DNA from: Thioclava sediminum
GTDB taxonomy: Bacteria; Pseudomonadota; Alphaproteobacteria; Rhodobacterales; Rhodobacteraceae
Assembly: GCF_002020355.1 (NCBI RefSeq)
Contig: NZ_MPZV01000001.1
Span: 496,001 to 560,000, forward strand
Length of the DNA stretch: 64,000 bases
Direction: 5' to 3'
The notes beneath the pieces were generated by a model, which worked only from the letters and a program-made list of their open reading frames with translations, was not told the origin of the DNA and ran no database searches. The position numbers and the translations under genes are program-made. Position 1 is the first letter of the stretch. Every line of letters starts with the position of its first letter. Below, one piece after another: positions 1 through 64,000 of this stretch.

Positions 1-1176
1 GAACCCGTCGAGCGGGCCGCGATACAGCCCCTTATCGGCGAGGTCTTTCTGGATCAGATAGACCGCGAGCCTCGGGTTGGCCTTGAACAGATCACGCGCC
101 TGCGCGGCATTCATCTTCCCCCGGGCGGGCGCGATCTCTCCTGCGAGCGGCGCGAAATCGACATCGTGCCGATGCCTCGCCACACGGATCGTCATCGCGT
201 AATTCGCACGTTCTTCGGGCGTGAACAGATCGCTATGCGCTTCAAGGAAGTCCGCCGCCCCTTTGGGATCGCGCCGGACGTTATAGGAGTTGCCGTCGCG
301 CAAAAGGCCGACCAGATAGCGCGCTGCGGTCTTGTTGCCCGCCTCGGCAGCCTCGCGCAGTTGCGCCACCGCCTGTTTGCCATCGCCGCGCATCGAGATA
401 CCCCAGATGCGGCGCGTGGCGTCGAGCACTTCGATCCGCTCGTTTCCCGCCGCGCGGGCGGCCTTGGCATAGCCGTCGAACTTCGCCCGCGAAACCTTGC
501 CGCCACCGAGATAGCCATACATCGCGCCCTCGGCCAGCGTCGCATAAGCGCCATCGACACCCGCCGCGCCAGCGCGTTCGAGAAACGCCTGCGCTGTCTT
601 CGGATCGCGCTGCGACCACATCAGCGTCTCGCCGTATTTCCACAATCCGGTCGCGTCGCCCGCCTCTGCTGCGGTCTCGAACAGGTCGCGCGCCTTGGCA
701 TAATCGCGCGGCAGTCCCGTTCCGTAGAGATAGGCCTCGCCCAAGATCAGCGCCGCTTTCGCATCGCCCTTTGCGATCTGCGTCTCAAGCAGGTCGACCC
801 CGCGCGCAGTGTCGCGTGGCAAAGCCCAGCCGCCGATCAGCTGCTTGCCCAACAGACGGTGCGCATCCCAGCTGCCCGCTTCGACCGCCTGTTCGAGATA
901 GCCTACGGCGCGATCACGATCCGCAGCGACAGGACCGCCCCAGAGGAGCAGGTCACCTGCGGCCAAAGCCGCTTCGGGATCGCCTTGCGCCGCGGCGTCC
1001 TCCAACATCGAGAGCCCGGCCTGTGGATCGGGCTTCACATCGCCAGAGCCCCAGACGAGCGCCTGCGCGCGTTCGGTGACGTCGGGCTTCGTTTCGTCCG
1101 CGAAGAGCGGTGCGCTGACCGTGCACAAAGCCAGAGCGACCACTCCGAGCGGTTTGGTCCAGATCTTGCGTGACAT
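1..1176 (-). CDS. Sel1/TPR-repeat exported protein (partial, runs off left edge)
   Basis: The frame opens at ATG 1176 and runs 392 codons to the left edge without a stop, so the C-terminus is missing. The first ~25 residues look like a signal peptide (basic start, hydrophobic core, ending near LFADE). The rest is a series of roughly 36-residue helical repeats of Sel1 type, for example LILGEAYLYGTGLPRD and WKYGETLMW, with recurring small-residue A/G positions. The last visible residues, LADKGLYRGPLDG, resemble the start of a peptidoglycan-binding type 1 domain. Sel1 proteins act as scaffolds; combined with a wall-binding domain it is probably periplasmic. It lies 20 bp downstream of the prepilin peptidase in the same direction, so it may be an accessory of the Tad locus. 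The exact role is unknown. Confidence 0.75.
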   Translation of the reverse strand, partial: MSRKIWTKPLGVVALALCTVSAPLFADETKPDVTERAQALVWGSGDVKPDPQAGLSMLEDAAAQGDPEAALAAGDLLLWGGPVAADRDRAVGYLEQAVEAGSWDAHRLLGKQLIGGWALPRDTARGVDLLETQIAKGDAKAALILGEAYLYGTGLPRDYAKARDLFETAAEAGDATGLWKYGETLMWSQRDPKTAQAFLERAGAAGVDGAYATLAEGAMYGYLGGGKVSRAKFDGYAKAARAAGNERIEVLDATRRIWGISMRGDGKQAVAQLREAAEAGNKTAARYLVGLLRDGNSYNVRRDPKGAADFLEAHSDLFTPEERANYAMTIRVARHRHDVDFAPLAGEIAPARGKMNAAQARDLFKANPRLAVYLIQKDLADKGLYRGPLDGF

Positions 1177-1196
1177 AGGTCCTCCCTTGGCGGGGC

Positions 1197-1676
1197 CTAC
1201 CCGCCGACCAGATAAGGCAAAGCCAGACCCGCAAGCGCGATCGAGACGCCCATCGGGAGCTTTCCCCGTACGTAACAACTTTTCCAACCCAAACGGGGCC
1301 CAAGCCGCGTCGCCACCGGCGCGCTTTGCAGCCCCATCGTCAACGCCGAGCCCGCAAAAAGCGCGACGGAAAAGGCGATCAAAAACTCCCCCATCGCCGC
1401 AGAGGGTACGAACAGTATCAGGGCCGCGAGGAATTTCACGTCCCCTCCCCCGAAGGCGCGCAGCACGAAAAAGACGTAGCCGACCAAGAAGGTGATCGCG
1501 CCTGCGGCGAGGCGCAGGCTCAGCTCGTGCAGACCCAGAAACGGGGCGCAGAGCGCAAAGAAGCCAAGCGTGATCAGCACGATCTTGTTCGGGATGCGCA
1601 TCTCGCGCAGATCGCTGAGCGCGACCCAGATCAATATCGGGGCCAGCGCCGCCAGCGGCAGGAGCTGCCCGGTCAT
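1197..1676 (-). CDS. cpaA: Prepilin peptidase (TadV/CpaA family)
   Basis: Protein of 159 residues, the short form typical of Tad systems, lacking the N-terminal methylase domain of PilD. It is a multi-spanning membrane protein with the two aspartates of GpdA-type aspartic proteases: D22 in SDLREMRIPN and D79 in GGGDVK. It should cleave the leader of the Flp pilin (10713-10895) and of the TadE-like pseudopilins at the inner membrane. Its ATG overlaps the stop of the upstream LuxR-type gene by 4 bp, so the two are translationally coupled. The family call is strong; that Flp is its substrate is inferred from the locus. Confidence 0.9.
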   Translation of the reverse strand: MTGQLLPLAALAPILIWVALSDLREMRIPNKIVLITLGFFALCAPFLGLHELSLRLAAGAITFLVGYVFFVLRAFGGGDVKFLAALILFVPSAAMGEFLIAFSVALFAGSALTMGLQSAPVATRLGPRLGWKSCYVRGKLPMGVSIALAGLALPYLVGG

Positions 1677-2527
1677 GCGACCCGTCCGGCTCTGGCGCCG
1701 GCGAGTTCGAAGGGCAGTTCGGAGACAAGCTGGAAGGTCAGTTCCGCCAGATTGCGCGCGCCGGTCTTGGCGTAGAGATTGCTCAGATGGGTGCGCAGGG
1801 TGGATTCCTTGATCCCCAGCTCTGCAAGCATCTGATCGGGCGACTGGCCGTGGCGCAGCAGCAGGCAGACGCGATATTCCGAACGGCTCAGACGCGCCGG
1901 GTTGTCCGCGCTCAGGATCGGCGAGCCGATGAGCGGCGCGGCCTGTTTGGCGGCGGATTTCAGCAAGGTCTCGGTGAACATGCCCCGGGCGCGGTTGTGC
2001 CAGGTGCGGCTCAGCGTATCGCCGAGCGTGGTCAGCACCGCTTGCTGATACTGGCGCAGCTTTTCGGTGAAATGCAACTCCAGCGTATCGACCCAGCGAT
2101 CGCTGATCTCGAGCGGGATAACGACCATTTCGACAAGGTTGCGCCGCGCCAGTGCCGAGGCGACCGCCTGCGGCACGTCCTCGTCCTGCATCGAGCGATA
2201 CCAGGTCGAGCCCCGTTTGGCCTTGTCGAGATAATCGCCAAGCAGATCGCCTGCGAAGCTTTGCTCCAGCGGGATCCGGCAGCCGGATCGCGCCCTGTCA
2301 TGGACCAACGCCCGTGCCGATGCGCCCGCATCTCGCGGATAGCGCGCCAATATGACGGCCTCGGCCCCGATACTGTCGGTCAGATATCTCAACGCCGTGC
2401 GCAGCGGGTTCGTCCCGTGCAGACACTCACACCACTGTGCAACGGCCCCAATCATGCCCGCTTCGATAGCGCGCTCTTGCCCGGGCGAAGCCCCGGCTGT
2501 CCCATAGTCCCGCATGGTCCCCACCAT
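1673..2527 (-). CDS. LuxR-family transcriptional regulator in the Tad locus
   Basis: Protein of 284 residues. The C-terminal ~60 residues form a LuxR-type helix-turn-helix: LSRSEYRVCLLLRHGQSPDQ, then LGIKESTLRTHLSNLYAKTG, matching the GerE fold with its conserved recognition helix. The N-terminal ~200 residues look like a GAF/autoinducer-like sensory fold but carry no motif that names a ligand. It lies between tadC and the prepilin peptidase and overlaps the latter by 4 bp, so it is probably a local regulator of pilus expression. Start ATG 2527 is the first in frame; MRDYG at residue 5 is an alternative start. Confidence 0.8.
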   Translation of the reverse strand: MVGTMRDYGTAGASPGQERAIEAGMIGAVAQWCECLHGTNPLRTALRYLTDSIGAEAVILARYPRDAGASARALVHDRARSGCRIPLEQSFAGDLLGDYLDKAKRGSTWYRSMQDEDVPQAVASALARRNLVEMVVIPLEISDRWVDTLELHFTEKLRQYQQAVLTTLGDTLSRTWHNRARGMFTETLLKSAAKQAAPLIGSPILSADNPARLSRSEYRVCLLLRHGQSPDQMLAELGIKESTLRTHLSNLYAKTGARNLAELTFQLVSELPFELAGARAGRVA

Positions 2528-2776
2528 CCCCAGAAACTATTATATGTGGCCCACTTATGTGCGTGACAGCGCGTAGACCATCTCTAAGCGTAACCCCTAA
2601 ATGCGTTAATTCCTAAGCTAGCCATTTGGACTATATCCACAGCCTCCTGTGGATGATTCTATTGATACCCACTGCAATCAAAGGTTGCATATTCGGCATT
2701 TAAGTCGACATTTCGGCCGAAAAAATTGTCCGTAAACAATGCTTTGGGAAAAGATCGAATTTGGAAACGATTCGAT
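2528..2776. other. Intergenic gap between tadC and luxR with a perfect hairpin
   Basis: This 249-bp stretch is AT-rich compared with its neighbours and has no convincing gene. It contains a perfect inverted repeat, ATCCACAG-CCTC-CTGTGGAT, at 2635-2654. No T-tract follows on either strand, so it is as likely to be an operator as a terminator. The gap is the largest inside the Tad locus and probably carries a promoter for the luxR-cpaA-Sel1 segment on the minus strand. Confidence 0.4.
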
Positions 2777-3778
2777 TTACTGCGCGTAATTCACGAAATA
2801 GCGAATCACCACCGGGCCAACGGCGATCAGGATCAGCGCCGGGAGCATCAGCGAGGCCAGAACCCCTGACATCTGCACCGGCAGGCGATTGGCCTTTTCC
2901 TGGGCCCGCATCTCGCGGATACCGCGCAGATCGGCGGCATAGGTGGTCAACGCCTGCGCCATCGAGGCTCCGAAGCGCAGCGACTGGCTCGCGACATTGG
3001 CGAAGGCGCGCACGGTCTCGACCCCGGTCCGGTCGGCCATGTCGCGCAGTGCCGCCTCGCGCTCGCGCCCGGCCTGAACCTGACGCTGCACCGAGAGGAA
3101 CTCGAAGGAAATCTCCGGCGACGTCTCCGCAAGCTCGTTGCCCACGCGGGTCATCGCCGCATCGAACCCCATGCCGCTCTCGATCGCGACCTGCATCAGA
3201 TCGAGCGCGTTCGGGAAACTCTCTTCGATCCGCAGCCGCCGCTCGCGCATCCGGCTGTTGAGCCACATCAGCGGCAGCAGATAGCCGCCTGCGACGAGCC
3301 CGGTCAGGATCTGATAGGTCGCCATGCCGCTCAGGCTGCCGAGACGGGCATCCAGCCCCATCGGCAGGCCTATTTCGGGGCTGCGCGCGGCAAACAGAAG
3401 CCCCATGAAAATACCCGGCAGGCCGATCCCCAGCGCGATCCGGACCAGGGTGAAGCGGCGCAATGCGCTGGCCCCGGACAGCCCGGCCTGCGCAAGTTTG
3501 CGTTCCAGCTTGGAGCGGGTCTGGCGGTCGGCGGGCACGAAGGCCTTCAGGATCTGGCCCGGACGTGCCTCCGGTGCCTTGAGATAGCCGTGCTCGGCGC
3601 GTCCCCCCGTTTTCGACCCGCCGATGGCCGCAATGCGCTCGGCGGCGCGGTCGCGCTGGAAGGCGGCCTGAAGCCCGACTATCAGAAGCAGCAGGCCGAA
3701 GCCGATCCCGGCGGCCAGAAGCGTCTCGGGCGCGATGCCCATCCGAAGCGCGAAATCCTCGATCCCTGTCATCAACAT
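2777..3778 (-). CDS. tadC: Tad pilus inner-membrane platform protein TadC
   Basis: Protein of 333 residues with a type II secretion system F (T2SSF) domain in its C-terminal half (ALDLMQVAIESGMGFDAAM) and membrane helices near the N-terminus, middle and C-terminus (LPALILIAVGPVVIRY). TadB and TadC form the inner-membrane platform that couples the TadA ATPase to pilin polymerisation. I place the start at ATG 3778, preceded by GGGAGAGAGA; the open frame extends 19 codons further but would overlap tadB. It begins 16 bp after the tadB stop, as in canonical tad operons. Confidence 0.9.
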   Translation of the reverse strand: MLMTGIEDFALRMGIAPETLLAAGIGFGLLLLIVGLQAAFQRDRAAERIAAIGGSKTGGRAEHGYLKAPEARPGQILKAFVPADRQTRSKLERKLAQAGLSGASALRRFTLVRIALGIGLPGIFMGLLFAARSPEIGLPMGLDARLGSLSGMATYQILTGLVAGGYLLPLMWLNSRMRERRLRIEESFPNALDLMQVAIESGMGFDAAMTRVGNELAETSPEISFEFLSVQRQVQAGREREAALRDMADRTGVETVRAFANVASQSLRFGASMAQALTTYAADLRGIREMRAQEKANRLPVQMSGVLASLMLPALILIAVGPVVIRYFVNYAQ

Positions 3779-3794
3779 GGTCTCTCTCCCCGGC

Positions 3795-4766
3795 TCAGAT
3801 CCGGAACTGCACCAGACGGCGCAGCACCACGGCATTCAGGATGATCAGCGTGACGACGATGATCGCCATCGTGCGGAACATCGGGTGATCGGCGACTTCG
3901 CCGTAGTAATTTGGTGACATCACCGAGGTGAAGCCGAACATGATGAACGGCAGCGCGGTCAGGAACCACGCCGAGGCGCGCCCCTCCGCCGAGATCGCGC
4001 GGATCTTGCGTCGCATCGAGATCCGGCCCCGCGTCGTCGCCGCCAGCACTTCGAGCACGCGGGCGAGATCGCCGCCCGTGCCGTGCTGGATACCGATGCT
4101 AGCTGCGAGATAGTCGGCGTCTTCCAGCCCCACCCGCTCGGCGAATTCCAGCACCGCGTCGGGCAGGTCTTCGCCATAGGTCACCTGATCGAAGATGATG
4201 CCGAATTCGGTGCCGATCGGATCGGGCATCTCCTCGGCCACGGCGCCGATAGACATATTCAGCGGATGGCCGATCTTCAGACCTCGCGCGAGCATGTCGA
4301 GTGCATCAGGCAGCTGGCTCGTCAGCACTTTCATCCGTTGCGTCGCCCGCGAGCGCAGGATCATGAAGGGTAGCGCCAGCCCGATCGTCAGCGCGGCCGA
4401 AGCCGCCCGCAACGGGCCTAGCGGGGCAAGCGCCAGCACGAAACTCCCGATCGCAAGCGCGGCACAGATCAGCAGAAACTTGTCCGGCCCGATCCGAAAG
4501 CCCGCGCGATGCAGCAGACGCGGCAGGTCGAACCGCTTCGGCAGCCGGGCGATCCAGCCCTTGCGCGGGTTGGGCTTGAGCAGTGCGAGCATCTCCTCGG
4601 TGTCGCGCCCTTTCGCGATCATCTTCATCCGACGGCTTTTCGCCTCACCGCTGGTCTCGGTGCGGTTGAGCAGGTGCAGCCCGCCGGTCAGCGCCAGCAG
4701 AACGCCAAGCGCGATGCCGCTATAGGCGATATAGGCGGCGAGGTCCTTTTCGATGATCTCCCACAT
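3795..4766 (-). CDS. tadB: Tad pilus inner-membrane platform protein TadB
   Basis: Protein of 323 residues with an N-terminal membrane helix (YIAYSGIALGVLLALTGG), a basic linker, central membrane segments and a T2SSF domain (LPDALDMLARGLKIGHPLN) followed by two C-terminal helices. It is the partner of TadC in the inner-membrane assembly platform of the Flp pilus. It starts 3 bp after the tadA stop, so both are probably coupled. Length and topology fit the family. Confidence 0.92.
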   Translation of the reverse strand: MWEIIEKDLAAYIAYSGIALGVLLALTGGLHLLNRTETSGEAKSRRMKMIAKGRDTEEMLALLKPNPRKGWIARLPKRFDLPRLLHRAGFRIGPDKFLLICAALAIGSFVLALAPLGPLRAASAALTIGLALPFMILRSRATQRMKVLTSQLPDALDMLARGLKIGHPLNMSIGAVAEEMPDPIGTEFGIIFDQVTYGEDLPDAVLEFAERVGLEDADYLAASIGIQHGTGGDLARVLEVLAATTRGRISMRRKIRAISAEGRASAWFLTALPFIMFGFTSVMSPNYYGEVADHPMFRTMAIIVVTLIILNAVVLRRLVQFRI

Positions 4767-4769
4767 GGC

Positions 4770-6200
4770 TCAGTTCCCCCGCATCTTGAAATCGGACGGA
4801 TCGACCGCGACGCCTGCCGCGATCAGGTCTTCGAGGCAGCGCGGACGCAGGCCGGTGGCGGTGAACTCGCCCTCGATCACGCCATCGGCGGAGGTGCCGG
4901 TTTTGCGGAAGGTGAAGATGTCCTGCATCATCACGATATTGCCTTCCTGCCCGGTGATCTCGGAGATCGAGAGCACCCGGCGGCGACCGTCGGACATGCG
5001 CGCGATCTGCACGACGATGTCGAGGCCGGAGGCGATCTGCGAGCGGATCGCGTTGAGCGGCATGTCGAGGCCGATCATCGTCACCATCTGCTCGATCCGT
5101 CCCAGAGCGTCGCGCGCGGAATTGGCGTGGACGGTGGTCATCGAGCCGTCATGGCCCGTGTTCATCGCCTGCAACATGTCGAAGGCTTCCGAGCCGCGCA
5201 CCTCGCCTACGATGATCCGGTCGGGGCGCATCCGCAGCGCGTTCTTCACCAGATCGCGCTGGATCACCGCGCCCTGCCCGTTCGGATTGGACGCGCGGGT
5301 TTCCAGCCGCACCACATGCTCCTGTTGCAGCTGCAATTCGGCGGCGTCCTCAATCGTCACGATCCGCGTGCGCGGGTCGATGGCAGCCGAAATCGCGTTC
5401 AAGAGCGTCGTCTTGCCCGAGCCGGTACCGCCCGAGATCAGGATATTCTTGCGGGCATGCACCAGCCCGTGGAGGAACCGCGACGCAGCCCCCGTCATCA
5501 TCCCGGTCTCGACAAGCCGCTCCATCGTATAGGGTTGGCGCGCGAATTTGCGGATCGACAGGCTCGGCCCGTCAATCGCACAGGGCCGGATGATCGCGTT
5601 CACGCGGCTGCCGTCTTCGAGACGCGCATCGACCCAAGGGTTGCTCTCGTCGATCCGGCGCCCCACCCGCGAGACGATCTTGTCGATGATCCGCAGCAGG
5701 TGGCGCTCGTCGCGGAAGCGTACCGCCGTGCGCTCGAGGACGCCGTGACGCTCGACGAAGACGCGGTTGCAGCCATTGACGAGAATGTCGTTGATCGACG
5801 GGTCGGCCAGCAGCGGCTCCAGCGGACCAAGCCCCAGGACCTCGTTGAGAAGCTCGTCGACCAGTGTCTTGAACTCCTCCGCGCGCAACGGGGTTTTCGC
5901 GTCGCGCAGCTCTTCGCTCACCAGCGCCGCCACTTCGCGGCGCAGCTCCTCGGGCACGACCTTGTCGAGCATCGACAGGTTGAGCCGGTCCAGAAGCGCG
6001 TCATGCAGGCGGCTTTTCAGTTCCAGCGCTCGCCGCTGCGCGTCTTCGTCGACCTCTGCCGCGGGCGGTTTGGGCGTAACTTGCTGTGCGGCCATCTCGC
6101 GCGCGTCTTTCGGAGGGCTGCCCGCATAGGGCTTGCCGAGCGGGATCACCTTTTCGGTCTCGGTCGGTTTCGACCCGCGATCCGTGAAATTGCGAAACAT
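4770..6200 (-). CDS. tadA: Tad pilus assembly ATPase TadA (CpaF)
   Basis: Protein of 476 residues from ATG 6200 (MFRNFTD), which follows the Shine-Dalgarno-like GAGGGGGAG; the longer frame upstream would overlap tadZ. It is a VirB11/PulE-type secretion ATPase: an N-terminal domain, then Walker A GGTGSGKT near residues 257-264, an Asp box, a Walker B region (RPDRIIVGEVRGSEAFDMLQ) and a His box (TGHDGSMTTVHANS). The hexameric cytoplasmic motor powers Flp pilus polymerisation. It lies 13 bp downstream of tadZ and 3 bp upstream of tadB. Confidence 0.95.
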   Translation of the reverse strand: MFRNFTDRGSKPTETEKVIPLGKPYAGSPPKDAREMAAQQVTPKPPAAEVDEDAQRRALELKSRLHDALLDRLNLSMLDKVVPEELRREVAALVSEELRDAKTPLRAEEFKTLVDELLNEVLGLGPLEPLLADPSINDILVNGCNRVFVERHGVLERTAVRFRDERHLLRIIDKIVSRVGRRIDESNPWVDARLEDGSRVNAIIRPCAIDGPSLSIRKFARQPYTMERLVETGMMTGAASRFLHGLVHARKNILISGGTGSGKTTLLNAISAAIDPRTRIVTIEDAAELQLQQEHVVRLETRASNPNGQGAVIQRDLVKNALRMRPDRIIVGEVRGSEAFDMLQAMNTGHDGSMTTVHANSARDALGRIEQMVTMIGLDMPLNAIRSQIASGLDIVVQIARMSDGRRRVLSISEITGQEGNIVMMQDIFTFRKTGTSADGVIEGEFTATGLRPRCLEDLIAAGVAVDPSDFKMRGN

Positions 6201-6213
6201 CTCGTGCTCCCCC

Positions 6214-7113
6214 TCAATTCGTCCGGGCTGCGCTCTGTGCGAGCCGCCCCTTCGCCAGACCGGCAATCGCTTTCGACAGCGCAGAGCGCCGCCCGATCCG
6301 CGCGAGAGGTACGCCGCGATCGGCAGCCTCCTTGGCGGCGCGCGGGTCATCGGGCAGCCAGTGGCTCAGATCGCGATCGAGCGCCTTCGCCGCCTCCTGC
6401 TGCACCCGCGAGCGCATCAGCGGACGGCTTTGATGGTTCACGACCACCTCGATCTCCAGCGCGAGGTTCTCCTCGTGATAGGCGTCGATCAGGCGGCGTG
6501 CCTGCTGCAGCGAGGGCACCGCGAGATCGGTCACCAGATACATCAGAGACGCGCGCGCCAGCACCGGCGAAACCCAGTCGATCAGCGCATGCGGCAGATC
6601 GACGACGACGTAATCGCACCGCGCCTGCATCAGCGTGATGAGTTCGGTGACCTGATCGGCGCCGAGCGCCCCGAGCGGCGCGAAAGCGGCGGGGGCGCAG
6701 AGCACTTCGAGCCCGTCTTTCGAATGTTGGAGCGACTGATCGAGGAAGGTCTCGTCCGGCACCGCCCCGCTCCGTGCCATGTCGTAGAGCGCCGGGCTCG
6801 GATCGAGATCGAGGAAGCCCGCGACCATGCCGAATTGCAGATCGAGGTCGATCAACCCGACGCGGCGCGGCGCCTGACCTTTCTTCACCCCTTGGGCCGC
6901 CAGTTGATGGGCGAGATTCACCGCCAGCATCGTGGCCCCGATCCCGCCGCGGCTGCGCGCGACCGCGATGACCTGCCCCTCCTCGTCGGGCGCCCGCGCA
7001 TGCGTCAGACGCTCGGCCTCGGCGGAAAAGGTCAGCCGGCGCTTGGCGGGCGCGGCAAGGTCGCGCGCGCTCGGCTCGGGCACCAGGAATATCGGTTTGG
7101 TTCTACGGGTCAT
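6214..7113 (-). CDS. tadZ: Tad pilus localisation protein TadZ (CpaE), ParA/MinD-like
   Basis: Protein of 299 residues with a MinD/ParA fold. The deviant Walker A reads RSRGGIGATMLAVNLA (around residues 53-68), where ParA proteins have KGGVGKT/S; both signature lysines are absent. TadZ/CpaE proteins are known for atypical P-loops. The switch-like LIDLDLQFG and VVDLPHALIDW segments are present. There is no clear receiver domain; the N-terminal ~45 residues are short and basic. It probably directs the Tad machine to its cellular site rather than acting as a strong ATPase. It is followed directly by tadA. Confidence 0.88.
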   Translation of the reverse strand: MTRRTKPIFLVPEPSARDLAAPAKRRLTFSAEAERLTHARAPDEEGQVIAVARSRGGIGATMLAVNLAHQLAAQGVKKGQAPRRVGLIDLDLQFGMVAGFLDLDPSPALYDMARSGAVPDETFLDQSLQHSKDGLEVLCAPAAFAPLGALGADQVTELITLMQARCDYVVVDLPHALIDWVSPVLARASLMYLVTDLAVPSLQQARRLIDAYHEENLALEIEVVVNHQSRPLMRSRVQQEAAKALDRDLSHWLPDDPRAAKEAADRGVPLARIGRRSALSKAIAGLAKGRLAQSAARTN

Positions 7114-7131
7114 TTCATGTCTCCCCTTGCT

Positions 7132-7782
7132 TTAGCTTCCCGCGCCCTGCGCGAGATCCTCGCCCGGCATCGACGTGCTCATGCTCGGGAAGGCGATATC
7201 TGCATCAAGATTTTCATCGGCAGTGCCGGTCACGAGCCCCACCAGCGCGCCCAGCGGCGTCGCGAATTGGAAGCTCACATTCTGCAATTCGACGGTGACC
7301 ATCGGCACATAGGGCCCGCCGAGAAATCCAAGCTCGGAATCGTAGGAATAGCTGAAGGACAGGTTCGCAGCGGTCGAGCCGTTGGGAAGCGCCGGGGCGA
7401 CGATCGGCCAGATCTCGGCCACTGTCGCATTCGTCGTCGCGCCCGAGCAGCTCACCGTGGCGGGCGCCGCGCAGACCCAGCTCTTGGCGCTGCAATTCGT
7501 GCCGAATTGCGGCTCGGTCTCGTCTTTCGGCGTCACGCCGCGCTCATTCGTCTCCGGCACGCCGGCACATGCCGCCGGACGTACCGCTGCCACTCGCGCC
7601 GCGACCTGCAACCCACGCTGCATATTCACATAGTGAAAGGCCAGACGCCCGAAATCGAGAAGCCCGAAGAACACCAGCAGGTAGAGGCCGAAGACCAGCG
7701 AGAACTCGACAAGGGTCGCGCCCTCCTCGTCGCGCAGGAAGCGGCGCAGTGCGCGCGCGTGATATGCGAGCGGCCCGGTCAT
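7132..7782 (-). CDS. TadE-like pseudopilin/pilus assembly protein
   Basis: Protein of 216 residues from ATG 7782, whose start overlaps the upstream gene by 4 bp (ATGA). The N-terminus is of TadE type: a basic patch, then DEEGATLVEFSLVFGLYLLV, with cleavage expected after the glycine and the conserved glutamate at mature position 5. The remainder is a periplasmic domain with several cysteines. TadE/TadF pseudopilins are processed by the TadV peptidase and are needed for Flp pilus formation. Whether this one is E or F cannot be told from sequence alone. Confidence 0.82.
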   Translation of the reverse strand: MTGPLAYHARALRRFLRDEEGATLVEFSLVFGLYLLVFFGLLDFGRLAFHYVNMQRGLQVAARVAAVRPAACAGVPETNERGVTPKDETEPQFGTNCSAKSWVCAAPATVSCSGATTNATVAEIWPIVAPALPNGSTAANLSFSYSYDSELGFLGGPYVPMVTVELQNVSFQFATPLGALVGLVTGTADENLDADIAFPSMSTSMPGEDLAQGAGS

Positions 7783-8288
7783 GAGCCGAAGACCCGGTTC
7801 TGGTCGGCGATCGTCGTGGTGACGGTGCCGAGCGTCGTGGGTGTAATGAGGGTGAAGAGACCGGCGAAGGGGAAGGTGATCGTGACATTCGCCGCCACTT
7901 CGACGATCGGCGCATCCCCGAAGCGATAGCTGCCCTCGATGCAATCGAGGCTCGGCTCGACCGTCGTGACGGTGATCCCGCCCCCCAGAACGCTGCCGCC
8001 GGTGATCGCATTGCCGACGATCCCGGCAAGCGTTTCAGCCTGATCATCGACGCTGCCGCCGGTTTCGCAGATGCTGCGCGGGGTGATCCGGGCGAGGTAA
8101 CGGCTTGCATCGCGCACCCCGCCGATCACCGTCTGATAGGCAAGAAACATCCGCCCGCTCTCGATGATCGCCGCGAAGAGGATGAGCATCAGCGGCAGCA
8201 CCAGCGCGAATTCCACCAGCTGCGCGCCCTCGTCGTTGCGCCAGATGCGGCGCGGGGCGCGGAGGCGATATGCGCGAAACCACCGCAT
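7779..8288 (-). CDS. TadE-like pseudopilin/pilus assembly protein
   Basis: Protein of 169 residues from ATG 8288, 5 bp after the stop of the TadG-like gene; the longer frame upstream lies inside that gene. The N-terminus MRWFRAYRLRAPRRIWRNDE is basic and is followed by the TadE motif EGAQLVEFALVLPLMLILF, again with glutamate five residues after the predicted cleavage glycine. A small C-terminal periplasmic domain carries two cysteines. It is a paralogue of the next gene (7132-7782); together they probably provide the TadE and TadF functions. Confidence 0.82.
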   Translation of the reverse strand: MRWFRAYRLRAPRRIWRNDEGAQLVEFALVLPLMLILFAAIIESGRMFLAYQTVIGGVRDASRYLARITPRSICETGGSVDDQAETLAGIVGNAITGGSVLGGGITVTTVEPSLDCIEGSYRFGDAPIVEVAANVTITFPFAGLFTLITPTTLGTVTTTIADQNRVFGS

Positions 8289-8293
8289 CGCGC

Positions 8294-9823
8294 TCACCGG
8301 TAAAGCTGGACGACGTCGCGGACCATGCCGCCCGTGCCCAGTTCCTCTTGGTCGCCATTGCTGGCCGACCCGATCACTTCGCCCCAGATATCCATCGTCG
8401 GCGGGCTCGATCCGTCTTCGCCCACCGGTTCGGTCAGGAAGACTTTGACGAATTCCTTCACCGGCACGCCAGACGCCGCGCCCTTGATAACCGTGCCCGT
8501 CTCCGCGCTGCAATCGATGCCCGCGACGATCAGCACGCGTCGGTCGGCATTGGGGGCGGCCGCGGGCGCGCAACTCGGCAGGCCCGTCTCGGCGCGTCCC
8601 GAGAGGATGTCGCCGCCAGCCGCCGCCGCGATTTCGGCAAGATAGAGGTCATAGCGGGTTTCGGCGTCGGCGAAGGGATCCGTGGCACCCTCTGCCGTGA
8701 TGTCGATGCCGTAATTCTTCTGCATGTAGGTGATGCGGCCCTGCGACCAGTCGCCATCGCCGAAGCGACCGCAGGGCTCAGCGGCCCCCTCCATGAAGCA
8801 ATCGTCACGCGGCAGGCCGACCGTGTCGGGCGAAAGCTCTTCATTTTCTTTGATGCAGGTGTTTTTTCCGCCGCCATTCGACGTCGTGCCATCCTTCCCG
8901 CTCGGATTGGCGGCGACGATCCCCTTGATGACATTCGGCGCGGGCGCGTAATCGGGATCGTTGCTCAGCCCGTTCATGATCGACTGATACATGTCGAAGC
9001 GCACGTTGAAGATCGCCGCGTTGCGCCCTTCCTTCTGGCCCGGCTCGAGATCGACGCCACGCTGGTTGAAGCATTGAGTGATCTTGCTGACGGCGCCGAG
9101 CAGGCAGGCGTCGAGCTGCGCGCCGGATTTCTTGGCGCAAGGCCCTTCGTCATCGATTTTCGCGCCGTTCGGATCGAGGAACCCGAAATCGCCCGGCCCC
9201 CAAGCGGCGTCGCCGCCCCCGCCCGAGCGCAGCAGGATCATCTGTCCGATATCCTTTTCCGCATCGAAGCCCGGCGGCACACAGAACATCAAGGGCGTCA
9301 CGTCACAGGCCAGGATTTCGAGCCCCGCGACCGCCTGAGCCGTGGCCGAGCCGTCGAAAGCGTCATACCCGCCCATCGTGGTGAACGCGGCGGCGAAGAC
9401 ACCCTGAACCTCACGCTCATCGACATCGACGCGCACGAAGGCGGCCTTCGCCGGATCGGTGGTCACCGCGTTTGTCGCGTCGCTATCGCTGTCCGGCAGG
9501 GCGCTGAGATAGGTCAGGGTCACATCGTTCGCAGCCCCCAGCACCTGCGAGCCAGTCGCGAAAGTCTGGCTGTCGACGATGAGTTGCGCGGCCGCATTGG
9601 CCCGGGTGATCGCGTCGGAATTGCCGTCAAGCTCGCCCGCCGCTGCAAGCGCCACCGAATCCGCAAAGGATTGCAGCTCCGAGCGGGTGCTGCCGAGCCG
9701 GCCCAGATCGAAGGAGAGCGCGACCAGACCGAGCACCACCACGAGGCTCATCCCGAAGAAGACGAGGATCGTCCCGTCTTCCTCTCGGGCGAAACGCCGG
9801 ATGCTGTTCTGAATGCGCCCCAT
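8294..9823 (-). CDS. TadG-like Flp pilus assembly protein
   Basis: Protein of 509 residues. The N-terminus (REEDGTILVFFGMSLVVVLG) is a TadE/TadG-type membrane anchor, followed by LVALSFDLGRLGSTRSELQ, typical of the TadG Flp-pilus region. The long remainder is periplasmic, with several cysteines and no recognisable MIDAS (DxSxS) motif, so a functional von Willebrand A domain is not supported. It sits 12 bp after cpaB and overlaps no neighbour. TadG is thought to act at the envelope during pilus assembly; its exact function is unresolved. Confidence 0.75.
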   Translation of the reverse strand: MGRIQNSIRRFAREEDGTILVFFGMSLVVVLGLVALSFDLGRLGSTRSELQSFADSVALAAAGELDGNSDAITRANAAAQLIVDSQTFATGSQVLGAANDVTLTYLSALPDSDSDATNAVTTDPAKAAFVRVDVDEREVQGVFAAAFTTMGGYDAFDGSATAQAVAGLEILACDVTPLMFCVPPGFDAEKDIGQMILLRSGGGGDAAWGPGDFGFLDPNGAKIDDEGPCAKKSGAQLDACLLGAVSKITQCFNQRGVDLEPGQKEGRNAAIFNVRFDMYQSIMNGLSNDPDYAPAPNVIKGIVAANPSGKDGTTSNGGGKNTCIKENEELSPDTVGLPRDDCFMEGAAEPCGRFGDGDWSQGRITYMQKNYGIDITAEGATDPFADAETRYDLYLAEIAAAAGGDILSGRAETGLPSCAPAAAPNADRRVLIVAGIDCSAETGTVIKGAASGVPVKEFVKVFLTEPVGEDGSSPPTMDIWGEVIGSASNGDQEELGTGGMVRDVVQLYR

Positions 9824-9835
9824 CGACCCCGAGCC

Positions 9836-10642
9836 TCACTTGACCGTCGTATGGGTCACTTCCGTGCCGCGCCGGATCGTCACCGTGCGCACGGGCGTGG
9901 GTTCGAGCTTGTTCGCAGACCGCTCGCTGAGAATATCCGCCAGCCCGATCGAGGGCAGCGGATCGCTCTCGGCCTCGTCGAGCGTGCGCAGCGTCAGGCT
10001 CAGCGTGCCCGCCTTCTGCGCCAGCGCGAGGCGTTGGCCCTGATCGGGCGAGACCTCGACGGTGACAGTGCGCGCCACGCCGGGGGTTTTCACCTTTTCA
10101 TCGGCTTCCTGATCGACCCCGATGACGCGAACGTCCTGAAGGATCGTCACGGTCTTGAGCGACTCGTTCTTGCCGCGGGTCATCATCACGTCGACGCGGT
10201 CGCCCGGCGTCACGAAACCGCCCACGCCGCTCGAGGCGTTGACCTCGATCGCCATGGCGCGGCTGTTCGGGCCGAGGGTCTGAACGATGGTGACCTTCTC
10301 GCCGTAGTTCGAGACCTTGGAGGCGAGGATAAGCTCGCCCTGCGCGATCTCGGCCCGGGCGCGGCGTGGCTCTCCGCCCGTTTTGGGCAGAAGGGCCGCG
10401 TAATCGGTAAAGACACCCGGCGGCAGCGCCTCTTTCGGCCAGGAGATCGAAGTCAGCTTCTGCGCCTCGATGGTCTGACCGAAGGGAATGTTCTGTGCAG
10501 CGGCGAGTACCTCGACGAGCCCTTCGCGCTCGGCGGCAAGGTCGCGTTTGTATTTCGCCTCGAAGAAATCGCGCGCCAGGTAAGCCGAGCCACCTGCCAC
10601 GGCGAGTCCTGCGGTGAAGGTCAGCAAAGATGCGATACGCAT
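9836..10642 (-). CDS. cpaB: Flp pilus assembly protein CpaB/RcpC
   Basis: Protein of 268 residues with an N-terminal membrane anchor (LLTFTAGLAVAGGSAYLARD), then an SAF-like domain (VEVLAAAQNIPFGQTIEAQK; LPPGVFTDYAALLPK) and a VTPGDRVDVMMTR segment, the order seen in CpaB/RcpC. The protein works in the periplasm together with the outer-membrane secretin CpaC/RcpA. Strikingly, no secretin gene follows; the next gene is tadG-like. The start follows a 70-bp spacer after flp that contains an attenuator-like hairpin. Confidence 0.9.
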   Translation of the reverse strand: MRIASLLTFTAGLAVAGGSAYLARDFFEAKYKRDLAAEREGLVEVLAAAQNIPFGQTIEAQKLTSISWPKEALPPGVFTDYAALLPKTGGEPRRARAEIAQGELILASKVSNYGEKVTIVQTLGPNSRAMAIEVNASSGVGGFVTPGDRVDVMMTRGKNESLKTVTILQDVRVIGVDQEADEKVKTPGVARTVTVEVSPDQGQRLALAQKAGTLSLTLRTLDEAESDPLPSIGLADILSERSANKLEPTPVRTVTIRRGTEVTHTTVK

Positions 10643-10675
10643 GGCGCTCTCCGTTTCGTGGAATGGAAAAGATAT

Positions 10676-10705
10676 TGGCGGCCCGCCCCCAATCGCGAAC
10701 CGCCA
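10676..10705 (-). terminator. Attenuator-like hairpin between flp and cpaB
   Basis: Read on the minus strand, TGGCGG and CCGCCA pair across an 18-nt GC-rich loop and are followed by ATATCTTTTCC. Such a hairpin directly after a major pilin gene would lower read-through into the assembly genes. The stem is only 6 bp, so the call is tentative. Confidence 0.4.
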
Positions 10706-10712
10706 GATAAGT

Positions 10713-10895
10713 TTAGCCGCCAGTCATGATGGTCGTGGCGCTGGTCATTTGAGTTTCCACGGCATCGCCAAGGGCAGTGTAGACGGTGCCCGCGATTGCC
10801 AAAGCGATGGCCAGCGCGAGACCGTATTCGACGACGGTGACGCCCTCTTCGTCCTTCTTCAGACGACGCAGCGAAGCGAGTTTGAACAGTTTCAT
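10713..10895 (-). CDS. flp: Flp-type major pilin
   Basis: Protein of 60 residues, typical Flp length. MKLFKLASLRRLKKDEEG is the leader; cleavage after this glycine gives a mature pilin starting VTVVEYGLALAIALA, with the hallmark Glu5-Tyr6 pair and one hydrophobic helix. It is the main subunit of the Tad pilus (adhesion, surface attachment). The start at ATG 10895 has GGAG about 9 bp upstream; the longer open frame further upstream has no Flp character. It is the first gene of the minus-strand Tad locus. Confidence 0.95.
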   Translation of the reverse strand: MKLFKLASLRRLKKDEEGVTVVEYGLALAIALAIAGTVYTALGDAVETQMTSATTIMTGG

Positions 10896-11329
10896 GGTCT
10901 TTCTCCGTTTCTGAAATGCCGGCCCACCCCGGCGTTTAAATCTGGCCCCGTGTCCCCAGTTGAGCCGGGCAGCCAAGATCCAGCTTGCGAGCCTTTTGAC
11001 GCGGCGACATCGGTTCAGCGTCGCAAAATCACAACCAAGGATTGTATTTCTTGTCAGAGATGCCGAAATCTGGACGCCAGATACGCCGTTTGATTGCCGA
11101 AGCATGCAACTGGGGCGCCGCCGCGACTCAGTACGCGGGGCGCGATTTTCGTCTTGTTTCGGAGGTTTGGCGCATAAGGACGAACGGCGCCGTTCAGGAC
11201 GCCACACCGTTCGAGCTACAGGCCGAGTACGGATAAGGAGACAGAAGAGGCAGCGGGGCATTCAGCAGCCCCGAAGCGGGACTGCCGTTTTCGCGAGATG
11301 TGAGAGCGGACGGCGTAGACGCTCAACCC
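10896..11329. other. Gap between murD and flp: probable flp promoter region
   Basis: This 434-bp stretch separates murD from flp, both on the minus strand, so it should hold the murD terminator and the flp promoter. A hairpin CGGGGC-N8-GCCCCG at 11254-11273 is a weak terminator candidate with no T-run. At 11022-11038 the minus strand reads TTGGTTGTGATTTTGCG, which has GG and GC separated by exactly 10 bp as in sigma-54 promoters, about 130 bp before the flp start. A small plus-strand frame (ATG 11060 to 11236) lacks a ribosome site and is not called. Confidence 0.35.
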
Positions 11330-12727
11330 TCAGCCGGGCAGTGCATCCACAAGTTGGGCGAAGTGATCGCCGCGTTTCTCGAAATTCGGATATTGGTCGA
11401 AGCTGGCCGCGGCAGGCGCCAGCAGCACCGTGTCGCCCTCTTCGGCATCGCGGGCGCAGGCGGCGACGGCGGCTTCCATCGTTTCGCAAATCTCATGCTC
11501 GACCGCCAGTTCCAGCGCGAAATCGCGCGCGGAATGGCCGATGAAATAGGCTTTCTTCACCGCGCCAAGATGTTCGGACAGTGAGGCCACCCCGCCCTCC
11601 TTGCCCAGACCGCCCGCGATCCAACGGATATTCGGGAACGCCTCGAGCGCCTTCGCGGCGCTGTCGGTGTTGGTCGCCTTGGAGTCGTTGACCCAGCGCA
11701 CCCCACGCTTCTCCGCGACGGTCTGGCTGCGATGCGGAAGCCCGGCGAAAGAATGGAACGCCTGTTCGATCACCCGCGGCGCAATTCCCAGCGCGCGCAC
11801 GGCTGCATAGGCCGCGCAGGCGTTCTGATGGTTATGCGCACCGGGCAGCCCGGTCACGTCGCGCAGGTCGATCGAGGCCACCTGCTTGCCCTTGCGCCAT
11901 TCGCTGAGGAACCCTTTGCGCGCGTAGACCGACCAGCCCCAGTCGCCCAGCTTGCGCGCGGAGGACACCCGGATCAGCCGGTCATCGTTGCGACCCATCA
12001 TGATCTGATTGGCGAGATAGACGCCCTCGGGCTCATCGACGCCGATCACCGCGCGATCCGGGCCTCCTTCCGCGAAAAGACGACGCTTGGCCGCGAAATA
12101 GCCGCCCATGCCCGCGTGGCGGTCGAGATGGTCGGGCGAGAGATTGGTGAAGACCGCGATGTCCGGCGTCAGCGCGCGCGCCAGATCGGTCTGATAGGAA
12201 GACAGCTCCAGCACCACCACTTCGCCATTCTCGGCAGGCTCCAGATCGAGCACGCCGCGCCCGATATTGCCCGCCATCTGGGTCGGTCGCCCGGCCTCTT
12301 CCAGAATGTGATGGATCAGCGCCGTCGTCGTGGATTTCCCGTTCGAGCCGGTGACGCAGATCGTGCGCGGCGCCTGATCGTAGCGCATGAAATCATCAGT
12401 GGCCCAGGAGGCGAAGAACAGGCCGATATCGTTATCGACGGGCACGCCCGCCTCCATCGCCGCCGAAATAACCTGGTTGGGCTTGGGGTAGAGATGCGGG
12501 ATACCGGGCGAGACGATCAGGGCTGCGACCTCCTCGAAAGCGCCGTGGCGCGTCAGGTCGCGGCAGCTATAGCCCGCTTCCTCGGCGCGGGCGCGGCCTT
12601 CGGGGCTGTCGTCCCAGCACAGCGGCTCGGCCCCGCCTGCGCGCAGCGCGGCCGCCGTCGCCAGACCCGAGCGCCCGAGCCCGAGCACCGCCACCTTCTG
12701 TCCGTCAAAGCCCTGCACCGGGATCAT
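11330..12727 (-). CDS. murD: UDP-N-acetylmuramoyl-L-alanine--D-glutamate ligase
   Basis: Protein of 465 residues from ATG 12727 (MIPVQGF); 22 codons of open frame upstream are not needed. N-terminal Rossmann motif VLGLGRSG, then the Mur ligase ATP loop [16 protein letters not shown], and NDSKATN in the C-terminal domain, all diagnostic of MurD. It adds D-glutamate to UDP-MurNAc-L-Ala in the cytoplasm during peptidoglycan synthesis. It is separated from mraY by a terminator and a secreted-protein gene, so it probably has its own promoter. The usual next genes, ftsW and murG, are not present downstream; the Tad locus is. Confidence 0.97.
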
Positions 12728-12804
12728 GGGTCTCTCCTGTCGCCTCGCGCAAGGGCAGCGGGGGCCGCCTCGCGTCTTTCGTCGTTCTATCACGTCGTCC
12801 TATC

Positions 12805-12851
12805 GCGGGGGCCAGCCCCCGCACCCCCGGGATATTTGAACCAATACGAAG
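12805..12851 (+). repeat. Dispersed intergenic repeat, copy 1
   Basis: A GC hairpin, GCGGGGGCCAGCCCCCGC, is followed by CCCCCGGGATATTT and then GAACCAATACGAAG. The GGGATATTT box plus a purine-rich tail recurs at least six more times in the window, always between genes. This copy lies upstream of murD. Confidence 0.7.
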
Positions 12852-12890
12852 GGGAAAGGGGGAACGCAGCGCGCAAGTCGCCGGACATGC

Positions 12891-12929
12891 AAAAACGGCG
12901 CGCACGGAGGGGAGGAACCGTGCGCGCCG
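12891..12929 (-). terminator. Intrinsic terminator of the secreted-protein gene
   Basis: A perfect 12-bp stem (CGGCGCGCACGG with its complement) closes a 10-nt loop, and on the minus strand it is followed by TTTTTG. It lies 30 bp after the stop of the gene at 12959-13549. The loop on the minus-strand RNA reads UUCCUCCCCU, an anti-Shine-Dalgarno-like sequence. Confidence 0.85.
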
Positions 12930-12958
12930 CAAAGGCTCTTCAAGCGAAGATCGCTAGA

Positions 12959-13549
12959 TTACGACTTCTGGTCTTGCTGCTTTTCGAGCGTCGAGAGAAT
13001 GTCCGACAGGCTTGCATTCAGCATCAGCTTGCCCGAGCCGACTTCGGAGGCCGGAACGGTGATCTTGAACATCGAAACGGTCGTGTCGAGCGTGTCGTCG
13101 GTGCGGACATAGACTTCGTCGCTGTCGCCCATGTTCATGACTTTCTCGATCGTACCGATTGCAGCGCCGTCCGAGGACACGACTGCATCGTTGACGCCGG
13201 TCTGGACCTTGTTGCCGACGATGCCGGCATCTTTGTTCAACTGGTTCTCGGCGGGAATCGACTCTTCGCCATTCGAGGTCTGGTCGGTCATGGCAGCGCC
13301 GACCTTTTCGTCTGCGACGCCAGCGGTGTTGTTGACATCACCGCCCGAGGTGACGTTGACCGCGGGTGCGGTGCCGTCGGAGCTCTGGTCATTCGGAACG
13401 ATCTGCATCTTGTAGTCGACCAAGCCATATTGGCCATTTTCGGACGAGCCACCGGTGGTCACGCCGTCTTCAGCGCTGGCAACAGTGCCCAGCGACAGCG
13501 TGGCAGCGAGAGCAGTCGTCGACAGAATAATGTTGAACTTGCGGGTCAT
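12959..13549 (-). CDS. Small secreted protein of unknown function inside the dcw region
   Basis: Protein of 196 residues from ATG 13549, preceded by GAGGAGAACCCG. The N-terminus MTRKFNIILSTTALAATLSL plus GTVASAED is a good Sec signal peptide. The mature part is acidic, rich in Asn, Ser, Thr and Gly, and has no cysteines. A segment IGTIEKVMNMGDSDEVYV resembles a degenerate PRC-barrel strand pattern, which is only suggestive. It is flanked by a terminator on each side (12891-12929 and 13654-13680), so it is likely a single-gene unit. It may act in the periplasm or be exported; function unknown. Confidence 0.8.
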   Translation of the reverse strand: MTRKFNIILSTTALAATLSLGTVASAEDGVTTGGSSENGQYGLVDYKMQIVPNDQSSDGTAPAVNVTSGGDVNNTAGVADEKVGAAMTDQTSNGEESIPAENQLNKDAGIVGNKVQTGVNDAVVSSDGAAIGTIEKVMNMGDSDEVYVRTDDTLDTTVSMFKITVPASEVGSGKLMLNASLSDILSTLEKQQDQKS

Positions 13550-13653
13550 CGGGTTCTCCTCGTTAAAACTTTTACGACGTCTCGCGTCGCGGTTCGGGGA
13601 GACAACCAGTGGATTTCGCTTTGGTTCGCTCAAATAAAGGTGACGTAAACCAA

Positions 13654-13680
13654 GGGCGCCGCGGTGGAACCGCGACGCCC
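13654..13680 (-). terminator. Terminator at the end of the mraZ-mraY operon
   Basis: The arms GGGCG-CCGCGGT and ACCGCG-CGCCC form a 12-bp stem with one C/A mismatch on the plus strand that becomes a G-U pair in the minus-strand RNA. This suggests the minus strand is the transcribed one. The tail on that strand is TTGGTTT. It lies 60 bp after the mraY stop. Confidence 0.7.
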
Positions 13681-13740
13681 TTTTGCGACTTCGCGCGCAC
13701 CCGCATACGCGCTAAATAAGAGGTATACGGGAAGGAATTC

Positions 13741-14823
13741 TCAGCGAATTTTCAGCGTCGCCAGACCGATCAGTGCGAGGATCAGCGAGATGATCCAGAA
13801 CCGAATGACGATCTGGGGCTCCGACCAGCCCTTCTTTTCGAAATGGTGGTGGATCGGAGCCATCAGGAACACCCGTTTCCCGGTGCGCTTGAAATAGGCG
13901 ACTTGGATGATCACCGAGAGCGCCTCGACCACGAAGAGGCCGCCCACGATGCCAAGGACGATCTCGTGCTGGGTGCAGACCGCGATCGCGCCGATCGCGC
14001 CGCCAAGCGCGAGGCTGCCCGTGTCGCCCATGAACACCGCAGCCGGCGGGGCGTTATACCACAGGAAGCCCAGACCGCCGCCCATCAGCGCCGCGGTGAA
14101 GATCACCAGCTCGCCGGAGCCGGGCACGAATTGCACGCCCAGATATTCAGTGAAGTCGGTGCGGCCCACGACATAGGCGATGGCGCCCAGCGTGCCCGCG
14201 GCGATCATCACCGGCATGATCGCGAGCCCGTCGAGCCCGTCGGTGAGGTTCACCGCATTGGCCGCGCCGACGATCACGATCATCGCGAAGGGGATGTAGA
14301 AATAGCCGAGGTTCAGCACGAGGTCCTTGAAGAACGGGATCGACAGACGCCCTTCCAGATCGGAGGGGTGCAGATACCACGTCAGCAGAGACGCGAGCAG
14401 CGCGAGCAGGAAGCCGAGCGCAAGCCGCGCCTTGCTGCTGACGCCTTTGGTGTTTTGCTTCGACACCTTGGCGTAGTCATCGGCGAACCCGATCGCGGCA
14501 TAGCCATAGGTGACCATCAGCACGACCCAGATATAGCCGTTGTCGAGCCGCGCCCAGAGAAGCGTCGACACCAGCAATGCCGTCAGGATCAGGATGCCGC
14601 CCATGGTGGGCGTCCCGGCCTTGGAGATATGCCCCTCCGGCCCGTCGTCGCGGATCGGCTGCCCCTTGCCTTGCGTGCGGCGCAGGATGCCGATCAGCCA
14701 GGGGCCGAAGATGAACCCCACCAGAAGCGCCGTGAAGAAGGCCCCGCCCGCGCGGAAGGTGATGTAGCGGAACAGGTTGAAGACGCCCCCGCCATCCGAG
14801 AGGTCAGTCAGCCAATACAACAT
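13741..14823 (-). CDS. mraY: Phospho-N-acetylmuramoyl-pentapeptide-transferase
   Basis: Protein of 360 residues with about ten membrane helices. Diagnostic stretches are the catalytic GFADDYAKV (paired aspartates), [11 protein letters not shown] and the late loop [15 protein letters not shown]. It transfers phospho-MurNAc-pentapeptide from UDP to undecaprenyl phosphate, forming lipid I at the inner membrane. Its ATG shares one base with the murF stop codon. It is the last gene of the tight mraZ-to-mraY operon. Confidence 0.98.
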
Positions 14824-16271
14824 TAGTCTTTTCCCTTATGGGCCTCGGCCGCGCCGGGCTGGCCGAGTTTTTTCAATACGCTCACGACGACGCTCACCTT
14901 GGAGCCTTTGGATCCTTTGACCAGAACGACGTCGCCGGGGTCGATCAGGTGGCGGGCGCGCTCTGCCAGCTTGTCCGCCTTTTCATACCATTCGCCGCGT
15001 TTGGCGCGCGGAAGCGCTTCGCGCAGCGCCGCCATGCGCGGTCCCGCGAGATGCACGAGGTCGATCTTCGCCATGGCGGGGTGATCGGCAATGGCCGCGT
15101 GCAGCGCCGCCTCGTCGTCGCCCAGTTCCAGCATGTCGCCGAGGATCGCGATGCGGCGCCCTTTCGCGGTGCGCCCCACCCCGTCGCGCGGCTTGGCGCC
15201 TGCCAGAACCTCGAGAGCTGCCGACATCGAGGCCGGGTTCGCGTTGAACGCGTCGTCGAAGAGATCGAAGCTCTCGGCCTCGTCCACGACATCCATATAG
15301 ACCCGCTCGCGCTGGCCGCGCCCGGCGGGGGGCTGCCAGTTGCCCAGATCCATCGCGGCGATGGTCGGATCGCAGCCCGCGGCTTCGGCCAGGGCCAGCA
15401 CGCCGAGCGCGTTATTCGCGAAATGCCGCCCCGGGGTCATCACCTTGAACAGGATCTGCGTGCCATGGTGATCGGCCTGAACCACGGTCGCGTCGCCCGC
15501 GATGCGGGCGTCGATCAGACGGTAATCCGAGCCCGGCTCGGGACCGAAGCTGACCATGGTTCCGGCCTGCTGGGCGGCCTTGCGCAGAATGTCGGAAACC
15601 TCAAGACCGGACGGCACGATCGCGATGCCGCCGTCGATGAGCCCCTCGAAGATCGATGCTTTCTCATGCGCGATGCCCTCGATGCTGTCGAAAGCGGCCA
15701 GATGGGCCGGCGCGACGGTGGTGATCATCGCGGCATGGGGCTGCGCCATCTTCGCCAGCGGCGCGATCTCGCCCGGGTTGCTCATACCGATCTCGATCAC
15801 AGCGAAATCGGCGTCCTGCGGCAGGCGCGCCAGCGTGATCGGGACGCCCCAATGATTGTTGAAACTCGCCTCGGCGGCGTGGACGGTGCCTTGGGCGGAG
15901 AGGACGGCGCGCAGCATCTCTTTGCTCGACGTCTTTCCGACGGAACCGGTCACGGCGAGCACGCGGGCCCGCGCACGTGCGCGCCCTGCCCGTCCCAAAG
16001 CCTCTAGGCCTGCGAGGACGTCATCCACGATCAGCAGCGGGTCGTCCTTCGAGCAGCCCTCGGGGATGCGGCTGACCAGCGCCGCCGCTGCGCCCTTGTC
16101 GAGGGCTTGGCGCACGTAGTCATGGCCGTCGCGCACGTCTTTGAGTGCTACGAACAGATCGCCCGGATGAATCGTCCGGGTATCGATGGAGATCCCGGTC
16201 GCGGCAAAGGTTTGCGTGGCTTCGCCACCGGTCGCGGCGGCCGCGTCGCTCGAGGTCCAGAGAACGGCCAT
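14823..16271 (-). CDS. murF: UDP-N-acetylmuramoyl-tripeptide--D-alanyl-D-alanine ligase
   Basis: Protein of 482 residues with Mur ligase signatures: an N-terminal [19 protein letters not shown] block, ATP loop [14 protein letters not shown], central [14 protein letters not shown], and C-terminal ILGDMLELG. It adds D-Ala-D-Ala to the UDP-MurNAc-tripeptide in the cytoplasm. The start codon shares one base with the murE stop and the stop shares one base with the mraY start, so translation is probably coupled through the three genes. Confidence 0.97.
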
Positions 16272-17752
16272 CAGATTTTTCCGTCCAGCGCGGCGACGGC
16301 GACCGAGGCCTGCTCGGCATCGTCGAAGGGATAGGTGTCAGAGCCGATGATCTGGCCGCTCTCGTGGCCCTTGCCCATCACCAGCAGTGCATCGCCCGGC
16401 TGAAGAAGATCGACGCCGCGCAGGATCGCCTCGGCCCGGTCGCCCACTTCCATCGCCTTGGGCGCGCCTTCCAGCACGGCGGCGCGGATCGTCGCGGGGT
16501 CTTCGGAGCGCGGGTTGTCGTCGGTGACGATGACGATATCGGCGTTCTCAGCCGCCGCCTGCCCCATCAGCGGGCGCTTGGTCGCGTCACGATCGCCGCC
16601 CGCGCCGACGATGGCGATCAGGCGTCCCATCACGTGCGGGCGCAGCGCCTTGAGCGCGGTCTGCACCGCGTCGGGCGTATGGGCGTAATCGACGAAAACC
16701 GTCGCGCCATTGTCGCGGGTCGCGGCGAGTTGCATCCGCCCGCGCACGGTCGAGAGCTTCGGCAGCGTCGCGAAGACGTCCTCGGGGTCGGCACCACAGG
16801 CGATGGCGAGCGCCGCCGCGGTGAGCACGTTCATCGCCTGGAACCCGCCGATCAGCGGCAGGCGGGTCATCTGCGTCCAGCCTTCCCACGAGAAGCGCAC
16901 ATCCTGCCCGGTCGCATCAAATCGCTGGCCGAGGATCTGCATCTCGCATTGCTCGGTATGGCCGATCCCGATCAGTTCCTGACCGCGCGCAGTGATATAG
17001 CGCGCCAGTTCCTCACCCTTGGGATCGTCGAGATTGATCACCGCCGCCCCGTCTTCGGGCAGGACCCGGGTGAAGAGCCCGGCCTTGGCGGCAAAATACT
17101 CCTCGAAGCTCGCATGATAATCGAGGTGATCTTGCGTGAAATTCGTAAACGCGGCCGCCGAGAGCGTCACGCCATCCAGCCGGCGCTGCGCCAGCCCGTG
17201 GGACGAGGCCTCCATCGCGGCATGGGTCACGCCGACGGCCGCCATATCCGAGAGCAGGCGATGCAGGGTGATCGGCTCGGGCGTGGTATGCGGCGATGGG
17301 GCGGAATAGCTGCCTTCCACGCCGGTTGTGCCGATATTCGCGGCCTCGAACCCCATAAGCTGCCAGATCTGGCGGGTGAAGGTGGCCACCGAGGTCTTGC
17401 CGTTGGTGCCGGTCACCGCGATCAGGGTCTCGGGCTGGCGCTCGAACCACAGCGCCGCTGCGAAGGCCAGCGCCTGACGCGGATCTTGCGTGATGACAAT
17501 GGCGGTGTCGGTGCCTTCGAGCGCCTCGCGCGCGGCCTTCTCACCTGCGCGATCGGTCAGAACGGCGGCCGCGCCCATGCGCAATGCGTAGGGGATGAAC
17601 TCGGCCCCGTGGATTTGGGTGCCCGGCAAAGCCGCGAAGAGATGGCCCGGCTTGACCTGCCGACTGTCGACCGACAGCCCCGAGATCGCGCAGTCTGCGC
17701 CTTGCAGCGGCGTCAGCCCCAATTCGCTCAGCATTTTGGTGCCCGCAGCCAT
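16271..17752 (-). CDS. murE: UDP-N-acetylmuramoyl-L-alanyl-D-glutamate--2,6-diaminopimelate ligase
   Basis: Protein of 493 residues. It has the substrate-binding GLSVDSRQVKPGHLFAALPG, the ATP loop VTGTNGKTSVATF, and DDNPRSEDP, the DNPR motif that selects meso-diaminopimelate over lysine. It adds the third amino acid of the wall peptide in the cytoplasm. A 134-bp gap separates it from ftsI, which could hold an internal promoter. It is directly coupled to murF. Confidence 0.97.
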   Translation of the reverse strand: MAAGTKMLSELGLTPLQGADCAISGLSVDSRQVKPGHLFAALPGTQIHGAEFIPYALRMGAAAVLTDRAGEKAAREALEGTDTAIVITQDPRQALAFAAALWFERQPETLIAVTGTNGKTSVATFTRQIWQLMGFEAANIGTTGVEGSYSAPSPHTTPEPITLHRLLSDMAAVGVTHAAMEASSHGLAQRRLDGVTLSAAAFTNFTQDHLDYHASFEEYFAAKAGLFTRVLPEDGAAVINLDDPKGEELARYITARGQELIGIGHTEQCEMQILGQRFDATGQDVRFSWEGWTQMTRLPLIGGFQAMNVLTAAALAIACGADPEDVFATLPKLSTVRGRMQLAATRDNGATVFVDYAHTPDAVQTALKALRPHVMGRLIAIVGAGGDRDATKRPLMGQAAAENADIVIVTDDNPRSEDPATIRAAVLEGAPKAMEVGDRAEAILRGVDLLQPGDALLVMGKGHESGQIIGSDTYPFDDAEQASVAVAALDGKI

Positions 17753-17886
17753 CGTATCCGTCCTTCATTCAGCTTGCCGCACTTATCCGGCGACGCGTCT
17801 GCGAGGTCAAGGCGACAGGCCCTTCCCCCGGTCTCTTTGCGCGAGTTCATGCGCGTGGCGCGAGACCCGCTGCCAGCCCGGAAAGG

Positions 17887-19701
17887 TCAGTCTTTCTTGA
17901 CGAGGCTGATGCCGTCGAGCGTGTCGGGCGTGGTCGGTTCGGGGCGCAGGCCCAGAAGCGGCGCGACACGGCGGATCGTCTCGGCAGCGACCGGCACGGC
18001 GGTCCAGCCCGCGGTGCGACGCGGCGTGTCGCCGGAGGTATCCGTCGGCTCGTCCAGCGTGAGAACCAGCACATATTCGGGGTTGGTCACAGGGAAGACG
18101 CCCGCGAAGGTCGAGATCACCTTCTTGTCGTAATAGCCGCCCTGCGGATCGGGCTTGTCGGCGGTGCCGGTCTTGCCCGCGACCTGATAGCCCGCGACAT
18201 TGCCGTAGCTCGCCGTACCGCGCGTCACCACGGCGCGCATCATCGCCAGCGCCTTGCGGGCCACCGCCGGAGACACGACCTGCGCGCCTTCGGGGGCCCC
18301 GAATTCCTGCTTATGCGGCTTGCGCGGACCGCCGTTGGCGATCAGCGTCGGCAGCACGCGCCGCCCATCATTGGCGATCGTCGCATAGGCCGTTGCGAGC
18401 TGCAGCGGGCTGTCGGAGAGACCGTGGCCGTAGCCGATGGTCATCGCGGACAGCTCCGACCAGTTCTTCGGCAGAATCGGGCGGCCCGTCGGCGCCTCGA
18501 TCAGCTCCACCGGCGAGGGCTCCAGAAGGCCCAGCTTGCCGAGGAATTCGCGCTGCTTCTCGGGGCCGATCTTCTGGACGATCCGCGCAGTGCCGATATT
18601 CGAGCTGTGCACGATCACATCCGTGACCGACAACTGCTTGCCGTAATTGTGGAAATCGTGGATGCGGAACTTGCCCCAGCGCAGCGGCCCCTTGGTGTCG
18701 ATCATCGTCTCGGGCGTGACCAGACCGTCCTGCATCGCCTGAGACACAGCGAAAATCTTGAAGGTGGAGCCCAGCTCGTACATCCCCTGAACCGCGCGGT
18801 TGAACAGCGGGCTGTCGGAGGGATCGCCTTTCAGAAGCGGCGCGGGCCGGTCGTTGGGGTCGAAATCGGGCAGGCTCGCCATCGCGACGATCTCGCCGGT
18901 CTGAACCTTCATCAGCACCGCCGTTGCGCCCTTGGCATTCATTAGCTTCATGCCGCCCGAGAGCACGTCTTCGAGCGCGGACTGCACGGTCAGATCGAGC
19001 GAGAGCTTCAGCGGCTGCCCGCCATTGGCCGGATCGCGCAGCCATTTGTCATATTCCTTCTCGATCCCGGCCACGCCGAGGATCTCGGCCGAGTTCACGC
19101 CCTCGGTGCCGTAGCGCGCGCCGCCAAGGATATGCGAGGCGAGGTGGCCGTTGGGATAAAGCCGCATCTCGCGCGGACCAAACAGAAGGCCGGGATCGCC
19201 GATATCATGGACCGCCTGCATCTGCTCGGGGCTGATGCGGCGCTTGATCCAGACGAATTTGCGATGACCGGTGAAATCCTTCTTCAGCCGCTCGCGGTCG
19301 AGATCGGGGAAGATCTTCACCAGCTTGTCCACGGTGCCTAGCGGGTCGATCATCATCGGCGGCTGTGCATAGAGCGAGTGGGTCAGCAGGTTGGTCGCGA
19401 GCACCCTGCCCTTGCGGTCGACGATATCGGCGCGTTGGGCGTGAATCTGCTCGGTCGTGGAATCGGTCTGCGGCTCTTCGGGGCGCGCGGCGGCGAAGGA
19501 GCCCATGCGCAGCCCCACCGTCAGGAAGGCCGCGAGGAAGATCACCGACATGACCAGCAGGCGGCCCTCGGCGCTTTGACGCGCTTTGTCGCGGGTGGCC
19601 TCGCCGCGCAGACGGCGGTTCTCGCGTTCGATCGCGTCGGGATTCTCACCCTTTTCGCGGGCGTCGAGAATACGGGCAAGGGGACGAAGGGGCGTGCGCA
19701 T
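17887..19701 (-). CDS. ftsI: Division-specific penicillin-binding protein FtsI (PBP3)
   Basis: Protein of 604 residues: a cytoplasmic basic N-terminus of ~50 residues, one membrane helix (LLVMSVIFLAAFLTVGL), a dimerisation domain (RADIVDRKGRVLATNL), and a transpeptidase domain with the active-site SxxK in YELGSTFKIF, SSN in VHSSNIGTA, and KTGTADKP. It cross-links septal peptidoglycan with FtsW. The long polar N-terminal tail is typical of alphaproteobacteria. Its ATG shares one base with the ftsL stop. Confidence 0.97.
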   Translation of the reverse strand: MRTPLRPLARILDAREKGENPDAIERENRRLRGEATRDKARQSAEGRLLVMSVIFLAAFLTVGLRMGSFAAARPEEPQTDSTTEQIHAQRADIVDRKGRVLATNLLTHSLYAQPPMMIDPLGTVDKLVKIFPDLDRERLKKDFTGHRKFVWIKRRISPEQMQAVHDIGDPGLLFGPREMRLYPNGHLASHILGGARYGTEGVNSAEILGVAGIEKEYDKWLRDPANGGQPLKLSLDLTVQSALEDVLSGGMKLMNAKGATAVLMKVQTGEIVAMASLPDFDPNDRPAPLLKGDPSDSPLFNRAVQGMYELGSTFKIFAVSQAMQDGLVTPETMIDTKGPLRWGKFRIHDFHNYGKQLSVTDVIVHSSNIGTARIVQKIGPEKQREFLGKLGLLEPSPVELIEAPTGRPILPKNWSELSAMTIGYGHGLSDSPLQLATAYATIANDGRRVLPTLIANGGPRKPHKQEFGAPEGAQVVSPAVARKALAMMRAVVTRGTASYGNVAGYQVAGKTGTADKPDPQGGYYDKKVISTFAGVFPVTNPEYVLVLTLDEPTDTSGDTPRRTAGWTAVPVAAETIRRVAPLLGLRPEPTTPDTLDGISLVKKD

Positions 19702-20078
19702 CAGTTCCCTCCCTCAGGATCGGCCTTGACCTCGATCGGGTCGGACAGGCCGGACAAATCGGCGTTCGACGCGTCTGCATCATCGGCCTGCGGCGTCGGA
19801 TAGGCGATCTGCGCCACGGTCCCGAATTGCTCGGGCGTCATCGGCAGGAGACGCAGCGAGGTGAAGTTGAGATTGACCAGTTCGCGAAGGCGCTGCGGGC
19901 GGTTGAGATAGGCCCATTCGGCGTTGAGCACGGACAGCCCCTCGTTGAGCGAGGCGATTTCCCGGTTGAGGTCGCGCAGCTCGTCGATCCGGTCCTGCGT
20001 GTCGTAGTTGACGTGATAGGCCCAGAAGGCGAGCGCGAGGACACAGGCGGAGGCGGCAAGATAGGCAAGCAGTCTCAA
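19701..20078 (-). CDS. ftsL: Cell division protein FtsL
   Basis: Protein of 125 residues with an N-terminal membrane helix ([20 protein letters not shown]) followed by a coiled-coil region with heptad-like spacing ([20 protein letters not shown]) and a proline-rich end. FtsL is poorly conserved, but the topology and position between rsmH and ftsI are diagnostic. It joins FtsB and FtsQ in the divisome and helps activate FtsWI. The start overlaps rsmH by 4 bp. Confidence 0.9.
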
Positions 20079-21082
20079 CGGCGTTTCCCCTTCTTTTCCC
20101 CGGTGACGAGCTTCGGAAGCCCCAATTGCGTGCGATCGGCCTTGCCCGCAGGCGCATTCGTGCGCCGTCCCACCCGAAGCCGGGCCGAGCGTGCACGCGG
20201 ATTTTCAGCCAGCTCCTCTGCGTCGGGCCCGTCGCCTTTGACGGTAATCTCAAACGCGGGATCAAGGGTTTGCTGAACCGGCGCGTGGCGCGACCCGCCC
20301 CCGCCCGTCGACGAGCGCGCCGCAAAGAAGCGCTTCACCACCCGGTCTTCGAGCGAATGGAAGCTGACCACAGCCAGAAGCCCGCCGGGTTTCAGCGCGC
20401 GCTCCGCGGCTTCCAACCCCTCGATGAGCTGGCCGAATTCGTCGTTCACCGCGATGCGCAGCCCCTGGAAGCTGCGCGTGGCGGGATGGCTCTGCCCCGG
20501 TTTCGGGCGCGGCAGGCAGCGCTCGATCACTTTGACCAGCTGCTGTGTGGTCTCGAAAGGCTGGGTCTTGCGCGCTTCGACAATAGCCTTGGCGATCCGG
20601 CGCGAGGCGCGCTCCTCGCCATATTGATAAAGGATATCCGCGAGTTCGGCTTCGTCCGTCTCATTCACCAGATCGGCCGCCGAAGGCCCTTCCTGCGACA
20701 TCCGCATATCGAGCGGCCCGTCGCGCATGAAAGAAAACCCGCGATCCGCCTGATCGAGCTGCATCGAGGAGACGCCAAGATCCAGCACCACGCCGTCGAG
20801 CAATTCGTCGCTATAGGTATCGAGTTCGGAGAAGGTGCCCTCGACCAGCTCCAGCCGGTCGCCATACTCGCCGCGCCACGCCTCGGCCATCTCGAACACG
20901 GCCGGGTCGCGGTCGACGCCGATCACCTTGTCGGCGCCCGCCTCCAGCAATCCGCGCGCATAACCGCCCGCGCCGAAGGTTCCGTCAAGCCAGGTCCCAG
21001 AGACAGGCGCGACCGCCCGAAGGAGCGGCCGCAGCAAAACCGGGACGTGGGGGGCGTCTGGCAGGGCGTCCCGATCCGTCAT
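20075..21082 (-). CDS. rsmH: 16S rRNA (cytosine(1402)-N4)-methyltransferase
   Basis: Protein of 335 residues. SAM-binding signature [20 protein letters not shown] is followed by [33 protein letters not shown], and C-terminal [16 protein letters not shown], all hallmarks of RsmH/MraW. It methylates N4 of C1402 in the ribosomal decoding centre. It starts 3 bp after mraZ and overlaps ftsL by 4 bp, the normal dcw arrangement. Confidence 0.98.
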
Positions 21083-21085
21083 GGC

Positions 21086-21580
21086 TCACCCCTGCGACAA
21101 TAGGCTGAGCGGGTCGAAATCTTCGCCCTGCTCCTCGATCCATTGATCGATATTGGCTTCATCGGCAGCGGCGAAGGTCTCGGGGTTCCAGATCTCGAAG
21201 GTCTCGCCCACGCCGGAGAAATAGGCCTCCTTGTCGAGACCGATCTTCGTGCGCAAAGCCGCCGGGAGAACCAGGCGGCCATCGGGATCGACTTCGGTCG
21301 GGTGCGATTTGGACAGAACCATCCGCTGCAGGATCGTGCGCTGCTTAGAGCCGCGCGGCAGCGCCGCGATATCGGCGGCCAGCGCCTCGAAGGCGGCCTG
21401 CGTGTAGATCTGGAGCATTTTCTGGGTGTCGGCACCGTAGACGATGACCATGCGGGGGCGATCTTTGTTCGGGCGCTCGGGGTCGCCCTCTTCCAGCTCA
21501 CGACGAAACAGCGCGGGGATCGACACGCGACCCTTACTGTCCACCTTGAAAGTGTATTCGCCTATGAACATGCCCGCCAA
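21086..21580 (-). CDS. mraZ: Transcriptional regulator MraZ of the division cluster
   Basis: Protein of 164 residues with two SpoVT/AbrB half-domains: DSKGRVSIPALFRREL near residue 14 and DPDGRLVLPAALRTKIGL near residue 98. MraZ forms a ring-shaped oligomer that binds TGGG-containing repeats in front of its own operon and represses dcw genes. It is the first gene of the minus-strand cluster. The start follows CGCGCTTTGGCGGGC, a poor ribosome site. A terminator-like hairpin lies 50 bp upstream. Confidence 0.95.
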   Translation of the reverse strand: MAGMFIGEYTFKVDSKGRVSIPALFRRELEEGDPERPNKDRPRMVIVYGADTQKMLQIYTQAAFEALAADIAALPRGSKQRTILQRMVLSKSHPTEVDPDGRLVLPAALRTKIGLDKEAYFSGVGETFEIWNPETFAAADEANIDQWIEEQGEDFDPLSLLSQG

Positions 21581-21617
21581 AGCGCGCTCCTATCACCTGT
21601 CCCGCCGGGCGGGGCCC

Positions 21618-21661
21618 GAAATGAAAACAGCGGATTGGGCTGCTGCCACTGCCCAATCCGC
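21618..21661 (-). terminator. Terminator/attenuator-like hairpin upstream of mraZ
   Basis: An 11-bp perfect stem, GCGGATTGGGC with GCCCAATCCGC, closes a 10-nt loop and on the minus strand is followed by TGTTTTCATTT. It lies 50 bp upstream of the mraZ start and over 600 bp from the previous minus-strand gene, which already has its own terminator. It may therefore act as an attenuator in the mraZ leader. Its arms contain TTGGGC, similar to the TGGG core of MraZ boxes. Confidence 0.6.
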
Positions 21662-21764
21662 CGCCCTCGTTCCCATTACTGGGTATGTCCGACTGCACGC
21701 GCCACCTGGGGGGATGGGGATATCTGCTCGCTCGCGCGCCGGATCTCTTTGTTTTCGTGAAGCG

Positions 21765-21950
21765 ATGGCCTGTATGAAACCTGCATTTCGCCGTGAGGTC
21801 TTAGTGCCTCTATTTGTCTTCGCTTCCGATGAATTAGGGATGCCATGGGAATTCATGGCACGCAAGAAAAAAGTTGCCGAATACTGGGCATATGTTGTTC
21901 GGGAGGAGACTTCATTACAAGGTGTTGCGCCGAGATCGGACCACACCTAG
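21765..21950 (+). CDS. Possible small protein (uncertain)
   Basis: A 61-codon frame starts MACMKPAFRREVLVPLFVFA and continues with WEFMARKKKVAEYWAYVVRE. The amino-acid composition is protein-like, with a helix rich in Lys, Ala and aromatic residues, and the codons are AT-rich (TTA, CTA, GTT, TCA), unlike neighbouring genes. The ribosome site is weak (GTGAAGCG before ATG 21765; a second ATG lies at 21774). I do not recognise the family. It could be a remnant of a transferred gene. Confidence 0.28.
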   Translation: MACMKPAFRREVLVPLFVFASDELGMPWEFMARKKKVAEYWAYVVREETSLQGVAPRSDHT

Positions 21951-22241
21951 CGAAAGCATGACGTAGATTTACTATATATGGTAGAAAAACCGGAGCCGTC
22001 AGAGCTTCCCGTAAAATCCCAAAAATTTTCGCCCAATGCGGAACCTGTGGTTTTTGAGCCGCAATTTGAACCCGCGACACCACTGATTTCAGCGCTCACC
22101 ACAGGGTGATTTTGCGCGAGGACGCGTGAAGCGCGCGTGATTCCGCCCAGTATAATGGCGAATCTCCGCTCACATGCCTTCTACGCTCCCGTGAAGTTCC
22201 ATGAAAGGTGCCATGATTTCCCATAACACCCCTGTGACCAG

Positions 22242-22269
22242 AAAAAAGGCGCCCGGATCGGGCGCCTTT
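22242..22269 (-). terminator. Intrinsic terminator of mrp
   Basis: The stem GGCGCCCG/CGGGCGCC with a 3-nt loop is flanked by A- and T-runs; on the minus strand it ends in TTTTTT. It lies 25 bp downstream of the mrp stop codon. Confidence 0.85.
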
Positions 22270-22293
22270 CCAAATGTGACCTTGGTCCCGAGG

Positions 22294-23382
22294 TCAGATC
22301 AGATCGCGGTCGACCAGCCCCTGCGCAAGAGCGGCATAGCCCTCGGCCGCCGGCCCCTCGCTCGCCGCAATCGGGGTGCCCGCATCGCCGGCGAGCCGCA
22401 CATCCAGATCGACAGGCAGCGCACCGAGGAAGGGCAGCCCGAGCGCTTTGGCTTCCGCAGCGACCCCGCCATGCCCGAAGAGATGTGCCTCGTGGCCGCA
22501 ATTCGGGCAGACATAAGAAGACATGTTCTCGACCAGCCCGTGGATCGGGGTTTTCAGCCGCTGGAACATGTCGATCGCTTTCTTCGCATCGAGCAGCGCA
22601 ACATCCTGCGGGGTCGAGACGATGATCGCCCCGTCCAGCTCGGTTTTCTGGCACAGCGTGAGCTGCACATCCCCCGTCCCCGGCGGCAGATCGATCAGCA
22701 GCACGTCGAGCGGGCCGTATTCGTCCCATTTCACCTGGAACAGCATCTGCTGCATCGCGCCCATCAGCATCGGGCCACGCCAGATCACCGCCTCGCTCTC
22801 TTTGAGCATGAGGCCGACCGACATCAGCGTGACGCCATGCGCCTGCAGCGGCAGGATCGTCTGACCGTCCGGCGAGGCGGGCCGCTTGCTCGCGCCCATC
22901 ATGCGCGGCAGCGAGGGACCATAGATATCCGCGTCGAGCAGACCGACCTTCTTGCCCGCGCGCGTCAGCGCCACGGCGAGGTTGGACGCGACCGTGGATT
23001 TGCCCACGCCACCCTTGCCGGACCCGACAGCGATGATCTTCTTCACGCCCGGCACTTTTTGCGGACCTTGCTGGGGCTTGGGATGCCCGCCGATCGCGGG
23101 GCCGCGCTGTTGCGATTGCTGAGCGGTGCCGCCAAAACCGCGCGGCGCGCCCGCGGGCACCACCACCGTCACGCTCGTCACCTCGGGGAGCGCCTTGATC
23201 GCCGTTTCCAGCGTCGGGCGCATTGCTTCCAGTTCGGGCTGCGGCGCGCCTTCGAGCACGAAGCGCACCACGCCGTCTTGCACTGCAAGCGCGCGCACGA
23301 GATCGCGGCTGATCGCGGTCCCGCCGCCCGGCACTTCCACCGATTGCAACGTCGCAAGAACCGTTTCCTTGCTCAGAGCCAT
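22294..23382 (-). CDS. mrp: Fe-S cluster carrier ATPase Mrp/ApbC
   Basis: Protein of 362 residues: an N-terminal MIP18-like domain of ~90 residues ([20 protein letters not shown]), a Gly/Gln/Pro linker, then a MinD-type P-loop ATPase with the deviant Walker [43 protein letters not shown], and the cluster-binding CxxC in YVCPNCGHE. It carries and transfers [4Fe-4S] clusters to target apoproteins. RBS GAGGAATCTGC precedes ATG 23382. It is monocistronic and faces away from the DUF1127 gene. Confidence 0.95.
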
Positions 23383-23721
23383 GCAGATTCCTCCATTCCC
23401 GGGTCCGTCATCGGCCCGACTGCTCGTGATTTGGCCGGAACTGTGGCGTTTTTGCCGCGCAGTTCAAGTCGAGAACTGCCCAAATGGTCAGGAATCCCCC
23501 AAACGCCCCAAGGCAAGCGCACATATCTTGCGTCTGCGTCGCGAAAATGGGTCAGAATCATTCATGCATTTTCTGCATGGCGGCAATGAGGCTTCCCGGC
23601 ATTGTGCAGTCGCAGCATTAGCGCCATCTTTAGCCCAACGACGGAACACGAAGTAACGAATTCGGGCCGACAAGCTGGAACCGGCAGCGGCCCTCGCAAG
23701 TAGATAGATGAGGCTGAAACG
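23383..23721. other. Divergent promoter region between mrp and the DUF1127 gene
   Basis: No gene is visible in these 339 bp. It should carry the minus-strand mrp promoter and the plus-strand promoter of the DUF1127/sRNA unit; a candidate for the latter is listed separately. The segment 23540-23660 is somewhat AT-richer than the flanks. Confidence 0.5.
23601..23630 (+). promoter_or_regulatory. Candidate RpoH-type promoter of the DUF1127/sRNA unit
   Basis: ATTGTG at 23601-23606 and GCCATCTT at 23623-23630 are separated by 16 bp and resemble the heat-shock sigma factor pattern CTTGAA ... CCCCATnT in part. In R. sphaeroides the homologous operon is transcribed from an RpoHI/RpoHII promoter. The match here is partial, so this is a candidate only. 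Confidence 0.3.
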
Positions 23722-23925
23722 ATGGCACTCGTACAAGACATCCAACTGAACGAAGGCGGCTTCGCCGCGCTGAAATCGAAACTGACCGAAGCCCTGGCCC
23801 GCCGCAAGGTGTATCGCCAGACGCTCAACGAACTGCGCTCGCTCAACAGCCGCGAGCTGAACGACCTCGGGCTGCACAGCTCGATGATCACCCGCGTGGC
23901 CTACGAGGCCGCATACGGCAAGTAA
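23722..23925 (+). CDS. DUF1127 small RNA-binding protein (CcaF1-like)
   Basis: Protein of 67 residues. The C-terminal ~40 residues form the arginine-rich DUF1127 motif: ARRKVYRQTLNELRSLNSRE, then LNDLGLHSSMITRVAYEAAY. DUF1127 proteins are short and basic; in R. sphaeroides a homologue encoded directly upstream of the CcsR small RNAs (RSP_6037, CcaF1) binds RNA and affects sRNA maturation and turnover. Here too the gene is followed after 10 bp by CCTCCTCCC-loop hairpins, which makes the assignment to that system strong. GATGAGGCTGAAACG precedes the ATG. Confidence 0.9.
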   Translation: MALVQDIQLNEGGFAALKSKLTEALARRKVYRQTLNELRSLNSRELNDLGLHSSMITRVAYEAAYGK

Positions 23926-23935
23926 TTCGCTTCCC

Positions 23936-24007
23936 GAGCCCCTCTCCTCCTCCCTGGGGCTCAGGACTGCGGCGGCGCTCTCTCTCCTCCTCCCTGAGAG
24001 CGCCGCC
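23936..24007 (+). ncRNA. CcsR-type twin-hairpin sRNA, unit 1
   Basis: Two hairpins. The first, 23936-23962, has a 7-bp stem (GAGCCCC/GGGGCTC); the second, 23971-24007, has a 12-bp stem (GGCGGCGCTCTC/GAGAGCGCCGCC). Both close the same 13-nt loop TCTCCTCCTCCCT. The loop repeats the 3' end of 16S rRNA (CCUCCU) and can pair with Shine-Dalgarno sequences. The paired-hairpin layout matches the CcsR/cuckoo RNA family. Unit 1 begins 10 bp after the DUF1127 stop codon, so it is presumably cut from the same transcript. Confidence 0.88.
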
Positions 24008-24064
24008 ACACCAAACATACCGGCCTCAAGCGGCGCGACGCTGCGATGCCGGATCCGAGCTGCC

Positions 24065-24143
24065 CGGATCTCTCTCTCCTCCTCCCTGAGAGATCCGCGC
24101 CGAGCAGGCGGCGACCTCTCTCCTCCTCCCTGAGGTCGCCGCC
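24065..24143 (+). ncRNA. CcsR-type twin-hairpin sRNA, unit 2
   Basis: First hairpin 24065-24097 with a 10-bp stem (CGGATCTCTC/GAGAGATCCG); second hairpin 24107-24143 with a 12-bp stem (GGCGGCGACCTC/GAGGTCGCCGCC). Both loops are the same TCTCCTCCTCCCT. The stems differ in sequence from unit 1 yet pair perfectly, which shows selection for structure. A 57-nt spacer separates it from unit 1. Confidence 0.88.
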
Positions 24144-24192
24144 TATCACCGGCGGAAAGCTGCGACAGGCTGTCGCATGCTGCAGTGCAGCA

Positions 24193-24220
24193 CTTGATAT
24201 CCGGGCCGACAGGTCCAATG
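24193..24220 (+). promoter_or_regulatory. Possible internal RpoH-like promoter in the sRNA array
   Basis: CTTGAT at 24193-24198 and CCAATG at 24215-24220 are 16 bp apart and resemble RpoH elements. They sit in the longest spacer (87 nt) of the array, directly ahead of unit 3. The spacer also holds two short hairpins, GCGACA/TGTCGC and TGCTGC/GCAGCA. The evidence is a partial match only. Confidence 0.25.
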
Positions 24221-24230
24221 TGATACGAAA

Positions 24231-24298
24231 GGCCCTCTCCTCCTCCCTGGGCCGATCGTTTCGGCGGCACTCTCCTCCTCCTCCCTGAGGGTGCCGCC
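24231..24298 (+). ncRNA. CcsR-type twin-hairpin sRNA, unit 3
   Basis: First hairpin 24231-24253 with a 5-bp core stem (GGCCC/GGGCC), extendable through CGAAA/TTTCG across a bulge; loop TCTCCTCCTCCCT. Second hairpin 24263-24298 with stem GGCGGCAC/GTGCCGCC continuing through CTC/GAG and one G-T pair; its loop core is CTCCTCCTCCCT, embedded in one extra CTC repeat. The weak first and strong second stem recur in all five units. Confidence 0.85.
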
Positions 24299-24310
24299 AC
24301 AAAATACCGA

Positions 24311-24377
24311 GGGTCCTCTCCTCCTCCCTGGACCCGAGGGTGTGACGCCGCTTCCTCCTCCTCCCTGAAGCGGTGTC
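24311..24377 (+). ncRNA. CcsR-type twin-hairpin sRNA, unit 4
   Basis: First hairpin 24311-24335 with a 6-bp stem (GGGTCC/GGACCC) and loop TCTCCTCCTCCCT; second hairpin 24344-24377 with an 11-bp stem including one G-T pair (GACGCCGCTTC/GAAGCGGTGTC) and a 12-nt loop CTCCTCCTCCCT. The gap from unit 3 is only 12 nt, unlike the long spacers between units 1, 2 and 3, which suggests that units 3-5 arose by a more recent local duplication. Confidence 0.85.
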
Positions 24378-24390
24378 GACAGTGCCGAAG

Positions 24391-24475
24391 GGTCTCTCTC
24401 CTCCTCCCTGAGACCTGACGGCAGAAAAGAGACGGCGGCGCCCCTCCTCCTCCCTGGGCGCCGCCGTTTTCTTTT
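24391..24475 (+). ncRNA. CcsR-type twin-hairpin sRNA, unit 5, with intrinsic terminator
   Basis: First hairpin 24391-24415 with a 6-bp stem (GGTCTC/GAGACC) and loop TCTCCTCCTCCCT; second hairpin 24432-24467 with a 12-bp GC-rich stem (starting ACGGCGGCGCCC) and loop CTCCTCCTCCCT, followed directly by TTTTCTTTT. The last hairpin therefore serves both as the final CCUCC-loop element and as the Rho-independent terminator of the whole DUF1127/sRNA unit. Confidence 0.88.
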
Positions 24476-24499
24476 ACTCTCCGACAGGCTGACACGATG

Positions 24500-24555
24500 G
24501 AGGGGCGCTGCCCCGCGCGCTTCGCGCGCCCCCGGGATATTTCGGCCAAGAAGAA
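24500..24555 (+). repeat. Dispersed intergenic repeat, copy 2
   Basis: AGGGGCGCTGCCCC is followed by a GCGCGC arm pair, then CCCCCGGGATATTT, then GGCCAAGAAGAA. It lies between the sRNA terminator and rlmJ. Confidence 0.75.
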
Positions 24556-24610
24556 CGGCATTGCCCTCGCGCGCAGTGAACGGCAGGAAGGGCGCAAGGA
24601 GACCGAACCA

Positions 24611-25393
24611 ATGCTGTCTTACCAACACGCCTATCACGCCGGAAATCTGGCCGATGTGCACAAGCACGCGCTGCTTGCGTCTGCGCTCGATTACCTGACG
24701 CGCAAGGACAAGCCGCTGAGCTATCTCGAAACCCATGCCGGGCGCGGGCTTTATGCGCTCGACGGGGCGGAGGCCGCGAAGACCGGCGAGGCGGCGGCCG
24801 GGATTGCGCGGGTGGAAGGCTTGGGCTGGTTCGCGCCCGATCATCCCTACATGCGCGCGCTGGCCGCTGTGCGGGCGCAACACGGGGCGCAGGCCTATCC
24901 GGGTTCGCCTTTGGTGGCACAAGCGCTTTTGCGGCCGATGGACACGATTCAGCTATGTGAACTGCACCCGCAGGAATTTTCCGCCCTGCGCACGGCCATG
25001 CGGCGAAGCGGCGCGGTCCCGCACAAGGCCGACGGGCGCGAGATGGCGCTGGCGCTTACGCCCCCCACCCCGCGTCGCGGGATGATGCTGATCGATCCGA
25101 GCTTCGAGGAGAAGGCCGACTACACGGCGATGCCGAAGCTGATCGGCCATATCGCGAAAAAATGGAACGTCGGCATCATCGCGCTTTGGTATCCGATGCT
25201 GGCCTCGGGCGCACACGAGACGATGGTCCGCACCCTGCGCCGCGATTTCCCCGAGGCGCAGAGCCATGAGGTGCGATTCCCGCCCGCGCGCGAAGGCCAC
25301 GGCATGATCGGCTCTGGGATGTTTATCGTGAACGCGCCCTGGGGTCTTGCGGGCGAGGCCGAGCGGCTGTCGGAGCTATTTGCCAGCCTTTGA
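24611..25393 (+). CDS. rlmJ: 23S rRNA (adenine(2030)-N6)-methyltransferase RlmJ
   Basis: Protein of 260 residues from ATG 24611, preceded by AAGGAGACCGAACC. The N-terminus LSYQHAYHAGNLADVHKHAL is a hallmark of RlmJ, followed by LETHAGRGLYAL (SAM site), YPGSPLVAQALLRPMD, and the catalytic LIDPSFEEKADY (DPPY-like). It methylates A2030 of 23S rRNA. The longer open frame upstream runs through the dispersed repeat and is not real. Its 3' end overlaps mntR by 18 bp in convergent orientation. Confidence 0.95.
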   Translation: MLSYQHAYHAGNLADVHKHALLASALDYLTRKDKPLSYLETHAGRGLYALDGAEAAKTGEAAAGIARVEGLGWFAPDHPYMRALAAVRAQHGAQAYPGSPLVAQALLRPMDTIQLCELHPQEFSALRTAMRRSGAVPHKADGREMALALTPPTPRRGMMLIDPSFEEKADYTAMPKLIGHIAKKWNVGIIALWYPMLASGAHETMVRTLRRDFPEAQSHEVRFPPAREGHGMIGSGMFIVNAPWGLAGEAERLSELFASL

Positions 25394-25801
25394 CGCGAGG
25401 AAGGCCTCGAACGCTTCAAGCGTGCGGGACGAGACATGGTGCTCGATCCCTTCGGCGTCGATCTCCGCGACCTCTTCCGGCACGCCCACGGCGCGCAACA
25501 GGGCCACTACGGTCCGGTGGCGTTCGCGCACCTGATCGGCCAGCGCCTCCCCCGTCTCCGTCAGGAACACCCCGCGATAGGGCCGCGACACGGCCAGCCC
25601 TTCGCGTTTGAGCCGCGCCACGGCTTTCGTCGCGGTCGGATGGGCCACCCCGAGTCGCGCCGCGATCTCGGTAATCCGCGCCTCGCCGAATTCCGCCGTC
25701 AGATCGGCGATCATCTCGACATAATCTTCCAAGAGCGCGCGCGCCGCACGCTCTCGGGCCCGGTTGAACCCCTTGATCTGGGAGGGATCGGTGTCAGTCA
25801 T
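25376..25801 (-). CDS. mntR: Manganese-responsive transcriptional regulator MntR
   Basis: Protein of 141 residues from ATG 25801. It has a DtxR-type winged helix-turn-helix (ITEIAARLGVAHPTATKAVA, RLKREGLAVSRPYRGVFLTE) and a dimerisation/metal domain (ERHRTVVALLRAVGVPEEVA, then DAEGIEHHVS) with the expected Glu/His/Asp ligands; it lacks the SH3 domain of DtxR. It represses Mn uptake when Mn(II) is plentiful. The divergent neighbour is mntH and a palindrome lies between them, so mntH is the likely target. Confidence 0.92.
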   Translation of the reverse strand: MTDTDPSQIKGFNRARERAARALLEDYVEMIADLTAEFGEARITEIAARLGVAHPTATKAVARLKREGLAVSRPYRGVFLTETGEALADQVRERHRTVVALLRAVGVPEEVAEIDAEGIEHHVSSRTLEAFEAFLASKAGK

Positions 25802-25957
25802 TCGCCTGCCTTGACGGTCGTGGTCTCGGTACCAGTCGGGGGCCTGTCGGGCGCCATTTCCGGAGCGGACCGGATAACCCGTCACGCCCGATATGCCAAG
25901 CAAAGCTTCGCGCGGCGCGCGTTGTGCTGTCAACGAAAATTAGCCACTTGCGAATCT

Positions 25958-25973
25958 TGTAGCCAAGGCTACA
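25958..25973. promoter_or_regulatory. Candidate MntR operator upstream of mntH
   Basis: TGTAGCC-AA-GGCTACA is a perfect 7-bp inverted repeat 31 bp upstream of the mntH start, inside a larger imperfect palindrome with GCGAA and TTCGC arms. A further half-site, TTAGCCA, lies at 25940-25946. The size, symmetry and position between divergent mntR and mntH fit a DtxR-family operator. Confidence 0.65.
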
Positions 25974-26003
25974 TTTCGCAGGAGCAGCATAAACGAGGGC
26001 CCA

Positions 26004-27305
26004 ATGACTGAACTAACCCGCAAGGAAAACATGACGAGCCGCACCCGCACGGCGATGGAGGCCGTGCTGTCGGGCAACCGGCGCGGCGGGTATCTGTTGT
26101 TCTTCGGGCCGGCGGTGATCGCCTCGGTCGCCTATATGGACCCGGGCAATTACGCGACGAATATTCAGGCGGGCGCGGGCTATGGCTATGCGCTTTTGTG
26201 GGTCGTGCTGGGGGCGAACCTGATTGCGATGCTGTTTCAGGCGATCTCGGCGCGCGTGGGTATCGTCACTGGTAAGAACCTCGCGGAACTCTCGCGCGAG
26301 AATTTCTCGAAACCCGTGACGATCGCGATGTGGATCGTCTCGGAGATCGCGGCGATGGCCACCGATCTGGCGGAGTTTCTGGGCGGCGCGTTGGGGCTTT
26401 CGCTCCTGTTCGGCTGGCCGCTGATCTGGGGGATGGGAGTCACCGCCGTCGTCACCTATGCAATCTTGATGTTCGAGCGCGGCGGTTTCCGCCCGATGGA
26501 GATCGTGATCGGTGCGCTCGTGGCGCTCATCGGGGCGTGCTACCTCGCCGAGATGTTCGTGGCGCCGGTCGACTGGTCCGGGGCCGTGGCGGGGATGTTC
26601 GCGCCCTCGATGCCAGATGCGACGGCGCTGACGATCTCGGTGGGCATCATCGGTGCGACCGTGATGCCGCATGCGATTTTCCTCCATTCCGGCCTGACGC
26701 AGAACCGCGCCCTGACGCGTGATCCGGTGCAGAAGGCGCGACTGGTGAAGTTCTCCAACCGCGAGGTGATCATCGCGCTCGCGATTGCGGGCATGGTCAA
26801 TATGGCGATGGTGATCATGGCGGCCTCGGCCTTCCATAGCGGGCATTCCGAAGTGGCCGAGATCGAGACCGCCTATCACACGCTGACGCCGCTCTTGGGC
26901 GGGTTCGCGGCGGCAGCCTTCCTGACCTCGCTGATTGCCTCGGGGGTTTCCTCCTCGGTCGTCGGCACGATGGCGGGGCAGATGATCATGCAAGGCTTCA
27001 TCCGCCGTCGCATCCCGGTCTGGCTGCGCCGGGTCATCACGATGGCGCCCGCCTTCGTCGTCGTCTGGCTGGGGGTGAACACGACCGACGCGCTGGTGAT
27101 GAGTCAGGTGGTGCTGTCGATCGCCCTGCCCGTCCCGATGGTCGCACTGCTGATCTTCGCACGGCGCAGCGACATCATGGGCAAATTCGCCTTGCGCGGG
27201 CCGCTGTTCTGGTTCGCCGTACTGGGCGCGCTCATCGTGCTGGGGCTGAATTTCGTGCTGCTCTGGCAATCGGCCGGGCTGCCGGTGCCGGGTCTGGTGA
27301 GCTAA
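26004..27305 (+). CDS. mntH: Nramp-family Mn(II) transporter MntH
   Basis: Protein of 433 residues with 11 predicted membrane helices. The metal site shows DPGN (residues 46-49) in helix 1 and VMPHAIFLHS in helix 6, both diagnostic of Nramp; further on, SVVGTMAGQMIMQGF is conserved. It imports Mn(II) with protons. There are two possible starts: ATG 26004 after GAGGGCCCA, or ATG 26031, better spaced after AAGGAAAAC; the protein core is unaffected. Likely repressed by MntR through the palindrome at 25958. Confidence 0.94.
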   Translation: MTELTRKENMTSRTRTAMEAVLSGNRRGGYLLFFGPAVIASVAYMDPGNYATNIQAGAGYGYALLWVVLGANLIAMLFQAISARVGIVTGKNLAELSRENFSKPVTIAMWIVSEIAAMATDLAEFLGGALGLSLLFGWPLIWGMGVTAVVTYAILMFERGGFRPMEIVIGALVALIGACYLAEMFVAPVDWSGAVAGMFAPSMPDATALTISVGIIGATVMPHAIFLHSGLTQNRALTRDPVQKARLVKFSNREVIIALAIAGMVNMAMVIMAASAFHSGHSEVAEIETAYHTLTPLLGGFAAAAFLTSLIASGVSSSVVGTMAGQMIMQGFIRRRIPVWLRRVITMAPAFVVVWLGVNTTDALVMSQVVLSIALPVPMVALLIFARRSDIMGKFALRGPLFWFAVLGALIVLGLNFVLLWQSAGLPVPGLVS

Positions 27306-27319
27306 GCCAGACGGAGCGA

Positions 27320-27382
27320 GAGGGGGCGCTGCCCCCTCTTGGCTGCGCCAATTCACCCCCGGGATATTTCCGCCAAGAGGAA
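27320..27382 (+). repeat. Dispersed intergenic repeat, copy 3
   Basis: GAGGGGGCGCTGCCCCCTC is followed by ACCCCCGGGATATTT and CGCCAAGAGGAA. It lies 15 bp after the mntH stop. Confidence 0.78.
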
Positions 27383-27399
27383 GGCCACGCGGGATTGCA

Positions 27400-27455
27400 C
27401 TTCGCTTTGGTCAAAATATCCCGGGGAGCGCGTCAGCGCGGGGGCGGAGCCCCCC
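27400..27455 (-). repeat. Dispersed intergenic repeat, copy 4 (inverted to copy 3)
   Basis: On the minus strand it reads GGGGGCTCCGCCCCCGCGC, then CTCCCCGGGATATTTTGAC, then CAAAGCGAAG. Copies 3 and 4 face each other between mntH and prfC, their ends only 17 bp apart. Confidence 0.75.
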
Positions 27456-27527
27456 TCTGCATGACAACCCCGGCGCCCCCCATCGCCGCGATTGCAAGGC
27501 GCGCGCGGGCAGGCTAAACGAGCGCGC

Positions 27528-29123
27528 ATGATGAACCGTCCCGCGCTCCCGCCCGAAATCGCCCGTCGCCGCACCTTCGCGATCATCTCGCACCCGGATG
27601 CGGGCAAGACCACCTTGACCGAGAAGTTCCTGCTTTTCGGCGGCGCCATTCAGATGGCGGGACAGGTGCGTGCCAAGGGCGAGGCGCGACGGACGCGTTC
27701 GGACTTCATGAAGATGGAACAGGATCGCGGGATTTCGGTATCGGCCTCGGCCATGTCCTTCGAGTATCGCGACTTCCGCTACAACCTCGTCGACACGCCC
27801 GGCCACTCGGATTTCTCGGAAGATACCTACCGGACGCTGACGGCGGTCGATGCGGCGATCATGGTGATCGACGGCGCGAAGGGCGTGGAAAGTCAGACCC
27901 GGAAGCTTTTCGAGGTCTGCCGTCTGCGCGACCTGCCGATCTTGACCTTCTGTAACAAGATGGACCGCGAGAGCCGGGATACGTTCGAGATCATCGACGA
28001 AATTCAGGAAAACCTCGCGATCGACGTGGCGCCTGCCAGCTGGCCGATCGGGATGGGCCGCGATTTCCTCGGCTGCTACGACATGCTGCACGACCGGCTG
28101 GAGCTGATGGATCGCGCCGATCGCAACAAGGTGGCGGAATCGATCAAGATCAGCGGGTTGGACGACCCGAAACTGGCCGAGCATGTGCCCGCCGACCAGC
28201 TCGAAAAGCTGAAAGAGGAAGTCGAGATGGCGCGCGAGTTGCTGCCCGCTTTCGATCGCCAGAGCTTCCTCGAGGGACACCTGACGCCGATCTGGTTCGG
28301 CTCGGCGATCAATAGCTTCGGCGTTAAGGAACTGATGGACGGGATCGGCGAATTCGGCCCCGAGCCGGAGGTCTTCAAATCCGCTGAGCGCGATGTGGCC
28401 CCCGAGGAGAAGAAAGTCGCGGGTTTCGTCTTCAAGGTGCAAGCGAACATGGACCCCAAGCACCGCGACCGCGTGGCCTTCGTACGCCTCGTCTCGGGTC
28501 ATTTCACCCGCGGACAAAAGCTGCTGCATGTGCGCTCGAAAAAGCAGATGGCCGTGTCGAACCCGGTTCTGTTCCTTGCCGCCGACCGCGAACTGGCGGA
28601 AGAGGCCTGGGGCGGCGATATCATCGGTATTCCGAACCACGGCCAACTGCGCATCGGCGATGCGCTGACCGAGGGCGAGGCGCTGCGCTTCACCGGCATC
28701 CCGAGCTTTGCGCCGGAACTGCTGCAGTCGGTGCGCGCGACCGATCCGATGAAGGGCAAGCATCTGGAGAAGGCGCTGATGCAATTCGCCGAAGAGGGCG
28801 CTGCGAAAGTGTTCAAGCCCGCGATCGGCTCGGGCTTCATCGTGGGCGTCGTCGGCGCGCTGCAATTCGAGGTGCTGGCCAGCCGGATCGAGCAGGAATA
28901 CGGCATCCCCGTGCGGTTCGAGGCCTCGCAATTCACCTCGGCCCGTTGGGTGCTGGGCGACAAAGCGGCGGTCGAAAAGCTGGTCAACGCCAACAAACAG
29001 CACATCTCCTATGATCACGACGGCGACGTGGTGTTCCTGACCCGCCTGCAATGGGACATCGACCGGGTCGAGCGCGACTATGAGGGCGTGACGCTGTCGG
29101 CGACCAAGGAAATGATGCAGTAA
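27528..29123 (+). CDS. prfC: Peptide chain release factor 3
   Basis: Protein of 531 residues, the usual RF3 size. It is a translational GTPase with G1 ISHPDAGKTTLTEKFLLFGG, G2 RGISVSASAMSFEY, G3 LVDTPGHSDFSEDTYR and G4 TFCNKMDRES. RF3-specific segments include LEASRIEQEYGIP-like LASRIEQEYGIPVRFEAS. It recycles RF1 and RF2 from the ribosome after termination. I start at ATG 27528; ATG 27531 is equally possible and the ribosome site is weak. The upstream 36-bp extension of the frame is not supported. Confidence 0.95.
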   Translation: MMNRPALPPEIARRRTFAIISHPDAGKTTLTEKFLLFGGAIQMAGQVRAKGEARRTRSDFMKMEQDRGISVSASAMSFEYRDFRYNLVDTPGHSDFSEDTYRTLTAVDAAIMVIDGAKGVESQTRKLFEVCRLRDLPILTFCNKMDRESRDTFEIIDEIQENLAIDVAPASWPIGMGRDFLGCYDMLHDRLELMDRADRNKVAESIKISGLDDPKLAEHVPADQLEKLKEEVEMARELLPAFDRQSFLEGHLTPIWFGSAINSFGVKELMDGIGEFGPEPEVFKSAERDVAPEEKKVAGFVFKVQANMDPKHRDRVAFVRLVSGHFTRGQKLLHVRSKKQMAVSNPVLFLAADRELAEEAWGGDIIGIPNHGQLRIGDALTEGEALRFTGIPSFAPELLQSVRATDPMKGKHLEKALMQFAEEGAAKVFKPAIGSGFIVGVVGALQFEVLASRIEQEYGIPVRFEASQFTSARWVLGDKAAVEKLVNANKQHISYDHDGDVVFLTRLQWDIDRVERDYEGVTLSATKEMMQ

Positions 29124-29190
29124 ATAATCTACTGGACTCAAAAGTCTTAGTGTTACGGTAGTTTTGTTAATTCATAACTACGGTGCTGAG

Positions 29191-29553
29191 ATGAAAAGAG
29201 TTTTGATTGCCTTTTTCATGGTTTTGTCAGGGTGTGCCTCACAGATTATGGACTCCTATGTCGGCAAATCGATATCGGAACCGGTGTTGGATTACGGGCC
29301 ACCTATGAACGTCCTTGATCTGCCGGACGGGTCGAGGGCCTATCAGTGGAAAATGTCAGATTCCGGCGCGGTTCCAATTGTGACACCGACGACCTCGACC
29401 GTTTATGGGCCTGCCGGACTGGCGACCGTCTCAGGTAGCCAAACGAACTGGGTTCCCTACAGCAAAACCTGCGTCTACACGCTGCTGGCAAAGCCAAATG
29501 GAAAAGACTGGGTCGTTACCGGTTATCGAAAACCGACTTTTAACTGTGAATAA
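29191..29553 (+). CDS. Small lipoprotein of unknown function on a low-GC islet
   Basis: Protein of 120 residues from ATG 29191 (MKRVLIAFFMVLSGCAS). The lipobox LSGC gives a lipidated mature N-terminus. The remainder has a WKMSDSGAVPIVTPTT strand-rich domain and two further cysteines (KTCVYTLL and the C-terminal NCE) that could form a disulfide. G+C is clearly lower than in the flanking genes (AT-rich codons, TTA and AAA used), as is the flanking spacer, suggesting recent acquisition. Not related to a family I can name; likely outer-membrane anchored. Confidence 0.75.
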   Translation: MKRVLIAFFMVLSGCASQIMDSYVGKSISEPVLDYGPPMNVLDLPDGSRAYQWKMSDSGAVPIVTPTTSTVYGPAGLATVSGSQTNWVPYSKTCVYTLLAKPNGKDWVVTGYRKPTFNCE

Positions 29554-29606
29554 CTTCGCTATCTCGGATACGAGTGTAGCTATGCGCGAGAAGAGAAGAA
29601 CTTTAT

Positions 29607-30074
29607 ATGACCACCCCCCTTCCCCCCGAACTCGTTTCGATCCTGTGCAACGAGGCCAGCGCGCCGGAAGACGTGCGCACGGTCGAGGCGCTGGTCGATC
29701 TGTGGCTGGCCGACAATGCCGAGGAGCCCGAGGGCGAGGAGTTCCCGTGGTCGGTGCTCTGTGTGTTCGAACTGCGCGAATATCCCGAGGTTCTCTGGAC
29801 CTTCATCCGCAAGGCGCTGACGGGGGCCACGACGATCTGGCAGGTGGTGATGCTCGCCGCCGGGCCGCTGGAGGATCTGGTGGCGGAACATGGCGCGGAG
29901 TTCATCGAGCGGATCGAGCGCGAGGCGCGCCATTCCGCGCGCTTCCGCTTTGCGCTGACGGGCGTCTGGCCGCAGGGCGAGGAAGACCCCACCCTTTGGG
30001 CGCGGATCGAGAAGGCGCGCGCGGCGGCGATGGATACGGGGCTCGATATGGGCGGGCCGCTGCCGCCGAAATGA
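29607..30074 (+). CDS. Small cytoplasmic protein, DUF6869-like
   Basis: Protein of 155 residues, acidic, with no signal peptide or membrane helix. Features are VEALVDLWLADNAEEPEGEE, LREYPEVLWTFIRKALTGAT and a C-terminal RFALTGVWPQGEEDPTLWAR, resembling DUF6869 proteins, which are of unknown role and often occur in variable loci. The first codons (MTTPLPPELVSIL) follow a stretch of AT-rich DNA with an AGAAGAG-type ribosome site. GC content returns to genome-typical here. Confidence 0.65.
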   Translation: MTTPLPPELVSILCNEASAPEDVRTVEALVDLWLADNAEEPEGEEFPWSVLCVFELREYPEVLWTFIRKALTGATTIWQVVMLAAGPLEDLVAEHGAEFIERIEREARHSARFRFALTGVWPQGEEDPTLWARIEKARAAAMDTGLDMGGPLPPK

Positions 30075-30172
30075 GCGCAGGCGTATCGCGCGCCAATTAA
30101 CGAAAATCACATCTTTGCGCCTGAGCTGTGCGGCAGCGCGCGCCGGACCTACCTCTGAGCAAGGAGGAGATC

Positions 30173-30889
30173 ATGGCGCAGCTGTCTCGGGTGTCCGGCA
30201 AGAGAATGGCGCGGTTCCTGCAAAAGCAGACCCGCTTCTACCAGCCCTTCGGCGTGATCCCGACCCGCGCGCTGCGCGCCACGCTGCGTCCCGGCGATGT
30301 GCTTCTGGTCGAGGGCGACCGGCGGATCTCGGCGGCCATCAAATATCTCACCCATTCCACATGGTCGCATGCAGCCTTCTATTCGGGCGGCCCGCCCGGT
30401 GGCGAACTGATCGAGGCCGATCTGGAGGCAGGCGTGCGGATTGCGGGGCTGGCGGCCTATGCACATCTCAACACGCGCATCTGCCGCCCCGTGGGGCTTG
30501 GGCACGACCAGATCGAAGAGGTGATCGACTACATGCAGAGCGCGGTCGGGCGGCAATATGATCTGAAGAACGTGATCGACCTCGTGCGGTATTTGCTACC
30601 GCGCCCGCCTGTGCCGCATCGATTTCGGCGGCGGATGCTGGCTTTGGGATCAGGCGACCCGACGCGCGCGATCTGTTCGACCGTGATCGCCGAGGCGTTT
30701 CATTCGGTCCATTACCCGATCCTGCCCGATATCGAGATGGGCAGCGCCGACAGTCAGGGCGAGATTCTGCATATCCGGCACTCGTCCCTGTTCACGCCGC
30801 GCGATTTCGATCTCTCGCCCTATTTCGATGTGATCAAGCCGACGCTGGAAGACGGGTTCGATTTTCGCAAATTGCCACTGGAGGAATGA
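30173..30889 (+). CDS. YiiX-like permuted papain-fold (NlpC/P60 type) hydrolase
   Basis: Protein of 238 residues from ATG 30173, with a very strong ribosome site AAGGAGGAG; the longer frame starting at 30128 is less likely. Order of motifs: LRPGDVLLVEGDRRIS, then the histidine in STWSHAAFYSG, an ELIEAD acidic strand, and later the cysteine in ICSTVIAEAF. This His-before-Cys order is that of the circularly permuted YiiX/YebB (LRAT-like) group of NlpC/P60 hydrolases. No signal peptide. The substrate is unknown (peptide or lipid amides in relatives). Confidence 0.75.
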   Translation: MAQLSRVSGKRMARFLQKQTRFYQPFGVIPTRALRATLRPGDVLLVEGDRRISAAIKYLTHSTWSHAAFYSGGPPGGELIEADLEAGVRIAGLAAYAHLNTRICRPVGLGHDQIEEVIDYMQSAVGRQYDLKNVIDLVRYLLPRPPVPHRFRRRMLALGSGDPTRAICSTVIAEAFHSVHYPILPDIEMGSADSQGEILHIRHSSLFTPRDFDLSPYFDVIKPTLEDGFDFRKLPLEE

Positions 30890-30902
30890 CGCCGAAGGAG
30901 GG

Positions 30903-30938
30903 GAGCCTCCGGCGGGGATATTTATATCAAGAGGAAGC
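30903..30938 (+). repeat. Dispersed intergenic repeat, copy 5 (shortened)
   Basis: CCTCCGGCGGGGATATTT is followed by ATATCAAGAGGAA; the GGGCGCTGCCC arm is missing. It lies 13 bp after the YiiX-like gene. Confidence 0.55.
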
Positions 30939-30941
30939 GAG

Positions 30942-30967
30942 GATGCGCCTTTCAGATAAGGCGCATC
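30942..30967. terminator. Hairpin between convergent YiiX-like gene and erpA
   Basis: A perfect 10-bp inverted repeat, GATGCGCCTT-TCAGAT-AAGGCGCATC, lies 10 bp after the erpA stop and 52 bp after the YiiX-like stop. There is no T-run, but it is placed to serve both converging transcripts. Confidence 0.5.
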
Positions 30968-30977
30968 GCCTGCGTCG

Positions 30978-31307
30978 TTACATCGCGAAGGAGACGCCGC
31001 AGCCGCAGGAACTCGACGCGTTCGGGTTCTCGATCACGAAGCGCGCGCCGATCAGTTCTTCGGTGAAGTCGATAGTGGCGTTCTCGAGGAAGGGCAGCGA
31101 GACCGGGTCGATCAGCACCTTCTGGCCCGCGCCTTCAAGCACGATGTCGTCGCCTGCAGGCGTCTCTTCGAGCTTGATATCATACTGAAAACCGGAACAG
31201 CCGCCGCCCTCGACGGCCACGCGCAGCGCTTGCGGCGCCTCGCGACCTTCATTGATTTCCGCCAGACGCGCAAAGGCGCGCTCGGTCACTTTCGGAGGGA
31301 GTTGCAT
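30978..31307 (-). CDS. erpA: A-type Fe-S cluster insertion protein (ErpA/IscA family)
   Basis: Protein of 109 residues with the HesB/IscA fold. The three conserved cysteines are present: GGGCSGFQY and the C-terminal SSCGCGVSF. The first residues MQLPPKVTERAFARLAEINE follow the family pattern. A-type carriers deliver Fe-S clusters from the SUF or ISC scaffold to client proteins; with sufE elsewhere in this window, a SUF-linked role is likely. ErpA and IscA/SufA are hard to tell apart by sequence alone. Divergent from dgt. Confidence 0.88.
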   Translation of the reverse strand: MQLPPKVTERAFARLAEINEGREAPQALRVAVEGGGCSGFQYDIKLEETPAGDDIVLEGAGQKVLIDPVSLPFLENATIDFTEELIGARFVIENPNASSSCGCGVSFAM

Positions 31308-31400
31308 CGGATTGGCCTTCCTGACCCCACGGGGCCTGTATTTCCGTCACATCCGAGATATAGGAGGGCCGAAGCGTGCCGACAAGACGAGGTTTTACCA

Positions 31401-32612
31401 GTGCTCAAGCCCTATGCCTGCCAGCCCGGCGAGAGCCGCGGGCGGCTTCACCCCGAAAGCATGTCCACTTTCCGCTCGCCGTTCCAGCGCGATCGGGACC
31501 GGATCATCCACTCCTCAGCCTTCCGACGGCTCAAGCACAAGACGCAGGTCTTCGTCGAACATGAGGGCGATTATTACCGCACGCGCCTGACCCACACGAT
31601 CGAGGTGGCGCAGGTCGCGCGCACCATCGCGGGGACGCTGGGGTTGAACACCGATTTGGCCGAGGCGGTGGCGCTGGCGCATGATCTGGGCCATCCGCCC
31701 TTCGGGCATACTGGCGAAGATGCGCTGGCCGAGCTGATGAAGCCCTATGGGGGCTTCGATCACAATGCTCAGGCGCTGCGGATCGTGACCAAGCTGGAGA
31801 AGCATTACGCGGGCTTCGACGGGCTGAACCTGACCTGGGAGACGCTGGAAGGTATCGCCAAGCACAACGGGCCCGCGATTTCCGACAAGGGCGGCTCGCA
31901 CAGCTTCCCGAGCCGCGAGGAACTGCCCTATGCGCTGGCCGAGGTCGATGCGGCCTGGGATCTGGAGCTGGAGACCAATGCCAGCGCCGAGGCGCAGGTG
32001 GCGGCGGTGGCCGATGACGTGGCCTATAACCACCACGATCTGCATGACGGCCTTCGCGCGGGGCTCTTCGACGAGGATGACCTGTGCGAATTGCCGGTGA
32101 TTGGGGCCTGTTTCGCCGAGGTGGACAAGCTGCATCCCGGTCTCGACCGCACGCGCCGCCAGCACGAGGCGCTGCGCCGGGTCTTCGGCGTGATGGTCGA
32201 GGACGTGATCGCAGTGGCCGAGAACCGGCTGACTTCGCTCGGGCCGCAATCGGTCGATGATATCCGCCAGATGGACGGGCCGATCATCCGCTTCTCGAAG
32301 CCGCTCTATCAAAGCCTCAAGGTGCTCAAGCAGTTCCTGTTCGAGCGTATGTATCGCGCGCCCTCCGTGGTGGTGGAGCGCAAGCGCGTGACCGAAATGA
32401 TCAACGCGCTGTTCCCGCTGTTCATGGAACGCCCGGAGCTTCTGCCCGAGGAATGGCAGGAGGAAGTCTCCCGCGCGCGCATCCTCGGCGGCGACTGCAC
32501 CCGGCCCGAATCGAAGCAGGCGCTGGCGCGGGTCGTGCTCGATTACGTGGCCGGGATGACGGACCGCTTCGCCATTCAGGAATATGATAGGCTGGTGGGG
32601 CGCGGGCGCTGA
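31401..32612 (+). CDS. dgt: Deoxyguanosinetriphosphate triphosphohydrolase-like protein
   Basis: Protein of 403 residues from GTG 31401 (VLKPYACQPGESRGR), the position matching relatives; the longer frame would overlap the erpA start region. HD-domain metal residues are visible: RTRLTHTIEVAQVART (H), ALAHDLGHPPFGHTGED (HD), then DVAYNHHDLHDG (D). The N-terminal SPFQRDRDRIIHSSAFRRLK is the dGTPase signature. It hydrolyses dNTPs to deoxynucleosides and triphosphate. ACGAGG lies 9 bp before the GTG. Confidence 0.93.
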   Translation: MLKPYACQPGESRGRLHPESMSTFRSPFQRDRDRIIHSSAFRRLKHKTQVFVEHEGDYYRTRLTHTIEVAQVARTIAGTLGLNTDLAEAVALAHDLGHPPFGHTGEDALAELMKPYGGFDHNAQALRIVTKLEKHYAGFDGLNLTWETLEGIAKHNGPAISDKGGSHSFPSREELPYALAEVDAAWDLELETNASAEAQVAAVADDVAYNHHDLHDGLRAGLFDEDDLCELPVIGACFAEVDKLHPGLDRTRRQHEALRRVFGVMVEDVIAVAENRLTSLGPQSVDDIRQMDGPIIRFSKPLYQSLKVLKQFLFERMYRAPSVVVERKRVTEMINALFPLFMERPELLPEEWQEEVSRARILGGDCTRPESKQALARVVLDYVAGMTDRFAIQEYDRLVGRGR

Positions 32613-32672
32613 AGCGGAACAACTGGCGTTCCGTCTCGTTGTCTCCGCGAATGCAACGCATAGGAGGGATTC

Positions 32673-33095
32673 ATGATCCGCAAGCACGCATCGGCCCATT
32701 GGGAAGGCACCATCAAGGGCGGCAAAGGCACGATTTCGACCGAGAGCGGCGCGCTGAAGTCGCAGCCCTACGGTTTTAACACCCGGTTCGAGGATGAGCC
32801 CGGTTCGAATCCCGAGGAATTGATCGGCGCGGCTCACGCGTCCTGCTTCTCGATGGCGCTGTCGCTTCAGCTCGAGCAGGCAGGCGTCTCGGACGTCGTG
32901 ATAGACACCAAGGCGGAAATCTCGCTCGACAAGGAAGGCGACGGCTTCGCGGTGAAGAAATCCGCGCTGACCTCGACCGTGAAAGGTACTGGCGACGAGG
33001 AGGCCATCCGCAAGGCGGCCGAGGGCGCCAAGGAAGGCTGTCCGATCTCGAAACTTCTGAGCTGCGAGATCACGCTGGACCTGACGATCAACTGA
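32673..33095 (+). CDS. OsmC-family peroxiredoxin
   Basis: Protein of 140 residues from ATG 32673, preceded by TAGGAGGGATTC. N-terminal beta strands (ASAHWEGTIKGGKGTIST) are followed by NPEELIGAAHASCFSMALSL with the peroxidatic cysteine, and KEGCPISKLLS with the second cysteine. The arrangement is that of OsmC rather than Ohr. It reduces organic hydroperoxides. It ends just before a strong bidirectional terminator shared with the convergent GST gene. Confidence 0.9.
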   Translation: MIRKHASAHWEGTIKGGKGTISTESGALKSQPYGFNTRFEDEPGSNPEELIGAAHASCFSMALSLQLEQAGVSDVVIDTKAEISLDKEGDGFAVKKSALTSTVKGTGDEEAIRKAAEGAKEGCPISKLLSCEITLDLTIN

Positions 33096-33118
33096 GCAGG
33101 TTTTGATGTATCAAAGCA

Positions 33119-33146
33119 AAAGGGCGCCCGGTGAGGCGCCCTTTTT
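33119..33146. terminator. Bidirectional terminator between osmC-type gene and GST
   Basis: The stem GGGCGCC/GGCGCCC with a 6-nt loop is flanked by AAAA on the left and TTTTT on the right, so it can terminate both converging transcripts. Confidence 0.9.
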
Positions 33147-33165
33147 CATGTCTTGGGTCTCGCGT

Positions 33166-33855
33166 TCAGCGCTTGAAGAGATGCTTCTGCGCTTCGCGGC
33201 TCGAATTGTCGCTGCGCTCATCGGCAGAGAGGGCCCGGCCCGCTTTGACGCCCGGGCGGTCGCCGACTTCGTCGAGCCAGCGCTTCAGGTTCGGCTTGTC
33301 GTCGAGCGTCTGCTCCTGCCCTTCCCAGAGCGAAGCCCACCCCCAGGACGCCATATCCGCGATCGAGTAGAAATCGCCCGCGAGGTAGCGGGTCTCGGCC
33401 AGACGGCGGTCCATGACGCCATAAAGACGACCGGTTTCAGCCCGGTAGCGATCCTTCGCATAAGGAAGGTCCTGCGACGGCTCCAGCTTGGGCGCGTATT
33501 TCAGGAAGTGGTGCGCCTGACCGGCCATCGGGCCGAGCCCGCCGACCTGCCAGAACAGCCATTCGTCGACCGCGATCCGGTCGCGCTCGGTCTCACCGTA
33601 GAACTGACCAGTCTTGCGGGCGAGGTATTGCAGGATCGCGCCGCTCTCGAAGATCGAGACGGGTTCGCCATCCGGGCCGTCGCGGTCGATGATCGCGGGC
33701 ATCCGGTTGTTGGGCGAGATTTTCAGGAATTCCGGCTCGAATTGCTCGCCCTTGCCGATATTCACCAGGTGGGTCTCGTAGGGCAGGCCCATCTCTTCGA
33801 GCGCGATGGAAATTTTCCAGCCGTTCGGCGTGGGCCAATAATAAAGGTCGATCAT
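33166..33855 (-). CDS. Glutathione S-transferase family protein (YfcG/YghU-like)
   Basis: Protein of 229 residues. N-terminal thioredoxin-fold half: MIDLYYWPTPNGWKISIALE, then NNRMPAIIDRDGPDGEPVSI and FESGAILQYLARK, the glutathione-binding ESxAI segment. The helical C-terminal half contains VDEWLFWQVGGLGPMAGQ. The TPN motif at positions 9-11 with no catalytic Tyr/Ser/Cys in the usual place points to the Nu-class, which reduces disulfides or peroxides. Cytosolic. It converges on the OsmC-type gene. Confidence 0.88.
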   Translation of the reverse strand: MIDLYYWPTPNGWKISIALEEMGLPYETHLVNIGKGEQFEPEFLKISPNNRMPAIIDRDGPDGEPVSIFESGAILQYLARKTGQFYGETERDRIAVDEWLFWQVGGLGPMAGQAHHFLKYAPKLEPSQDLPYAKDRYRAETGRLYGVMDRRLAETRYLAGDFYSIADMASWGWASLWEGQEQTLDDKPNLKRWLDEVGDRPGVKAGRALSADERSDNSSREAQKHLFKR

Positions 33856-33889
33856 GGGGTCTCCGTCAGGTTAGGCGGCAGGTTCCGCT

Positions 33890-34807
33890 CTACTTTGCCG
33901 CACGCTGGAACGAGGGCAATGCGAAACCCGGTGTGCGCGGACGCGCAAACAGGCGCGACCAGCGGGGGTCTTGCGCCTTGGGGAGTGCTTCGGCGAGAAA
34001 GGGAAGCGGCAGCCGGTCGGGCTGGCGCAGCACTTGACGGTAAAGGTCGAACAGCCCCTCGCGCATGTAGCAGGCGAAATGGCACACGCGTTTCGCGGGC
34101 GGGGCGACGGGATAGCCGAGATCTTCGAGCACCTCGATCACTTCGGGCGCGTCGATCTGCAGGTCAAGCCAGTTGCGCATCGGCTGCGACAGGCCATTTC
34201 CCAAAGACCGCTCGCGCCCGCCCGCGACGCCCCACTCGAACAGGAAATCGAACAGGTCGTTGTCGCGGCTGGTGACGTTGAGTACCTCGCAGCTGCGGCC
34301 CGCAGGGCTCGCCATCGCCTCTTCGGCGCGGCTCTGGAATTCCGCGGCGGCCAGCAGCACCATCCGCGCGACTTGCCCCGCATGGGCATGGCGCAGGGCC
34401 CGCAGGGCGACCCGCGCGCCCATTGAATGGCCGATGATGCCCACCGGACGCCCGGTCGCGGCATGAAGCGCGCCGATCAGGCGGGCAAGGCGCTGTGCGG
34501 CGATCTCGGCCATGTCGTAGATCCGGGTCAGCCGCCCCGTCGATTGCCAGCTGAACGCGATGCCCAGCCCTTCGCCAGGATTGCTGCCGTCGAAGCCGAG
34601 CGCGCGCGGCCAGCTGATCGCGGTATGCAGATTGAAGCTCGGCTCCATCGCGAAGATATGCTGATATGGATCGCGCCCCTCGACGCCCGCCGCATAGCCG
34701 TAGCCGTGGATCATCAAGACGACCGGGGCACCCTCTGGCAGCGCGCGCGCCTGAGCGATGACATCGGCGGGCAGCTCGGAGCTGGCATGGACCTTGAGAA
34801 GCGGCAT
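33890..34807 (-). CDS. Alpha/beta hydrolase family protein
   Basis: Protein of 305 residues with an early VVLMIHGYGYAAG (oxyanion loop) and the nucleophile elbow GIIGHSMGARVALRAL (serine within GHSMG). A later acidic stretch (TSRDNDLFDFLFEWG) and an H near the C-terminus (KRVCHFACYM) could complete the triad. No signal peptide, so cytosolic. I cannot assign a substrate; esterase or thioesterase activity is a guess from the fold. It faces away from metZ, sharing a 209-bp divergent promoter region. Confidence 0.8.
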   Translation of the reverse strand: MPLLKVHASSELPADVIAQARALPEGAPVVLMIHGYGYAAGVEGRDPYQHIFAMEPSFNLHTAISWPRALGFDGSNPGEGLGIAFSWQSTGRLTRIYDMAEIAAQRLARLIGALHAATGRPVGIIGHSMGARVALRALRHAHAGQVARMVLLAAAEFQSRAEEAMASPAGRSCEVLNVTSRDNDLFDFLFEWGVAGGRERSLGNGLSQPMRNWLDLQIDAPEVIEVLEDLGYPVAPPAKRVCHFACYMREGLFDLYRQVLRQPDRLPLPFLAEALPKAQDPRWSRLFARPRTPGFALPSFQRAAK

Positions 34808-35016
34808 TTGGGCCTCGGGGGAGGAGCGCAGGCGCGGGTTGTTGTTCTAATCCGAACGCGGCTTTTCGTCGGAAAGTTCCCGTGCCCTCGCGTGAGCCTG
34901 CAGCGACGGTACGCATTCGTTTTGTGCGATCGTGACATCGCCGCTATGCGTTGACCCAGCGCCGCCTGCGCGCTATCGCAGCCCCAAGCCGCGACAGACC
35001 GCCGCAGGAGGCACCG

Positions 35017-36192
35017 ATGACCGAGCGCAAGACCCGCACCAAACTCGTCCATGACGGCATTCGCCGCAGCCAATATGGCGAGCTGGCCGAGGCGATGTTC
35101 CTGACGCAGGGCTTTGCCTACCCCTCGGCCGAAGCCGCCGAGGCGCGGTTCCTCAACGCCTCCGATGATGAGTTCATCTATGCGCGCTACGGCAACCCCA
35201 CTACGCGCATGTTCGAAGACCGAATGGCCTCGATCGAAGGCACTGAAGACGCTTTCGCCTGCGCCTCCGGCATGGCCGCGATCAACGGCGCGCTGACCTG
35301 CCTCGTGAAGGCGGGCGATCACATCGTGGCAGCGCGCCAGATGTTCGGCTCCTGCCTGCATGTGCTGAAAGTTCTGCAGGGCTTCGGCGTCGACGTGACG
35401 CTGGTCGACGGCACCGATCTCGACGCGTGGCGCGCCGCGATGCGTCCCGAGACGAAGGTCTGCTTCTTCGAGAGCGTCTCGAATCCCGGCCTCGAAGTGA
35501 TGGATGTCGCGGGCATCGTGAAAATCGCCCATGAGGGCGGCGCGACGGTGGTAGTCGACAACGTCTTCGCCTCGCCGATCTTCTCGCGTGCAGTGGAGCT
35601 TGGCGCAGATGTGATCGTCTATTCCGCGACCAAGCACATTGATGGCGGCGGGCGCGTGCTCGGCGGTGTCGTACTCGGCACGAAGGAATATATCCGCGGT
35701 CCGCTTGAGACCTATGTGAAGCACACCGGCGGCGCGATGAGCCCGTTCCACGCCTGGGTTCTGCTGAGCGGGTTGCAGACGCTCGACCTGCGGGTGCGCG
35801 CGCAGGCGGCCAACGCGGCTGCCGTGGCCAGCGCCGTGGCAGGTCATGAGAAACTCGCCCGCACCGTCTATCCCGGCCTGATGGATCATCCCCAACATGC
35901 ATTGGCGATGGAGCAGATGGGCTCGGGCGGCACAATGCTCGCGCTCGACCTGAAGGGCGGCAAGGAGGCGGCGTTCCGCTTCCTCAACGCGCTGCAGATC
36001 GTGTCGATCTCGAACAACCTCGGCGATGCGAAATCCATCGCGACCCATCCGGCGACGACGACCCACAAGAACCTGTCGGAAGAGGAGCGGGAGGCGATCG
36101 CGATTACGCCTGGTCTGATCCGCATCTCGATGGGGATCGAGGACGGGGGCGACCTGATCGCCGACATCAAGGGGGCGCTCGACGCGGCCTGA
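35017..36192 (+). CDS. metZ: O-succinylhomoserine sulfhydrylase
   Basis: Protein of 391 residues from ATG 35017, preceded by CAGGAGGCACCG. A Cys/Met metabolism PLP enzyme: RYGNPTTRMFEDRMASIEG, ACASGMAAINGAL, the aspartate VVVDNVFASPIFSR and the PLP lysine in VYSATKHIDGGGRVLGG. The HIDGGGR context and length fit MetZ, which makes homocysteine directly from O-succinyl- (or O-acetyl-) homoserine and sulfide. I looked for a SAM-II riboswitch upstream and did not see its conserved core. It may be followed by folE2 in one unit. Confidence 0.92.
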   Translation: MTERKTRTKLVHDGIRRSQYGELAEAMFLTQGFAYPSAEAAEARFLNASDDEFIYARYGNPTTRMFEDRMASIEGTEDAFACASGMAAINGALTCLVKAGDHIVAARQMFGSCLHVLKVLQGFGVDVTLVDGTDLDAWRAAMRPETKVCFFESVSNPGLEVMDVAGIVKIAHEGGATVVVDNVFASPIFSRAVELGADVIVYSATKHIDGGGRVLGGVVLGTKEYIRGPLETYVKHTGGAMSPFHAWVLLSGLQTLDLRVRAQAANAAAVASAVAGHEKLARTVYPGLMDHPQHALAMEQMGSGGTMLALDLKGGKEAAFRFLNALQIVSISNNLGDAKSIATHPATTTHKNLSEEEREAIAITPGLIRISMGIEDGGDLIADIKGALDAA

Positions 36193-36289
36193 ACGGGGTG
36201 AACCGATTGCCGCGATCCGGCGTATTGTCTTGGACATCGCCCTCAAAAACCCCATATCTGGCGGGACCGGGCGCTCCGGAGGACAGGAT

Positions 36290-37384
36290 ATGAACGTGCA
36301 AGGCAGGATCGAGACCCCCGACAATGACGACGCCCGCGCCGCGCTCGACGTGCTGCGCGCATGGGCGGCGAAGGCCGACCCGGTCGAGGTCGCACAGCTC
36401 GATCCGGCGATCGCGCGGCTGCTGCCGGGCCACGAGGTCTCGAACTATCCCGATCTGAGCCGCGACTACGACGCGGATTTCGAGGCGGACGAGACCTACA
36501 AGGCGACGATGCCCGACCTGCAGAACGGCCCGTCCTCGCTGATCGTAGGCGCCCATACCCGGATCGAACATGTCGGCATCTCGAATTTCCGCCTGCCGGT
36601 GCGGTTTCATACCCGCGACAATGGCGATCTGACGCTGGAGGCGTCGGTCACCGGGACGGTCAGCCTCGAAGCGGAGAAGAAGGGCATCAACATGTCCCGC
36701 GTGATGCGCAGCTTCTACACCCACGCGGAGAAGACCTTCTCCTTCGAGGTGATGGAAGCCGCGCTCGACGATTACATGGATGATCTCGAGAGCTTCGACG
36801 CCCGTCTGATGATGCGGGTCTCTTTCCCGGTGAAGCGGCCCTCGCTGCGCTCCGGGCTGGAAGGCTGGCAGTATTACGATATCGCGCTGGAGCTGATAGA
36901 GACGGCCGGGGTGCGCACCAAGGTGATCCACCTCGATTACGTCTATTCCTCGACCTGCCCGTGCTCGCTGGAGCTGTCCGAACATGCCCGCGCCACCCGC
37001 GGCCAGCTGGCGACGCCCCATTCGCAGCGCTCCGTCGCGCGGATCTCGGCCGTGGTCGAGCCCGGCGAGGTGCTGTGGTTCGAGGATATGATCGATCTCG
37101 CCCGCGCCGCCGTGCCCACCGAGACGCAGGTCATGGTCAAGCGCGAGGACGAACAGGCCTTCGCCGAACTGAACGCCGCCAACCCGATCTTCGTCGAGGA
37201 TGCCGTGCGCGCCTTCGCCGAGCGCCTTCTTGCGGAACCGCGCGTCGGTGATTTCCGCATCGTGGCCAGCCATCAGGAAAGCCTGCACAGCCATGACGCC
37301 GTGGCCATGCTGACCGAGGGCGAGACCTTCGCATCCGCCAGCGTCGATCCGAAGCTGTTCGCCACACTGATCCATCAGGGCTGA
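36290..37384 (+). CDS. folE2: GTP cyclohydrolase FolE2 (type IB)
   Basis: Protein of 364 residues from ATG 36290, preceded by GGAGGACAGGAT; the frame extends upstream to 36230 but without a ribosome site. Key stretches are VGISNFRLPVRF, KKGINMSRVMRSFY, and STCPCSLELSEHARATRGQL with the metal-binding cysteine. FolE2 makes dihydroneopterin triphosphate for folate synthesis and can use metals other than zinc, so it often backs up or replaces FolE. No Zur-type palindrome was seen upstream. Confidence 0.94.
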   Translation: MNVQGRIETPDNDDARAALDVLRAWAAKADPVEVAQLDPAIARLLPGHEVSNYPDLSRDYDADFEADETYKATMPDLQNGPSSLIVGAHTRIEHVGISNFRLPVRFHTRDNGDLTLEASVTGTVSLEAEKKGINMSRVMRSFYTHAEKTFSFEVMEAALDDYMDDLESFDARLMMRVSFPVKRPSLRSGLEGWQYYDIALELIETAGVRTKVIHLDYVYSSTCPCSLELSEHARATRGQLATPHSQRSVARISAVVEPGEVLWFEDMIDLARAAVPTETQVMVKREDEQAFAELNAANPIFVEDAVRAFAERLLAEPRVGDFRIVASHQESLHSHDAVAMLTEGETFASASVDPKLFATLIHQG

Positions 37385-37562
37385 GCCCGGGTACGGGGCG
37401 CTGTCCCGGCGCGCGTTGATGCGCGTTGCAGGCGGTGAGGGGGCGCTGCCCCCCGCGCGCGTCTGCGCGCATCACAATTGGTAAGGGGGCTCTGCCCCCG
37501 CCCTCAGGGCCCCCGGGATATTTTCACAAGAGCGAAGAGAGGCGCGGAAGCTCACGTCAGGC
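37385..37562 (+). repeat. Dispersed intergenic repeat, copy 6, with extra GC hairpins
   Basis: Between folE2 and uvrD there are three hairpin-type modules in a row: CGGGGCGCTGTCCCGG near 37396, GGGGGCGCTGCCCCCC near 37440 with GCGCGCGTCTGCGCGC behind it, and GGGGGCTCTGCCCCCGCC near 37485. They end in CCCCCGGGATATTTTCAC and AAGAGCGAAG (to 37537). The full-length element of the family is 37484-37537; the upstream modules may be partial copies. Confidence 0.7.
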
Positions 37563-37577
37563 GAACATATGCCGAAC
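37563..37577. promoter_or_regulatory. LexA (SOS) box of alphaproteobacterial type upstream of uvrD
   Basis: GAAC-ATATGCC-GAAC is the reverse complement of the direct repeat GTTC-N7-GTTC recognised by LexA in Rhodobacter and other alphaproteobacteria. It lies 44 bp before the uvrD start codon, where a repressor site is expected. Confidence 0.8.
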
Positions 37578-37620
37578 ATGCCCCTTTCCCTCTGAGGGCC
37601 GAACCGCTAGATTGCCTCCC

Positions 37621-40071
37621 ATGAATTGGGCTGATGACGACGATCCGTATGAAGGGGCTGCGAGCCTGTCGCAACGTGCCATGGCGGGCGCCATGCAAGC
37701 GCGGAGCGCGCCGTATCTCGATGATCTGAATCCTGAACAACGAAAGGCTGTCGAGATACTTGATGGACCTTTGTTGATTCTCGCGGGGGCCGGTACGGGT
37801 AAGACGAAAACGCTTATGGCAAGGATTGCGCATCTCGTCACCCAAAGGCGTGCAAGGTCTGACGAAATCTTAGCGGTTACTTTTACCAATAAAGCAGCCC
37901 GAGAGATGAAGGACCGCCTTGAAAGGACGCCCTTCCATTTGAATGAGCCAATTAGATGGATGGGAACTTTTCATGCAATTTGCGTGAAGCTGTTGCGTCG
38001 CCACGCCGAGCTGGTGGGGCTGAAGTCGAATTTCACCATTCTCGATACCGACGACCAGATCCGGTTGCTCAAGCAGCTGATCGTTGCGGCCAATATGGAC
38101 GAGAAGCGTTGGCCTGCGCGGCAATTGGCGGGCCTAATCGACGGCTGGAAGAACAAGGCGCTGACGCCCGAGAAGGTCTCGGGCCGCGAGACGGCCGCCT
38201 TCGACAATCGCGGGTCCGAGCTGTACGCGGCCTATCAGGCGCGGCTGAAGACGCTCAACGCGGTCGATTTCGGCGATCTGCTGCTGCACATGGTCACGAT
38301 CTTCCAGACCCACGGGGATGTGCTCGCGCAATATCAGCGCTGGTTCAAATACATCCTCGTCGACGAGTATCAGGATACGAACGTCGCGCAGTACCTGTGG
38401 CTGCGGCTTCTGGCGCAGGGCCACAAGAATATCTGCTGCGTGGGCGATGACGACCAGTCGATCTATGGCTGGCGGGGCGCCGAGGTCGGCAACATCCTGA
38501 AATTCGAGAAGGATTTTCCCGGCGCCGCGGTGATCCGACTGGAGCAGAATTACCGCTCGACCGCGCATATCCTCTCTGCCGCGTCGGGGCTGATCACGGC
38601 CAATGAAGGGCGTCTGGGCAAGGAGCTCTGGACCGAGGCCGAGGGCGGCGAAAAGGTGCACCTGATCGGCCATTGGGACGGCGAGGAAGAAGCCCGCTGG
38701 ATCGGCGAAGAGGTCGAGGCGATCCAGCGCGGGACCCGTGGCAATCCGCCGATCAGCCTGAATTCGCAGGCCATTCTCGTGCGCGCCTCGCATCAGATGC
38801 GCGCCTTCGAGGATCGGTTCCTGACCATCGGTCTGCCCTATCGCGTCATCGGCGGTCCGCGCTTCTACGAGCGGCTCGAGATTCGCGACGCGATGGCCTA
38901 TTTCCGCCTCGTGACCTCGCCCGATGACGATCTGGCTTTCGAGCGGATCATCAACACGCCCAAGCGCGGCCTTGGCGACAAGGCGCAGCAGCGCATTCAG
39001 GTCGCCGCGCGCGAGAACGGGCTGAGCCTTCTGGACGGCGCGCGGCTCTTGGTGGCCGAAGGCGCGCTGTCGGGCAAGGCGGGTGGGCAGCTGCGGCTGT
39101 TCGTCGAGAACGTCGCGCGCTGGCATGAGGAGGTCGTGCAGGCCTCGCCCGCGACCGCTGTGACGCGGGCCGAGGATGACGATCTGCTGATCGAGCCTGC
39201 CGAGGATGGTGTGGCGCCCGCGAATGATCTCAGCCATGTGCGTCTGGCCGAACGGATCCTCGAGGAATCCGGCTATGTCGAGATGTGGCAGAACGACAAG
39301 ACGCCGGAAGCGCCCGGGCGGCTCGAGAACCTCAAGGAACTCGTCAAGGCGCTGGAGCAGTTCGACAATCTGCAGGGCTTCCTCGAACACGTCGCGCTGA
39401 TCATGGACAACGACAAGGCCGAGACCGAGGAGAAGGTCTCGATCATGACGCTGCACGCGGCCAAGGGCTTGGAATTCCCCGTGGTCTTCCTGCCGGGCTG
39501 GGAGGACGGGTTGTTCCCGTCGCAGCGCTCGATGGATGAGAGCGGCCTGAAGGGGCTCGAGGAAGAGCGGCGTCTGGCCTATGTCGGCATCACCCGCGCC
39601 GAGGAGCTTTGCACGATTTCCTTTGCGGGTAACCGCCGCGTCTATGGCCAGTGGCAAAGCCAGATGCCCTCGCGCTTCATCGACGAATTGCCACCTGCCC
39701 ATATCGACGTCCTGACGCCTCCGGGGCTCTACGGTGGTGGCATGAACGGGGGCGGCTTCGGCGGGTCCAGCGCGATGGAAGACCGCGTCTCGCGCGCCGA
39801 TGTCTACAACTCGCCGGGATGGCGGCGGCTGCAAAACGCGCAATCGCGCGGGACCAGCCAGCCCCGCGAGGCGCGCCATATGGTGATCGACGCCAAGGGC
39901 GAGAGCGATTACGAGATCGGCGACCGGGTCTTCCACAAGAAGTTCGGCTATGGCGAGGTGATGGGCTCGGAAGGCGACAAGCTCGTCGTGGAATTCGACA
40001 AGGCGGGCGAGAAGCGTCTGCTGTCGAGCTTCGTCGTGCCCGCCGCCGATGCCGACGACGTGCCGTTTTAA
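37621..40071 (+). CDS. uvrD: DNA helicase II (UvrD/PcrA)
   Basis: Protein of 816 residues from ATG 37621. Superfamily 1A helicase motifs: LNPEQRKAVEILDGPLLILA (Q motif), AGAGTGKTKTL (Walker A), VTFTNKAAREMK, VDEYQDTNVAQY (Walker B), VGDDDQSIYGWRGAE (motif III), LEQNYRSTAHIL, MTLHAAKGLEFPVVFLPGWE and VGITRAEELC. The C-terminus has a Tudor-like RNA-polymerase-binding segment (YEIGDRVFHKKFGYGEVMG). It unwinds DNA in nucleotide excision and mismatch repair. Codon usage in the first ~122 codons is AT-rich and unlike the rest. Preceded by a LexA box. Confidence 0.96.
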   Translation: MNWADDDDPYEGAASLSQRAMAGAMQARSAPYLDDLNPEQRKAVEILDGPLLILAGAGTGKTKTLMARIAHLVTQRRARSDEILAVTFTNKAAREMKDRLERTPFHLNEPIRWMGTFHAICVKLLRRHAELVGLKSNFTILDTDDQIRLLKQLIVAANMDEKRWPARQLAGLIDGWKNKALTPEKVSGRETAAFDNRGSELYAAYQARLKTLNAVDFGDLLLHMVTIFQTHGDVLAQYQRWFKYILVDEYQDTNVAQYLWLRLLAQGHKNICCVGDDDQSIYGWRGAEVGNILKFEKDFPGAAVIRLEQNYRSTAHILSAASGLITANEGRLGKELWTEAEGGEKVHLIGHWDGEEEARWIGEEVEAIQRGTRGNPPISLNSQAILVRASHQMRAFEDRFLTIGLPYRVIGGPRFYERLEIRDAMAYFRLVTSPDDDLAFERIINTPKRGLGDKAQQRIQVAARENGLSLLDGARLLVAEGALSGKAGGQLRLFVENVARWHEEVVQASPATAVTRAEDDDLLIEPAEDGVAPANDLSHVRLAERILEESGYVEMWQNDKTPEAPGRLENLKELVKALEQFDNLQGFLEHVALIMDNDKAETEEKVSIMTLHAAKGLEFPVVFLPGWEDGLFPSQRSMDESGLKGLEEERRLAYVGITRAEELCTISFAGNRRVYGQWQSQMPSRFIDELPPAHIDVLTPPGLYGGGMNGGGFGGSSAMEDRVSRADVYNSPGWRRLQNAQSRGTSQPREARHMVIDAKGESDYEIGDRVFHKKFGYGEVMGSEGDKLVVEFDKAGEKRLLSSFVVPAADADDVPF

Positions 40072-40080
40072 CCCTTCGCC

Positions 40081-40141
40081 CTTCGCCTTGGCGCAAATAT
40101 CCCGGGGGTGAGGCCGTCAGGCCGAGGGGGCAGCGCCCCCT
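40081..40141 (-). repeat. Dispersed intergenic repeat, copy 7
   Basis: On the minus strand: GGGGGCGCTGCCCCCTCGG, then CACCCCCGGGATATTTGCG, then CCAAGGCGAAG. It lies 10 bp after the uvrD stop, in reverse orientation to copy 6, so uvrD is bracketed by two copies pointing inward. Confidence 0.78.
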
Positions 40142-40270
40142 GCCCCGTCGCGATCCGCGCGGCTCTGTGGCAGATTTGCCCGGTATTCCGATGCATGCCG
40201 TCAAACGCTTGATCAGCGGGGAATTTCGCCGCAGCTAGAGGGTCACACCCGCGTGAGCGAGACTTGAAAG

Positions 40271-41575
40271 ATGACCGCCGATCCAAAGCCCCACCTGCCC
40301 GATCATCCGCAGCGCTATGCGCTTGTGAACGAATTGCACGCCCGCCCCTATCCGAAACTGGGCGTGCCGGGACATGCGGTCTATGTCGCATTCAAGGAGC
40401 CGCGCGATGCCGCCAATCGCGACCGCAGCAAGGATCACGATCACCTCGTCGATCTGCTGACGCGTCATGGCGCGGCGCAGCCGAAGGCGGGGATCACCCA
40501 TTACGGCGGCAAGATCGGGCGCCACGAGGTGAAATGGGAAAGCCATACCGAGTTCACCACCTATCTCGCGTTCGGCAAGGGCGTGTCGTCGCGCGCCTTC
40601 GACCCGGCGGAGACCGAGATCTACCCCGATAGCTGGATCGATGCGGCGCCCGGCGGACGGATCGCAGCGGTGCAGATTCGCATCGAGGAGCTGCCCGAGA
40701 ACCCCGACGACATCTCGCCGCTGCTGGAGCAATGGTTCGTCACCGAAAGCCTCGTCTGCACCTGGGTGCTCGACGGGGCGGCGGTGGTCGCGGGCGATTT
40801 CCGGATCGACCCGAACGGGCAGATGCGCTTTGCCGTCTTCGCGCGACCCGGCACCGGGCCCGGGCGGATCGGGCGCACGGTGCAGCGGCTTTGCGAGCTG
40901 GAAACCTATCGCGCGATGTCGATGCTGGGGCTGGCGCGGGCGCGCGACCTGTCGAAGCGGCTCAATGCGCTCGACCCGCGTCTGACCGAGATCGTCGACG
41001 GGATGGGCAATGACGCCAATTCCGCCGAAGAGACGCTGCACGACCTGCTGGAAATCTCCGCCGAGCTGGAGAGCCTCGCTGTGCAACATTCCTTCCGCTT
41101 CTCCGCGACCGGTGCCTATGAGGCGATCGTGCGCGAGCGGGTGGAGGCCCTACGCGAGAGCCGCTTCGAGGGGCGACAGAAGCTCAGCGAATTCATGGCT
41201 CGGCGCTACGATCCGGCGGTGCGCACGGTCAAATCGGCCGAAACGCGGCTGCGCCAGATGGTGACGCGGGCGGCGCGCGCGGGCGAGCTCTTGCGCACGC
41301 GGGTCGATGTGGAACGCTCGGCGCAGAACCAGAAAGTGCTGGAAAGCATGGATCGCCGGTCGGACCTTCAACTGCGCCTGCAGCACACGGTCGAGGGGCT
41401 GTCGGTGGTCGCGATCAGCTATTATGCGATCTCGGTCGCGGGCTACCTCGCCTATCCGCTCTCGAAGAAGATCGGACTGAGCAAAGAGCTGATGATGGCG
41501 GGGCTGACGCCGATCGTGATCCTCGCGGTCTGGCTGATGATCCGGCGCATCCGCAAGGGGATGGGCGGTCACTGA
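40271..41575 (+). CDS. DUF3422-family membrane protein
   Basis: Protein of 434 residues. The first ~25 residues HPQRYALVNELHARPYPKLG are the DUF3422 signature, followed by a long soluble domain and two C-terminal membrane helices (VAISYYAISVAGYLAYPL and LMMAGLTPIVILAVWLMI), ending in a basic tail. The family is widespread in proteobacteria but has no established function. It is probably anchored in the inner membrane with most of the protein in the cytoplasm. Overlaps ybaK by 7 bp tail-to-tail. Confidence 0.85.
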   Translation: MTADPKPHLPDHPQRYALVNELHARPYPKLGVPGHAVYVAFKEPRDAANRDRSKDHDHLVDLLTRHGAAQPKAGITHYGGKIGRHEVKWESHTEFTTYLAFGKGVSSRAFDPAETEIYPDSWIDAAPGGRIAAVQIRIEELPENPDDISPLLEQWFVTESLVCTWVLDGAAVVAGDFRIDPNGQMRFAVFARPGTGPGRIGRTVQRLCELETYRAMSMLGLARARDLSKRLNALDPRLTEIVDGMGNDANSAEETLHDLLEISAELESLAVQHSFRFSATGAYEAIVRERVEALRESRFEGRQKLSEFMARRYDPAVRTVKSAETRLRQMVTRAARAGELLRTRVDVERSAQNQKVLESMDRRSDLQLRLQHTVEGLSVVAISYYAISVAGYLAYPLSKKIGLSKELMMAGLTPIVILAVWLMIRRIRKGMGGH

Positions 41576-42048
41576 TCGGCGATGAGGGGCTTTGCCTCGC
41601 CCCGCGCGGCTGACAGCGCCGCAGCGGGACGAAGTTCGATCATCAGCCCGCGCTTGCCGCCGTTCAAGATGATTGTGCCATGGCCAAGCGCGCTCTGCTC
41701 AAACGCGGCGGGGCTTGACCGTTTCTGCCCGAAGGGGCTGATGCCGCCGGTGCGAAACCCGGTCAGCTTCTCGGCCTTGGCGGGCTCCATCATCTTCGCG
41801 GATTTCCCGCCGAAAGCTGCGGCCACCTTCTTCATCGACAGCATCGCATCAGACGGGATCACCGCGCAGGCGGGCTTGCCATCCACCTCGACCATCAGGG
41901 TCTTGAGAACCCGCGAAGGCTCCACTCCGAGCGCCTCAGCCGCATGGAGGCCGATCTTCTCCTGACCGGCCTCATAGGCATATTCGTGCAGATCGAAGGC
42001 GAGCTTGGCGCGGGTCAGCGCCTGCGTCGCAGGGGTGGCATGACCCAT
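41569..42048 (-). CDS. ybaK: Cys-tRNA(Pro)/Cys-tRNA(Cys) deacylase YbaK
   Basis: Protein of 159 residues with the YbaK/EbsC fold: VLKTLMVEVDGKPACAVIPS, then KKVAAAFGGKSAKMMEPAKA with the conserved lysine, and the GFRTGGISPFGQKR loop that is diagnostic. It hydrolyses Cys-tRNA(Pro) formed by mistake and so protects translation fidelity. It starts 8 bp after the aldo-keto reductase stop and is probably cotranscribed with it. Confidence 0.93.
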   Translation of the reverse strand: MGHATPATQALTRAKLAFDLHEYAYEAGQEKIGLHAAEALGVEPSRVLKTLMVEVDGKPACAVIPSDAMLSMKKVAAAFGGKSAKMMEPAKAEKLTGFRTGGISPFGQKRSSPAAFEQSALGHGTIILNGGKRGLMIELRPAAALSAARGEAKPLIADQ

Positions 42049-42056
42049 CGGGCTCC

Positions 42057-42884
42057 TCAGAAATCGGCGGTGGCGGGGTCCGGCCCGATGCGGCCTTCCG
42101 CGCTGTCGATATCCTTGATCTGCGCCATCTCATCCTCGGTCAACTCGAAATCGAACACGTCGATATTCTCGCGCATCCGCTCGTGATTAGCGGATTTCGG
42201 GATCGTCACGCAGCCCAGCTGAATCTGCCAGCGCAGCGTGACCTGTGCTGCCGACTTGCCATAGCGCGCCGCGATCTCGGTGAGGATCGGGTTCGAGAGC
42301 GCCTCGCCCTGCCCCAGCGGCGACCAGCATTCGGTGGTGATGCCGAGCTTTTCATGCACCTCGCGCTGCGCGGCCTGCTGGAAGCGCGGATGCAGCTCGA
42401 TCTGGTTGATCGCGGGCGCCTCGCCGGTCTCCTCGATCAGCCGCTCGAGATGGTCGGGCAGGAAGTTCGACACGCCGATCGCGCGGATGCGGCCTGCGTC
42501 GCGCAGCTCGATCAGCGCTTTCCACGTCTCGACATATTTGTCTTTGGTGGGCATCGGCCAATGGATCAGGTAGAGATCGAGATAATCGAAGCCCAGTTTG
42601 CCCATCGTCTCGTCGAAGGCGCGCTTGGTCTCGTCATAGCCCTGCCGGTCGTTCCAGAGCTTCGAGGTCACGAAGATGTCTTCGCGCGCCACGGCGCTTT
42701 GCGCGATGCCGCGGCCCACGCCCGCCTCGTTGCCGTAAGCGGCGGCGGTGTCGATATGGCGATAGCCCGCGTCGAGCGCGTTTTCGATGATGGCGGGCGC
42801 ATCGGCATCGTCCATTTTCCAGACGCCGAGGCCAAGCTGCGGGATCTTGATGCCGTCATTGAGGGTGAGGGTCGGAACGCTCAT
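42057..42884 (-). CDS. Aldo/keto reductase
   Basis: Protein of 275 residues from ATG 42884, preceded by CAGGAGATCGACC. The catalytic tetrad is visible: D and Y in HIDTAAAYGNEAGVGR, K in FVTSKLWNDRQG, H in YLIHWPMPTKDKY. Further AKR signatures are IRAIGVSNFLPDHLERL and the NADPH site IPKSANHERMREN. It resembles 2,5-diketo-D-gluconate or methylglyoxal reductases of the AKR5 group. Substrate unassigned. ybaK follows 8 bp downstream. Confidence 0.9.
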   Translation of the reverse strand: MSVPTLTLNDGIKIPQLGLGVWKMDDADAPAIIENALDAGYRHIDTAAAYGNEAGVGRGIAQSAVAREDIFVTSKLWNDRQGYDETKRAFDETMGKLGFDYLDLYLIHWPMPTKDKYVETWKALIELRDAGRIRAIGVSNFLPDHLERLIEETGEAPAINQIELHPRFQQAAQREVHEKLGITTECWSPLGQGEALSNPILTEIAARYGKSAAQVTLRWQIQLGCVTIPKSANHERMRENIDVFDFELTEDEMAQIKDIDSAEGRIGPDPATADF

Positions 42885-42981
42885 GGTCGATCTCCTGTCT
42901 GCCTGTTGGGTTGGACAACAGCTTAGGGCGGCGCGGCGTTCCGGAAAGGCGCTCACGGGGTAGTGAAAGGCCCTAGGGATT

Positions 42982-43007
42982 GGCCCGGGGCTGGCGCGCC
43001 CCGGGCC
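42982..43007 (-). terminator. GC-rich hairpin downstream of betC
   Basis: A perfect 10-bp stem, GGCCCGGGGC/GCCCCGGGCC, with a 6-nt loop lies 10 bp after the betC stop. The T-tract is missing, so termination efficiency is uncertain. Confidence 0.5.
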
Positions 43008-43016
43008 CGCGAGATC

Positions 43017-44561
43017 TTACTCGCCGCGCGGGAAGCGTTTGTTTTCTTCCAGCACGTTGAGGTCCATGTGATTGCGCATATAGGCCTCGGAAGCTTTCTT
43101 GAGCGGCTGATAATCCCACGGATACTGGCCGCCCTGACTGAGCGCCTCGTAGACGACCCAGCGGCGCGCCTGACTGGCCCGGACCTCCGCGTCGAAACGA
43201 TCCAGATCCCAGCGCGCGGCGGCTTCGGCTTTCAGCTCGGCATAGGCCTCGGCATGGGCAGGATCGTCTGCGAGGTTGGTCAATTCATGCGGATCGGCCT
43301 CGACGTCGAAGAGCTGATCGGGATCGAGATTGCACAGGTTCAGCTTGTAGCGCCCTTTGCGCAGGCTCACGAGCGGCGCGTAAGACGCCTCGGCCGCATA
43401 CTCCATCGCGACCGCCTCTGCGCGGGGTTCGCGCTTGGCCTGCGGCAGCAGCGAATGCCCGTCGAGCCAGGGCGCGATCTCGTCGAGCGAGATGCCCGCC
43501 AGATCACACAGCGTCGGCGTGACGTCGATCGTCGAGACCGGATCGGAAACCAGCCCCGGCTCCAGCCCCGGCACCGAGATCATCAGCGGCACGCGGGACG
43601 AGCCCTCGTAGAAGCTCATCTTGAACCACAGCCCCCGCGCGCCCAGCATGTCGCCGTGATCGGAGACGAAGAGGATCGTGGCCTCCTGCCGGGTGTCTTC
43701 GAGCACCTGCAGCAGCTCGCCGATCTTGTCGTCGAGATAGGACAGGTTCGCGAAATAGGCGCGGCGCGAGCGGCGGATATCTTCGGTCGTGATATTGAAC
43801 TCGCGCCAGTCATTGGCGTCGAAAATCCGCTTCGAGTGGTTGTCCTGCTCCTCGTAGGGGATCGTGCCGACCTCGGGTTCGAGATGGTCGCAATCCTCGT
43901 AGAGATCCCAGTATTTCTTGCGCGCGACGTAGGGGTCATGCGGATGGGTGAAGCTGACGGTCAGCATCCACGGGCGCGCATCATTGCCCCGCGCCAGATC
44001 GTAGAGCTTCATCTTCGTCTCATGGGCGACGTTGTCGTCATATTCCATCTGGTTGGAAATCTCGGCTACCCCTGCCCCGGTCACCGAGCCCATATTGTGA
44101 TACCACCAGTCGATCCGCTCGCCGGGCTTGCGGTAATCCGGGGTCCAGCCGAAATCGGCGGGGTAGATATCGGTGGTCAGTCGCTCTTCGAACCCGTGAA
44201 GCTGATCGGGGCCCACGAAATGCATCTTGCCCGAGAGGCAGGTCTGGTAGCCCGCGCGGCGCAAGTGGTGGGCATAGGTCGGAATGTCCGAGCGGAACTC
44301 GGCCGCGTTGTCATAGACGCCCGTGGTCGAGGGAAGCTGGCCCGACATGAAGGCCGCCCGTCCCGGCGCACACAAGGGCGAGCCGGTATAGGCGTTCTCA
44401 AACCGCACGGAACGCTCGGCCAGCTTGCGCAGGTTGGGCGTGTGCAGCCACTCCGCCGGACCGTCGGGAAAGAGCGTACCGTTAAGCTGGTCGACCATCA
44501 GAATCAGGATATTCGGGCGCGGCTTGCTGTCGTCCTTGGCGGCGGTTTCGAGGTCAGGCAT
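43017..44561 (-). CDS. betC: Choline-sulfatase
   Basis: Protein of 514 residues of the alkaline phosphatase/sulfatase superfamily. NILILMVDQLNGTLFPD provides metal ligands, SPLCAPGRAAFMSGQLPS holds C64, the residue converted to formylglycine (CxPxR), and VSFTHPHDPY and SDHGDMLGARGLW complete the site. The C-terminal QARRWVVYEALSQGGQYPWD matches the choline-sulfatase tail. It frees choline and sulfate from choline-O-sulfate for betaine synthesis or sulfur supply. No betI, betA or betB gene is adjacent. A palindrome overlaps its leader. Confidence 0.92.
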   Translation of the reverse strand: MPDLETAAKDDSKPRPNILILMVDQLNGTLFPDGPAEWLHTPNLRKLAERSVRFENAYTGSPLCAPGRAAFMSGQLPSTTGVYDNAAEFRSDIPTYAHHLRRAGYQTCLSGKMHFVGPDQLHGFEERLTTDIYPADFGWTPDYRKPGERIDWWYHNMGSVTGAGVAEISNQMEYDDNVAHETKMKLYDLARGNDARPWMLTVSFTHPHDPYVARKKYWDLYEDCDHLEPEVGTIPYEEQDNHSKRIFDANDWREFNITTEDIRRSRRAYFANLSYLDDKIGELLQVLEDTRQEATILFVSDHGDMLGARGLWFKMSFYEGSSRVPLMISVPGLEPGLVSDPVSTIDVTPTLCDLAGISLDEIAPWLDGHSLLPQAKREPRAEAVAMEYAAEASYAPLVSLRKGRYKLNLCNLDPDQLFDVEADPHELTNLADDPAHAEAYAELKAEAAARWDLDRFDAEVRASQARRWVVYEALSQGGQYPWDYQPLKKASEAYMRNHMDLNVLEENKRFPRGE

Positions 44562-44576
44562 AGCGGCGCGCTCCTT

Positions 44577-44598
44577 TTATTGATCCACGGGTCAATAA
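44577..44598. promoter_or_regulatory. Candidate BetI-like operator in the betC leader
   Basis: TTATTGA-N8-TCAATAA is a perfect 7-bp inverted repeat, 16 bp before the betC start. TTGA/TCAA half-sites are typical of BetI, the choline-responsive TetR-family repressor of bet genes. Confidence 0.5.
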
Positions 44599-44666
44599 CC
44601 CCTGTAGCGATCCGGAGCGGGGGAACGCAAGGGCAAGCAGGTCGCACGGAAGTGGCTCTTGCCCGA

Positions 44667-46988
44667 TCAGGCGGCCACGATGATCCGGGCTTCGTGGCGC
44701 TTCAGGCTGGGCCGCGCGGCGAGGTAGCTTTCGACTTTGCCGTCCAGTTCGGGGAACAGCGCAAGCAATTCTGCCCGTTGAGCCTGATCCATATCGTTCA
44801 TCGTCGCCTGCCCCGGCTGGAAGCTCTCGGTCCAGAGCCCGTCGGAGAAAACGATCTCGTGATTGTCGAACATCACGTGGATATAGGTGACCGCCTCGGC
44901 CTCTTCGTCGATCTCGATCCCCGGCAGTCCGACAAGATGGCGCGCGGCAGCCAGCACCTCCGGCTCGCCCGCGATCAGCTGCGCGCGCGGCCCGGTCAGC
45001 AGGATGCGGTGCTGCGGCGAGACGCGCATCTCGCGCTCGGGCTGGTTCGCGCCCAGCGCGCCCGGTGCGATCTTGATGGAGCGGAATTCCGGCTTCGCCA
45101 GCAGTTCCGCCGCGCTGAGCGCACGGGTGCCAATCCAGCGGATGACCTGAAAGCCGCTGTCGCGAGTCAGAATGCGATCGCCGACCTGCAGGCTTTCGAC
45201 CGCGCGGGCGCCGCTATGCGTCGCGATCAAGGTGCCCGGCGTGAAGCAGGGGATGACCTTTTCGATATTCGAGAAGTTGACCGTGCCGACGACCGCGCCA
45301 TTGCCGTCATAGAAATCGATCGTGCCGTTTTCCGGGTTCGCCGCGTCACGATGCACGGCGACATTGTCCCAGCCCCAGTCGCTGAGGTCGATGATGTCGA
45401 AATCGTCGCCCGTCTCCGAGCCGTCGATCGTGTCGCCGGGGACGAGGTCGATGAACCTGTCGGCATCCGCGCCGCCGACGAGAGTGTCGCCGCCGCCGCC
45501 CGAGAGCGTATCATTGCCCGCGCCGCCGTCGAGTTGGTCGCTCCCGGCCCCGCCCTGCAGGACGTCGTTCCCGTCGCCACCGAAGAGCGTATCATCGCCG
45601 GTGCCGCCAACGAGGCTGTCATTGCCTTCGTCGCCGTAAAGCGAGTCGTTTCCCGATCCGCCCAGCACGGTGTCGTTGCCGGTGCCGCCGTAGAGGATGT
45701 CATCCGCGCCCGCGCCGTCGATATAGTCGTCGCCGCCATTGCCGTAGAAGACGTTGGTGTAGCCATCCGTCGGGTCCGAGGAGGCGCCGTCGAAGCCGAT
45801 CAGCGTGTCGTTGCCTGCCGAGCCGTAAATCCCGTCGACGCCGCTGAGCGTATCGCCCGTCGCATCGCCGCCCGTGGCCGTTCCCGCGCCGAGGTTGATG
45901 TTCACCGCGCTCGCGGAATCGGAATAGTCGACATAGTCCATGCCGGTTCCGCCCGACAGGATATCGCCGCCCGCGCCGCCATGCAGCGTGTCGTTGCCCG
46001 TGCCGCCGTCGAGCGTATCGGTCCCCGCCCCGCCGTCGAGCGAGTCGTTGCCCGCGCCGCCGATCAGCCGGTCATTCCCGAGACCGCCGATCAGCGTGTC
46101 GTTACCGATGCCACCGTCGAGCCAGTCATTATCCGCGCCGCCATCGAGGGAATCGTTGCCGTCGTTGCCGGTGAGCGTGTCGTTTCCGCTGCCACCGAGG
46201 AGCGTGTCATTGCCAGTGCCGCCGATCAGCGAGTCATTGCCCGACCCGCCATCGATCGAATCGTCGCCCGTGCCGCCATCGACCGTGTCGTTGCCGAGCC
46301 CGGCCAGCACGGTATCGTTGCCGCCATAGGCGCGGATGTAGTCGTCATTGCCGCTGCTGCCCGCGAGCCCCGCATCGTTATTGTCCACGCGGTCGGAGCC
46401 ATTCGCGATCGGCTCGACGTAGTTCACGTCGATCCGGTCCGCGCTATCGGTGCCGTCGACGTAGCCGTCGTCGAAGCCGGTGACGTAGCGATCCTGCGCG
46501 AGATTGGTGTTTTGATAGCTCACCGCTGAGCCGATGATCATCGACTGGATCGGTTTGGCCTCATAGGCCGCCGTGGTTGCATTATTCGACAGTTCCGGCG
46601 CGAGGAACACTTCGCCCGTCGTGGTCTGCACGAGGACCGATTGCACATTCGCCGTGGTGCCGTCGGTGTAGGTGATGGTCGTGTTGTAGACCACCAGACC
46701 GTCATAGGTGAAATCGCGAACGCCCTGACCGTCACCGATATCGGTCCGGATCGTGTCGTTGGACGTGTTGTTATTGGTGTCGAGAACGCCACTCGAGCCG
46801 CCATTGTCGATCAGCGTTGCTTCGGTGATGTGGCTGAACAGCGGATCGGTGGAGGACCCGGCGGAGGCGTTCTGGAGAAGGTTGTAATTCTCCATGCTCG
46901 AATTTCCCTCTTGGGAATCCAAGTAGTAGATATTGCCGTTCGCGTCCTCGGCGACGCCGAGATATATCCAGTTGAACGTCGTGGCCAT
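44667..46988 (-). CDS. RTX calcium-binding repeat protein with C-terminal Hint domain
   Basis: Protein of 773 residues. The N-terminal ~200 residues are Asn/Thr-rich and begin ATTFNWIYLGVAEDANGNIY, without a Sec signal. Then come blocks of GGxGxDxLx nonapeptides (e.g. GGTGNDTLLGGSGNDTLTG) from about residue 205 to 515, interrupted near 360-410. From residue 581 a Hint domain starts with CFTPGTLIATHSGARAVESL, with the nucleophilic cysteine, followed by GDRILTRDSG and VSPQHRILL. RTX repeats bind calcium after type I secretion; Hint domains cut themselves off. Probable secreted, self-processing surface protein. No type I exporter gene is nearby. Confidence 0.88.
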   Translation of the reverse strand: MATTFNWIYLGVAEDANGNIYYLDSQEGNSSMENYNLLQNASAGSSTDPLFSHITEATLIDNGGSSGVLDTNNNTSNDTIRTDIGDGQGVRDFTYDGLVVYNTTITYTDGTTANVQSVLVQTTTGEVFLAPELSNNATTAAYEAKPIQSMIIGSAVSYQNTNLAQDRYVTGFDDGYVDGTDSADRIDVNYVEPIANGSDRVDNNDAGLAGSSGNDDYIRAYGGNDTVLAGLGNDTVDGGTGDDSIDGGSGNDSLIGGTGNDTLLGGSGNDTLTGNDGNDSLDGGADNDWLDGGIGNDTLIGGLGNDRLIGGAGNDSLDGGAGTDTLDGGTGNDTLHGGAGGDILSGGTGMDYVDYSDSASAVNINLGAGTATGGDATGDTLSGVDGIYGSAGNDTLIGFDGASSDPTDGYTNVFYGNGGDDYIDGAGADDILYGGTGNDTVLGGSGNDSLYGDEGNDSLVGGTGDDTLFGGDGNDVLQGGAGSDQLDGGAGNDTLSGGGGDTLVGGADADRFIDLVPGDTIDGSETGDDFDIIDLSDWGWDNVAVHRDAANPENGTIDFYDGNGAVVGTVNFSNIEKVIPCFTPGTLIATHSGARAVESLQVGDRILTRDSGFQVIRWIGTRALSAAELLAKPEFRSIKIAPGALGANQPEREMRVSPQHRILLTGPRAQLIAGEPEVLAAARHLVGLPGIEIDEEAEAVTYIHVMFDNHEIVFSDGLWTESFQPGQATMNDMDQAQRAELLALFPELDGKVESYLAARPSLKRHEARIIVAA

Positions 46989-47257
46989 GTCGCCGCTGCT
47001 TTACCTTGTTTCTGCCGGACAGGCCCGCGAGGGACCGGTCTCCGACTTTCGAAGACTGTGCAAAAATATCGGGGCCTATGACGTGGCTGCTCGATTTTTA
47101 TAGTTACTGATACTCTAACAAGGCCCTCATTTGGCGCGGGTTCGTGATCGTCTCACGGCGCAAATTGGGCGAAATGGGGGCTTTCCGGGCGAGGCGACAC
47201 GCATAGGGAGAGTCGTGGCAACACGGCCACGAAGCCGCGGAAATTTCGGCGGAAAAC
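46989..47257. other. Leader region of the RTX-Hint gene
   Basis: These 269 bp have no coding potential that I trust. The part at 47070-47125 is AT-rich (TTTTTATAGTTACTGATACT) and probably holds the minus-strand promoter of the RTX-Hint gene. Confidence 0.4.
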
Positions 47258-47334
47258 TGGTAGGCCCGGCAGGACTTGAACCCGCAACCAAGGCGTTATG
47301 AGCGCCCTGCTCTAACCAATTGAGCTACAGGCCC
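47258..47334 (-). tRNA. tRNA with CAT anticodon, probably tRNA-Ile2 (lysidine type)
   Basis: A 77-nt cloverleaf on the minus strand with encoded CCA: acceptor GGGCCTG/CGGGCCT, D arm GCTCAATTGGTTAGAGC, anticodon loop CTCATAA, T loop GGTTCAAGTCC. The CAT anticodon fits elongator Met or Ile2. The acceptor has C4-G69 and C5-G68, which are identity elements for lysidine synthetase TilS in tRNA-Ile2, so I favour Ile2; automatic tools often label it Met. Confidence 0.9.
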
Positions 47335-47469
47335 ACCATTGCGTATTCCTCTAGTCAGGCCGCACGCGCGCGTCAAGAAAGCGCGCACCCCCATCCCCTT
47401 CGACGTTGCGGGGCGCGTGCGGTTACGCTAGGGCTTCGGCCAGGAGTTTACTTGCCGGAGTGCGCCGCG

Positions 47470-48516
47470 ATGACCGAGAAAAAACAGGGCCTCACCTATG
47501 CCGATGCGGGCGTCGATATCGACGCGGGCAATGCTTTGGTGGACCGGATCAAACCCGCAGCCAAGCGCACGCAGCGCTCGGGCACGATGTCGGGTCTGGG
47601 CGGATTCGGCGCGCTGTTCGATCTGAAGGCGGCCGGCTACAACGATCCGATCCTCGTCGGCGCGACCGATGGCGTGGGCACCAAGCTGCGCATCGCGATC
47701 GACACCGGCAATGTCGACACGATCGGGATCGACCTCGTGGCGATGTGCGTCAACGATCTGGTCTGCCAAGGCGCGGAGCCGTTGTTTTTCCTTGATTATT
47801 TCGCGACAGGGAAGCTTGAACTGGATCAGGCCGCGCGCATCATCGAGGGCATCGCGGAAGGCTGCGCGCAATCGGGCTGCGCGCTGATCGGCGGCGAGAC
47901 GGCGGAAATGCCGGGCATGTATTCCAAGGGCGATTTCGACCTCGCGGGCTTCGCGGTCGGCGCGATGGAGCGGGGCACCGACCTGCCCGCAGGCGTGGCC
48001 GAGGGCGACGTGCTTCTGGGCCTCGGCTCGAACGGTGTGCATTCCAACGGCTATTCCTTCGTGCGCAAGGTGGTCGCGATGTCCGGCCTCGGCTGGGACG
48101 CGGACTGCCCCTTCGATGAGGGCGCGCTTGGCGAGGCGCTGCTGGCGCCCACCCGGCTTTACGTCAAACAATGCCTGGCCGCGGTGCGCGCAGGCGGCGT
48201 TCACGCGCTGGCCCATATCACCGGCGGCGGCCTGACCGAGAACCTGCCCCGCGTTCTGCCCGAGGGCATGGGCGCGACGATCGACCTCGACGCGTGGGAA
48301 CTGCCCGGCGTGTTCCGCTGGCTGGCCGAGACCGCTTCGATGGAAGAGCGCGAACTGCTCAAGACCTTCAATTGCGGCATCGGCATGATCGTCGTGGTCG
48401 CAGCGGACAAGGCCGACGAGGTCGCCACCCTGCTCGCAGGCGAAGGCGAGAGCGTCACCCGCATCGGCACCGTCACCGCCAATGAGGGCATCGCCTACGA
48501 GGGCGCGCTGCTGTGA
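47470..48516 (+). CDS. purM: Phosphoribosylformylglycinamidine cyclo-ligase (AIR synthetase)
   Basis: Protein of 348 residues from ATG 47470. Typical stretches are [29 protein letters not shown], the ATP/substrate site [45 protein letters not shown] and [18 protein letters not shown]. It makes aminoimidazole ribonucleotide in purine synthesis. The stop overlaps the purN start by 4 bp, the usual purMN pair. Confidence 0.97.
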
Positions 48517-49100
48517 TCCGTGTCGCGATCCTGATCTCGGGCGGTGGCTCGAACATGGTCCGACTGGTCGAGAGCATGGCAGAGGACCACCCTGCCCGCC
48601 CGGTGCTCGTCGCATCGAACGACGCGCGGGCGTCAGGGCTGGAGAAGGCCGCGCGGATGGGCGTACCGACCGCCGCCATCGACCACCGCCCCTATGGCAA
48701 GGATCGCGCCGCGTTCGAGGCCGAGCTGCTGAAACCGATCCTCGCCGCGAAGCCCGATATCCTCTGCCTCGCGGGCTTCATGCGGGTGCTGACGCCGGAA
48801 TTCGTGGCGCAGTTCGAGGGCCGGATGCTCAATATCCACCCCTCGCTCTTGCCGAAATATCCCGGTCTGCACACGCATAAGCGCGCGATCGAGGCGGGCG
48901 ATGCGGTGGCGGGCTGCACCGTGCATGAGGTGACGCCGGTGCTCGATGACGGGCCGATCCTCGGTCAGGCGCGCGTTCCGATCGAGCCGGGCGACACGCC
49001 TGACGATCTGTCGGCCCGCGTGTTGGTGCAGGAACACCGCCTCTACCCGGCGGTGCTGCGCCGCTTCGCCGAGGGCGACCGCACGCCGGTCTTTCTGTAA
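48513..49100 (+). CDS. purN: Phosphoribosylglycinamide formyltransferase
   Basis: Protein of 195 residues starting at GTG 48513, which overlaps the purM stop. [20 protein letters not shown] is the substrate-binding N-terminus; [13 protein letters not shown] and [20 protein letters not shown] carry the catalytic Asn and His, and [17 protein letters not shown] the conserved Asp. It formylates GAR using 10-formyl-tetrahydrofolate. Translational coupling to purM is evident. Confidence 0.97.
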
Positions 49101-49180
49101 GCGCCCATTTGTAAGCACGCTCACGCCGAAATGCGCCGCATCCGCTTGCGAGCGGCCGTCGCTTCGCGCATGACTGACGC

Positions 49181-49933
49181 ATGGAAACGACCCCGGATAC
49201 GGCCCCGCGCGGGCGCATGATCGCCCCCGACCTGATCCGGGCCGTGGCGCTGATCGGCATGGCGATCTTCCACCTGACCTACGATCTCGAGAATTTCGGC
49301 TTTGTGCCGCGTGGCACGGTGTTTCACCCCGCCTTCCTCGATTTCGCCCGCGTGGTCGCCAGCACCTTCATCTTCATGGCCGGCGCCAGCCTCGTGCTCG
49401 CCCATCGCCATGGCTTCCGTGCCGCCCCGTTCTGGAAGCGGATCGGCAAGGTGGTGGTCGCGGCGGCGCTGGTGAGTGCGGCGACCTATGTGATGATGCC
49501 GGAATACTTCATCTATTACGGCATCCTGCATTCCATCGCGGTCAGTTCGCTGATCGGTGCCGCGCTTCTGTTCCTGCCGTGGATCCTGCTGGCGGCGCTT
49601 GGCGTGATCGCGGTCTGGGTGCATCTGAACTACGCGTTCGAGCTGCTCAATCACCCGTGGCTGTGGTGGCTGGGGCTGTCGACGAAGTGGCGCCCCTCGA
49701 TGGATTTCGAGCCGGTCTTCCCGTGGATCGGACCGTTCCTGATCGGCATGGGCGCGGCGAAACTGCTCGACCGTCTGGGCTATTGGAAACGGGCCGCGCG
49801 CTACCAGCCCGATCAGACGCGCGGGGTGATGAAAGTCGCGCTGTTTGCGGGGCGTCACACCCTGCCGATCTACCTGATCCACCAGCCGGTGCTCTACGGG
49901 CTGACCTGGGCCGCGTTCCTCCTTCAGCACTGA
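49181..49933 (+). CDS. DUF1624 / heparan-alpha-glucosaminide acetyltransferase-like membrane protein
   Basis: Protein of 250 residues with about seven membrane helices. It starts APDLIRAVALIGMAIFHLTY (the R-x-x-A-L-x-G-M family signature with a conserved H-x-x-Y-D), then FIFMAGASLVLAHRHGF, YFIYYGILHSIAVSSLIG, FPWIGPFLIGMGAAKLLDRL and a final HTLPIYLIHQPVLYGLTW. These are features of the HGSNAT/YeiB-like acyltransferase group, which move acyl groups across the membrane. Substrate unknown. It follows purN by 80 bp. Confidence 0.8.
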   Translation: METTPDTAPRGRMIAPDLIRAVALIGMAIFHLTYDLENFGFVPRGTVFHPAFLDFARVVASTFIFMAGASLVLAHRHGFRAAPFWKRIGKVVVAAALVSAATYVMMPEYFIYYGILHSIAVSSLIGAALLFLPWILLAALGVIAVWVHLNYAFELLNHPWLWWLGLSTKWRPSMDFEPVFPWIGPFLIGMGAAKLLDRLGYWKRAARYQPDQTRGVMKVALFAGRHTLPIYLIHQPVLYGLTWAAFLLQH

Positions 49934-50054
49934 AACTGGCGCTTCTGCCACGCAAACCGGGCCGTAACACGCGCCGCCCTTCCCTTTTGCCCCATGAAGG
50001 TCTAGGGAATTTGCACCTGCGCGGGATGAGCCCGCACCGAATTGAAAGCGCGAT

Positions 50055-51218
50055 ATGCAGACCATCACCACGACCGAGGCCCTCGCGGCCTTCTGCGAAA
50101 AGGCCAAGCAAGAGCCCTACGTCACCGTCGACACCGAATTCCTGCGCGAGCGGACCTACTGGTCCAAGCTGTGCCTCGTGCAGATGGCGCTCCCCAATCA
50201 TGGCGAGACCGAAGGCGAGGCCGTTCTGGTCGATCCGCTGTCCGACGATCTCTCGCTCGAGCCGCTCTACGATCTTTACCGCCACAAGGAGACCGTGAAG
50301 GTCTTCCACGCCGCGCGGCAGGATCTGGAGATTTTCTACACCGACGCGCAGGTCTTCCCCGATCCGCTGTTCGACACGCAGATCGCCGCGATGGTCTGCG
50401 GCTTCGGCGAGCAGGTGGGCTACGAGACGCTGGTGCGCAAGATCGCCAAGCAATCGCTCGACAAATCCTCGCGCTTCACCGACTGGTCGCGCCGTCCGCT
50501 GACCGAGGCGCAGAAGAAATATGCCATCGCCGATGTGACCCATCTGCGCGTGATCTACGAATTCCTCGACGAACAGCTGAAGAAAACCGGCCGCGATGCC
50601 TGGGTGGAAGAGGAAGAGGCGGTTCTGCTGAACCCCGAGACCTATATCAACCGCCCCGAAGAGGCGTGGAAGCGTGTGAAGACGCGGACCAATTCGGGTC
50701 GTTTCCTCGCCATCGTGCGCGAGCTGGCGCAGTTCCGCGAAGGCTACGCCCAGAACCGCAACATCCCGCGGAGCCGTATCTTCAAGGATGACGCGTTGCT
50801 GGAGCTGGCCTCGACCAAGCCCTCTTCGATCGAAGAGCTGGGCAAGTCGCGCCTGCTACTGCGCGAAGCTCGCAAGGGCGAGATCGCCGAGGGCATTCTG
50901 ACGGCAGTGCGCGAAGGGCTGGAGATGCCCAACGAGAAGCTGCCCCGCCCCGACAATCAGGCCCAGCAATTGCAGGTCGACACCGCGCTCGGCGATCTGC
51001 TGCGGGTGCTTCTGAAGGCGAAATCGCAGCAGGCAGGCGTCGCCGCGAAGCTGATCGCGACATCCTCCGATCTGGATCGCATCGCCGCCGGCAAGCGCGA
51101 CGTCGCCGCCCTGCAGGGCTGGCGCGCGGAGGTCTTCGGCACTGACGCGCTGCGTCTGGCCAAAGGCGAAGTGGCGCTGACCGCCGATAGCGGCGCGGTG
51201 AAGCTGATCGACGTGTGA
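50055..51218 (+). CDS. rnd: Ribonuclease D
   Basis: Protein of 387 residues. DEDD exonuclease motifs: VTVDTEFLRERTYWSKLCLV (Exo I), KVFHAARQDLEIF (Exo II), and YAIADVTHLRVIYEFL (Exo III, DEDDy). One HRDC domain follows around residues 210-290 (QFREGYAQNRNIPRSRIFKD) and a second helical region at the end. It trims 3' ends of tRNA precursors and other stable RNAs. Preceded by a 121-bp spacer without a clear element. Confidence 0.95.
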   Translation: MQTITTTEALAAFCEKAKQEPYVTVDTEFLRERTYWSKLCLVQMALPNHGETEGEAVLVDPLSDDLSLEPLYDLYRHKETVKVFHAARQDLEIFYTDAQVFPDPLFDTQIAAMVCGFGEQVGYETLVRKIAKQSLDKSSRFTDWSRRPLTEAQKKYAIADVTHLRVIYEFLDEQLKKTGRDAWVEEEEAVLLNPETYINRPEEAWKRVKTRTNSGRFLAIVRELAQFREGYAQNRNIPRSRIFKDDALLELASTKPSSIEELGKSRLLLREARKGEIAEGILTAVREGLEMPNEKLPRPDNQAQQLQVDTALGDLLRVLLKAKSQQAGVAAKLIATSSDLDRIAAGKRDVAALQGWRAEVFGTDALRLAKGEVALTADSGAVKLIDV

Positions 51219-51400
51219 GGTCACCAGAGGGCTGCGCCTGACCGCCGGGTGGGCGCCCCCTTCTTTGGTGGTCTTCGCTTTATCCCTGAAAGTTTCGGAC
51301 GCGTTCAGTGCGCGCGCTGACACCCCACAAGCGCCCGCCCGTGGGGGCGCTTGGGCGCTGCCCGGGCCGCTGTCGCGGCTGATCCGGGCAAGGCGACAAG

Positions 51401-51426
51401 AAAAAGGCTCGGGGTCTCCCGAGCCT
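51401..51426 (-). terminator. Intrinsic terminator of the lipoprotein gene at 51451
   Basis: The stem GGCTCGGG/CCCGAGCC with a 4-nt loop is followed on the minus strand by TTTTTC. It lies 25 bp after the stop of the minus-strand gene. Confidence 0.88.
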
Positions 51427-51450
51427 CATCTCAATCAACTGAAGTGACGA

Positions 51451-51948
51451 TCAACGCGCGACGGACCGCGCGTTGGAGACGCCCTGCACGACGATTTTGC
51501 GCACGCCCTGCAGCTTGTAAGTGCTCAGGAACGCAGCCGCCGAAACCTCGCGCGACTGCGGGGTCATCACCCGGCGCGCATCGGGGCTGTCGGCGGGCGG
51601 CGGCGAAACCATGAAGACATAGGTCACCGTGCCGTTCTCATCCGGCGCACCGCCATTCAGCGGGACCAGATCGGTATCCCAATAGCCCTGCGTCGGCGGC
51701 AGGCCCATCGCGGTGATGATCGCACCCGAGGGGATCTTCTCGACCGAGAGCGAGGAAACCTGCGACACCTGCTGCTGGTTCGGCTTGCCGACCTTCACGG
51801 GGTAGCCGCCGCGCGGCGCGAGTGTTTCCACCGGTGCAGCCGTGTCGCGCCCGAACCAGTTGAACGGGTTGAGCTTGCTGTCACGGATTGTGCCGCAGCC
51901 TGCGGTGGTGAGCGTCAGGGCAAGTGCCGCGATCAGGGCTTTGTTCAT
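51451..51948 (-). CDS. Conserved lipoprotein of unknown function
   Basis: Protein of 165 residues from ATG 51948; the longer open frame upstream (to 52161) overlaps sufE and is rejected. MNKALIAALALTLTTAGC is a lipoprotein signal with lipobox TAGC. The mature part has KLNPFNWFGRD and later TVTYVFMVSPPPADSPDARR and VQGVSNARSV. The NPFNWFG motif after the lipid anchor is common in rhodobacterial lipoproteins of this kind, whose role is not established. It has its own terminator and diverges from sufE. Confidence 0.82.
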   Translation of the reverse strand: MNKALIAALALTLTTAGCGTIRDSKLNPFNWFGRDTAAPVETLAPRGGYPVKVGKPNQQQVSQVSSLSVEKIPSGAIITAMGLPPTQGYWDTDLVPLNGGAPDENGTVTYVFMVSPPPADSPDARRVMTPQSREVSAAAFLSTYKLQGVRKIVVQGVSNARSVAR

Positions 51949-52086
51949 GATGGCTCCGATACTGTCCCGGGTCTGGACCCGGATTTGTGGTAGCCCATTG
52001 TAGCGCTTTTGAAAAGCCGCGTCTGGACCCTCGGGCGCGAACCCGTTACCCAATAGGCAATTCCCTGTCCGTAGGAGCGAGTAACC

Positions 52087-52515
52087 ATGGCGCGCGAAGC
52101 CTTTGAAGAGATTGCCGAGACCTTCGAATTTCTCGACGATTGGGAGGACCGCTACCGTCACGTGATCGAGCTGGGCCGCGAATTACCGCCCCTGGACGAT
52201 GCGGTGAAGGTGCCCGCGACCAAGGTGGAGGGCTGTGCGAGCCAGGTCTGGCTGCTGCCCCGGATCGAGGGCGAGGGCCCGCAGGCGACCTTCGACTTTC
52301 AGGGCGAGAGCGATGCGATGATCGTTCAGGGCCTGATCGCGATCCTGCATGCGCTTTACTCCGGCCTGACGGCCGAGGACGTTCTGAAGGTCGACGCGCC
52401 CGCCGAGCTGGGCCGTCTGGGCCTGAACGACCACCTCTCGGCGCAGCGCTCGAACGGGTTGCGCGCGATGGTGGAGCGGATTCGCAAGCTGGCCGGTGAG
52501 GCCGTGGGGGCGTAA
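52087..52515 (+). CDS. sufE: Cysteine desulfuration protein SufE
   Basis: Protein of 142 residues. ETFEFLDDWEDRYRHVIELG is the family N-terminus and the sulfur-accepting cysteine lies in KVEGCASQVWLLP. LYSGLTAEDVLKVDAPAELG and LSAQRSNGLRAMVERIR are conserved. It takes persulfide sulfur from SufS for Fe-S cluster assembly. It is detached from the main suf operon, as in many alphaproteobacteria. GTAGGAGCGAGTAACC precedes the ATG. Confidence 0.95.
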   Translation: MAREAFEEIAETFEFLDDWEDRYRHVIELGRELPPLDDAVKVPATKVEGCASQVWLLPRIEGEGPQATFDFQGESDAMIVQGLIAILHALYSGLTAEDVLKVDAPAELGRLGLNDHLSAQRSNGLRAMVERIRKLAGEAVGA

Positions 52516-52713
52516 GGCCCTAGATTTTCCACTTAGCGACAGAGGGACGCGCCCGAGCCTCGGATGGGCGCGTTGCAACGCATGTGGCTGGGCGGTTTAT
52601 CTCGCAAGCCCGAACAACTTCCATGCCCGCGCCGACATCGCCAATGCGCCCTCCCGGGGGGAGGGTCGGGCGCGGCCCGGGGCTAGTCGCCCCGAGCCAG
52701 TCATCCCAAACGA

Positions 52714-52741
52714 AAACGGCCGGTCCATCGACCGGCCGTTT
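52714..52741. terminator. Bidirectional terminator between sufE and pntB
   Basis: The 8-bp stem CGGCCGGT/ACCGGCCG with a 6-nt loop is flanked by AAAA and TTT. It lies 22 bp after the pntB stop and can also end sufE transcripts. Upstream, 52649-52697 hold two more GC hairpins of unknown purpose. Confidence 0.85.
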
Positions 52742-52762
52742 CCAATTTTCCTGCCCTGCCGA

Positions 52763-54196
52763 TCAGTCGATCAGCGGCAGCAGTTGGTTCACCGAGTCCT
52801 TGGCGTCGCCATAGAACATCCGGGTGTTCTCTTTGTAGAATAGCGGGTTCTCGATGCCCGAATAACCGGTGCCCTGACCGCGCTTCGAGACGAAGACCTG
52901 CTTGGCCCTCCACACTTCCAGAACCGGCATGCCGGCGATCGGCGAGTTCGGATCTTCTTGTGCGGCGGGGTTCACGATGTCGTTCGAACCGATGACGATC
53001 ACCACGTCGGTATCCGGGAAGTCCTCGTTGATCTCGTCCATTTCCAGGACGATATCGTAAGGCACTTTCGCCTCGGCCAGCAGCACGTTCATGTGGCCCG
53101 GCAGACGGCCCGCGACCGGGTGGATCGCGAAGCGGACGTCCTTGCCCTGGCTGCGCAGCTTGCGGGTCAGTTCCGACACGGCTTGCTGAGCCTGCGCCAC
53201 CGCCATGCCGTAGCCCGGCACGATGATCACGCTATCGGCGTCGCGCAGAGCCGAAGCCACGCCATCGGCGTCGATCGCGATCTGCTCGCCCTCGACTTCC
53301 ATCGCGGGACCGGAGGTGCCGCCGAAGCCGCCGAGGATGACGCTGATAAACGAGCGGTTCATCGCCTTACACATGATGTAGGACAGGATCGCACCCGAGG
53401 AGCCGACCAGCGCGCCGACCACGATCAGAAGATCGTTGCCCAGCGAGAAGCCGATCGCCGCCGCGGCCCAGCCCGAATAGGAGTTCAGCATCGACACCAC
53501 GACCGGCATATCGGCGCCGCCGATACCCATGATCAGGTGGTAACCGATGAAGAAGGCCAGAAGCGTCATCGCGATCAGCGCCCAGGCGCCCGCCCCGTTG
53601 ATGAACAGGATCAGCAGGATCACCGAGAGGATCGCGGCTGCGGCGTTGAGCATGTGACCGCCCGGCAGCTTGGTGGCCTTCGAGGTCACCTTGCCCGCGA
53701 GCTTGCCGAAGGCGACAACCGAACCGGTGAAGGTCACGGCCCCGATGAACACGCCGAGGAACAGCTCGACGCGCAGGATCGACAGCTCGACCGGCGTCTT
53801 ATGCGCGATCAGAGCGGCGAAGCCCTTCAGCGCGTGCTGCTCTTCCGCGCCCATCGCGCCGACGCGCGCCATCTCGATATAGGCGTTGTAGCCCACGAAG
53901 ACGGCGGCGAGACCGACCAGCGAGTGCATCGCGGCCACAAGCTGAGGCATTTCCGTCATCTGCACCCGGTTCGCGACGAACCAGCCGATGATGCCACCGG
54001 CCGCGATCAGGATGACCGAGAGAAGCCACAGGCCCGAACCCGGGCCGATCAGCGTCGCCAGAACCGCAAGGCCCATGCCGACGATGCCATACCACACGGC
54101 CCGTTTCGCGCTTTCCTGCCCCGAAAGGCCGCCCAGCGAGAGGATGAAGAGAACTGCCGCGACGACATAGGCGGCGGTCGAGAATCCGTTTTCCAT
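52763..54196 (-). CDS. pntB: NAD(P) transhydrogenase subunit beta
   Basis: Protein of 477 residues: about nine membrane helices in the first ~270 residues and a C-terminal NADP-binding domain ([80 protein letters not shown]). Together with PntA it couples proton flow to hydride transfer from NADH to NADP+. It begins 15 bp after pntA. This is the two-gene form of the enzyme, with PntA carrying its own C-terminal membrane part. Confidence 0.97.
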
Positions 54197-54211
54197 TACG
54201 TTCTCCCCCTC

Positions 54212-55786
54212 TTACGACTTCTGGAACATGGCGAGCATGCGCCGGGTGACCATGAAGCCACCGAAGATGTTGATCCCGGCCATGAACACCGAAAGCGCGG
54301 CCAGCACGATCACGAGCCAAGAGCCCGATCCGATCTGCAACAGCGCGCCGAGGATGATGATCGACGAGATCGCATTGGTCACAGCCATCAGCGGCGTGTG
54401 CAGCGAGTGCGAGACGTTCCAGATCACCTGGAAGCCCACGAAACAGCTGAGCACGAAAACGATGAAGTGCTGCATGAAGCTGGCCGGCGCCACGAGGCCC
54501 ACGCCCAGAAGCACGATCGCGCCCACGGCGAGCAGCGTCACCTGATTGCGGGTCTGCTTCTTGAACTCGGCCACCTCGGCGGCGCGCTTCTCTTCCGGCG
54601 TCAACTCCTTGGCCTTTTCCTTCGGCTTTTGCGCCGCGATCGCGGCCACCTTGGGTTTCGGCGGCGGGAATGTGATCTCGCCCTGATAGGCCACGGTCGC
54701 GCCGCGGATCACGTCGTCTTCCATGTCATGAACGACGACACCGTCCTTCTCGGGCGTCAGGTCCGTCATCATGTGACGGATGTTGGTCGAGTAGAGCGTG
54801 GAGCTCTGCGTCGCCATGCGGCTCGGGAAATCGGTATAGCCGACGATGGTCACGCCATTGTCGCTCACGATCTTCTGGTCCGGCACGGTCAGTTCGCAGT
54901 TGCCGCCGCGCTCGGCGGCGAGGTCCACGATCACCGAACCCGGCTTCATCGCCTCGACCATGTCCTTGGTCCAGAGCACCGGGGCGTCACGGCCCGGGAT
55001 CAGCGCGGTGGTGATGACGATGTCGATATCGGGCGCCAGTTCGCGGAATTTGGCAAGCTGGGCTTCACGAAACTCCGGCGAGGACGGCGCAGCATAGCCA
55101 CCCGTCTCGGCGCCGTCTTTCGCGGCCTCCTCGAAGTCGAGATAGACGAACTCGGCGCCCATCGACTCGATCTGTTCGGCCACTTCGGGACGCACGTCGA
55201 ACGCGTAGGTGATCGCCCCCAGCGAGGTCGAGGCACCGATCGCAGCGAGACCCGCGACGCCTGCGCCCACCACGAGCACTTTCGCCGGCGGAACCTTACC
55301 CGCCGCCGTCACCTGACCGGTGAAGAAGCGGCCAAAGTTGTTGCCTGCCTCGAGCACCGCACGGTAGCCCGCGATATTGGCCATCGACGACAGCGCATCC
55401 ATCTTCTGCGCGCGCGAAATCCGCGGGACCATGTCCATCGCGATCACGTTCGCACCGGTCTTCTCGGCGGCTTTCAGAAGCTCTTCGTTCTGGGCCGGGT
55501 AGAAGAACGAGATCAGGGTCTGGCCGGGCTTGAGGCGCTTGACCTCGGTATCGCTCGGCGGGCGAACCTTGATGACGAAATCCACCTCTTTGAACAGCGC
55601 GGCGGCGGTCTTGATGACGGTCACATTCGCGGCCTCGTAAGCCTCGTCTGTGAAGCCGGCACGGACGCCTGCCCCGGTCTCGATGAAGCACTCATGGCCC
55701 AGCTTTTGCAGCTGCAAAGCCGAGTCGGGCGTCATGGCGACCCGCGCCTCGCCCTCGAAAATCTCCTTTGGAGCTCCGATTTTCAC
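54212..55786 (-). CDS. pntA: NAD(P) transhydrogenase subunit alpha
   Basis: Protein of 524 residues from GTG 55786 ([20 protein letters not shown]), preceded by GGGGGAG; the 28-codon extension is unlikely. The alanine dehydrogenase-like NAD domain shows [20 protein letters not shown] and [20 protein letters not shown]. After a charged linker ([20 protein letters not shown]) come four membrane helices at the C-terminus ([20 protein letters not shown]). It supplies the NAD(H)-binding side of the proton-pumping transhydrogenase. First gene of the pntAB operon. Confidence 0.97.
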
Positions 55787-56073
55787 TCTAACTCCCCCTT
55801 GGATAGCGGTGCGTTTAGCCGATGGCCTGCGCACCCGGAATCTTGCGTCGTACTCCTTAGCATCGCGCAATAATGTTTCACAAGCACCGATGGGCCGTAA
55901 AACCTTGTTAATCGGTCACGGCGCGCCTCACCGGTTCGTGTATACCATTGAATACCGAACTTTTGGGTGATTTATGGTTTAATATCAGAGCGTTAGGTCG
56001 TCCATTTTGCGCTGCGACCCGATTGCACCGCCACCAGCTTTTTTGACGGGCGCAGCACTTTGCCGCGGCTCGA

Positions 56074-56520
56074 TCAGAGCCAGCGGCGGGTCCGGGCGCG
56101 GTAGGCGGTGTACGCGTCGCCGAAATGCGCGGCGATCCGGGCTTCCTCGCCGAGAATGTAGCGCTGCGTGATGAACCACATGAAGACCGGCACCAGCAGA
56201 AGCCCCAAAGGCGCATGCCAGATCAGCGCCAGCCCCGCCAGCACCAGCGCGTCGCCGAGATAGATCGGGTTGCGCGACAGCGCGAAGACGCCGGAGGTCA
56301 CGAGGTCGGACGGGTCACGGCGCGGAATGAAGGTGGTGCGGTGAAGCAGCATCTGCCCCACCGCGGCCAGCATGAGTGCGAGCCCCAACGCGATCGCGAT
56401 CATCCCGAGCGCGCGATCATAGCGAAACGGCATCGGCACGATCTGCCCCAGCGCCCAGACCAGCGCCGCGAACAGCACGAGCCAGAGCGGCGGAATGTCG
56501 ATCTCGCGCAGAGGGTTCAT
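56074..56520 (-). CDS. Isoprenylcysteine carboxyl methyltransferase-like membrane protein
   Basis: Protein of 148 residues with four or five membrane helices. The family core is LVTSGVFALSRNPIYLGDAL (PEMT/ICMT signature with the R-N-P-x-Y-x-G motif) and a C-terminal YILGEEARIAAHFGDAYTAY with the paired glutamates that help bind SAM. Bacterial members methylate unknown small lipids or proteins. It starts 8 bp after the upstream lipoprotein stop and is probably cotranscribed with it. Confidence 0.85.
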   Translation of the reverse strand: MNPLREIDIPPLWLVLFAALVWALGQIVPMPFRYDRALGMIAIALGLALMLAAVGQMLLHRTTFIPRRDPSDLVTSGVFALSRNPIYLGDALVLAGLALIWHAPLGLLLVPVFMWFITQRYILGEEARIAAHFGDAYTAYRARTRRWL

Positions 56521-56528
56521 CGCGCTGC

Positions 56529-57017
56529 TTACAGTTTGTAGACGGTGAGTTCAGGCAGATCGGTCAGCGGCACCTCGAGCAGGCGCAGCGCCGGCAGCGA
56601 CACTTCCGAGCCCGAGCCAGCCGCCTTGCCCGACGGGATCAGCGTGACCTTCGCGGATTTGCCGGTCTTCGGGTCTTCGATCCGGCCGGGGGTCTCGCTT
56701 TTCACCAGCCCGGTCTTCACCCAGAAGCCCGGATCGGCCGGATCGCCAAGGCTCGCGATTGTGGTGCCAAGCTTGGTCTCGCCGCCCATGGGTTTCTTCG
56801 CCGCCTCTGCGCGCTGCTCCGCGGTGGTGGTATCAAGGGAATCGGCGGTTTTCGCACTCGGTTTCGGGATCGGGGCCGCGACCGGAGCGGCGGCGTCGGG
56901 GGCTGCCGTGGTCGCCGGGCCCGTGGCGTTCGGGCCGTTCAGCCCCAGTGTGGCGCAGCCCGCGATAGGCGTCATCAGCGTAAGCGCCAAGATCGGGCGG
57001 GAGAGGGGTTTGCGCAT
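56529..57017 (-). CDS. Lipoprotein with Pro/Ala-rich linker, function unknown
   Basis: Protein of 162 residues from ATG 57017, with ribosome site TAAGGAGATTTCGA. MRKPLSRPILALTLMTPIAG followed by Cys21 is a lipoprotein signal. A Pro/Ala/Thr-rich linker follows to about residue 60, then a compact domain (GTTIASLGDPADPGFWVKTG, SLPALRLLEVPLTDLPELTV). The LGDPADPGFWVKTGLV segment recurs in rhodobacterial lipoproteins without a known role. The ribosome site sits in the loop of a small hairpin. Divergent from moaA. Confidence 0.8.
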   Translation of the reverse strand: MRKPLSRPILALTLMTPIAGCATLGLNGPNATGPATTAAPDAAAPVAAPIPKPSAKTADSLDTTTAEQRAEAAKKPMGGETKLGTTIASLGDPADPGFWVKTGLVKSETPGRIEDPKTGKSAKVTLIPSGKAAGSGSEVSLPALRLLEVPLTDLPELTVYKL

Positions 57018-57152
57018 TCGAAATCTCCTTAAAATTTCGTTGAGCCTATGCGCAGTCCGAGGCGACTGCCACCCCCCGCTCTGCGCCCTGCCCGCACGTG
57101 ATCCACGCGACGACCCTTGCCGCCCCGCCCGCCGCGCCTTACTTTCCGAACC

Positions 57153-58160
57153 ATGGATAACACGCCCCTCATCGACCCCTTCGCCCGCCCTATCGACTAT
57201 TTGCGGGTTTCGGTCACCGACCGCTGCGACTTTCGCTGCACCTATTGCATGGCCGAACACATGCAATTCCTGCCGAAAAAAGAACTGCTGACGCTCGAAG
57301 AACTGGACCGGCTCTGCTCGACCTTCATCCGCCTCGGCGTGAAGAAGCTGCGCATCACCGGGGGCGAGCCGCTGGTGCGGCGTGACATCATGACCTTCTT
57401 CCGCTCGATCTCGCGGCATCTGGAGACCGGTGATCTGCGCGAGCTGACGCTGACCACCAACGGTTCGCAGCTTGCGAAATTCGCCGATGATCTCGCGGCA
57501 CTGGGCATGAAGCGGATCAACGTCTCGCTCGATACGCTCGATGCCGACAAATTCGCGAAGATCACGCGCTGGGGACGGCTCGAACAGGTGCTCAAAGGTC
57601 TGGAGGCCGCGAAACGCGCGGGTCTCAAGGTCAAGATCAACACCGTCGCGCTGAAGGGCTTCAACGAGGACGAGCTGTTCACCCTGATCGACTGGTGCGC
57701 GGCGGAGGGCTTCGATCTGACCTTTATCGAAGTGATGCCGATGGGCGAGATGGGCGACGATCTGCGGCTCGATCAATACTGGCCGCTCTCGGATGTGCGC
57801 AAGGCGATGGCCGAGCGGTTCACCCTGACCGATCTGGCGGAATCGACCGGTGGGCCCGCGCGCTACGTCCGGCTGGAGGAAAGCGGCCAGAAGATCGGCT
57901 TCATCACGCCGCTCACGCATAATTTCTGCGAGAACTGCAACCGTGTGCGGGTGACCTGCACGGGCGAGCTGTTCATGTGCCTGGGCCAGGAGGACAACGC
58001 CGATCTGCGCGCGCCCCTGCGAGCCAACGAGGACGACGCGGCGCTGGAAGCCGCGATCCGCGAGGCGATCTCGCGCAAGCCCAAAGGCCATGATTTCGAC
58101 TATTCACGCCAGACCGTCTCGGGCCAGATGTCGCGCCACATGAGCCATACCGGCGGCTGA
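57153..58160 (+). CDS. moaA: GTP 3',8-cyclase MoaA
   Basis: Protein of 335 residues from ATG 57153. Radical SAM cluster C25-x3-C29-x2-C32 in [27 protein letters not shown]-terminal second cluster cysteines in [11 protein letters not shown] and LFMCLGQED; and the terminal double glycine (SHTGG). It converts GTP to 3',8-cH2GTP, the first step of molybdenum cofactor synthesis. There is no Shine-Dalgarno before the ATG (CTTACTTTCCGAACC), so it could be leaderless. No other moa gene is adjacent. Confidence 0.96.
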
Positions 58161-58312
58161 GCCTCACCGGACCTGCGTCGGCTACGCGCGCGGCGCAGGT
58201 CCCGGGCAACTCACGGGAATTTGGTGGCGTGGCTCCCCTCCGGCGTGACCCAAATCAATGCGCAGGGCCAGACCGTCTGGCAGGCTCCCGACAAAGAAAG
58301 GGAGCCAAACCA

Positions 58313-58720
58313 ATGTATTCCAACATTCTCGTGCCCGTCGCCTTCGACGAAGATCACAACCCCGATGCCGCGCTCAATGTCGCGCGGGCGCTGGCAGGCG
58401 ACGGGGCGCGCATCACCTTGCTGCATGTGATGGAAGATGTCCCCGCCTATGCGATCAATTACATGCCCGAGGGTTATGCCGAAGAATTGCGCAAGACGCT
58501 GGAGCAAGACCTCGCCACGCGCGCGGCGGATTTCGACGCGGGCGCCTGGGCGATCGTCGAAGGTCAGCCCGGCCATGAAATCCTCGACTACGCCGAAAAT
58601 ATCGGGGCCGATTGCATCGTGATCGCGTCGCACCGTCCGGGCTTTGGCGATTACCTAATCGGCTCGACCGCCTCGCGCGTCGTGCGCCATGCGAAATGCG
58701 CGGTCATGGTCATGCGCTGA
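58313..58720 (+). CDS. Universal stress protein UspA family
   Basis: Protein of 135 residues from ATG 58313, preceded by AAGGGAGCCAAACC. MYSNILVPVAFDED is the typical first strand, and IVIASHRPGFGDYLIGSTAS plus RVVRHAKCAVMVMR match the ATP-binding end of UspA domains, although the G-x-H of the classic motif is replaced by A-S-H. Single-domain cytosolic protein, likely induced under stress. It converges tail-to-tail with the M20 gene with only 3 bp between stops. Confidence 0.9.
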   Translation: MYSNILVPVAFDEDHNPDAALNVARALAGDGARITLLHVMEDVPAYAINYMPEGYAEELRKTLEQDLATRAADFDAGAWAIVEGQPGHEILDYAENIGADCIVIASHRPGFGDYLIGSTASRVVRHAKCAVMVMR

Positions 58721-58723
58721 GGC

Positions 58724-59896
58724 TCACGCTGGGGGCAGGCGCGCCTCGATCATGCCGACGAACCAGCTTGCGCCCGCAGGCAGGATCGCGTCGTTGAAAT
58801 CGTATTCCGCGTGATGAAGCGGCGCGCTGGGGCCATTGCCGATGAAGCCATAGGCCCCGGGGCGCACCTCCAGCATATAGGCGAAATCCTCCGCCCCCAT
58901 CATCGGATCGACGTTGCGATCGCAAGTGCCTGCCACGGCCTCGGCCACCTGCGCTGCGACCTCGGCGGCTGCCGCATCGTTGCGCGTGACGGGATAGCCG
59001 CGCCGGTAGTCGACCTCCGCCGTCCCCTCATGCGTCGCGGCCACCCCCTGCGCGATCTCGCGCAGGCGACGCTCGGCCAGATCGCGGGTCTCGGCGCTCA
59101 TCGTACGCACCGTCCCGCCAAGGCTCACCGAATTGCCAATCACGTTGAGCGCTTTCGAGTCGGTCTCCAGCGTCGTGACCGACAGCACGATCTCCTCCAG
59201 CGGATCGGTCGCGCGGGACACGATGCTTTGCAGCGCGAGGATCAGATGCGCGGAAATCGGCACCGGGTCGATCACCTCCTGCGGTTTCGCGGCATGGCCG
59301 CCCTTGCCGGTCACCACGATGTCGAAGAAATCCGCCGCCGCCATCATCGCGTCAGGCCGGATGCCGAAGCTGCCCGCTTCCATCCCCGGCATGTTGTGCA
59401 GCGCATAGACCTCCTCGATGCCGAAACGCTCCATCAGACCGTCCTCGATCATCGCCTTGGCCCCGGCCCCACCCTCTTCGGCGGGCTGGAAGATCACCAC
59501 GGCGCGGCCCGCGAAAGCCCGCGTCTCGCAGAGATATTTCGCCGCCGCGAGCAGGGTGGACGTGTGCCCGTCATGGCCGCAGGCATGCATCTTGCCCTCG
59601 ACTTCGGAGGCATGTTCGGCGCCGGTTTTCTCGCGGATCGGCAGCGCATCCATATCGGCGCGCAGACCGACACAGCGCAGCCCGCCTTGGCGCGTGCCTT
59701 GCCCTTCGATCACGCCGACGACGCCCGTGCGCCCGATCCCCTCAACCACCTCATCGCAGCCGAATTCGCGCAGCAGCTCGGCCACGCGCGCGGAGGTCCG
59801 CGGCAGATCGTAGAGCAGTTCGGGATTGCGGTGAAAATCGTGCCGCCATGCGGTGGCTTCCGCGTGCATCTCGGCGAAACGGTTCTTGATCGGCAT
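58724..59896 (-). CDS. M20-family amidohydrolase (hippurate hydrolase/N-acyl amino acid amidase type)
   Basis: Protein of 390 residues. Metal-binding motifs of the M20D group: MHACGHDGHTSTLLAAAKYL, FQPAEEGGAGAKAMIEDGLM with the catalytic Glu pair, YALHNMPGMEAGSFGIRPDA, and the C-terminal DPMMGAEDFAYMLEVRPGAY. The central dimerisation domain includes TGKGGHAAKPQEVIDPVPIS. It removes acyl groups from N-acyl amino acids or hippurate; the physiological substrate cannot be told. Cytosolic, monocistronic by appearance. Confidence 0.9.
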   Translation of the reverse strand: MPIKNRFAEMHAEATAWRHDFHRNPELLYDLPRTSARVAELLREFGCDEVVEGIGRTGVVGVIEGQGTRQGGLRCVGLRADMDALPIREKTGAEHASEVEGKMHACGHDGHTSTLLAAAKYLCETRAFAGRAVVIFQPAEEGGAGAKAMIEDGLMERFGIEEVYALHNMPGMEAGSFGIRPDAMMAAADFFDIVVTGKGGHAAKPQEVIDPVPISAHLILALQSIVSRATDPLEEIVLSVTTLETDSKALNVIGNSVSLGGTVRTMSAETRDLAERRLREIAQGVAATHEGTAEVDYRRGYPVTRNDAAAAEVAAQVAEAVAGTCDRNVDPMMGAEDFAYMLEVRPGAYGFIGNGPSAPLHHAEYDFNDAILPAGASWFVGMIEARLPPA

Positions 59897-59953
59897 GCTC
59901 GCTCCTTGGTTGGCGCTACCCTGCCTCGCTGCGCGTTCGGGTGCAAGCCGCGC

Positions 59954-60796
59954 TCAGCGGAAGGCCATCGGCAAGGAGAAGCTGTAGCTGGGTTTGCCCA
60001 AGCCTTGCGGCGCTGCGGGGAAACGACCCGCCCGGCGCACGGCATCGAGCGCCGCCCGGTCGAGCGCCGCATTGCCCGAGCTTTGCGCCACCGACGCGCC
60101 GACGAGCCGCCCGTCGCGCGCGATGCTCAAAGCCACCACCACGCGGCCCGCGCCTGCCCCGGAGGGCGTTTGCTTGGCGCGTTCGATCCGGGCGCGAATT
60201 TCGCCGCCCCACGATCCCATCAGGGACCGGATCTGCCCCGCCGAGAGCGTCGCCGCCGGGGCCGCGCGCCGGTCGCCTGCGGCCCCTTTGTCGCCCTGCC
60301 CCTTCGCCTGCTGCTTCGGTTGGGCGGGGGCGGGCTGCGAGGCCTGTTTCTTCGCGGGCGCTTTGGGCTTCGGCTTCGCCGGTTTCGGCGCAGGCGGCGT
60401 GGGCTTGGCCTCGGGCCGCGGCATGTCGGGCGGCGTGGGTTCGGCCTGTTCGGGCAGCGCCGCATCGGGCGCAGGTGGCGCGGTCAGCGTGGGGGCTGCG
60501 GCAGTCTGCGGCGCGGTCTCGACCGGCTCGGTCGGGGCTTCAGGTGCTTCGGGCGCGGTTGGCGCCTCAGGCTGCGTCGCCGCGACCTCCGTCTCGACCT
60601 CGGGCGGGCGCTCCCACTCGGCCACGCGCGCGGCCATGGACGGCGAAGACGGCGCAAGCGAGACGAGCGCCTCGCCCCCGTCGCCTGCCGATTGCGCCCC
60701 GCCCGCAGGCGCAGGCTCCCAGACCATCAGCACGCCCGCATGGACCGCCAAAGCCGCGCCGAGCGCGCCCGCGAAAGCCAACCCGCGCAGCGTCAT
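59954..60796 (-). CDS. tonB: TonB-family energy transducer
   Basis: Protein of 280 residues from ATG 60796, overlapping the second exbD by 4 bp. N-terminal signal anchor (LRGLAFAGALGAALAVHAGV), a long Pro/Ala/Glu-rich linker (residues ~60-190, with PKPKAPAKKQ basic patches), and a C-terminal TonB domain: GRVVVALSIARDGRLVGASV, QSSGNAALDRAALDAVRRAG. It spans the periplasm to drive outer-membrane siderophore or haem receptors. Last gene of an exbB-exbD-exbD-tonB operon. Confidence 0.92.
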   Translation of the reverse strand: MTLRGLAFAGALGAALAVHAGVLMVWEPAPAGGAQSAGDGGEALVSLAPSSPSMAARVAEWERPPEVETEVAATQPEAPTAPEAPEAPTEPVETAPQTAAAPTLTAPPAPDAALPEQAEPTPPDMPRPEAKPTPPAPKPAKPKPKAPAKKQASQPAPAQPKQQAKGQGDKGAAGDRRAAPAATLSAGQIRSLMGSWGGEIRARIERAKQTPSGAGAGRVVVALSIARDGRLVGASVAQSSGNAALDRAALDAVRRAGRFPAAPQGLGKPSYSFSLPMAFR

Positions 60797-61206
60797 TTGT
60801 CCCGCACCACGAGTTTGAGATCGGTGAAACCGAGACCCGCCAGCTGCGGCATCAGCTTCGCCAGCGCGTCGCCGGGAAGCTGCCCGTCCGCGCGCAGCGT
60901 CAGGCTGTCGGCGCAATCGCCGCAGTCCGCTCGCGCATCCTGCGCAGCCGCCCCCAGCGCCGCAATCGCCGCGTCGCCCCGCGCCTCGCCATAGGCGATA
61001 TCGCCTTCGGAATTCGCGAACAGGACCAGCGCGCCGGGATCGGCCTTGCCCTCGCCCGAAGCCTCGGGCGGGGTCACCTCGAAGGGCGTCGGCTGGGCGA
61101 GCGTCGCAGCCAGCAGGAAGAAGATCAGCAGCAGGAAGACCACGTTGATCATCGGCAAAAGCGGCTCGGGCAAGCTGCGTCGAGGCGGATCGGTGAAGAG
61201 CCTCAT
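60793..61206 (-). CDS. exbD: ExbD/TolR-family biopolymer transport protein (second copy)
   Basis: Protein of 137 residues from ATG 61206, overlapping the previous exbD and the following tonB by 4 bp each. One N-terminal helix (LLPMINVVFLLLIFFLLAAT) where the usual channel Asp of LxPMIDVVF is replaced by Asn (PMINVV). The periplasmic domain ends KLMPQLAGLGFTDLKLVV and contains two cysteines (DCGDC). Because the proton-carrying aspartate is missing, this copy may be structural, pairing with the other ExbD. Confidence 0.85.
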   Translation of the reverse strand: MRLFTDPPRRSLPEPLLPMINVVFLLLIFFLLAATLAQPTPFEVTPPEASGEGKADPGALVLFANSEGDIAYGEARGDAAIAALGAAAQDARADCGDCADSLTLRADGQLPGDALAKLMPQLAGLGFTDLKLVVRDK

Positions 61207-61586
61207 GGCACCAGCACCAGATTGCTCAGCCCCGCGCCGCGCAACGCCTCGATCACCTGCGTCAGCGCGCTCAGATCGCCCTCTTTGGGACGTAGCACGA
61301 CCGGATCGGAAGGCTGTTCCACCAGCGGCTGCAGCGCGCCTGCCAGATCGGAGAGCGCGACCACCTGCCCGTTCAGGCTGACCGTACCGCCTTCGCCCAC
61401 ATCGACCAGACGCGGCGGGCCGGACCATTCCGCGCCAGACGTGCCGCCACCCAAGGTCAGGTCCAGCGTGCGCTCCACCCCAAAGCGCGAGGCGAGCATG
61501 AAGAACACCAGAAGCAGGAAGACCACGTCGATCATCGGCGTCAGCGCCGGGCGACGGCGGGGGCGCGGTTGACCGAAGGCGAACAT
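61203..61586 (-). CDS. exbD: ExbD/TolR-family biopolymer transport protein (first copy)
   Basis: Protein of 127 residues. The N-terminal RPALTPMIDVVFLLLVFFML carries the proton-channel aspartate of ExbD; the periplasmic domain continues with DVGEGGTVSLNGQVVALSDL and ends QVIEALRGAGLSNLVLV. It is the canonical ExbD of the operon. It starts 10 bp after exbB and overlaps the second exbD by 4 bp. Confidence 0.9.
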   Translation of the reverse strand: MFAFGQPRPRRRPALTPMIDVVFLLLVFFMLASRFGVERTLDLTLGGGTSGAEWSGPPRLVDVGEGGTVSLNGQVVALSDLAGALQPLVEQPSDPVVLRPKEGDLSALTQVIEALRGAGLSNLVLVP

Positions 61587-61596
61587 CGCGCGCGCC

Positions 61597-62286
61597 TCAC
61601 TCGGCGGCGGCGCGGGGCCGCTCGGTGAGCGTGGCGGGCGCGCGGGCGAAAATGCGGGTCGCGGCGTCTTCCATGTCGTGGCGCAGGCGGTCCACCACCG
61701 CGTCGAAGCCCGACAGCGCGATCTGCGCCGGGATCGCCACGGCCATGCCCGCCGCCGTCGTCAAAAGCGCCTCCCAGATGCCGCCCGCAAGCGTCGCCGG
61801 ATCGGCCTGAACGCCTGCCTCCTGCAACGCGCGGAAGGCCGCGATCATCCCCGCGACCGTGCCCAGAAGCCCCAGAAGCGGGCCGATCACCACGGCCAGT
61901 TCCAGTGCGCGAAGCCCCGAGCGTGCGCGCGCCAGAAGATCGCGCGCGACGCGGCCCGTTTCGGCCTCGGCCCCGGCCCGATCGAGCTGCGGATCGCGCA
62001 GGCTCGCCATCGCGGCACGGGCCAGCTGCGCGCGCAACGAGCGCCGCCCGGCCAGAGCCGCCTCGGCCCCGTCGGGATCGCCTGCCGCCCAGGCCGCAAT
62101 CGCCGCCTGGCTATGCGCCCCGCCCGACCACGCGCCAGCGGCCAGCAAATCCCAGATTTTCCAGATAATCACCGCGAGCGAGATCACGGACAGCGCCGCG
62201 ATCGCCCACATCGCCGGACCGCCCAGTACGAGCGCATCGAACATGCGCCCCGGAAGAGCTCCGGAAATCTGAGCGGCAGCTTCCAT
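61597..62286 (-). CDS. exbB: ExbB/TolQ-family proton-channel protein
   Basis: Protein of 229 residues from ATG 62286, with GGAGGG 6 bp upstream; a TTG four codons earlier is less likely. Three membrane helices: AMWAIAALSVISLAVIIWKI; LRALELAVVIGPLLGLLGTV; and IWEALLTTAAGMAVAIPAQI, the last two being the conserved MotA/TolQ/ExbB region. It forms the inner-membrane pentamer around ExbD that powers TonB. First gene of the iron-uptake energising operon. Confidence 0.93.
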   Translation of the reverse strand: MEAAAQISGALPGRMFDALVLGGPAMWAIAALSVISLAVIIWKIWDLLAAGAWSGGAHSQAAIAAWAAGDPDGAEAALAGRRSLRAQLARAAMASLRDPQLDRAGAEAETGRVARDLLARARSGLRALELAVVIGPLLGLLGTVAGMIAAFRALQEAGVQADPATLAGGIWEALLTTAAGMAVAIPAQIALSGFDAVVDRLRHDMEDAATRIFARAPATLTERPRAAAE

Positions 62287-62322
62287 CGCGCCCTCCAATG
62301 CACGCCCACAGGCGCGGTGAGG

Positions 62323-62398
62323 TGGTGCCGGCGGAGGGACTCGAACCCCCGACCCCCTGATTACAAATCAGACGCTCTACCAACTGAGCTACGCCGGC
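62323..62398 (-). tRNA. tRNA-Thr (TGT)
   Basis: A 76-nt cloverleaf on the minus strand with encoded CCA: acceptor GCCGGCG/CGCCGGC, D arm GCTCAGTTGGTAGAGC, anticodon loop TTTGTAA (anticodon TGT), T arm GGGGGTTCGAGTCCCTC. It lies 36 bp upstream of exbB, between it and the iron permease gene. Confidence 0.95.
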
Positions 62399-62446
62399 GT
62401 GACGGGCCCGCAATAGCGCGGCTTGGAAATTCGCGCAAGACGCCGC

Positions 62447-64000
62447 TCAGCGGGAACGGGCAAGATCGGCGCGGGCTTGATCTGCGCGGGCGAGGATCGC
62501 GACCGCGACCAGCCCCACCGCGCAGACCAGAAGTGCGGCGGGCGAGGCATCGCCGAGGTTCTCGAGGCTCGCCTTTTCCTGCGTGCGCGTGGCCAGCGTC
62601 TCGAAATTGAACGGGCGCAGCAGCAGCGTCGCGGGCAGTTCCTTCACGCAATCGACGAAGACCAGAAGCAACGCCGAGCCAACCGAGCCGCGCATCAGGG
62701 GCAGGTAGAGGCTGCGCAGAACGCCGCCCGGCGTGCGCCCCAGCGAACGCGCGGCCATCGGCAGCGAGGGCGGCACGCGCCCGAAGGCGGCGTCGCTCGC
62801 GCCTTGGGCGATGGCGAAGAATCGCACGACATAGGCAAGGATGATCGCGAAGGCCGAGCCCGTCAGCAGCAGCCCGGGATCGTGGCCGGTGATCGCCAGC
62901 ACGGTGTCGGCCAGCATGTGATCGAGACCGGCGAGCGGGATCAGGATGCCGACCGCCAGCACCGCCCCCGGCGCGGCATAGCCCAGTGTCGTCAGCGGCA
63001 GCACCGCGCGCGGCAGGCGCTGCCCCGACAGGCGCACCCCGTAGACCATGAACAGCGCGAGCGTCACCGTGATCGCGGCCGCCGCCCCTCCGGTCAGTAT
63101 CGTGTGCCACAGCGCAAGCCCGAGGCCCCGGCCGAACCACGCCTCGGGATTGGCGAGCGCATGACCGCCCATCACCGCGACCGGCAGCACGAAGCCCAAG
63201 GCCACCGGGAGCACGCAGGCCAGCGTCGCCACCCAGCCAGCCGCGCCTTTCAGACGTTGTGGCTGCACCGGGCGGGCCTGACGCGCGCTTTGGTAATAGT
63301 GAACGCGGCGGCGCGAGAGCTTCTCGAGCATAAGAAGCGCAAGGACGATCCCGAGGATTACCAGCGCGAGCTGCGCGGCCCCGCCCGCATTGCCGCCCGA
63401 AAGCCATGTCGAGAAGATGCCTGTCGTCAGGGTCTGCACGCCGAAATGATCGACGACGCCGAAATCCGCCACCGTCTCCATCATCGCGATCGCGGCGCCT
63501 GCGGCGATGGCGGGACGCGCAAGCGGCAGGCCCACGCGCCAGACCATCCCCCACGGCCCGGTGCCGAGGGCGCGGGCGACCTCGTAGCTGGCGCCGGATT
63601 GCTCGCGCAGGGCCGCGCGGGTGATCAGGTAGATATAGGGGTAAAGCGCGGCCGAGAGCACGACCACCGCCGCCTCGCGCGAGCGGATCTCGGGGAACCA
63701 GTAGTCACGCGCCGAGGCCCAGCCGAAAGCGCCGCGCATCGCGGTCTGCACCGGGCCGGAATAGTCGAGGAAATCGGTGAGGGCGTAAGCGCCGACATAA
63801 GCCGGGATCGCGAGCGGCAGAAGCAGCAGCCATTGCAAGATGCGATGCCCCGGGAAGCGATACATCACGACAAGCCACGCAGCCCCTGCCCCGACAGCTG
63901 ACGCCAGAAGCCCCACGCCGCCCGTCAGCACCGCCGTATTGATCAGGTAACGCGGCAGCACCGTCGCGATCAGATGCGGCCAGACATTGTCGCGCGGATC
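62447..64000 (-). CDS. fbpB: Iron(III) ABC transporter permease, FbpB/thiamine type (partial, N-terminus beyond right edge)
   Basis: The frame is open to the right edge (518 codons visible incl. stop), entering as DPRDNVWPHLIATVLPRYLI, so the true start is outside the window. It is a double-module permease of about 11 helices with two EAA-type loops: ASYEVARALGTGPWGMVWRV and ASDAAFGRVPPSLPMAARSL followed by GRTPGGVLRSLYLPLMRGSV. This fused-dimer arrangement is typical of Fbp/AfuB Fe(III) permeases. It moves iron across the inner membrane with a periplasmic binding protein and ATPase not seen here. Confidence 0.88.
   Translation of the reverse strand, partial: DPRDNVWPHLIATVLPRYLINTAVLTGGVGLLASAVGAGAAWLVVMYRFPGHRILQWLLLLPLAIPAYVGAYALTDFLDYSGPVQTAMRGAFGWASARDYWFPEIRSREAAVVVLSAALYPYIYLITRAALREQSGASYEVARALGTGPWGMVWRVGLPLARPAIAAGAAIAMMETVADFGVVDHFGVQTLTTGIFSTWLSGGNAGGAAQLALVILGIVLALLMLEKLSRRRVHYYQSARQARPVQPQRLKGAAGWVATLACVLPVALGFVLPVAVMGGHALANPEAWFGRGLGLALWHTILTGGAAAAITVTLALFMVYGVRLSGQRLPRAVLPLTTLGYAAPGAVLAVGILIPLAGLDHMLADTVLAITGHDPGLLLTGSAFAIILAYVVRFFAIAQGASDAAFGRVPPSLPMAARSLGRTPGGVLRSLYLPLMRGSVGSALLLVFVDCVKELPATLLLRPFNFETLATRTQEKASLENLGDASPAALLVCAVGLVAVAILARADQARADLARSR

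Follow-up and report, generated by a model that had tools for sequence, protein, structure and literature searches.

We analysed a stretch of Thioclava DNA of 64,000 nt (hereafter the window), in which a short gene for a DUF1127 protein is followed by an array of ten hairpins and preceded by conserved sequence elements. The features of the locus are listed below.

23565..23588, + strand: candidate LysR-type (VtlR/LsrB-like) box, from upstream conservation and a motif match
23602..23607, + strand: predicted -35 element TTGTGC, putatively assigned from position conservation
23625..23630, + strand: predicted -10 element CATCTT, RpoH-like, putatively assigned from position conservation
23722..23925, + strand: ccaF1-like gene, ORF for a 67-aa DUF1127 protein (PF06568, 41 bits; cut-off 23.3)
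23929..24011, + strand: CcsR unit 1, hairpins 1-2 (RF02791, 49.0 bits; model R1, 68.1 bits)
24059..24147, + strand: CcsR unit 2, hairpins 3-4 (RF02791, 42.6 bits; R1, 60.2 bits)
24220..24302, + strand: CcsR unit 3, hairpins 5-6 (RF02791, 32.7 bits; R1, 73.0 bits)
24303..24377, + strand: CcsR unit 4, hairpins 7-8 (R1, 59.9 bits over 24300-24386; RF02344 covers hairpin 8 only)
24379..24476, + strand: CcsR unit 5, hairpins 9-10 (RF02791, 37.9 bits; R1, 63.0 bits)

Direct reading of the sequence places the ten hairpins at 23932-24469, with CTCCTCCTCCCT in every loop and the first stem starting 6 nt past the stop codon of the DUF1127 gene. When both strands of the window were searched with up to one mismatch, CTCCTCCTCCCT was found ten times, in all cases exact and on the + strand (23944-24455), as compared to a shuffle expectation of 0.31 and a largest shuffled count of 2. 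An earlier note on this DNA had described ten hairpins in 540 bp, seven of which have the loop TCTCCTCCTCCCT while the other three keep the 12-mer CTCCTCCTCCCT, an alternation of weak and strong stems, and TTTTCTTTT behind the last stem; all of this agrees with our reading, the alternation being least clear at hairpin 3. Its statement that the stems are fully complementary is slightly too strong, in that hairpins 1 and 3 contain one mismatch each, G-U pairs occur in hairpins 6, 8, 9 and 10, and hairpins 5, 7 and 9 have just 5-7 bp beside the loop, followed by an internal loop. After shuffling of the flanks, the stem score was reached by none of 2000 shuffles for six of the ten hairpins, and by 22, 154, 33 and 49 of 2000 for the weaker hairpins 1, 5, 7 and 9, respectively. 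Hairpin 10 continues into GCCGTTTTCTTTT and can potentially serve as an intrinsic terminator; it was not called in a generic terminator scan, probably because the scan permits loops of 3-8 nt only. On the minus strand, an ORF at 23488-24597 stays open for 369 aa across the array.

The loops are spaced by 40, 92, 44, 117, 38, 43, 37, 43 and 46 nt. Hairpins 5-10 are thus evenly spaced (37-46 nt), and spacers set apart units 1 and 2 only. Searching 841 bases with the Rfam model for CcsR1 (RF02791) gave matches to units 1, 2, 3 and 5 with E-values from 7.6e-11 to 5.1e-6 and none to unit 4. All four matches lie below the gathering score of 65.3 (best, 49.0 bits), which we take as a sign of the narrowness of that model and not of exclusion from the CcsR/cuckoo family. 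The ar14 model (RF02344) scored 62.9 bits over hairpins 8-10, above its gathering score of 58.8. We also used a pair covariance model, R1, built from 46 two-hairpin units with no locus labelled Thioclava among them. The earlier note had staked its reading on a covariance-model hit to the hairpins, and R1 finds all five units. The division into five pairs made in that note is supported for the evenly spaced part because R1 gives hairpins 5-6, 7-8 and 9-10 scores of 73.0, 59.9 and 63.0 bits; it is weakened by the even spacing itself and by the ar14 model, which reads hairpins 8-10 as a triplet, so that both the pair and the triplet reading score.

In the 4.13-Mb genome, R1 identified six units with 59.9-73.0 bits, namely the five units of the array and a lone sixth unit on another contig, C2 (C2:160203-160292, 71.9 bits), which lies away from any DUF1127 gene. 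No further match at E<=0.001 was obtained among the 150 of 1631 first-look candidates that were scored. The stems vary in a manner that preserves pairing: 15 of the 17 predicted pairs in the R1 alignment change on both sides with the pairing kept, and double compensatory changes were found in each of the ten hairpins across 14 genomes of the genus (counts uncorrected for relatedness). In the same genus comparison, pairing within the inner eight positions is seen in only 86 of 112 cells for hairpin 5 and in only 85 of 112 for hairpin 7, both of which are weak.

We surveyed the locus in relatives with an alignment of close CcaF1 relatives as the query. The array was found behind the DUF1127 gene in all 50 loci taken from titled genome records with a close CcaF1 relative (the titled loci). 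These represent at most 49 assemblies, since L065 and L067 come from the same Cereibacter johrii assembly as separate contigs, and include one locus, L040, that nearly equals the window itself. Counting units in related genomes, a check proposed in the earlier note, gave 4-16 hairpins per locus, with 4 (1 locus), 5 (1), 6 (1), 7 (5), 8 (12), 9 (7), 10 (16), 12 (4), 13 (1), 14 (1) and 16 (1); these sizes are lower bounds, as the finder was seeded with CCTCCTCC and misses a few hairpins with shorter loops. Eight hairpins each, as four CcsR units would give, were found in C. johrii, Cereibacter ovatus and Luteovulum azotoformans, and twelve in C. changlensis. With the same finder, ten hairpins were recovered in 14 of 16 Thioclava genomes and nine in the other two. 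One relative, G165, contains 26 copies of CCTCCTCCC within 1.2 kb, repeating about every 140 nt, an arrangement that looks like recent tandem amplification. The fifth unit, which the earlier note had singled out, is therefore ordinary: ten is the commonest number among the 50 loci and the usual number in the genus, and arrays can be as large as that in G165.

More broadly, a CcaF1 match at E<=0.001 was identified in 48 of 61 whole genomes of the family Rhodobacteraceae. Of the 69 matches listed, the best 30 were taken as loci, and all 30 have at least one hairpin adjoining the gene, with up to 17 hairpins and two loci with one only. The exact 12-mer CTCCTCCTCCCT was present in 210 of 295 genomes of the family, a count in which a single copy can be due to chance, given that the reversed pattern also turns up now and then, and which misses arrays with slightly altered loops (as in G003 and G006). 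The survey thereby puts numbers on the family: an array is present at all 50 close DUF1127 loci examined, its size drifts, and its loop is mostly held.

Cuckoo RNAs, as Reinkensmeier and Giegerich reportedly defined them in 2015, are adjacent hairpins with a common loop motif and variable stems. Adjacent hairpins with CCUCCUCCC loops and variable stems, which define the CcsR/cuckoo family, are what we find here. The same combination of a shared loop motif and variable stems in adjacent hairpins is described in PMC3927594 (PMC numbers denote passages from the papers cited), and the association of short DUF1127 genes with CcsR-like sRNAs has been named CIN1 (PMC10253847). We see no essential difference between the cuckoo RNA family or CIN1 locus and the Thioclava array, which is an ordinary-size example of this known type of stress-RNA cluster. 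The closest counterpart is the CcaF1-CcsR1-4 operon of R. (Cereibacter) sphaeroides, which likewise consists of a DUF1127 gene, tandem sRNAs with anti-Shine-Dalgarno (anti-SD) loops and a terminator (PMC10253847), and has four units as compared to five in Thioclava. In that species, the ccaF1 3' UTR is processed into the CcsR RNAs with the involvement of RNase E and CcaF1 (PMC8625941, PMC10253847), and these RNAs are induced by stress (PMC8625941, PMC8307010, PMC10253847). The strong post-transcriptional stress switch proposed in the earlier note would be carried over to Thioclava by analogy with that species. A full-text search found no paper in the collection used that joins Thioclava and "small RNA." The earlier assignment to the DUF1127-linked CcsR/cuckoo family with five units is borne out by the Rfam models, PF06568 and R1, and we consider it highly probable that the locus as a whole is best explained as a ccaF1-CcsR (cuckoo RNA, CIN1) operon in its Thioclava form.

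Upstream of the gene, two blocks stand out in an alignment of 22 upstream regions as conserved far above the rest. In most of the 22 rows the first contains TGCATGGC[AG]GCATTG or a sequence close to it, and its reverse complement equals the VtlR motif CAATGCAGCCATGCA reported in PMC12595884 except at one position. In the window, the LsrB site pattern TGCA-N6-GCAT at 23565-23578 overlaps a 15-mer, TGCATGGCGGCAATG, at 23574-23588, which matches the reverse complement of CAATGCAGCCATGCA at 13 of 15 positions. This box had not been noticed in the earlier note. The best box upstream of ccaF1 in the 50 titled loci has 11 (2 loci), 12 (11), 13 (19) or 14 (18) matches, so that all 50 reach at least 11/15 and 48 at least 12/15, while other stretches of the same loci reach at most 11 (once) and shuffles at most 10. 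In a set of 94 loci, which overlaps the 50, 82 reach 12/15, as compared to at most 11 in shuffles and a single 12 among the 94 for the reversed motif; this set includes L065 and L067, which were anchored on a wrong upstream hairpin (score 9), and L014, which is too short. Within the genus, the box has only 10-11 of 15 matches in 4 of 16 genomes. The extended box occurs once in the genome without mismatch and at one further place with two mismatches. The bare 15-mer with two mismatches has 3 sites in the window, as compared to 1.57 expected by chance; since such a loose search is near chance, only the exact site stands out.

The box lies at a conserved distance from the predicted core promoter: counted from the start of the box, TTGTG comes at 27 or 28 nt in 50/50 titled loci, and in 45 of them CATNTT follows TTGTG at a constant 23 nt. 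The sigma-32 consensus of E. coli includes CCATNT as the -10 element, and the core promoter here (TTG, then CCATNT) looks RpoH-like. This putative assignment agrees with what is known of R. sphaeroides, where the ccaF1/CcsR promoter is described as RpoHI/RpoHII-type (PMC10253847). A sigma-70 promoter scan found nothing.

Known targets of the VtlR/LsrB regulators are of the same two kinds as those combined in the Thioclava locus, that is, DUF1127 proteins and anti-SD sRNAs. Brucella VtlR activates three DUF1127 genes and the sRNA AbcR2 (PMC12595884), Agrobacterium VtlR activates three small transcripts (PMC7486931), and the promoter of NfeR1 in Sinorhizobium meliloti contains the LsrB site TGCA-N6-GCAT (PMC10746234). 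The boxes of this regulon, which in Brucella, Agrobacterium and Sinorhizobium includes DUF1127 genes, AbcR sRNAs, VrsA and NfeR1, are similar to the one found here, from which the VtlR box differs at one position as a rule. The targets of the regulon are separate genes, whereas in Thioclava they would form one operon with a predicted box. NfeR1, which belongs to the alpha-r14 (RF02344) family, also shares with the Thioclava array its anti-SD loops and hypervariable stems in addition to TGCA-N6-GCAT in the promoter; it differs in being a three-hairpin sRNA with a sigma-70 promoter (PMC10746234), while the Thioclava array lies in the 3' UTR of a DUF1127 gene.

A candidate for the regulator is encoded in the genome. 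The trxB-vtlR gene order is described as conserved in the class (PMC7486931). Unlike in Agrobacterium, trxB has no LysR neighbour in this genome and is flanked by genes for an AsnC-type regulator and a glyoxalase-like protein; the orthologue was therefore sought by sequence. As the query, we used a LysR protein (L192) encoded behind trxB in an alphaproteobacterium, which is taken to be a VtlR/LsrB orthologue from its place behind trxB. In 58 of 61 genomes of the family it had a single protein match at E<=1e-40, and this holds for all 56 genomes with a completeness of 90% or more and a contamination of 5% or less. The sole match at E<=1e-40 in the genome studied here, C1:1527699-1528562, carries both LysR domains (Pfam) and shows 49% identity to the query; over the first 60 residues, the two proteins agree at 50 positions.

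From the box and the single candidate, we infer that this LysR protein may control the ccaF1-CcsR operon. A less probable but real possibility is that the upstream element is the site of another regulator, or an extended RpoH promoter. In the passages of PMC10253847 cited here, only RpoHI/RpoHII are named for the promoter in R. sphaeroides, and 44 of 50 loci have A or G in place of T at position 9 of the VtlR box (the T of TG in GCAT-N3-TG-N3-T), a T that is absent in the window too. Further points against LysR control are the 10-11 matches in four genomes of the genus, the missing LysR neighbour of trxB, and the statement in PMC7486931 that the VtlR/LsrB circuits have diverged between species. 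Against another regulator or an extended RpoH promoter stand the matches at up to 14 of 15 positions together with the separate match to TGCA-N6-GCAT, the 50 identities among the first 60 residues of the LysR protein and the trxB-linked one, and the single exact box site in the genome. The regulator to which the box points has apparently not been linked to the array before: a full-text search, in a collection without the primary CcsR papers, found no link of CcsR to VtlR or LsrB, or of CcaF1 to VtlR. The LysR-type box in front of the array is the new part of this analysis, and the one worth following.

The motif held in the loops, CCUCCUCCC, is an anti-Shine-Dalgarno sequence. Among strong-stem hairpins of the 50 arrays that were recovered with the four-letter seed CTCC, which does not impose the core, 194 of 208 contain CCTCCTCCC; longer seeds gave 268 of 283 (CCTCC) and 338 of 354 (TCCTCC), and the CCTCCTCC-seeded finder 393 of 394, a figure largely imposed by the seed. 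The left stem arms comprise 241 distinct sequences among 394 hairpins from 44 of the 50 loci (all except L040, L044, L046, L064, L067 and L083). That 194 of 208 strong hairpins keep CCTCCTCCC suggests that the loop is selected in its own right.

We searched the genome for ribosome-binding sites that the loops could cover. The sequence GGGAGGAG at 3-12 nt before ATG gave 44 matches at 41 distinct sites, as compared to 8 for the reversed pattern, while a control Shine-Dalgarno (SD) sequence, GAAAGGAG-N3-12-ATG, gave 32 and its reverse 5. The enrichment of GGGAGGAG is no greater than that of the control, and the idea that loop-complementary SD sequences are enriched as such was rejected; since the control is equally enriched, strong SD sequences by themselves are no evidence of targeting. 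A difference was seen in the functions of the genes: solute uptake accounts for 9 of the 38 ORFs behind GGGAGGAG and for 0 of the 29 behind GAAAGGAG (Fisher p=0.004). These nine genes encode five solute-binding proteins, DctP, DctM, a sodium:solute symporter and an ABC permease. Of the remaining ORFs behind GGGAGGAG, 21 have a Pfam family, 15 of which were judged by reading to be catabolic or redox enzymes, and 8 are without a family; enzymes are abundant in the control set as well. The comparison covers all 38 GGGAGGAG sites with a mechanically called ORF of at least 40 aa and, for GAAAGGAG, 29 ORFs scanned from 30 fetched of 32 matches. It depends on one control motif, and the uptake category was taken beforehand from the NfeR1 literature with its exact borders drawn after the families had been seen, so that the result is to be read as a modest indication. 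The genes named here are candidate targets of the array loops.

Experiments on a relative of the array speak for pairing with mRNAs. In S. meliloti, the three loops of NfeR1, which belong to the same loop family, redundantly silence mRNAs at the ribosome site, and silencing is lost when all three are mutated (PMC10746234). Both observations count against the view that the hairpins are protein-binding decoys, whose loops titrate CcaF1 or another RNA-binding protein with mRNA pairing being secondary. Multivalent identical loops, as in this array, are typical of decoys such as the Csr-type sRNAs. CcaF1 is an RNA-binding protein with a role in CcsR maturation (PMC10253847, PMC12501420), and the modest outcome of the target test would also suit a decoy; on balance, we consider this view unlikely. 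It is very improbable that the array merely serves as a stability or termination element in the 3' UTR of the DUF1127 mRNA, with no activity in trans. Its place in the 3' UTR and the terminator-like hairpin at its end would fit such a role, but a stability element requires neither a loop held in 194 of 208 hairpins nor stems that vary around it, the unit on C2 lies apart from any DUF1127 gene, and the CcsR RNAs of R. sphaeroides have a trans target, the flhR mRNA (PMC8307010). A DNA-level repeat (REP/BIME or CRISPR-like) or a coding repeat, for which the 369-aa minus-strand frame might be quoted, was rejected and has practically nothing left in its favour, as only one of the nine loop spacings is divisible by three, the spacings shift between relatives, the stems covary as RNA and the position behind the DUF1127 gene is fixed.

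Under the preferred reading as a ccaF1-CcsR operon, with transcription, processing, stress induction and silencing through loop-SD pairing carried over by analogy from R. sphaeroides and S. meliloti, one transcript would start about 85 nt before the DUF1127 gene, run through the gene and the five two-hairpin units and end at the last hairpin, which would act as the terminator. The 3' UTR would then be cut into CcsR-type sRNAs by RNase E, whose action the DUF1127 protein would modulate. The ten near-identical C-rich loops would mimic the anti-Shine-Dalgarno end of 16S rRNA and cover ribosome-binding sites of the GGGAGGAG type, which may reduce the expression of uptake and catabolic genes at the level of translation. 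Having ten equal loops would raise the dose and make the units interchangeable. Transcription would be set by the RpoH-like core promoter and by the predicted VtlR/LsrB-type LysR activator, bound just upstream.

For the Rhodobacteraceae, we lean toward a broader proposal, in which the ccaF1-CcsR operon is the core target, and perhaps the only strong one, of the VtlR/LsrB-type LysR protein. DUF1127 proteins and anti-SD sRNAs would here be fused in one transcript, so that nutrient uptake and catabolism would be under a ten-loop brake set jointly by the LysR switch and RpoH. If true, both kinds of effector, the DUF1127 proteins and the anti-SD sRNAs, would answer to a single old LysR regulator, and if the box works as predicted, this would explain why the two occur together across the alphaproteobacteria. 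A point against the operon reading is that a DUF1127 protein can also act via the kinase PhoR (PMC12501420). Thioclava sp. JE_KL1 and two further genomes of the genus, one possibly from the same strain, encode a DUF1127 protein with 100% identity to that of the window.

A sixth CcsR-type unit was identified on contig C2 of the T. sediminum genome (G000), where it scored 71.9 bits with our covariance model:

G000:C2:160203-160292 (3204-3293 of locus L009), minus strand: solitary sixth CcsR-type unit

No DUF1127 match adjoins this unit, and the LysR box is absent from the site. The gene upstream is of the HlyD membrane-fusion type.

The array of a relative, G165, is located behind a DUF1127 gene:

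G165:C1:334200-337500 (locus L177): amplified loop array

Within 1.2 kb there are 26 copies of the loop sequence CCTCCTCCC, in a pattern that repeats about every 140 nt, and the stems are nearly identical to one another; a three-loop unit has apparently been amplified in tandem in the recent past.

The sequence GGGAGGAG, which is complementary to CUCCUCCC, was found in the start regions of five solute-binding-protein genes in G000:

C1:98187 (L105)
C1:1046649 (L121)
C1:1059718 (L122)
C2:841766 (L170)
C4:421577 (L173)

Three further features were recorded in the window:

24161-24191: inverted repeats TGCGACAGGCTGTCGCA (at 24161) and GCTGCAGTGCAGC (at 24179) in the long spacer that separates unit 2 from unit 3
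23488-24597, minus strand: 369-aa ORF, open over the entire array
24532-24555, 27359-27382 and 40082-40105 (minus strand): dispersed element CCGGGATATTTCNGCCAAGAAGAA

The inverted repeats are possibly a processing or protein site, and the ORF is probably due to the composition of the repeated GGGAGGAGG. The dispersed element is present in three copies when up to three mismatches are allowed, as compared to none expected by chance, and one copy is located directly behind the hairpin array.
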